Both the position numbers and the translations under genes were made by a program. From the IMG/VR virus record IMGVR_UViG_3300048694_000814, positions 1 through 21,014 of that record: a DNA stretch of 21,014 nt; one strand, given 5' to 3'. This stretch comes from a virus. Position 1 is the first letter of the stretch, and every line of letters starts with the position of its first letter. Of this stretch, positions 1 to 21,014 are shown in pieces. The notes under the pieces are model-generated. The model ran no database searches. It saw only the letters and a list, made by a program, of their open reading frames with translations, and was not told where the DNA came from.

Positions 1-107
1 CTGAAGTTTCGCCAAGAGATCTAATCATTTTTCCAGGTCATCTAGAACATTCTGTATCGCCAGTGGTTGGTGGTAATAGAATTTCTGTCAGTCGTTTTAT
101 GAAGTAG
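1..107 (+). CDS. 2OG-Fe(II) oxygenase family protein, C-terminal fragment (partial)
   Basis: The window opens inside a gene. The frame starting at base 3 stays open for 34 codons and ends at TAG 105-107; bases 1-2 belong to the preceding split codon. The visible tail contains LIIFPGHLEHSVSPV followed by GNRISVS. This matches the end of the double-stranded beta-helix of phage-type 2-oxoglutarate/Fe(II) oxygenases: a 'LxxFPxxLxHxVxP' strand carrying the distal iron-ligand His, then 'RISxS' carrying the Arg that binds 2-oxoglutarate. Such oxygenases are common in T4-like marine phages, but their substrates are mostly unknown. The stop overlaps the Shine-Dalgarno AGGAG (106-110) of the uvsX gene, so the two are probably cotranscribed. 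Only about 34 residues are seen, so the family call rests on one short motif. Confidence 0.6.
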   Translation, partial: EVSPRDLIIFPGHLEHSVSPVVGGNRISVSRFMK

Positions 108-115
108 GAGAAGAC

Positions 116-1171
116 ATGTCGTCATTGAGAGATAAGCTTATTAAAAATTCATCGATACAGTTAACATCAACATTGGAAGATAGTAAGATCTTCACAAAAA
201 AAGATATGATCCCAACATCTGTTCCTATGATCAATGTTGCTCTTTCTGGAACAATTGATGGTGGTATAACTCCTGGATTGACTATGTTGGCTGGTCCTTC
301 GAAACATTTCAAGACTGGTTTTGCTTTGTTACTTGGTTCAGCATTCCTGAAGAAGTATAAGGATGGTATCATTCTTTTCTATGACTCAGAGTTTGGTACG
401 CCTCAATCATATTTCCAAACATTCAAGATTCCTTTCGATTCAGTTGTCCATACTCCGATCACAGATATCGAAGAGCTGAAGTTCGATATCATGAAGCAGA
501 TGAAAGAGCTTGGTAGAGAAGATCATGTTATGATCATCATTGACTCAATCGGCAATCTCGCTTCGAAGAAAGAAGTTGATGATGCGCTTGAAGGTAAATC
601 AGTTGCTGACATGTCAAGAGCAAAGCAGCTGAAATCATTGTTCCGTATGATTACACCACATCTTTCGCTTAAAGATATTCCTATGGTTGTTATCAATCAT
701 ACGTATAAAGAAATTGGTATGTTCCCCAAGGATATTGTTGGTGGTGGTACTGGTTCATACTATGGTTCAGATAATATCTGGATCCTCGGTCGTCAGCAGG
801 AAAAGGATGCTGATGGTTTGAGTGGATATCACTTTGTGATCAATGTTGAGAAGTCTCGTTACGTTAAAGAGAAGTCAAAGATTCCGATCACTGTTTCATT
901 TGAAGGTGGTATTAATCGCTGGTCTGGTTTGCTTGATGTTGCTCTTGATGGTGGTTATATCGTCAAACCGAAAGCTGGTTGGTATGCTACAGTAGATAGA
1001 GAAACTGGCGAAGTGAAACAACCTTCCAAACGTGCAGCTGACATTGTTGATAACAAGCAGTTCTGGATTGAGATGTTTGAGACTACTGACTTTGCGAAGT
1101 ATATTGAGAACACATACAAGATGGCTGTTGGTTCTATCATGGCTGAGGAAGATGAAGATGATGATACATAA
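116..1171 (+). CDS. uvsX: UvsX RecA-like recombinase
   Basis: Strand-exchange recombinase of the RecA/Rad51 family, which in T4 coats ssDNA with UvsY help and drives recombination-dependent replication. The 351-residue product follows T4 UvsX from end to end. The opening MSSLRDKLIK corresponds to T4 MSDLKSRLIK. The Walker A motif GPSKHFKT is at residues 60-67 (GPSKSFKS in T4). Next come LFYDSEFG, the Walker B-like MIIIDSIGNLASKKE, INHTY, GGGTG, NVEKSR and SGLLDVALDGG. The acidic C-terminal tail (EEDEDDD) is typical of RecA proteins and may modulate DNA binding. The start is supported by AGGAG at 106-110, five bases ahead of the ATG. The tail is somewhat shorter than in T4 (about 390 aa). It sits directly before the replicative helicase. 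Function is confident from family homology. Confidence 0.97.
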   Translation: MSSLRDKLIKNSSIQLTSTLEDSKIFTKKDMIPTSVPMINVALSGTIDGGITPGLTMLAGPSKHFKTGFALLLGSAFLKKYKDGIILFYDSEFGTPQSYFQTFKIPFDSVVHTPITDIEELKFDIMKQMKELGREDHVMIIIDSIGNLASKKEVDDALEGKSVADMSRAKQLKSLFRMITPHLSLKDIPMVVINHTYKEIGMFPKDIVGGGTGSYYGSDNIWILGRQQEKDADGLSGYHFVINVEKSRYVKEKSKIPITVSFEGGINRWSGLLDVALDGGYIVKPKAGWYATVDRETGEVKQPSKRAADIVDNKQFWIEMFETTDFAKYIENTYKMAVGSIMAEEDEDDDT

Positions 1172-1234
1172 ACATCCAAGCAGCGCGAAGTATGATTATA
1201 GTGTGAGTGAAGATAATGAAAAGCAGAGGTATGC

Positions 1235-2638
1235 ATGGCGATTGAAACAACGATTCTTAATCATCTGGTCTTCGATGAAGAGTATGGTCGCAAGGTTATT
1301 CCGTTCCTCAAAGATGAATATTTCTCAGACTACAACGATCGAGTCATCTTCAAACTCATCAACGAATACGTAGCAAAGTATAACAGCTTTCCGACAAAAG
1401 AGGCGCTCGCAATTGACCTTACTAATAAAGATGGCATCAATGAAACAACGTTCAAAGATTGTAAAGAAACCATCGAGAAAATGGAGAAAACCGACAGTGA
1501 GATCGATTGGTTATTGGACCAGACCGAAGCATGGTGCCAAGATCGTGCGGTCTATAACGCTATCATGTCATCTATACAGATCTTGGATGACAAGACTGGA
1601 AAAACCACGAAAGGGGCAATTCCTCAAATTCTCTCCGACGCTCTTGCTGTTTCGTTTGACTCGCACATCGGGCATGACTTCATCGACGATGCAGATTCTC
1701 GATTTGAGTTTTATCACGCCAAAGAAATAAGAATCCCATTTGATCTTGATTACTTCAACAAGATCACACAGGGCGGATTACCAAGGAAAACACTAAATAT
1801 TGCGTTGGCTGGTACAGGTGTTGGTAAATCGCTGTTCATGTGTCATTGCGCCGCTGCTAATCTGTCAGCTGGCTTGAATGTTCTTTATATTACTCTTGAA
1901 ATGGCTGAAGAACGTATCGCAGAGCGTATCGATGCAAACCTGCTCGATATTCCTGTCAATGATCTCAAGATTATCCCCAAAGATAGTTATGATAAGAAGA
2001 TAGAACGCCTGAGAAATAAAACTAAGGGCAAGCTAATCGTCAAGGAGTATCCAACAGCATGTGCTGGGTCAGCAAACTTTCGTCATCTGTTGAATGAGTT
2101 GAAGATCAAGAAAAACTTTATACCTGACATTATCTATATTGATTATCTGAATATCTGTTCGTCATCGAGGATTAAAAATGGAGCCAACGTCAATTCTTAT
2201 ACCCTTATCAAAGCAATTGCCGAAGAGCTCAGAGGACTTGCAGTGGAGTTTAATGTTCCTATCGTCTCTGCGACTCAAACAACTCGAAGCGGATATTCGA
2301 GCAGCGACGTGGGACTGGAAGATACATCAGAATCCTTTGGACTCCCAGCCACAGCTGATTTTATGTTTGCGCTCGTCAAGCCATCCGAGAAACTGGAAGA
2401 GCTCAGTCAAATTATGGTTAAACAGCTCAAAAATCGCTATAATGACCCAGGGATTAATTCTCGGTTTGTTCTTGGGGTGGATCGTAGCAAGATGAGATTA
2501 TATGATGTAGAACAATCAGCTCAGGAAGATTTGATTGATGGACCTGTTATGGACAACACCAAGTTTGGCGAGGAAGATTATGAACGTAGTAGACCAAAAC
2601 CAAAGTTTGATCGTAGTAAATTTGAAGGATTCAAGTGA
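1235..2638 (+). CDS. 41: DnaB-like replicative helicase (T4 gp41)
   Basis: Hexameric 5'-3' replicative helicase that unwinds DNA at the fork and pairs with the gp61 primase, which is encoded near the right end of this window. The 467-residue protein matches T4 gp41 throughout. The N-terminal helical domain has LNHLVFDEEYGRKV and SFPTKEAL. The RecA-like motor has Walker A GTGVGKS at residues 193-199, LYITLEMAEERIAERIDANLLD, Walker B IIYIDYLNIC near 299-308, and the conserved ESFGLPATADFM with KNRY further on. I chose the ATG at 1235 (SD-like GAGG at 1226-1229); an ATG at 1231 is out of frame and hits TGA at once. A 63-bp gap separates it from uvsX. The stop overlaps the next gene's ATG (TGATG). 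Confidence 0.96.
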   Translation: MAIETTILNHLVFDEEYGRKVIPFLKDEYFSDYNDRVIFKLINEYVAKYNSFPTKEALAIDLTNKDGINETTFKDCKETIEKMEKTDSEIDWLLDQTEAWCQDRAVYNAIMSSIQILDDKTGKTTKGAIPQILSDALAVSFDSHIGHDFIDDADSRFEFYHAKEIRIPFDLDYFNKITQGGLPRKTLNIALAGTGVGKSLFMCHCAAANLSAGLNVLYITLEMAEERIAERIDANLLDIPVNDLKIIPKDSYDKKIERLRNKTKGKLIVKEYPTACAGSANFRHLLNELKIKKNFIPDIIYIDYLNICSSSRIKNGANVNSYTLIKAIAEELRGLAVEFNVPIVSATQTTRSGYSSSDVGLEDTSESFGLPATADFMFALVKPSEKLEELSQIMVKQLKNRYNDPGINSRFVLGVDRSKMRLYDVEQSAQEDLIDGPVMDNTKFGEEDYERSRPKPKFDRSKFEGFK

Positions 2639-2919
2639 TGAATAGGCGTAGCTTTTTTACTTTCTTACCAGTAGCTCCTGTAGCTCTTGTTGCTGAAGGA
2701 GCGAGAGCTTCTACTAATGAAGGAGCTCCTATCCCGACAGCAGTACAGATTATCTTATCTGGTAACAAAAAGCCAAATCCTAATCGATACCCTACATCTT
2801 TAGGATTTAATATGTCAGATGCTGATCCTGATAAGAACTTGTCTATGGCAGTTGGTGATGATGGTAATCTTTGGCTTAAGACTAAGAATGGTGAATGGAA
2901 AAAGGTGGTAACAGAATGA
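2638..2919 (+). CDS. Small exported protein with Tat-like signal peptide, function unknown
   Basis: A 93-residue product. Reading from GTG 2635 would add one residue; ATG 2638 overlaps the helicase stop as TGATG and is the better start. It begins MNRRSFFTFLPVAPVALVA: twin arginines at residues 3-4, a hydrophobic stretch at about 6-19, then GARAS, where ARA/S could be a signal-peptidase site after residue 24. That is the layout of a twin-arginine (Tat) export signal, though the residue before RR is Asn instead of the usual Ser/Thr and the hydrophobic core contains prolines. The mature part is short, polar and rich in Asn, Asp and Lys, with a tail (DDGNLWLKTKNGEWKKV) of a kind seen in small phage proteins. 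No enzyme motif is visible. Its stop overlaps the next start as ATGA. Confidence 0.75.
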   Translation: MNRRSFFTFLPVAPVALVAEGARASTNEGAPIPTAVQIILSGNKKPNPNRYPTSLGFNMSDADPDKNLSMAVGDDGNLWLKTKNGEWKKVVTE

Positions 2920-3143
2920 GTGACAGTCTTATTGGTGATATTAGAGCAGTAAACTTTTGGAACTGGTTTGAACCAGAATGGGATGGTGTTACTCTACCAA
3001 GACCAAAGAAAGAACTAGTAGTAACTCACTATGAATTGCAGGTTCGTCGTGTTGTTGTATCTCCAGAAGGTTTGCCAACGCTGACTGATTGGCAATCAAT
3101 CCAAACATATGATCATTATCCAGAAGGAACAAAAGCAGAATGA
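2916..3143 (+). CDS. Small hypothetical phage protein
   Basis: A 75-residue product that I do not recognise. The frame is open from ATG 2895, but ATG 2916 is preferred: it overlaps the upstream stop (ATGA) and follows an SD-like AAAAAGG just upstream. The protein has aromatic-rich beginnings (NFWNWFEPEWDG) followed by alternating hydrophobic and charged residues (VVTHYELQVRRVVV, then LTDWQSIQTYDHYP) that suggest a small beta-sheet domain. It has no signal peptide, membrane segment or cysteines. It lies in a translationally coupled trio (2638, 2916, 3140) between the replication genes and the structured RNA. Such small genes in T4-like phages often act early against the host, but nothing here shows that. 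Confidence 0.7.
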   Translation: MSDSLIGDIRAVNFWNWFEPEWDGVTLPRPKKELVVTHYELQVRRVVVSPEGLPTLTDWQSIQTYDHYPEGTKAE

Positions 3144-3349
3144 ATTATAAGTTGATTACTAATCCAGGTCATTGGTTTGATGTTGTCGAAACACAAACAG
3201 ATCAGATAGTTGGTACGTTTACTGTTTATGATGAGGCGAAGAAGTTCCTTCGTCATCTTAATCTTGGTGGTGGCTTTGATGGTAGGACACCAACTTTTTT
3301 TATGAAAAAAATTAATTTTCTTGCTAAAAAAAGTAGTAATGCTGTATAA
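3140..3349 (+). CDS. Small hypothetical phage protein ending in GGGFDG motif
   Basis: A 69-residue product whose ATG overlaps the preceding stop (ATGA). The body has a small domain shape: a strand-rich start (MNYKLITNPGHWFDVV), TDQIVGTFTVYDEAKKFLRHL, then GGGFDGRTPTFF. I recall similar 'AxxxxxxLxxGGGFDGxTPxFF' endings in small proteins of T4-like marine phages, where they are unassigned. The tail after TPTFF is Lys-rich and comes from a T7-ATG-A7 tract at 3295-3311, so it may be a variable extension. The TATAAATA late promoter (3345-3352) overlaps its stop codon, so this gene ends the upstream transcription unit. Confidence 0.72.
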   Translation: MNYKLITNPGHWFDVVETQTDQIVGTFTVYDEAKKFLRHLNLGGGFDGRTPTFFMKKINFLAKKSSNAV

Positions 3350-3352
3350 ATA
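3345..3352 (+). promoter_or_regulatory. T4-type late promoter TATAAATA driving a structured RNA
   Basis: An exact match to the T4 late promoter (TATAAATA, normally at about -13 to -6, read by gp55 with gp33 and gp45). It overlaps the stop of the small gene ending at 3349. Counting from this position, transcription should start near 3358, two bases before the closing helix of the predicted RNA. Confidence 0.75.
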
Positions 3353-3357
3353 ATATC

Positions 3358-3517
3358 AGAAATGAATGTGTGTTACGTCTGCAGCGTAAAGAGGCTCGTA
3401 GCTATAAGGAATGACTTATACGTAAAGGAACAGTCGGGAATATTCAGTGGGGTTCTGCCCGACCGCATTCATTTAGGGAGTACAGGAGACGGTCGTAATG
3501 GACTGTCTCCTTTTTTT
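3358..3517 (+). ncRNA. Predicted structured phage small RNA (four-way junction plus terminator hairpin)
   Basis: This stretch has no convincing gene but folds well by eye. P1 is an 11-bp closing helix, 3360-3370 with 3464-3474 (one G-U). Inside it are P2, 3373-3377 with 3385-3389 (5 bp, 7-nt loop); P3, 3403-3408 with 3415-3420 (6 bp, loop GAATGA); and P4, 3433-3438 with 3458-3463 (6 bp GTCGGG/CCCGAC, with a possible inner 3-bp helix CAG/CTG). P4 abuts P1 with no spacer, as the T arm abuts the acceptor stem in tRNA, but the linkers are too long and no CCA end or T-loop is present, so it is not a tRNA. A 9-nt linker leads to the intrinsic terminator. The promoter's predicted +1 and the terminator give a discrete transcript of about 160 nt. 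I do not recognise an RNA family. It could instead be a 5' leader that controls the 3547 gene by attenuation. Confidence 0.65.
3484..3517 (+). terminator. Strong rho-independent terminator
   Basis: An 11-bp stem with one G-U pair, 3484-3494 (AGGAGACGGTC) with 3501-3511 (GACTGTCTCCT), a 6-nt loop GTAATG, and a T run at 3511-3517. It ends the predicted small RNA and separates it from the 3547 gene. Confidence 0.88.
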
Positions 3518-3520
3518 ATG

Positions 3521-3528
3521 CCTAAATA
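3521..3528 (+). promoter_or_regulatory. Possible weak late promoter CCTAAATA
   Basis: CCTAAATA differs from TATAAATA at the first two positions but keeps the TAAATA core. It lies just after the terminator and about 18 bp ahead of the 3547 gene, where a new promoter would be needed. Its predicted +1 (about 3534) would leave the SD-like AAAAAGG (3535-3541) in the transcript. Supported by position and core match only. Confidence 0.35.
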
Positions 3529-3546
3529 ATAAGAAAAAGGTATACA

Positions 3547-4812
3547 ATGGCTGCACCATCTTCAATTAAAAGCTTACAAGAATCAATTAAGAAAGCTGGA
3601 TTGGGCGAATCGAAACAAGATTCCTCAACAAGAATTATAGTATACACATCAGAAAAGGATCGTGTTACAGTTCTCAAAACAATTGCTTCTGCTTTTGGTG
3701 GTATGTATTCTTCAACGAAGTATGGTCCTGGATGGAAAAGCTCTCAGGGTTCAGCAAAGATTGGTCTATTTACTGTTCTTGTTAAACCAGCGGCAAAAGC
3801 TGGCACGACTGGTAGCGTATCTAATTTAGATGCTCGCGTATTTACTGGTGATGGTAAGAAAGGTAAGTTTTCTTACGCTGGCCAAGATATCGATGTTGTT
3901 ACATTTACAAGCGCAAAACAAATCGAAAAGAGTATGGTCGAAGGCGCAAAGAAAAGTCAAATTTTAGGATCAGAAATTGCCGAACAGTTTGATGATTTTT
4001 TTACAGCTAAGAAGTTTACATGGGATCCAAATTTAAGTCCAATAATGTTAAACAAGCTTGGTGTTTATGCTGGTGAAGTTTTGATTGGATGGGCTGCATT
4101 TCAAAAAGATAAAACAAAATATATGGAAGCTTCGCCATTCAAAGGCACAGTTAGTAAGTTTCATTTACCTACTGACCCAGCATTTACTGGTGTTGATAGT
4201 TTCGTTGAAATGTCAGATGGTTCTTTTTATGCTGTTAGTTCTAAGTTTGGTGTTGGTGCTAAAGCGAGCTTCTTCACTAACATGCTAGAAAAAGGTATCA
4301 AGAAAAAATCTAAGCTAAAAAATAGCGTATTTAAAGACATATGTGATATTTGTGAGCAGAATAATTTAGAATATAAAAAGTCTCGCGATATTGTTTACAC
4401 GTATGGTCTTAAGAAAATACTTAAATTGAATTTAACTTCAGCAATATATAATGAAATTATTTCTGATAAAAAAACAGTCAATGTTATAAAGCTTAATACA
4501 GCCATAAGTAAATATCCAGGTGTGTCGCCAGATATTGTTAAGAAGCTACCTCGTAGTGCTAGTGCGTTTTTTAACAGAACAATTGCTGAACAACTCAATA
4601 AAGATCAAGCAAGTATGGATCAAATTGTTGAGATTTTACAAGGCAAAGATTATTGGCAAGCAAACTTGAACATTGCTGAATGGATAAAAGGTAATGTTAA
4701 ATTTAAATTTGTTAAGGCTGCTAAAGCCAAAGTAAAATTTATTGGTTCGAAATCTGCTATTGATGATGTTACAAGCAAACAAGGTTGGATTAATTACGAA
4801 CTGTCTCAGTAA
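3547..4812 (+). CDS. Putative internal or head-block protein; possible PD-(D/E)XK nuclease-like fold
   Basis: A 421-residue protein without a sure family. ATG 3547 follows AAAAAGG by five bases. Residues 1-30 are a short helix-rich leader with two L-x-E sites (LQE 10-12, LGE 19-21), the type cut by T4 prohead protease. Residues 30-125 form a mixed alpha/beta region (TRIIVYTSEKDRVTVLKTIA, then IGLFTVLVKP). The region 170-245 (LGVYAGEVLIGWAAF, then GVDSFVEMSDGSFYAVSSKFG) resembles a restriction-endonuclease core: E177 in a helix, D217 on a strand, and S231-S-K233 in place of the usual (D/E)-x-K. The missing acid would make catalysis doubtful unless E177 or E221 substitutes. The C-terminal half is helical and Lys-rich. 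It opens the head-protein block, just before the ligase/NMNAT gene. Confidence 0.8.
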   Translation: MAAPSSIKSLQESIKKAGLGESKQDSSTRIIVYTSEKDRVTVLKTIASAFGGMYSSTKYGPGWKSSQGSAKIGLFTVLVKPAAKAGTTGSVSNLDARVFTGDGKKGKFSYAGQDIDVVTFTSAKQIEKSMVEGAKKSQILGSEIAEQFDDFFTAKKFTWDPNLSPIMLNKLGVYAGEVLIGWAAFQKDKTKYMEASPFKGTVSKFHLPTDPAFTGVDSFVEMSDGSFYAVSSKFGVGAKASFFTNMLEKGIKKKSKLKNSVFKDICDICEQNNLEYKKSRDIVYTYGLKKILKLNLTSAIYNEIISDKKTVNVIKLNTAISKYPGVSPDIVKKLPRSASAFFNRTIAEQLNKDQASMDQIVEILQGKDYWQANLNIAEWIKGNVKFKFVKAAKAKVKFIGSKSAIDDVTSKQGWINYELSQ

Positions 4813-4831
4813 TAAATTAAAAAGGTTTTAC

Positions 4832-7006
4832 ATGAATTTTAACAACTTCCTTTTAGAATCATTAGATATGGAAAAGCTCAAACATCTTGAGCATGCCGAA
4901 GATCATATTATTCATGGTGGACATGAAGGAGTAAAGCATGCTGCTGATACTCTGAGTGATGTTGTTTCTATTCTTGAGGGTAAGCCAAGAAAGAATTTCA
5001 ATCAACAAACCAGAATAACAACAAAGTATGATGGCGCTCCATCTATTGTATTTGGTGTCAATCCAGAAAATGGTAAGTTCTTTGTTGCTTCTAAATCAGC
5101 ATTCAATAAGAATCCAAAAATCAATTATACTGACAGAGATATCGAAGAAAATCATGGACATGCTCCTGGTCTTGTTGAGAAGCTAAAGGCAGCATTACAA
5201 GAGCTACCAAAGGTCATGCCTAAGAGTGGTGGTGTATTTCAGGGCGACTTGATGTATACCAAAGATGATCTGATCAAAAACAAAGACGGATCATATAGCT
5301 TTACACCAAACACAATCACTTATACAACACAAGATCCTGAACAAACACGTAGTGCTGATGTTGCGAATCTTGGCGTTGTTGTTCACTCAAGATATACTGG
5401 CAAAACATTAGCTGATTCTAAAGTTAGCTTTGATGTTGATCAGAATCAGTTTAGACGCAATCCTGACGTTCATATGATCAATCCAGAAATATCTGGTGCT
5501 AATATTGCGCCTATTGAAAAGAAGAAATATGAGAAAGAACTACAACAGGCATTAGACATCTATAAAGGCATGGACCCAGATATCTTCAATGTTGTTGATG
5601 GACATGATATAACAATGAAAACTTATATCAATTCAACAGTCAGAGATAAAACTGTTCCAAGCGCAAAAGGTTATCTTGCATTTGTCAAGAGCAGAGGTCA
5701 GAAAGAAATCGAGAAAGTCAAGTCGCCCGAAGGTAAAGCAAAGAAAAAAGCTTCAGCCGAAGCTATCGTTTCTCATGTAAAGAATCACTCAGAGCAGTTT
5801 GAAAATATCTTCAGAATGCATAAGGCTATGCAACAGGCAAAAGACACTCTTGTCAATGCATTATCAAATACAGTCAATACTGGTTTCAAAACAACTATTG
5901 GTGGTAAGCCAACCAAGCCTGAAGGTTTCGTTGCTATTCGTGGTGGCAGACCAACAAAGCTAGTTGATCGCGCTGAATTTAGTGCTGCCAATTTCGAAGG
6001 TGGTGCATTCCAAAAGGCAAGTAAAGAAGAACAGGCTGTTGCTGAGAAACCAGAGAATCCTATTGTGACTTCTTTTGGTAGAATGAACCCACCAACTACA
6101 GGTCATGGTGTTTTGGTCAGCAAAGTACAAGAGCTGGCAAAAGAGAAAAAGGCAAAACACGTTATTGCTTTGTCAAGATCGCAGGATCCAGAAAAGAATC
6201 CGTTATCTCCAGAACAAAAACTAAAACATGCTAAACGTATGTTCCCTGGAGCTAACATTGAAGTTGTAGATGAGAAAGCCAAATCAGTAATCGACCATGT
6301 AAAGAAATTGGCAGCTGCTGGTCATGATCATCTAACTATGGTCGTTGGTTCAGATCGTGTAGAAGATATGCAAAAATTGTTGAACCAATACAATGGTAAA
6401 GAATTCAACTTCAAGAAAATTGATGTTGTTTCTGCTGGCGCCAGAGATCCAGATGCTGAAGGACCAGAAGGTATGTCTGCAACAAAAATGCGTGGACATG
6501 CGATACGTGGTAAGTTCAGCGAATTCAAAAAGGGATTACCAGCAAACTTACATCCAGATCATGCCAAAGAAATGTACAATGATGTTCGTCAGGGAATGGA
6601 CATTCAAATTGGACCAGAAACATCTGGCATTTCACTTGCGCGATATGCAAAAAGACAGGATCCAATTGGTCTGAAAGCTCGTAAAGAAATTCAACGTAGA
6701 GAGTTAGTAAAGCAGTCACAGGTTAAACAAAAGCCAAAAAGAATCGCAAGATTAAAAGAAGATATGACGACTACTGGTGATGTTCGTGGTCTTGGATTTG
6801 TTTCTGGTAATCCATTAGTTGATGCTGGGTTCCAAACAACATGGACGACTCTCAATCAGTCTGACGCTGATACTCGCGATCAGATTATGAATCAAACAAA
6901 GAAATCGGTTCACGACGATCTTCATATAAATATAGAACAACGTAGAGACGCCCAGAAACAGAACTTCGTTCAGACGCTGGTAAGATCAATTAGAGATAGG
7001 GCATAA
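4832..7006 (+). CDS. Fusion: ligase-type nucleotidyltransferase + NMNAT-like nucleotidylyltransferase
   Basis: A 724-residue two-enzyme fusion. ATG 4832 has AAAAAGG upstream; the frame extends back to 4742 inside the previous gene, which is unlikely to be used. Residues 1-10 (MNFNNFLLES) look like a capsid-targeting leader with an L-L-E cleavage site. Residues 60-390 fit a DNA/RNA-ligase nucleotidyltransferase: motif I KYDG at 65-68 (K65 the expected AMP-lysine), GGVFQGDLMY at 133-142 (motif III-like), EGFVAIR near 364-370 (motif IV) and KLVDRAEF at 376-383 (motif V). Residues 408-570 fit a cytidylyltransferase-like domain: SFGRMNPPTTGH at 414-425 (HxGH region with the first His replaced by Thr), VVGSDR at 504-509 and SATKMR at 549-554 (ISSTxxR motif). 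These are typical of NMN adenylyltransferases and relatives. The C-terminus (about 640-724) is an unassigned tail. Substrates are unknown; NMN to NAD and RNA-end sealing are the obvious candidates. Confidence 0.85.
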   Translation: MNFNNFLLESLDMEKLKHLEHAEDHIIHGGHEGVKHAADTLSDVVSILEGKPRKNFNQQTRITTKYDGAPSIVFGVNPENGKFFVASKSAFNKNPKINYTDRDIEENHGHAPGLVEKLKAALQELPKVMPKSGGVFQGDLMYTKDDLIKNKDGSYSFTPNTITYTTQDPEQTRSADVANLGVVVHSRYTGKTLADSKVSFDVDQNQFRRNPDVHMINPEISGANIAPIEKKKYEKELQQALDIYKGMDPDIFNVVDGHDITMKTYINSTVRDKTVPSAKGYLAFVKSRGQKEIEKVKSPEGKAKKKASAEAIVSHVKNHSEQFENIFRMHKAMQQAKDTLVNALSNTVNTGFKTTIGGKPTKPEGFVAIRGGRPTKLVDRAEFSAANFEGGAFQKASKEEQAVAEKPENPIVTSFGRMNPPTTGHGVLVSKVQELAKEKKAKHVIALSRSQDPEKNPLSPEQKLKHAKRMFPGANIEVVDEKAKSVIDHVKKLAAAGHDHLTMVVGSDRVEDMQKLLNQYNGKEFNFKKIDVVSAGARDPDAEGPEGMSATKMRGHAIRGKFSEFKKGLPANLHPDHAKEMYNDVRQGMDIQIGPETSGISLARYAKRQDPIGLKARKEIQRRELVKQSQVKQKPKRIARLKEDMTTTGDVRGLGFVSGNPLVDAGFQTTWTTLNQSDADTRDQIMNQTKKSVHDDLHINIEQRRDAQKQNFVQTLVRSIRDRA
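6925..6932 (+). promoter_or_regulatory. Late promoter TATAAATA inside the end of the ligase/NMNAT gene
   Basis: An exact TATAAATA lying in the last 85 bp of the preceding gene, with a predicted start near 6938 and 71 nt ahead of the 7009 gene. Its position just before an abundant-type structural gene makes it a likely late promoter, although one exact 8-mer in AT-rich coding DNA could arise by chance. Confidence 0.6.
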
Positions 7007-7008
7007 TC

Positions 7009-8313
7009 ATGGCACAATTTCGCAAAGACACTCATCAATATTTGAATGACGGCAAAACAATATATGAAGTTGTTATGCTCGCAGACCAATATGGTAATCT
7101 TGTTGGTCCAGCTAATCCTTCTGGTACTTCTGTTGATGCGTTTGGTCGCGCCAGAGTTTCAGAACCATACACTCTCATGGATTCTTTTCATAGATTTGCT
7201 GAGAACAACAAAGTAAACACAGCAAATACAGCTGGTGGAACTTATAGTTTCAACTCAAATACATCTTCAATTGATTGTACGGTGACAACTACTTCGGGCG
7301 CTTCTGTTTATCGCGAAACCAAAAGAGTGTTTGCATATCAGCCTGGAAAATCATTACAGATTATGACAACATTTGTGATGAGCCCAATAAAAACAAATCT
7401 TCGTCAGAGAGTTGGCTATTTTAGTTCAACCAATGGTTTATTTCTCGAACAATCAGATGATGTATATTTTGTCAAAAGATCTAGTTTCACTGGCGCAGTT
7501 GTTGATACAAAAGCAGCTCAATCAACTTGGAATGTCGATAAGCTAGATGGTACAGGTCCATCCCTTCTCACATTAGATCTCACACAGCCACAAATTTTAT
7601 GGATGGATGTTGAGTGGCTTGGTGTTGGTAGCGTTCGTATGGGGTTTGTTATCAACGGTCAAATGATCCATTGTCACACTTTTCATCATGCAAATATTGG
7701 TCCAAAAGGTGCATATATGCAAACTGCTTGTTTGCCAGTTCGTATGGAAATTGAAAATACTGGAACAACAGCTTCAAATAGCACATACAAGCAGATATGT
7801 TCGACAGTTATTTCAGAAGGTGGTTATGCTCTTGCTGGGAAACCAAGAACTATCAGTACGCCGATTGTCTCATCGAGCACAGTTCAACTAGGAACTGCAG
7901 GAACATTCTATCCAGTTGTTTCAATTAAATTAAATTCTACAACTCTCGATAGTATTGTTATTCCAAAACAGATTAATGTTCTTCCAATCAATTCTGCCAA
8001 TTATCAGTGGAGATTGGTGAATGGAGCAACGATTACTGGTGGCGTATGGGCTAACGTAACCTCTGATTCTACGGTTCAATATAACACAAATGCTACTGCA
8101 ACAATGTCTGGTGGAGATGTATTGGATCAGGGATTCATTACATCTACTGTACAAGCTGGTGGTAATTTTGCACTAAACACTGAAAATTTGTTTCAATATC
8201 AACTTGAAAGAAATAGCTTTACCAGCACACCAACTACATTGACTCTTGCTGTAGCTTGTGGAACAGCAACATCTAATGCTGCTGGTTCTATTTCTTGGGA
8301 AGAAATCACCTAA
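7009..8313 (+). CDS. Putative virion structural protein
   Basis: A 434-residue protein starting two bases after the previous stop; the SD is weak (AGATAGGG). The N-terminus has QYGNLVGPANPSGTSVDAFGRARVSEP, then a region rich in Thr, Ser, Asn and beta-type sequence with FQYQLERN and SISWEEIT at the end. The 'DAFGRxRVSEPxTLxD' motif recurs in large structural proteins of marine T4-like phages, as I recall, and usually marks a beta-sandwich or jelly-roll virion protein. The middle part (KSLQIMTTFVMSP, VGYFSSTNGLFLEQ, WMDVEWLGVGSVRMGFVING, HTFHHAN) looks like a lectin or laminin-G-type sandwich. This suggests a capsid-surface or fibre-type protein. No membrane segment, signal or catalytic motif is seen. 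It is likely transcribed late from TATAAATA at 6925. Confidence 0.8.
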   Translation: MAQFRKDTHQYLNDGKTIYEVVMLADQYGNLVGPANPSGTSVDAFGRARVSEPYTLMDSFHRFAENNKVNTANTAGGTYSFNSNTSSIDCTVTTTSGASVYRETKRVFAYQPGKSLQIMTTFVMSPIKTNLRQRVGYFSSTNGLFLEQSDDVYFVKRSSFTGAVVDTKAAQSTWNVDKLDGTGPSLLTLDLTQPQILWMDVEWLGVGSVRMGFVINGQMIHCHTFHHANIGPKGAYMQTACLPVRMEIENTGTTASNSTYKQICSTVISEGGYALAGKPRTISTPIVSSSTVQLGTAGTFYPVVSIKLNSTTLDSIVIPKQINVLPINSANYQWRLVNGATITGGVWANVTSDSTVQYNTNATATMSGGDVLDQGFITSTVQAGGNFALNTENLFQYQLERNSFTSTPTTLTLAVACGTATSNAAGSISWEEIT

Positions 8314-8325
8314 AACGAACTTTCT

Positions 8326-8333
8326 TATAAATA
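8326..8333 (+). promoter_or_regulatory. Late promoter TATAAATA
   Basis: An exact TATAAATA in the 82-bp intergenic gap between 8313 and 8396, predicted to start transcripts near 8339 and leave a leader of about 57 nt before the 8396 gene. An intergenic position makes this one of the most credible late promoters here. The leader 8339-8395 has short complementary pieces (CCC/GGG near 8379-8386) but no fold I would defend. Confidence 0.78.
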
Positions 8334-8395
8334 AAATGTCAGCAGAAAGCTACGGCAGTCCTGCAATCAATGGTTAAGCCCACGGGAAACACCAA

Positions 8396-9316
8396 ATGCA
8401 AAATGAAGATACCAGTCTCCAATCTAGTCCTCAGCTAGCAATAGGCGAGCAAAGTGGGGTTGTCGTAGCCCTGTCTGGCAAACAAATTCTTTCTCTTTAC
8501 AAGAAATCAGAACAATCTGGAGTACCATTTGATACATTAAAGGAAGTGTATCAGAGAGGGTATGCCATTGACTTTTCAGAACAAACAGCGTATAATAGAG
8601 TTAACTCCTTTATAGCAGGTGGAGCAGCGCAAGAAATGGATAAAGATCTTTTAGAAAAACGTGGTCTTTGGGACAACATTTGGGCAAAGCGTAAACGTAT
8701 TGCCGCAGGTTCTGGCGAACGTATGCGTAAACCTGGATCAAAAGGCGCACCAACTGCTGCCGCATTAAAAGCATCACAGACAAAAGAAGAAGTTCAAGTT
8801 GATGAAGGTATGAAAGAAAAAATTGGTGGAATAATTCGTAGACAGAAAGAAAAAGACAGTATATTTCAAACTAGATCTGATATTGCTAAACTCAAAGCTG
8901 CACATCATGGAAGTAAAGATAATCCCAAAGATCAACGCAAATCAGAAAAATATGACGACTTCTATTACAAGCATCAGAAAAGCCCACACAATTATCGTGT
9001 AAAAGAAGAAGCAGATTATCACGAAAGTTACACTGGAGCCGAAAAGGTTTCAAAGAACCCAAATGACCCATCAAATCGTTTTATCGGAACTACTTCTCTT
9101 ACCGACACTTTCAAGAAAGCAACTCCTGGCCAATCTTCTACACTTTCAACAATCAAGAAAGTAGTAAAGGAAATGACTGTACCAGCTGGAACAACTGGTA
9201 AGCGTAAAGAGTGGAATCCACCAATGGTTGGTATTCGTATGGCATCAGGTAAAATTGAAAAACATCCACCTGGAAAGAGCGGAAGCTCTGGCGGTGGTGG
9301 TAATGGAGGGGAATAA
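8396..9316 (+). CDS. Putative head or internal structural protein with GSGERMRKPGSKGAPTA motif
   Basis: A 306-residue, strongly basic protein. ATG 8396 has no clear SD; the frame continues upstream only to TAA 8375. Residues 29-60 form a small helical unit (KQILSLYKKSEQSGVPFDTLKEVYQRGY), and residues 91-120 contain LWDNIWAKRKRI, GSGERMRKPGSKGAPT. I know this 'AKRxRIxxGSGERMRKPGSKGAPT' block as a recurrent motif in structural proteins of T4-like marine phages; its role is not known. EEVQVDEG at 131-139 is related to the repeated EEAEQIDE motif in the 10996 gene and offers a V-D-E cleavage site. The C-terminus ends in a Ser/Gly linker (SGSSGGGGNGGE). The head-block setting and basic composition suggest a DNA-contacting capsid protein. 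Confidence 0.78.
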   Translation: MQNEDTSLQSSPQLAIGEQSGVVVALSGKQILSLYKKSEQSGVPFDTLKEVYQRGYAIDFSEQTAYNRVNSFIAGGAAQEMDKDLLEKRGLWDNIWAKRKRIAAGSGERMRKPGSKGAPTAAALKASQTKEEVQVDEGMKEKIGGIIRRQKEKDSIFQTRSDIAKLKAAHHGSKDNPKDQRKSEKYDDFYYKHQKSPHNYRVKEEADYHESYTGAEKVSKNPNDPSNRFIGTTSLTDTFKKATPGQSSTLSTIKKVVKEMTVPAGTTGKRKEWNPPMVGIRMASGKIEKHPPGKSGSSGGGGNGGE

Positions 9317-9669
9317 TGACAGTTAGTTTCAGACAATATATCGCTGAGTGTGGTGGTAAAAATTGTAACTGTACCTGCGAAAGTGAAATCGAAGAAGCAG
9401 AAAACTGGCAGAGATCAAAGTATAAGAATCCAGAAGGTGGATTAACAAAAGCTGGTGTCATGGCTTATCGTCGTGAACATCCAGGTTCAAAGTTACAAAC
9501 AGCTGTTACTACAAAACCATCTAAGCTAAAGAAGGGGTCAAAAGCAGCTAATCGTCGTAAGTCATTTTGTGCTCGTATGGGTGGTATGAAGAAAAGATTA
9601 ACATCAGCTAAGACAGCACGTGATCCTGATTCACGTATTAACAAGGCATTAAGAAAGTGGAACTGCTAA
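9316..9669 (+). CDS. Small basic Cys-containing phage protein (DUF6321-like)
   Basis: A 117-residue protein. The start ATG overlaps the upstream stop (TAATG), with a strong SD GGAGGGG around 9305-9311. Residues 1-11 (MTVSFRQYIAE) look like a capsid-targeting leader with an I-A-E cleavage site. Next is a Cys cluster, C12, C17, C19, C21, that could bind metal. Residues 40-117 hold the conserved basic domain GGLTKAGVMAYRREHPGSKL, then TTKPSKLKKGSKAANRRKSF, and the ending ALRKWNC. I recall this 'GLTxxGxxAYRREHPGSKLQTAVT...KRRKSFCARM' domain as a phage family of unknown function (DUF6321). The Lys/Arg content is consistent with nucleic-acid binding. The domain recurs in many phage genomes, and role and location are inferred. 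Confidence 0.85.
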   Translation: MTVSFRQYIAECGGKNCNCTCESEIEEAENWQRSKYKNPEGGLTKAGVMAYRREHPGSKLQTAVTTKPSKLKKGSKAANRRKSFCARMGGMKKRLTSAKTARDPDSRINKALRKWNC

Positions 9670-10274
9670 ACTTTAAACAATTTATTGACGAAGAAAGCAA
9701 AGGTACATTACATGTTGTTGATATAGACGACACTCTATTTCATACAACAGCAAGAGTTCGTGTAAGAAATTCAAAAGGTAAAATCATTCGTTATTTGAGT
9801 AACTCAGAGTTCAATAATTATAAGTTGAAGCCTGGACAAAAGTTTGATTTTAAAGAGTTCAAAAGTGCTAAGAAGTTTAGAGATGAGTCTAAGCCAATTA
9901 CACCGATGATCAATAAAATGAAGAAGATGCATAAGAATCCAAGAAGCAAAGTTATTATCAATACAGCAAGAGCAGACTTTGATAATAAGAATGAGTTTCT
10001 GAATAAGTTTCGTGATCATGGAGTAGATATTGATAAGATCCATGTTCATAGAACAGGTAATGATCCTAGCGATGCATTACCAGCTGATAAGAAGGTAAAG
10101 GTAATTAAACAGTATATTGACAAGCATGATCATAAAAAAGTAGTGATGTATGATGACAGTAAGACTAATCTGAAAGCACTACTAAATATGAAAAGGGAAT
10201 ACCCTAACGTAAAGTTTATCGCATTTCATGTAAAAACTGATGGCTCGATGAGCCGATATAATGGAGAAAAATAA
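9657..10274 (+). CDS. HAD-superfamily phosphatase (polynucleotide 3'-phosphatase-like)
   Basis: A 205-residue HAD hydrolase. The start is GTG 9657, overlapping the previous gene by 13 bases, with AAGG at 9643-9646; CTG 9663 is another possibility. Motif I is DIDDT at 22-26 (nucleophile D22, acid D24), motif II is NTARAD with T103, the motif III Lys is among K145-K148, and motif IV is YDDS with D166-D167. The spacing and the 'PMxxxM...TARAD' region resemble the phosphatase module of T4 polynucleotide kinase, which removes 3'-phosphates from RNA or DNA, but the substrate cannot be fixed from motifs. The N-terminus LLNFKQFIDE resembles the capsid-targeting leaders on neighbouring genes. No kinase domain is present. 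Confidence 0.85.
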   Translation: MELLNFKQFIDEESKGTLHVVDIDDTLFHTTARVRVRNSKGKIIRYLSNSEFNNYKLKPGQKFDFKEFKSAKKFRDESKPITPMINKMKKMHKNPRSKVIINTARADFDNKNEFLNKFRDHGVDIDKIHVHRTGNDPSDALPADKKVKVIKQYIDKHDHKKVVMYDDSKTNLKALLNMKREYPNVKFIAFHVKTDGSMSRYNGEK

Positions 10275-10561
10275 TGGGAAGTAATATGATTGAAAATTTG
10301 TTTGGACTCGCTGTTTTTGCTGGTATCGTCTATGTGATTTATAGATTGTTATTTGCAAAGAATGATGTTGAGAAAGCTGTTGAAGTAAAGGACGTTTCTG
10401 CTCCTGTTGCTGCGCCTGTGGCTCCTAAAGTTGAGGAACCAAAAAAGCCAGCAGCAAAGAAAGCAGCTCCAAAAGCTAAACCAGCTGCAGAAAAGAAATC
10501 AAAAGAAACACCAGCAAAACCTGCTGCAAAAAAGACAACAAGGGTAAAGAAGAATGGATAA
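10274..10561 (+). CDS. Single-pass membrane protein with histone-H1-like Lys/Ala/Pro tail
   Basis: A 95-residue product whose ATG overlaps the previous stop (TAATG). Residues 8-27 (NLFGLAVFAGIVYVIYRLLF) form one membrane helix with a short N-terminal end. From about residue 40 the protein is almost only Ala, Lys, Pro and Val (PAAKKAAPKAKPAAEKKSKE and similar), like the tails of bacterial histone-H1-like and AlgP-type proteins or the periplasm-spanning linkers of TonB-type proteins. It could tether DNA to the membrane or span the periplasm, for example in lysis. Nothing in the sequence decides between these. Its stop lies inside the start of the Dps gene (8-bp overlap). Confidence 0.78.
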   Translation: MGSNMIENLFGLAVFAGIVYVIYRLLFAKNDVEKAVEVKDVSAPVAAPVAPKVEEPKKPAAKKAAPKAKPAAEKKSKETPAKPAAKKTTRVKKNG

Positions 10562-10991
10562 ATTAATTGAGCAAATGAAGGTAGCGTTAGCTTCTACCTT
10601 TGCTTTCTATTTGAAGGCTCATAACTTTCATTGGAATGTGGAAGGTGCAAACTTTCCACAGTACCACAGCTTTTTCGAAGGCATTTATACTGATGCATGG
10701 GGAGCTGTAGATGGAATTGCTGAGCATCTTCGTACATTGGGTGCATATGCTCCAGGTTCATTTGCTCGATATTTAGATCTTTCTATTGTAAAAGATGAAG
10801 TTAATATTCCTACAGCCATGTCTATGGTTACAAAGTTGCTTGCTGATAATGAAGCTATTATTGAGCAACTAACAGAAACTCAGGCGCTTGCAGAATCAAA
10901 TAAAAAAATGGGTTTAGCAAATTATCTTCAAGATCGCATCGATGCTCATGAAAAAAATGGCTGGATGCTGAGATCAATTTTAAAGGTATAA
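10554..10991 (+). CDS. dps: Dps-like ferritin family protein
   Basis: Dps proteins form 12-subunit shells that oxidise Fe(II) with H2O2 and often bind DNA, so protecting it. This 145-residue product has the full family signature: HNFHWNVEG at 23-31, FPQYHSFFEGIY at 34-45, DGIAEHLRTLG at 53-63 and DRIDAHEKNGWMLRSIL at 127-143. The inter-subunit ferroxidase ligands are all present with canonical spacing: H26, H38, D53, E57. The N-terminus is short, with only a few Lys, so DNA binding through an N-tail is not obvious. The C-terminus ends soon after the last helix. It overlaps the gene for the Lys-rich membrane protein by 8 bp, and the two may be translationally coupled. Confidence 0.93.
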   Translation: MDKLIEQMKVALASTFAFYLKAHNFHWNVEGANFPQYHSFFEGIYTDAWGAVDGIAEHLRTLGAYAPGSFARYLDLSIVKDEVNIPTAMSMVTKLLADNEAIIEQLTETQALAESNKKMGLANYLQDRIDAHEKNGWMLRSILKV

Positions 10992-10995
10992 TCAA

Positions 10996-12579
10996 ATGTC
11001 AAATTATCGCAGCTTAGAACATAAAATCAGAGACTTGATGCAGGAGTCAGCAAATCGTAATACTGCTGCGCGCATGAAGGTAAAGAACGTTGGTCGTCCA
11101 GAAGATGATCCAAAAAATGCTGATACAACTAAGCTAGCGAAGCAAGCTGAAATCAAGACAAAAATTATCGATGAAGCTGCTCGTAAAGTAAAAGAAGATG
11201 ATCAAACAGATGATGCTATCAACAGAATCAATGCTGTTGCTGGTAATCTAAAGCAAATGACATCTGAACCAAAGCCAGCTCCTACTTTACCACATGTCGA
11301 CGATCATGACATCGATATCGTAAAAACTGGTATGAAGAAGATTACAAAAGAAGAAGCCGAACAGATCGATGAGATTTCAAAAGAAACTTTGAAGTCTTAT
11401 GTTAAAGCTGTTGATAAGCGTGGAGAAGGCGTTAAGCGTGGTACTGGTTTAAATACAGCTTCGCAGAAAATTGCTAAGCAAGAACCAACTTCTACTCTTA
11501 AGAAAACTGTTGACGCTATTAAGAACACACCGCATGGTAAGATGAAGTCTAGCTCAGTTTACAAGTTTGGCGCATCTCATGCTGAGTTACAGAGAAGAGG
11601 CATGAGAGAAGAAGCCGAACAGATCGATGAGCTCGATCATCAGCAAGGTAGTATTCTTAATAGATATATCCGTAAAACGACAGACAACCCAAAACGTAAA
11701 GAAGGTCGTACACTTGCTCTCAAGAAGAGGTGGGGAGACAAAACATACGGACTTCCTGAGCCAAAGGTAAAAGCTGTTCATAGAGAAGAAGCCGAACAGG
11801 TTGATGAAGGTAATCCAGCTAACAAGGCAAAGAAAAATGCTGCTGTTTCTGATATCGGCGCTAAGAATAGAGATACTCACTATCTTGACAGAATGAATCC
11901 AAAGGTTGCTGATAAGATCCGTGGTCGTGAAGTAACACAGGGCAAAGATCGCCAGCAGCATAATGAAGAAATTGAACAGATCGATGAGTTAACTTCAAAG
12001 ACTCTAAAATCATATATTGAGAAGTCACGTGAAGTAAAGCCAGATGAAACACCTTTGAAGAGCTACAATCGTTTAGTTGGTGGTGCTCGTGCTGCAAGAA
12101 GAATAGATAAACAGTCAGAAGTAAAGGAAGCTTCAGATGCTACAGATACTGATTCTGTTAAACTCACTAAGAACAAAAAGCCAGACATGGATGACAAGGA
12201 CGCCAAGGAAATCAAGGGTGGCAAGACAGAAGTAATTATGAACCCTAAGACAGATGAGCGTCCAGAAGATTCATCTATGGAAGATAAGAAGTCACAAAAA
12301 GCAATGAAAGACGAAAACAAGAAAATAGGCGCTAAGAGCGGAGTAAAGGAAGAAACAATGTTAAAATCAGACAAAGCCTTTGGTCTGCCAGCAGACCTAA
12401 TCAACACAGTAACTGAAGCTCTCAAGGGCAAACAACACAAGATCGACGCCAACAAGAATGGCAAGATCGACGCCGAAGACTTCAAAATGCTTCGCGGTAA
12501 AAAAGGCATGAAAGAAGAAGTCGAACTATCAGCTGAAGAACTAGCTCGTATCGAAGAAATCGCAAAGAGTTTAAAATGA
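10996..12579 (+). CDS. Repeat-containing head/scaffold-like protein with EF-hand
   Basis: A 527-residue, highly charged protein with no clear enzymatic fold. It starts MSNYRSLEHKIRDLMQE, four bases after the Dps gene, with AAAGG upstream. Four copies of an EE-A/I-EQ-I/V-DE octapeptide sit at residues 119-126, 205-212, 264-271 and 324-331, ending in I/V-D-E, a good site for a T4 gp21-like prohead protease; the copies after E126 and E331 are followed by related segments (ISKETLKSYVKA and LTSKTLKSYIEK). KIIDE near residue 60 is one more such site. Near the C-terminus is an EF-hand loop at 484-495 (DANKNGKIDAED). The protein resembles the prohead-core or internal proteins of marine T4-like phages, which are processed to peptides during head maturation. 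The function is inferred. Confidence 0.8.
   Translation: MSNYRSLEHKIRDLMQESANRNTAARMKVKNVGRPEDDPKNADTTKLAKQAEIKTKIIDEAARKVKEDDQTDDAINRINAVAGNLKQMTSEPKPAPTLPHVDDHDIDIVKTGMKKITKEEAEQIDEISKETLKSYVKAVDKRGEGVKRGTGLNTASQKIAKQEPTSTLKKTVDAIKNTPHGKMKSSSVYKFGASHAELQRRGMREEAEQIDELDHQQGSILNRYIRKTTDNPKRKEGRTLALKKRWGDKTYGLPEPKVKAVHREEAEQVDEGNPANKAKKNAAVSDIGAKNRDTHYLDRMNPKVADKIRGREVTQGKDRQQHNEEIEQIDELTSKTLKSYIEKSREVKPDETPLKSYNRLVGGARAARRIDKQSEVKEASDATDTDSVKLTKNKKPDMDDKDAKEIKGGKTEVIMNPKTDERPEDSSMEDKKSQKAMKDENKKIGAKSGVKEETMLKSDKAFGLPADLINTVTEALKGKQHKIDANKNGKIDAEDFKMLRGKKGMKEEVELSAEELARIEEIAKSLK
11350..11988 (+). repeat. Four dispersed 24-nt repeats encoding EEAEQIDE-type motifs
   Basis: Copies lie at 11350-11373, 11608-11631, 11785-11808 and 11965-11988. 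The first two are identical over all 24 bases; the third and fourth differ at a few positions. All are in frame in the 10996 gene, spaced 258, 177 and 180 bp, always a multiple of three. The near-identity of nucleotides, not only of residues, suggests recent duplication or gene conversion of the segments. Confidence 0.85.
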
Positions 12580-13451
12580 AAACATTTAGTTCTTGGCTGA
12601 AAGAAAAGACTAAAGAGTCTATTCCTACAACTGCTGTATCTGCACCATTACGCGGAAACAATCAGGATTATACTGGTGTCGGCGTAAAGCATGATACAGC
12701 AGATTATACAATTTCAGACGAGAAAACACCACCAGATAGCTGGGAAGGTAATTCAGAAAACAAACGTATTGCTACAGTAAAAAAGTTGATCAAGCAAGAT
12801 CAACGTTACGGTGCGCTTGAAATGCCTCACTCAAAGATCAAAGAAGAAAATACCTGCACCTGCGAGGGTTTAGGATGTCAATGTTCTACTCAGATTAATG
12901 AGATTATTTCTGGTCAACCAATGTCTGGTCCAGTTCAGCCAAAGGTAAGTCAAGCTAGTGGTATGCCAAGAACAAAAACAGCTCTACAAAAGGTTACTGA
13001 TGCTCGAGTAAAAGCAAAAGAAAAAGCAGATCAAAAGCAAGACGAATTCAGAGCCAAGACAAGACAAAAGCAAATAGACCAAAGAAAACAGGCTGAAGAT
13101 AAACGTAAAGCTGCGATGGAAGAATACATCGAAGAAGGTCGACCGAAGAAAAATAAGACAGAGGAAGATCCTGGTTCAGAACACGTTATTATGCAGCTAC
13201 GTAAGGTAATTACTACTCGTGGTCAACATAAGGTAAAGCATGTCAGTGGTGAAACATCTCATGTTGATCCAGCCCATGCACATAAAATGTTAGCCCATCA
13301 TGACAATTTGAAAACATCAGCTGAGAAACAATCATATGCTGCTCGTTTACACAAAAGCGCATCTTCAATGAAAGATGCTATTGCTGGTAAACCAGAACAT
13401 AAACAACCGAAAGTTAGCCTAGCTGGTAAAATTACAGGAACTCAGAAATAA
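12576..13451 (+). CDS. Putative capsid-targeted internal protein with Cys cluster and coiled coil
   Basis: A 291-residue basic protein; ATG overlaps the previous stop (ATGA). It starts MKTFSSWLKE, close to the capsid-targeting leader of T4 internal protein III (MKTYQEFIAE), with L-K-E as the expected cleavage site. C94, C96, C101 and C103 form a CxCx4CxC cluster that could bind metal. Residues about 140-183 are a charged Lys/Gln/Arg/Glu helix, probably coiled coil, ending in YIEEGRP with another I-E-E site (185-187). Residues 195-291 (EDPGSEHVIMQLRKVITTRG, then SHVDPAHAHKMLAHHDNL) form a compact basic domain that I recall at the C-terminus of several marine T4-like phage proteins, without known function. 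The predicted role is a packaged DNA-contacting protein, as an inference. Confidence 0.8.
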   Translation: MKTFSSWLKEKTKESIPTTAVSAPLRGNNQDYTGVGVKHDTADYTISDEKTPPDSWEGNSENKRIATVKKLIKQDQRYGALEMPHSKIKEENTCTCEGLGCQCSTQINEIISGQPMSGPVQPKVSQASGMPRTKTALQKVTDARVKAKEKADQKQDEFRAKTRQKQIDQRKQAEDKRKAAMEEYIEEGRPKKNKTEEDPGSEHVIMQLRKVITTRGQHKVKHVSGETSHVDPAHAHKMLAHHDNLKTSAEKQSYAARLHKSASSMKDAIAGKPEHKQPKVSLAGKITGTQK

Positions 13452-13708
13452 TGCCGATAATTTTTAAAAATGAAATGGCTGATCCTAATAGACGAGCGCA
13501 AGAGCAAGCTAGATTAGAAGAGGCTGCTGTCGCTCGTCCTATTGTTATGAGTGAGCAGCCAGTTGTTGAAGAGTCAGTAAACGAACAGCCTGAGCAACCC
13601 ACTTCAACAAATGTTGGTCATCACACAGTAGTTATCGGTGGTAAAGAAAAGAAAATCGCAAAAAACTCAGCTTATCTTCTTGATATGATTACATTAGAAA
13701 AAGAATAA
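13451..13708 (+). CDS. Small hypothetical phage protein
   Basis: An 85-residue protein starting in a TAATG overlap with the previous gene. It is acidic and Pro/Val/Glu-rich in the middle (VVEESVNEQPEQPTS), with a short final domain VGHHTVVIGGKEKKIAKNSAYLLDMITLEKE. That ending, 'HTVxIxGKEKxIxxNSAYLLDxIxLEKE', reads as a small conserved unit but I cannot name a family. No targeting leader, membrane segment or catalytic residue is visible. The AATAAATA element begins at 13704 and overlaps its stop codon, so it is the last gene of the head block before the surface-protein genes. Confidence 0.72.
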   Translation: MPIIFKNEMADPNRRAQEQARLEEAAVARPIVMSEQPVVEESVNEQPEQPTSTNVGHHTVVIGGKEKKIAKNSAYLLDMITLEKE

Positions 13709-13711
13709 ATA
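13704..13711 (+). promoter_or_regulatory. Likely late promoter AATAAATA
   Basis: AATAAATA, one base from TATAAATA; cyanophage late promoters are described as NATAAATA. It is just upstream of the 13743 gene with predicted start near 13717, leaving a short leader that carries a strong SD. Confidence 0.55.
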
Positions 13712-13728
13712 ATAAAAACAGTTTCCGT

Positions 13729-13734
13729 AGGAGG
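13729..13734 (+). promoter_or_regulatory. Strong Shine-Dalgarno AGGAGG
   Basis: AGGAGG, a full match to the anti-SD core, lies eight bases ahead of ATG 13743 and is the strongest ribosome binding site I noticed in the window. It implies high translation of the structural protein that follows. Confidence 0.8.
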
Positions 13735-13742
13735 ATAATTTA

Positions 13743-14714
13743 ATGGCACTATTCGGTAGAAATGATCAGGCTGTGACTGCAAACAGCTCAACAACAAAAG
13801 AAACATCAAACGGTGCGCCAATTGGCACATACGCTCTTGTAAAGGCTGGTGGTGGCGCGAACGCCCACTTTGGTAACACTTCAGCTGGCTCTCGTGCAGC
13901 TACTGATGTTAACATGTTTGGCAATACCACACAGGACGCTTTCGTTACAGGTAAAGCAGTTGGCGTATTTGGTGTCGACGCAACAGAAATGGGTATCGGC
14001 GGTGGACCAATCGCAGAAGTATATGTAACAACTGGTGGTACTGGTTACGGTGCAAATGCTGTTGTTACATTAACTTTCGCTAATGGTACAACAAATGCAT
14101 TAGCTGTAAATTCAACAGTATCAACAACTAACTCAACTCGTGGTCGTGTTACAGGGATGACCATTAACGCTGCTGGTTCTGGATATATGGTTAATCCATC
14201 ACTTGCAATTGCAGCTCCTGCTCTTATCGTGTTCAACGGTAATAGTGGTGTAAATGCAACAGCTGACACTATTTCAGTATCATCTGCAAACAGCAGATTC
14301 CAAGTAGGTGATGGAATTACCTATGCTGGTAACGTTACATCAACACCAACAGGCTTAGTAGATAAGACTCTCTATTATGTAAGCTTTGCTAATTCTAGCT
14401 CTCTTGCGCTTTCAGCAACATCTGGTGGTGCAAATATTGATATTGGTAAGGCTTCTGGTGATAATACAACTGCAGGTGGTGCAACTCTTCAGGGTGTTAC
14501 TGCAACAGGTTATGCTGTTGTTGGTGGTGCTAAGAGCAGAGGTGTTACACATGCTGGTTGGGTTCTTCGTACCGAAGGTTCTGGTGGTCGCGCAGGTCGC
14601 GTTTCATACGAAACACTTGTAGCAATGGGTTCACTTGGCGCTCAGACAGCTGCATATGGTACACCAGCTCTTGTAGCAGACGCTTCGGACGACGCACAAC
14701 TCCCAGACTCTTGA
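13743..14714 (+). CDS. Putative abundant capsid-surface structural protein
   Basis: A 323-residue Gly, Ala, Thr, Ser and Asn-rich protein with almost no Cys, typical of beta-rich virion proteins. The start follows AGGAGG and an AATAAATA element, so high late expression is likely. Residues 91-113 (AEVYVTTGGTGYGANAVVTL) and 134-157 (GRVTGMTINAAGSGYMVNPS) are two copies of a 'xVxxxxGGxGY...P.V' beta module that recurs in structural and fibre-type proteins. The C-terminus has AGWVLRTEGSGGRAGRVSYE followed by TLVAMGSL, a block I associate with abundant, unassigned virion proteins of marine T4-like phages. No membrane or enzyme motif is present. A capsid decoration or head-fibre role is likely, but tail attachment cannot be excluded. 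Confidence 0.82.
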   Translation: MALFGRNDQAVTANSSTTKETSNGAPIGTYALVKAGGGANAHFGNTSAGSRAATDVNMFGNTTQDAFVTGKAVGVFGVDATEMGIGGGPIAEVYVTTGGTGYGANAVVTLTFANGTTNALAVNSTVSTTNSTRGRVTGMTINAAGSGYMVNPSLAIAAPALIVFNGNSGVNATADTISVSSANSRFQVGDGITYAGNVTSTPTGLVDKTLYYVSFANSSSLALSATSGGANIDIGKASGDNTTAGGATLQGVTATGYAVVGGAKSRGVTHAGWVLRTEGSGGRAGRVSYETLVAMGSLGAQTAAYGTPALVADASDDAQLPDS

Positions 14715-14731
14715 TAGCTGGGTTTCTGTAA

Positions 14732-15850
14732 ATGTCAAATGACGCTGTAAAAACGTCGCAGCTAGGAATAACGACTACTCTGGCTAACAATGACAGAGTA
14801 GTTGTCTTAACAAATCCTAACACCGCAGCACAAACACAAACAATCGCTGTTTCTACTCTAGCAAGAACATTGGCATCTAATATCATGCCTATTGCTAATA
14901 GTACACAGCTAGGCGTCATTAAAATTGGTGCGGGGTTGTCTGTTGCCGCGAATGGCGTTGTTACAGCTCCAATACCAGTTGCTAATGCCTCTATAGCAGG
15001 TGTTGTTAAAATTGGTTCTGGTTTGACAGTTGATCAGGATGGCGCTCTCAATGTAACAGGTGGTAACGGCAGTACAGCTAATTATATATTTTATGATGAT
15101 ACGATGTCACTCAGTACTAGTGGTGACATGCATATTAAGAATCCAAATAATGGTATTTTCGTTGATGGTTCTTGGATCACACAATTATCCGCTAGCGCGA
15201 ATGCAGCTGAAAATAGTAATTCAGCTTCTTACGTGTGGGCTTATCAAGAACCAAGTAACGAATCTTACATTGGTTACGCTGAATCAGGCGTTTATGTTCA
15301 AAGTTTAGAAACTGTTGGTAATGATAACATTCAATGGGCTCAATACGTCCTTAATCCAAACAATGTAATGCGTTTTTGGGGAAGTAATAGTTCTGGCGCC
15401 ACGCCTCTCACAATTGCAGTAAATGATGATAATTATTTTAAATTTGGTGTAACAACAGACCAATACAATCCAGCTGATACCATTTCATCGCCAAATCCAT
15501 TAATGTTTAGAAGCAATAATTGGGTTACTTCTGTATATAATGATGCTAATAATGGATTTGCAGAAGTTTGGTGGCATAATCCTGATGCACCTGCAAATAA
15601 TCAACCCCGAGATTCTGACTTTTATGTTGATTCGGATGGTGCATGGATTGTAAACGGTAGATATAACGAAATTGGAAATTACATTAATAACAGCTGGCAC
15701 TTTGGTATGGATGGTATGCTTGATCTTCCAACAGGTGTCGGTGACATTAGAAGAGATGGAGTATCAGTGCTTGGTACAGGACAAATAGATGGTGGTAATG
15801 CATTTACTACACCAACAGCAGAGATAACCGTAGACGGAGGCGGTGCTTAA
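14732..15850 (+). CDS. Putative fibre-type structural protein with LGVIKIGxGL repeats
   Basis: A 372-residue protein beginning MSNDAVKTSQLGITTTLANNDRVVVL, the typical opening of a fibre attachment domain. Residues 55-79 (STQLGVIKIGAGLSVAANGV) and 83-107 (ANASIAGVVKIGSGLTVDQD) are two copies of a short repeat known from tail fibres and short tail fibres ('xxGVVKIGxGLxVxxDGxLxV'). The remainder is aromatic, Asn/Gly/Ser-rich and probably trimeric beta structure, with DSDFYVDSDGAWIVNGRYNE close to the end. The ATG at 14732 has no clear SD, so it may depend on translation from upstream. Position among surface proteins agrees with a receptor-contacting or head-fibre role. Confidence 0.8.
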   Translation: MSNDAVKTSQLGITTTLANNDRVVVLTNPNTAAQTQTIAVSTLARTLASNIMPIANSTQLGVIKIGAGLSVAANGVVTAPIPVANASIAGVVKIGSGLTVDQDGALNVTGGNGSTANYIFYDDTMSLSTSGDMHIKNPNNGIFVDGSWITQLSASANAAENSNSASYVWAYQEPSNESYIGYAESGVYVQSLETVGNDNIQWAQYVLNPNNVMRFWGSNSSGATPLTIAVNDDNYFKFGVTTDQYNPADTISSPNPLMFRSNNWVTSVYNDANNGFAEVWWHNPDAPANNQPRDSDFYVDSDGAWIVNGRYNEIGNYINNSWHFGMDGMLDLPTGVGDIRRDGVSVLGTGQIDGGNAFTTPTAEITVDGGGA

Positions 15851-15851
15851 T

Positions 15852-17105
15852 ATGACACAGATTAAATTACGCAGAGATACAGCCGCTAATTGGGCTACCG
15901 CAAATTCAGTTCTTGCTCAGGGTGAACCTGCAATTGATACAACTAATTTAGGTATTAAAGTTGGCGACGGCACAACTGCTTGGTCAAATCTTAAATTCTT
16001 AACTGGTGGCCAACCATCCCCATCTATTACTTTTGTTGGCACACCTTTAGGTTTACCTACATTATGGAAATATACCCCAAGCGCACCAGTTTTACAATAC
16101 TCATCAAATAATTCTTTTTTAACCGAAGGAAGTGGTTATTATTGGTTAGATCAAAGATTTGATAATGGCGATGCCGACTATAGTGGTGTTTCAGAAGCTC
16201 ATTTAAATAACATCGGTGGTTTAACTGATTACTTTCAATGGTATAAAAAATACGAAGATTCGCTTACAACAATTGATCTTGGTAATATATCTTACATTTC
16301 TAATTGGTTTAATATTGGTAATTTTTCAAACACTCTTACTACATTTACAGCAAATAGTTTAGTAGAAGTTGTAAATAATTTTGAAATCAACAATATGCAC
16401 ACTGATAATGGTGTTCAGTTTGTATTTCCTGCTTTACAAAAAACTAATAGCTTTTATATTGATAATAACTGGAATATGGCGAATACTATATCACCATCTT
16501 TTCCATCATTAAACAAAGTATACAGTGTTTATATATACTACAATCAGTATAGTTCTTGGTCAAATTTTTCTAATCTACAATCAATATCTTGGGAAATCCA
16601 ATTTCACAACAATTCAAACCCAGAAGCAGCTGATTGGGCATGTCCTGGATTTCCTGCTATTGTTACTGTTCCAGGTTATGTAGAAATTTACAGTAATGAT
16701 TATATGACTTCTATTCCAGCATTCTCATCATTGACTACTGTAGGTAATAGTATAGATATTTTTGAAAACCATAGTTTGCTTTTATATCCAGCATTTCCTC
16801 TTCTCCAACATGTTGGGAGTATCAGTGGCTATAATAACTACAGCGTTACTGGATTTGATGGTGGTTTCTTTCCTTCACTCAAGACAGTAAACGGTAATGT
16901 TAATTTCTCTACTTGTTCTCTAACAGAATCGGCAGTTGACGAACTACTAGCAAAACTTGTTTCACTTGATGGAACAAATGGCACAGCAAACTTTACAGGC
17001 GCTGTATATGTCAATGGTAGCGGCAATGCTATACCTTCAGCACAAGGTATGACAGATATAGCCACACTACAAGGTCGTGGTTGCTACGTAGAATATAACT
17101 CATAA
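15852..17105 (+). CDS. Fibre/adhesin with Mtd-like N-terminus and leucine-rich-repeat-like body
   Basis: A 417-residue protein. ATG 15852 is preferred over GTG 15843 because GGAGG (15836-15840) is well spaced and it starts one base after the previous stop. Residues 4-49 (IKLRRDTAANWATANSVLAQ, GEPAIDT, IKVGDGTTAWSNL) fit the N-terminal domain of major-tropism-determinant or fibre proteins. From about residue 130 to 360 are irregular repeats of the form 'FPxLxxVxxxxxxxN' (FPALQKTNSFYIDNN, FPSLNKVYSVYIYYN, FSSLTTVGNSIDIFEN, FPLLQHVGSISGYNN, FPSLKTVNGNVNFSTC), a curved leucine-rich or receptor-L-like solenoid. The end (SAVDELLAKLVSLDG, GMTDIATLQGRGCYVEYN) resembles the cap of bacterial LRR surface proteins. 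A receptor-binding role is likely. Confidence 0.85.
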   Translation: MTQIKLRRDTAANWATANSVLAQGEPAIDTTNLGIKVGDGTTAWSNLKFLTGGQPSPSITFVGTPLGLPTLWKYTPSAPVLQYSSNNSFLTEGSGYYWLDQRFDNGDADYSGVSEAHLNNIGGLTDYFQWYKKYEDSLTTIDLGNISYISNWFNIGNFSNTLTTFTANSLVEVVNNFEINNMHTDNGVQFVFPALQKTNSFYIDNNWNMANTISPSFPSLNKVYSVYIYYNQYSSWSNFSNLQSISWEIQFHNNSNPEAADWACPGFPAIVTVPGYVEIYSNDYMTSIPAFSSLTTVGNSIDIFENHSLLLYPAFPLLQHVGSISGYNNYSVTGFDGGFFPSLKTVNGNVNFSTCSLTESAVDELLAKLVSLDGTNGTANFTGAVYVNGSGNAIPSAQGMTDIATLQGRGCYVEYNS

Positions 17106-17114
17106 GGATAAAAA

Positions 17115-17816
17115 ATGGCTGACATAATTGTATCAACATCAGGAACTTCTGGATTAGCCAAAGACATTGTCTTAACCCCAGAAATTATGGCAGCTCGAGT
17201 TGCTATAACTGACAAAGCAAACGGTAAAAATATAGCCGACTGTAAAGTATTAATAGTCGCTAAAGCGACAATGTCTTCTTCTTTTCAACGCTATAAAGCA
17301 TGGGCTGATGCAAAAGGTAAGAAAATCATTACCGATGTTACTCTTAACAAAGTTGTTGAAGTAATTAAGAACGAAAAGGTCGATGCTATTATTGCTGGTC
17401 CTGGATACCTTGTAGCTGTTGCAAAAGAGTTTGAAAAGCTTGGTCATTCTGCAAACTTAAAGCAAGCTGTTTCTGGTCACTCTGCTATGCCTCGTCTCAG
17501 CGCATTATACATACAAAAGTGGTTAAGTAAAGACCTACAGGTTGGCTACGGATGTACTGAAATAGGTACAGTATGTTCAGGTACAGCCGAAGAAGTTGCT
17601 GAAGCAGAAGGTTGTGTTGGTAAACCAGTTGATGGTGTAACAGTAGAAATCGTTGACGGTGATGTTATTCGCATTAAGTCGCCTACTACTATGGTTACAA
17701 AATATGAAGATTATGCAGAAATGGACGCAATTTACTTTAAAGATGGTTGGTTCTATCCAGGCGATAAAGGTTATTTCACAAAAAGTGGAAAGTTAGTAAT
17801 TACTGAAACAAGATAA
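17115..17816 (+). CDS. Truncated ANL-superfamily (AMP-binding, acyl-adenylate) domain
   Basis: A 233-residue protein with the adenylate-forming core but much shorter than a normal enzyme (about 500 aa). It starts close to the phosphate-binding loop: IIVSTSGTSGLAKDIVL (motif A3 at 7-16, STSGTSGLAK). Then come GYGCTE at 144-149 (A5), GCVGKPVDG at 166-174 and FYPGDKGYFTKSGKLVITETR at 213-233 (A7 TGD region, here PGD). It stops where the hinge and the mobile C-terminal domain, with the catalytic Lys of A10, should begin. The first ~150 residues of the family are missing too. It could still bind ATP and an acid, or have lost catalysis. The ATG follows the fibre gene by nine bases, with AAGGA upstream. 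No known phage role; a fibre-linked function is only suggested by position. Confidence 0.82.
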   Translation: MADIIVSTSGTSGLAKDIVLTPEIMAARVAITDKANGKNIADCKVLIVAKATMSSSFQRYKAWADAKGKKIITDVTLNKVVEVIKNEKVDAIIAGPGYLVAVAKEFEKLGHSANLKQAVSGHSAMPRLSALYIQKWLSKDLQVGYGCTEIGTVCSGTAEEVAEAEGCVGKPVDGVTVEIVDGDVIRIKSPTTMVTKYEDYAEMDAIYFKDGWFYPGDKGYFTKSGKLVITETR

Positions 17817-18214
17817 TGCATGATAAATTGACTGAAGAGAATTTTTTAATATACTGCGCAAAACACTATGATAATCCTTCCTGTCATTCAACAGAAGAAT
17901 TCTTTGAAGATCTAAATCGTATCAAATATATTAAAAAACTTGTTACAAGATATGTTGAAAATGGTGATTTGAAAGAGAGACTAATTCTCAATCATATCAC
18001 GATTCTTTATAATATTTTTGGACCAGAACATTTATGTCGTATATTATATTTGAAAATGAAACCACAGTTTTGTTATATCAAACCATTTTTGATTTTGTTA
18101 AATATACTACCGAAGACAATACATAATATAAGGGATGAGTCTATAGTTGAGACTGATCTGATACCAATGAATGAAGAGATTATAGATAGGTTAAGGAAAA
18201 TAAGCAATGGATAA
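17816..18214 (+). CDS. Small conserved phage protein, function unknown
   Basis: A 132-residue, mostly helical protein whose ATG overlaps the ANL stop (TAATG). The pattern ENFLIYCAKHYDNPSCHS, EEFFEDLNRIKYIKKLVTRY, LKERLILNHITILYNIFGPE, then a hydrophobic IKPFLILLNIL, is one I recall from a small conserved protein of T4-like cyanophages that has no assigned function. The 'AAKHYxNPxCxxxxEFxEDLxRxKYxKRL' block is the recognisable core. No catalytic or membrane motif is clear; the ILLNIL stretch is too short for a confident transmembrane call. The next gene starts 8 bp inside it, so the three genes from 17816 to 18772 are a coupled cluster. Confidence 0.8.
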   Translation: MHDKLTEENFLIYCAKHYDNPSCHSTEEFFEDLNRIKYIKKLVTRYVENGDLKERLILNHITILYNIFGPEHLCRILYLKMKPQFCYIKPFLILLNILPKTIHNIRDESIVETDLIPMNEEIIDRLRKISNG

Positions 18215-18389
18215 ACTAAAAGAAGATGGCAGTGCTGCTTCCGTAGTTCCAGCTAATGCTATGGGATCCTCTAGTTCTACAGCAGGAACTGGTGGCATCG
18301 ACACATATGATCCATTGTTAAAGATGAATAAGGGCAAAAAGCTCCGTGATATTATCAAAAGAAAAACACTTAGCGATCTAAAGAAATGA
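18207..18389 (+). CDS. Very small conserved phage protein
   Basis: A 60-residue protein overlapping the preceding gene by 8 bp and the following one by ATGA. It has a low-complexity Ser/Ala/Gly start (VPANAMGSSSSTAGTGGID) and a basic end (KMNKGKKLRDIIKRKTLSDLKK). I recall small T4-like phage proteins with a 'PxNxxGxxxxxGTGGxD' body and basic end in the same neighbourhood as the 17816 type, with unknown role. Length and composition alone would be weak support; the tight coupling with both neighbours makes it credible. Confidence 0.68.
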   Translation: MDKLKEDGSAASVVPANAMGSSSSTAGTGGIDTYDPLLKMNKGKKLRDIIKRKTLSDLKK

Positions 18390-18772
18390 TGACAGCAGCC
18401 GAAGATCGCATTGAAGCAGCCATAGAAAAACTTACTTCAATTTCAAGTGATCTGAAATCGATGCTCGCTGTACATGAACAACGTATAACTCAACAGGAAA
18501 AAGCATCAGGTAATCTGGAAGTTGTTGTTGAGAAACGTAGAGAAGAACTAGACATAAAACTCAAAGATGTATATGATACAATGAGAGATCAAGATAATAA
18601 TATCCTCCAAGAAATAGCCAAATTAAGATCAGAATCATCTGAACAGCACAAAACTCTTTCTAATAAAATCAACCAGTTAGAACGATTCATATGGATAGCC
18701 GTTGGCGGTGGCGTAGTTCTAACATGGACAATTACAATAATCGCTAATTATTTTCATCTAATCGCACATTAA
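18386..18772 (+). CDS. Coiled-coil protein with C-terminal membrane helix
   Basis: A 128-residue protein; either ATG 18386 or 18389 can start it. Residues about 3-98 are a long heptad-like helix (EDRIEAAIEKLTSISSDLKS, HEQRITQQEKASGNLEVVV, then LQEIAKLRSESSEQHKTL), followed by one membrane helix at 101-123 (FIWIAVGGGVVLTWTITIIA). This layout, coiled coil then a single membrane anchor near the C-terminus, is shared by XhlA-type lysis accessory proteins and similar phage proteins. A lysis or membrane-tether role is possible but not shown, and no endolysin or canonical holin is in the window. It ends the left-hand transcription block before the primase promoter. Confidence 0.78.
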   Translation: MMTAAEDRIEAAIEKLTSISSDLKSMLAVHEQRITQQEKASGNLEVVVEKRREELDIKLKDVYDTMRDQDNNILQEIAKLRSESSEQHKTLSNKINQLERFIWIAVGGGVVLTWTITIIANYFHLIAH

Positions 18773-18776
18773 TCGC

Positions 18777-18804
18777 TTTACTTTTTCGAAAATCCAGGTA
18801 TAAT
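18777..18804 (+). promoter_or_regulatory. Sigma70-type promoter for the primase
   Basis: TTTACT at 18777-18782 (4 of 6 to TTGACA), a 16-bp spacer, and a perfect TATAAT at 18799-18804, in the 61-bp gap before the primase gene. This is a host-type early promoter and not the late TATAAATA form, as expected for a replication gene placed after structural genes. Confidence 0.65.
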
Positions 18805-18833
18805 TATATCTGTGATGATGGAGTATAGCTATA

Positions 18834-19856
18834 ATGTATTGGTTAGAACACAAGTATATTGGATTGGTTTCCAGTCGACTAAGAAACTTCAAGAGAAAAT
18901 CATCTGGATTATATAACTTCTCCTGCCCGATCTGTGGTGATTCATTATCGAGGAAGAGTTTAGCCAGAGGTTATATCTACGAAAAGAAGGGCAAGATGTT
19001 GTTTCACTGCCATAATTGCAGTGCCACTCTCTCCATTCCTAACTTTATCAAGATGCTCGACCAAACTATATATAACGAGATGGTCTTGGAAAAGCTGAAA
19101 GAGACCAAGACTCCCGAACAAATTGATTATGAACAGTTCGTTGACAAGATGAAGAAGCCTGTCTTTCTGAAAAGTGGTCCATTAAAAGGACTCAAGAAAG
19201 TCAGTCAGTTGTCACCAGATCATCGAGTGAAGAGGTTCGTTGATGCTAGAAGAATTCCAAATCCATTTCACGCCATACTTTTTTCCTGTCCTAACTTTAA
19301 GCATTTTACTAATAGCTTGGTTCCTAATAAGTTTGACGTTCATTCTATTGGGAACGATGAGCTACGTCTTCTTATACCCTTTATTTCTGCTGATAAGAAA
19401 GTGCACGCCTATCAGGGTCGAGCTCTGGGTGATTCGAAGGTTAAGTATATCACGATTGTTCTTGATGATTCAATACCTAAAGTTTATGGTTTGGATAGAG
19501 TCAACTTCGATAAACGTGTATATGTGGTTGAAGGACCAATTGATTCCATGTTTATTAGCAATAGTATCGCTACTGCTGGTGGTGATCTCGTTAGCGCTGT
19601 TGGATCTTTTAGAAAAGATAATCTCGTTATTGTCTATGATAATGAACCGAGGAGTCGTGAGACCATCAAAAAGCTTGACAAAGCTATCCTTCAGGGGTAT
19701 AATGTATGTATATGGCCAGATAACCTCGAACATAAGGATATCAATGATATGTATCTGGCTGGATTATCATCAGAGTTTATCAAACACATCATTGATACGC
19801 ACACCTACCGTGATCTTGCCGCGAAACTGGCGCTGACTAAATGGAGCAAAATATGA
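18834..19856 (+). CDS. 61: DnaG-like DNA primase (T4 gp61)
   Basis: Primase that makes short RNA primers with the gp41 helicase, also encoded here. The 340-residue product follows T4 gp61. The zinc-binding region has C31-P-I-C34 and H-C59-H-N-C62 around ARGYIYEKKGKMLFHC. Next come DHRVKRFVDARRIP, LLIPF and YQGRAL. The TOPRIM core has VYVVEGPIDSMF (E233) and IVYDNEPRSRETI (D269). The end KDINDMYLAG and AKLALTKWSKI matches KDVNDM and AKMRLSKYAKI of T4. GGAG at 18820-18823 and a sigma70-like promoter lie upstream. The length equals the T4 protein almost exactly. Note that it is about 16 kb from the helicase gene in this window. Confidence 0.95.
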   Translation: MYWLEHKYIGLVSSRLRNFKRKSSGLYNFSCPICGDSLSRKSLARGYIYEKKGKMLFHCHNCSATLSIPNFIKMLDQTIYNEMVLEKLKETKTPEQIDYEQFVDKMKKPVFLKSGPLKGLKKVSQLSPDHRVKRFVDARRIPNPFHAILFSCPNFKHFTNSLVPNKFDVHSIGNDELRLLIPFISADKKVHAYQGRALGDSKVKYITIVLDDSIPKVYGLDRVNFDKRVYVVEGPIDSMFISNSIATAGGDLVSAVGSFRKDNLVIVYDNEPRSRETIKKLDKAILQGYNVCIWPDNLEHKDINDMYLAGLSSEFIKHIIDTHTYRDLAAKLALTKWSKI

Positions 19857-20110
19857 TTATGGATAAAATTGAAGACGACCTGTTCTATAACCTGCGTCAT
19901 CTAAAGATCTTTAAATCTTCTACAAACAACAACGATAATGTTTGGGCATATCGCTGGCCAGAAGGTGGAGACATCGAAATGTATGATAAGAAAACAGATG
20001 AAACATTGTTCAAAGTTGGACATGATCCGAGACTGGCAGAATATATCTGTTGTTTACATAACATGTCAAAGAAGCTAATCAAAGAAGTGGAGTCTAAGTA
20101 TGAGCAATGA
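19853..20110 (+). CDS. Small hypothetical phage protein
   Basis: An 85-residue product if translated from ATG 19853, which overlaps the primase stop (ATGA) and has GGAG at 19843-19846. ATG 19841 would add four residues but lacks a comparable SD. The body has alternating charge (MDKIEDDLFYNLRHLKIF), a WAYRWPEGGDIEMYDKKTDE beta-like middle and CCLHNMSKKLIKEVESKYEQ at the end. I do not recognise the family. Its last bases overlap the start of the next gene by 11 bp, so it is coupled with the DLVK-type array. Confidence 0.65.
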   Translation: MIMDKIEDDLFYNLRHLKIFKSSTNNNDNVWAYRWPEGGDIEMYDKKTDETLFKVGHDPRLAEYICCLHNMSKKLIKEVESKYEQ

Positions 20111-20438
20111 TCTTGTGAAGAAACGCAGAATGGATGCTTACTATTATGGTTTTGATGAAACTGGTGTTGATGTGATTGACAAGGTTCTAAGCGCTGTTGC
20201 CTGTGCTGGTAAAGCATATCACCATACGGATGATTGGACTGAAGATTGCTCTGCATATGAGGATCACACTGGCGATAATCCTGTTGCATGGATACAGAAC
20301 GCCTCAAAAGAAGCAGCCGACCGCATTGAGGCGCTGGAGGCGGCGTTGCAGTCTATTGCTGCAAACGCTTGCTGTGACAAATGCCAAGAGGCTGCATTTG
20401 TTGCCTGTGCTGCACTAGAGGAGAAGAAAGATGACTGA
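20100..20438 (+). CDS. DLVK...AADRIE-type small phage protein (copy 1)
   Basis: A 112-residue product, the first of at least three tandem relatives. It begins MSNDLVKKRRM and carries ASKEAADRIEALEAALQSIA, then ACAALEEKKDD at the end. This 'M(S/T)(D/N)DLVKxLR...AADRIExLExxL' pattern is frequent in short proteins of proteobacterial phages (Ea22-like set); the function is unknown. In this copy a unique central insert (ACAGKAYHHTDDWTEDCSAY, GDNPVAWIQNA) separates the two conserved ends. It overlaps the upstream gene by 11 bp and the next by 8. Codon use in its second half is clearly more GC-rich than in most of the window, consistent with a module gained by transfer. Confidence 0.75.
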   Translation: MSNDLVKKRRMDAYYYGFDETGVDVIDKVLSAVACAGKAYHHTDDWTEDCSAYEDHTGDNPVAWIQNASKEAADRIEALEAALQSIAANACCDKCQEAAFVACAALEEKKDD

Positions 20439-20813
20439 CGATCTTGTGAAGCGGCTGCGTTATCTTGGCGATCATGCGTCTTATGAGCCGCACACCTACC
20501 ACACTGCCGCCGACCGCATTGAAAAACTACAATTAGAATTAAAAAAAGAAAATCAAAGGTATCACAGACTTTATGATCGTGCAAGTCAACTGGAAACGGC
20601 GCTGCGGAAAATAGATCAAGCTACAATTTCACACGTTGATGGGCGTGATCTGCTTGATGAACTTCACCCGCGCAACACATTAGACATCAAGCGTAGAATT
20701 GATGGGATTGATACTTGGTTTGAAGGCGATTGGCTATCCAATTTGCGTGATGCCAGAAACGCCGCCCGCGCTGCACTAGGGGAGAAGAAAGATGACTGAC
20801 GATCTTGTGAAGC
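20410..20813 (+). repeat. 43-bp near-identical direct repeat at gene junctions
   Basis: Copies at 20410-20452 and 20771-20813 differ at one position (A against G at the tenth base). Each spans the end of one DLVK-type gene (ALxEKKDD), the ATGACTGA stop/start overlap and the first codons (MTDDLVK) of the next. A weaker echo (GATCTTGTGAAG) is found at the start of the 20100 gene. The arrangement gives homology for deleting, duplicating or shuffling whole gene units. Confidence 0.92.
20431..20799 (+). CDS. DLVK...AADRIE-type small phage protein (copy 2)
   Basis: A 122-residue relative of the 20100 gene: MTDDLVKRLRYLGDHASYEP, HTAADRIEKLQLELKKENQR, a short coiled-coil (YHRLYDRASQLETALRKI), then a unique central part (DGRDLLDELHPRNTLDIKRR, DTWFEGDWLSNLRDA) and the shared end ALGEKKDD. 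Start and stop lie inside the 43-bp repeat and overlap both neighbours by 8 bp (ATGACTGA). A ribosome could pass from gene to gene. Conserved ends with an unrelated middle are the reason to read it as a cassette. No function is known. Confidence 0.75.
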   Translation: MTDDLVKRLRYLGDHASYEPHTYHTAADRIEKLQLELKKENQRYHRLYDRASQLETALRKIDQATISHVDGRDLLDELHPRNTLDIKRRIDGIDTWFEGDWLSNLRDARNAARAALGEKKDD

Positions 20814-21014
20814 AATTACGCCAACAGGCTGATAGCGAATATATTCACGCATTGTTTGAAGAAGCCGCCGACCGCATAGAAAAGTTGGAGAAATCACTTA
20901 TCAATATATGGGGTTGGTATCCAACAAGTGTTTCCAACCCGTATAAAACAATCAATGATATTAAAGACTATGCGTTTAGGACTATTAAAGAATTGGATGA
21001 AGATGCCAAATCTG
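20792..21014 (+). CDS. DLVK...AADRIE-type small phage protein (copy 3, 3' end outside window)
   Basis: A gene starting ATG 20792 inside the 43-bp repeat, open to the window edge (74 codons visible). It reads MTDDLVKQLRQQADSEYIHA, then EEAADRIEKLEKSLINIWGW, and a unique part (YPTSVSNPYKTINDIKDYAF, RTIKELDEDAKS). It lacks the unique middle domain of the other two copies, and its first 30 residues align with copy 2. The array probably goes on beyond 21014. Confidence 0.72.
   Translation, partial: MTDDLVKQLRQQADSEYIHALFEEAADRIEKLEKSLINIWGWYPTSVSNPYKTINDIKDYAFRTIKELDEDAKS

Follow-up and report, generated by a model that had tools for sequence, protein, structure and literature searches.

The window analysed here comprises 21,014 nucleotides (positions 1 to 21,014 of IMG/VR virus record IMGVR_UViG_3300048694_000814) and derives from a T4-like phage, in which UvsX, a DnaB-like helicase, a primase and head structural genes are present. 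Between a tail fibre gene and a DUF7207 gene lies a short gene that encodes the core of an adenylate-forming (ANL) enzyme, referred to here as mini-ANL. The features of the locus are as follows.

14732-15850, plus strand: second fibre gene, with an anchor type that is common in syntenic loci.
15843-17105, plus strand: tail fibre gene (420 aa) directly upstream of mini-ANL, with an Mtd_N-type anchor, an LRR-like tip and PHROG tail fibre matches.
15861-15977, plus strand: Mtd_N anchor domain of this fibre (residues 7-45; PF18454, E 2.3e-15).
16017-17102, plus strand: LRR-like fibre tip domain, common to all complete mini-ANL phages and 31-45% identical to the tips in contigs L128, L029 and L030.
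17104-17108, plus strand: predicted ribosome-binding site of mini-ANL, of sequence AAGGA, overlapping the fibre gene stop.
17115-17816, plus strand: mini-ANL gene (233 aa), the A3-to-hinge core of an adenylate-forming enzyme, with a PF00501 match, a fold match to MenE and 4-chlorobenzoate-CoA ligase (4CBL), and same-length homologues in L029, L030/L031 and L128.
17136-17162, plus strand: A3 P-loop motif TSGTSGLAK (residues 8-16), its lysine kept in 4/4 copies.
17544-17561, plus strand: A5 motif GYGCTE (residues 144-149), with Y, G and E invariant in four copies.
17745-17765, plus strand: A7 motif GWFYPGD (residues 211-217), all seven residues invariant in four copies.
17816-18214, plus strand: DUF7207/phrog_407 gene (PF23837, E 7.2e-36), which marks the slot in T4-like relatives and whose start overlaps the mini-ANL stop.

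The mini-ANL reading frame has an intact ATG start and an intact TAA stop, and the stop codon shares one base with the start of the DUF7207 gene. The GC content by codon position is 0.51/0.40/0.24, and both GC content and codon usage are those of the neighbouring structural genes. The protein matches the Pfam AMP-binding family (PF00501) with an E-value of 4.5e-12 and 45.9 bits, against a cut-off of 29.9 bits, over profile positions 170-359 of 384; partial matches to MenE and acyl-CoA ligase models were also obtained. Elsewhere in the window, three consecutive ORFs (20100-21013) share the start M(S/T)(N/D)DLVK and a stretch A(A)DRIE(K/A)L and look like tandem paralogues, and an ORF at 10554-10991 resembles a Dps/ferritin-like protein in its sequence.

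The predicted structure of residues 1-233 superposes on residues 141-383 of BsMenE and 154-401 of 4CBL (VIA-align; Z about 21.5, rmsd 2.3), and Foldseek matches the model to MenE with an E-value of 1e-16. The likeness to the ANL enzymes MenE, 4CBL and McbA comprises motifs A3-A7 and the fold over about 225 residues, at 16-24% identity. Unlike these enzymes, mini-ANL has neither the first 140-150 residues nor any of the mobile C-terminal domain (A8-A10, including the A10 lysine). Pfam and structure comparison bear out the first-pass annotation, which had described A3, A5 and A7 as kept in 233 residues and the N-terminal third and A8-A10 as absent. The loss goes beyond a mere N-terminal stretch, as it takes out almost the whole of one alpha/beta subdomain out of two; the retained part matches the corresponding part of the ANL N-domain, but the N-domain is incomplete. 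One 4CBL entry in the structure-comparison table is titled 'Mutant D402P'; in the predicted model, mini-ANL ends one residue before the position of D402, which we take to be the hinge residue. In a comparison aimed at re-surfacing, the face exposed by the lost subdomain shows five hydrophobic-to-polar columns in the mini-ANLs, compared with 1-7 in control clades. The question raised at first pass, whether so truncated a domain folds, received a divided answer: with a 70-row alignment, which consisted mostly of full-length ANLs and on which the confidence depended, the fold model reached a pLDDT of 93 and a pTM of 0.88, but prediction without an alignment gave a pLDDT of 41.

The BasE and FadD13 N-domain structures in the PDB also lack the C-terminal domain, and the entry titles indicate that the structure of the BasE N-domain contains a bound acyl-adenylate analogue. 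These N-domains keep the N-terminal subdomain and span about 400 residues, whereas mini-ANL has about 230. In the BFVD, the fold of mini-ANL is matched by ANL-annotated proteins of uncultured Caudovirales, namely A0A6J5L563 (465 aa), A0A6J7WHT9 (359 aa) and A0A6J5L770 (214 aa). The last is short like mini-ANL, but all three, compared without their gene context, are only 17-18% identical to it.

A scan of viral contigs with the single protein returned no matches, and the short forms surfaced only with an ANL-aided alignment. Besides the window, the same short form occurs in three distinct versions in IMG/VR contigs (L029, L030/L031 and L128, the last added by a second search) and as a fragment, L032; their identities to the window protein are 62%, 54%, 64-65% and about 70%, respectively, and L030 and L031 are two contigs with an identical mini-ANL sequence. 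Mini-ANL is therefore a small protein family rather than a lone case, with only four distinct complete copies known. Pairwise identity among the mini-ANLs is 53-65%, and the recurrence of such relatives in other phages goes well beyond chance. All copies share the C-terminal end point, the fragment finishing with VITGRK and a stop, and every copy, again including the fragment, lies upstream of DUF7207. The mini-ANL identities parallel the DUF7207 identities across phages, which indicates that mini-ANL is old in this phage group. L032 (positions 1-565) differs from the other mini-ANL phages in having a small membrane-protein-like ORF between mini-ANL and DUF7207.

The short form was not found in the phage records searched, and no isolate was found to carry mini-ANL; PHROGs gave no significant match for the mini-ANLs, and the literature searched yielded no description of an ANL or acyl-CoA synthetase gene next to a phage fibre. 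Matches from faecal 'phage' sequences were ruled out as short forms, since they are full-length bacterial ANLs.

Substitutions among the mini-ANLs fall mainly at third codon positions, and pairwise dN is 0.27-0.42 against a dS of 1.3-4.8 that is near saturation. Conservation is concentrated in the A3, A5 and A7 residues, 16 of 22 being invariant in four copies versus 88 of 233 overall (p 5e-4). The dN/dS ratio is far below 1, and no full-length parent gene was found in the relatives searched. As judged from the sequences, mini-ANL is a real, selected minimal ANL core.

A further short form, of 224 aa, was found in L037, an unrelated GC-rich phage contig. Like the window protein, it starts at Pfam position 170; it ends with TGRVG and a stop, and lies two genes after a tail fibre gene. 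In the tree a long branch (support 82/81) separates it from the other mini-ANLs. It appears that the A3-to-hinge part of an ANL enzyme has been retained as a separate protein on at least two independent occasions, in both cases next to tail genes of a phage.

The tip domain of the upstream fibre, of about 350 residues, is homologous in all four mini-ANL phages; its LRR or receptor-L character is weak (weak LRR matches in the PDB and Recep_L_domain in L128). Each of the four complete mini-ANL copies directly follows a gene with this tip, so that the occurrence of the short form in phage genomes and its linkage to fibres, both raised by the first-pass annotation, were found. The fibre anchors differ: the window and L128 have Mtd_N, L029 has the anchor that is common locally, and L030 has another. 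Among 24 syntenic DUF7207 loci that lack the tip, none carries mini-ANL (0/24). The slot before DUF7207 varies among relatives. In L125 and L142, which are close relatives of L030 (the DUF7207 proteins of L125 and L030 are 88% identical), the tip and DUF7207 are adjacent with nothing between them, and the C-terminal end of the tip is present without mini-ANL in L133, the L134 group, L143 and L146. An obligate pairing of tip and mini-ANL was rejected, as the tip occurs alone. The earlier description of a minimal ANL next to a fibre gene stands insofar as the gene belongs with the fibre; the link is one-directional, however, as the tip also occurs without mini-ANL. At the level of gene content, mini-ANL accompanies one class of LRR-like fibre tips in T4-like phages as an accessory, because the tip of L125 and L142 does without it; since this is so even in close relatives, mini-ANL is not essential for the tip.

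In the L134 group (L134, positions 3092-5658, and the near-identical L135-L140 and L147), the fibre with the homologous tip end precedes a 76-aa ORF, after which come genes for an FkbM methyltransferase and a glycosyltransferase (Gly_transf_sug). This gene order fits, but does not prove, the presence of modifying enzymes in the post-fibre position.

Among the cellular ANL matches from the genome scan, those that do not run into a contig end have full length (about 440-920 aa), with the exception of L078. This 232-aa cellular ORF aligns only with the C-terminal half and probably represents a fragment. Cellular ANLs and mini-ANLs are 23-44% identical over the matched stretch, and the seven cellular relatives aligned at full length keep A8 and the A10 lysine. 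Many ANL genes of one cellular clade stand beside genes for autotransporters, ShlB with a passenger, OMP beta-barrels, porins, or glycine-rich or beta-helix surface proteins; full-length ANLs adjacent to surface proteins were seen in L044, L046, L050, L054, L070, L090, L104, L106, L117, L121 and L155. In the other clade, catabolic or transport genes predominate among the neighbours. Forcing the mini-ANLs with this other, non-surface-linked clade gave a p-AU of 0.37. Because the placement of the mini-ANLs among the clades is not fixed, the surface-protein context of their cellular cousins is only suggestive, a lead rather than evidence for the mini-ANLs. A wider class search around one cellular genome returned no further genome at E 1e-120. 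In phage contigs L033 (3103-6050), L034 (2980-6050) and L036 (4221-7162), full-length ANL genes (about 490 aa) occur as tandem pairs, and these genes form one clade (100/99).

The interpretation we favour is that mini-ANL is a repurposed ANL core, a putative nucleotide- or acyl-adenylate-binding factor that matures the fibre tip, to which we assign roughly even odds (about 0.5). The retained motifs speak for ligand binding. The protein would be made just after the fibre and would fold as that half of an ANL enzyme which binds the nucleotide and the acid; we infer that it may bind ATP or an acyl-adenylate and may act on the fibre tip during maturation, either through a slow covalent modification or through a ligand-dependent conditioning of the tip, any catalysis being likewise putative. 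Efficient adenylation by mini-ANL alone is unlikely, because the protein has neither the A10 lysine nor A8, and neither a carrier protein nor a C-terminal domain was found in the 157-kb L031 contig.

Ranked next, as a possible but distinctly less probable explanation, is a non-catalytic fibre chaperone or cap, for which the ANL fold would have been co-opted to bind the tip in the manner of the Tfa/gp38-like proteins downstream of fibres, with nucleotide binding as a relic. A fibre followed by its cognate chaperone is a known module, with the T4 gp38/Tfa type and Alteromonas phages A5 and V22 (PMC10579305) as examples. In these Alteromonas modules, a small gene directly follows the host-recognition fibre across phages of different backgrounds (PMC10579305), as it does with mini-ANL, which is tied to one tip class and has lost the C-terminal domain and the catalytic lysine. 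In addition, the fibre of phage A5 can do without its chaperone (PMC10579305), just as the tip in L125 does without mini-ANL. The Alteromonas chaperones have a fold other than ANL; mini-ANL has no significant PHROG match, which is no proof against homology to known chaperone families. Against the chaperone reading, the best conserved residues of mini-ANL are those of A3, A5 and A7, the P-loop lysine and A5 glutamate among them, and a pure chaperone would have no use for these.

More doubtful is the proposal that mini-ANL is an autonomous adenylate-forming or adenylate-using enzyme of ~230 residues, the smallest of the superfamily, that chemically modifies the receptor-binding tip of the phage. 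If true, it would fit a broader pattern in which surface and fibre proteins are served by ANL proteins, a pattern suggested by a number of full-length cellular cousins that adjoin autotransporters, outer-membrane barrels and glycine-rich surface proteins.

It is improbable that mini-ANL has no connection with the fibre and is instead an auxiliary metabolic or host-directed protein, which might, for example, bind an acyl-adenylate or a host ANL enzyme and merely occupy a variable slot. The changing content of the slot before DUF7207 among relatives, the extra gene between mini-ANL and DUF7207 in L032 and the full-length ANL pairs in other phage contigs are consistent with such a role, but the same tip domain precedes 4/4 complete copies although the anchors vary, and the independent L037 form is also beside tail genes. 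The coincidence of the cuts with domain boundaries could point to a split ANL enzyme of which mini-ANL is one half, the remainder being encoded elsewhere in the phage or supplied by the host; this is very unlikely, as on the phage side neither an AMP-binding_C match nor a second AMP-binding piece was found in the 157-kb L031 contig or in three other mini-ANL contigs. Finally, a decaying fragment of a full-length ANL gene would explain why both enzyme ends are missing but is scarcely credible, as the first-pass annotation had also judged: dN lies far under dS, the four divergent copies have intact frames that share their ends, the gene has a good ribosome-binding site and overlaps its successor, and no full-length copy was found in the relatives searched.

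The A3-to-hinge part of an ANL enzyme can thus persist under selection as a protein of its own, and mini-ANL would offer a natural way to test how small an adenylation domain can be and still bind or use acyl-adenylates. Should mini-ANL work on the fibre, as the tip-maturing, ligand-binding reading holds, it would represent an unrecognised route by which phages finish or modify their receptor-binding tips.
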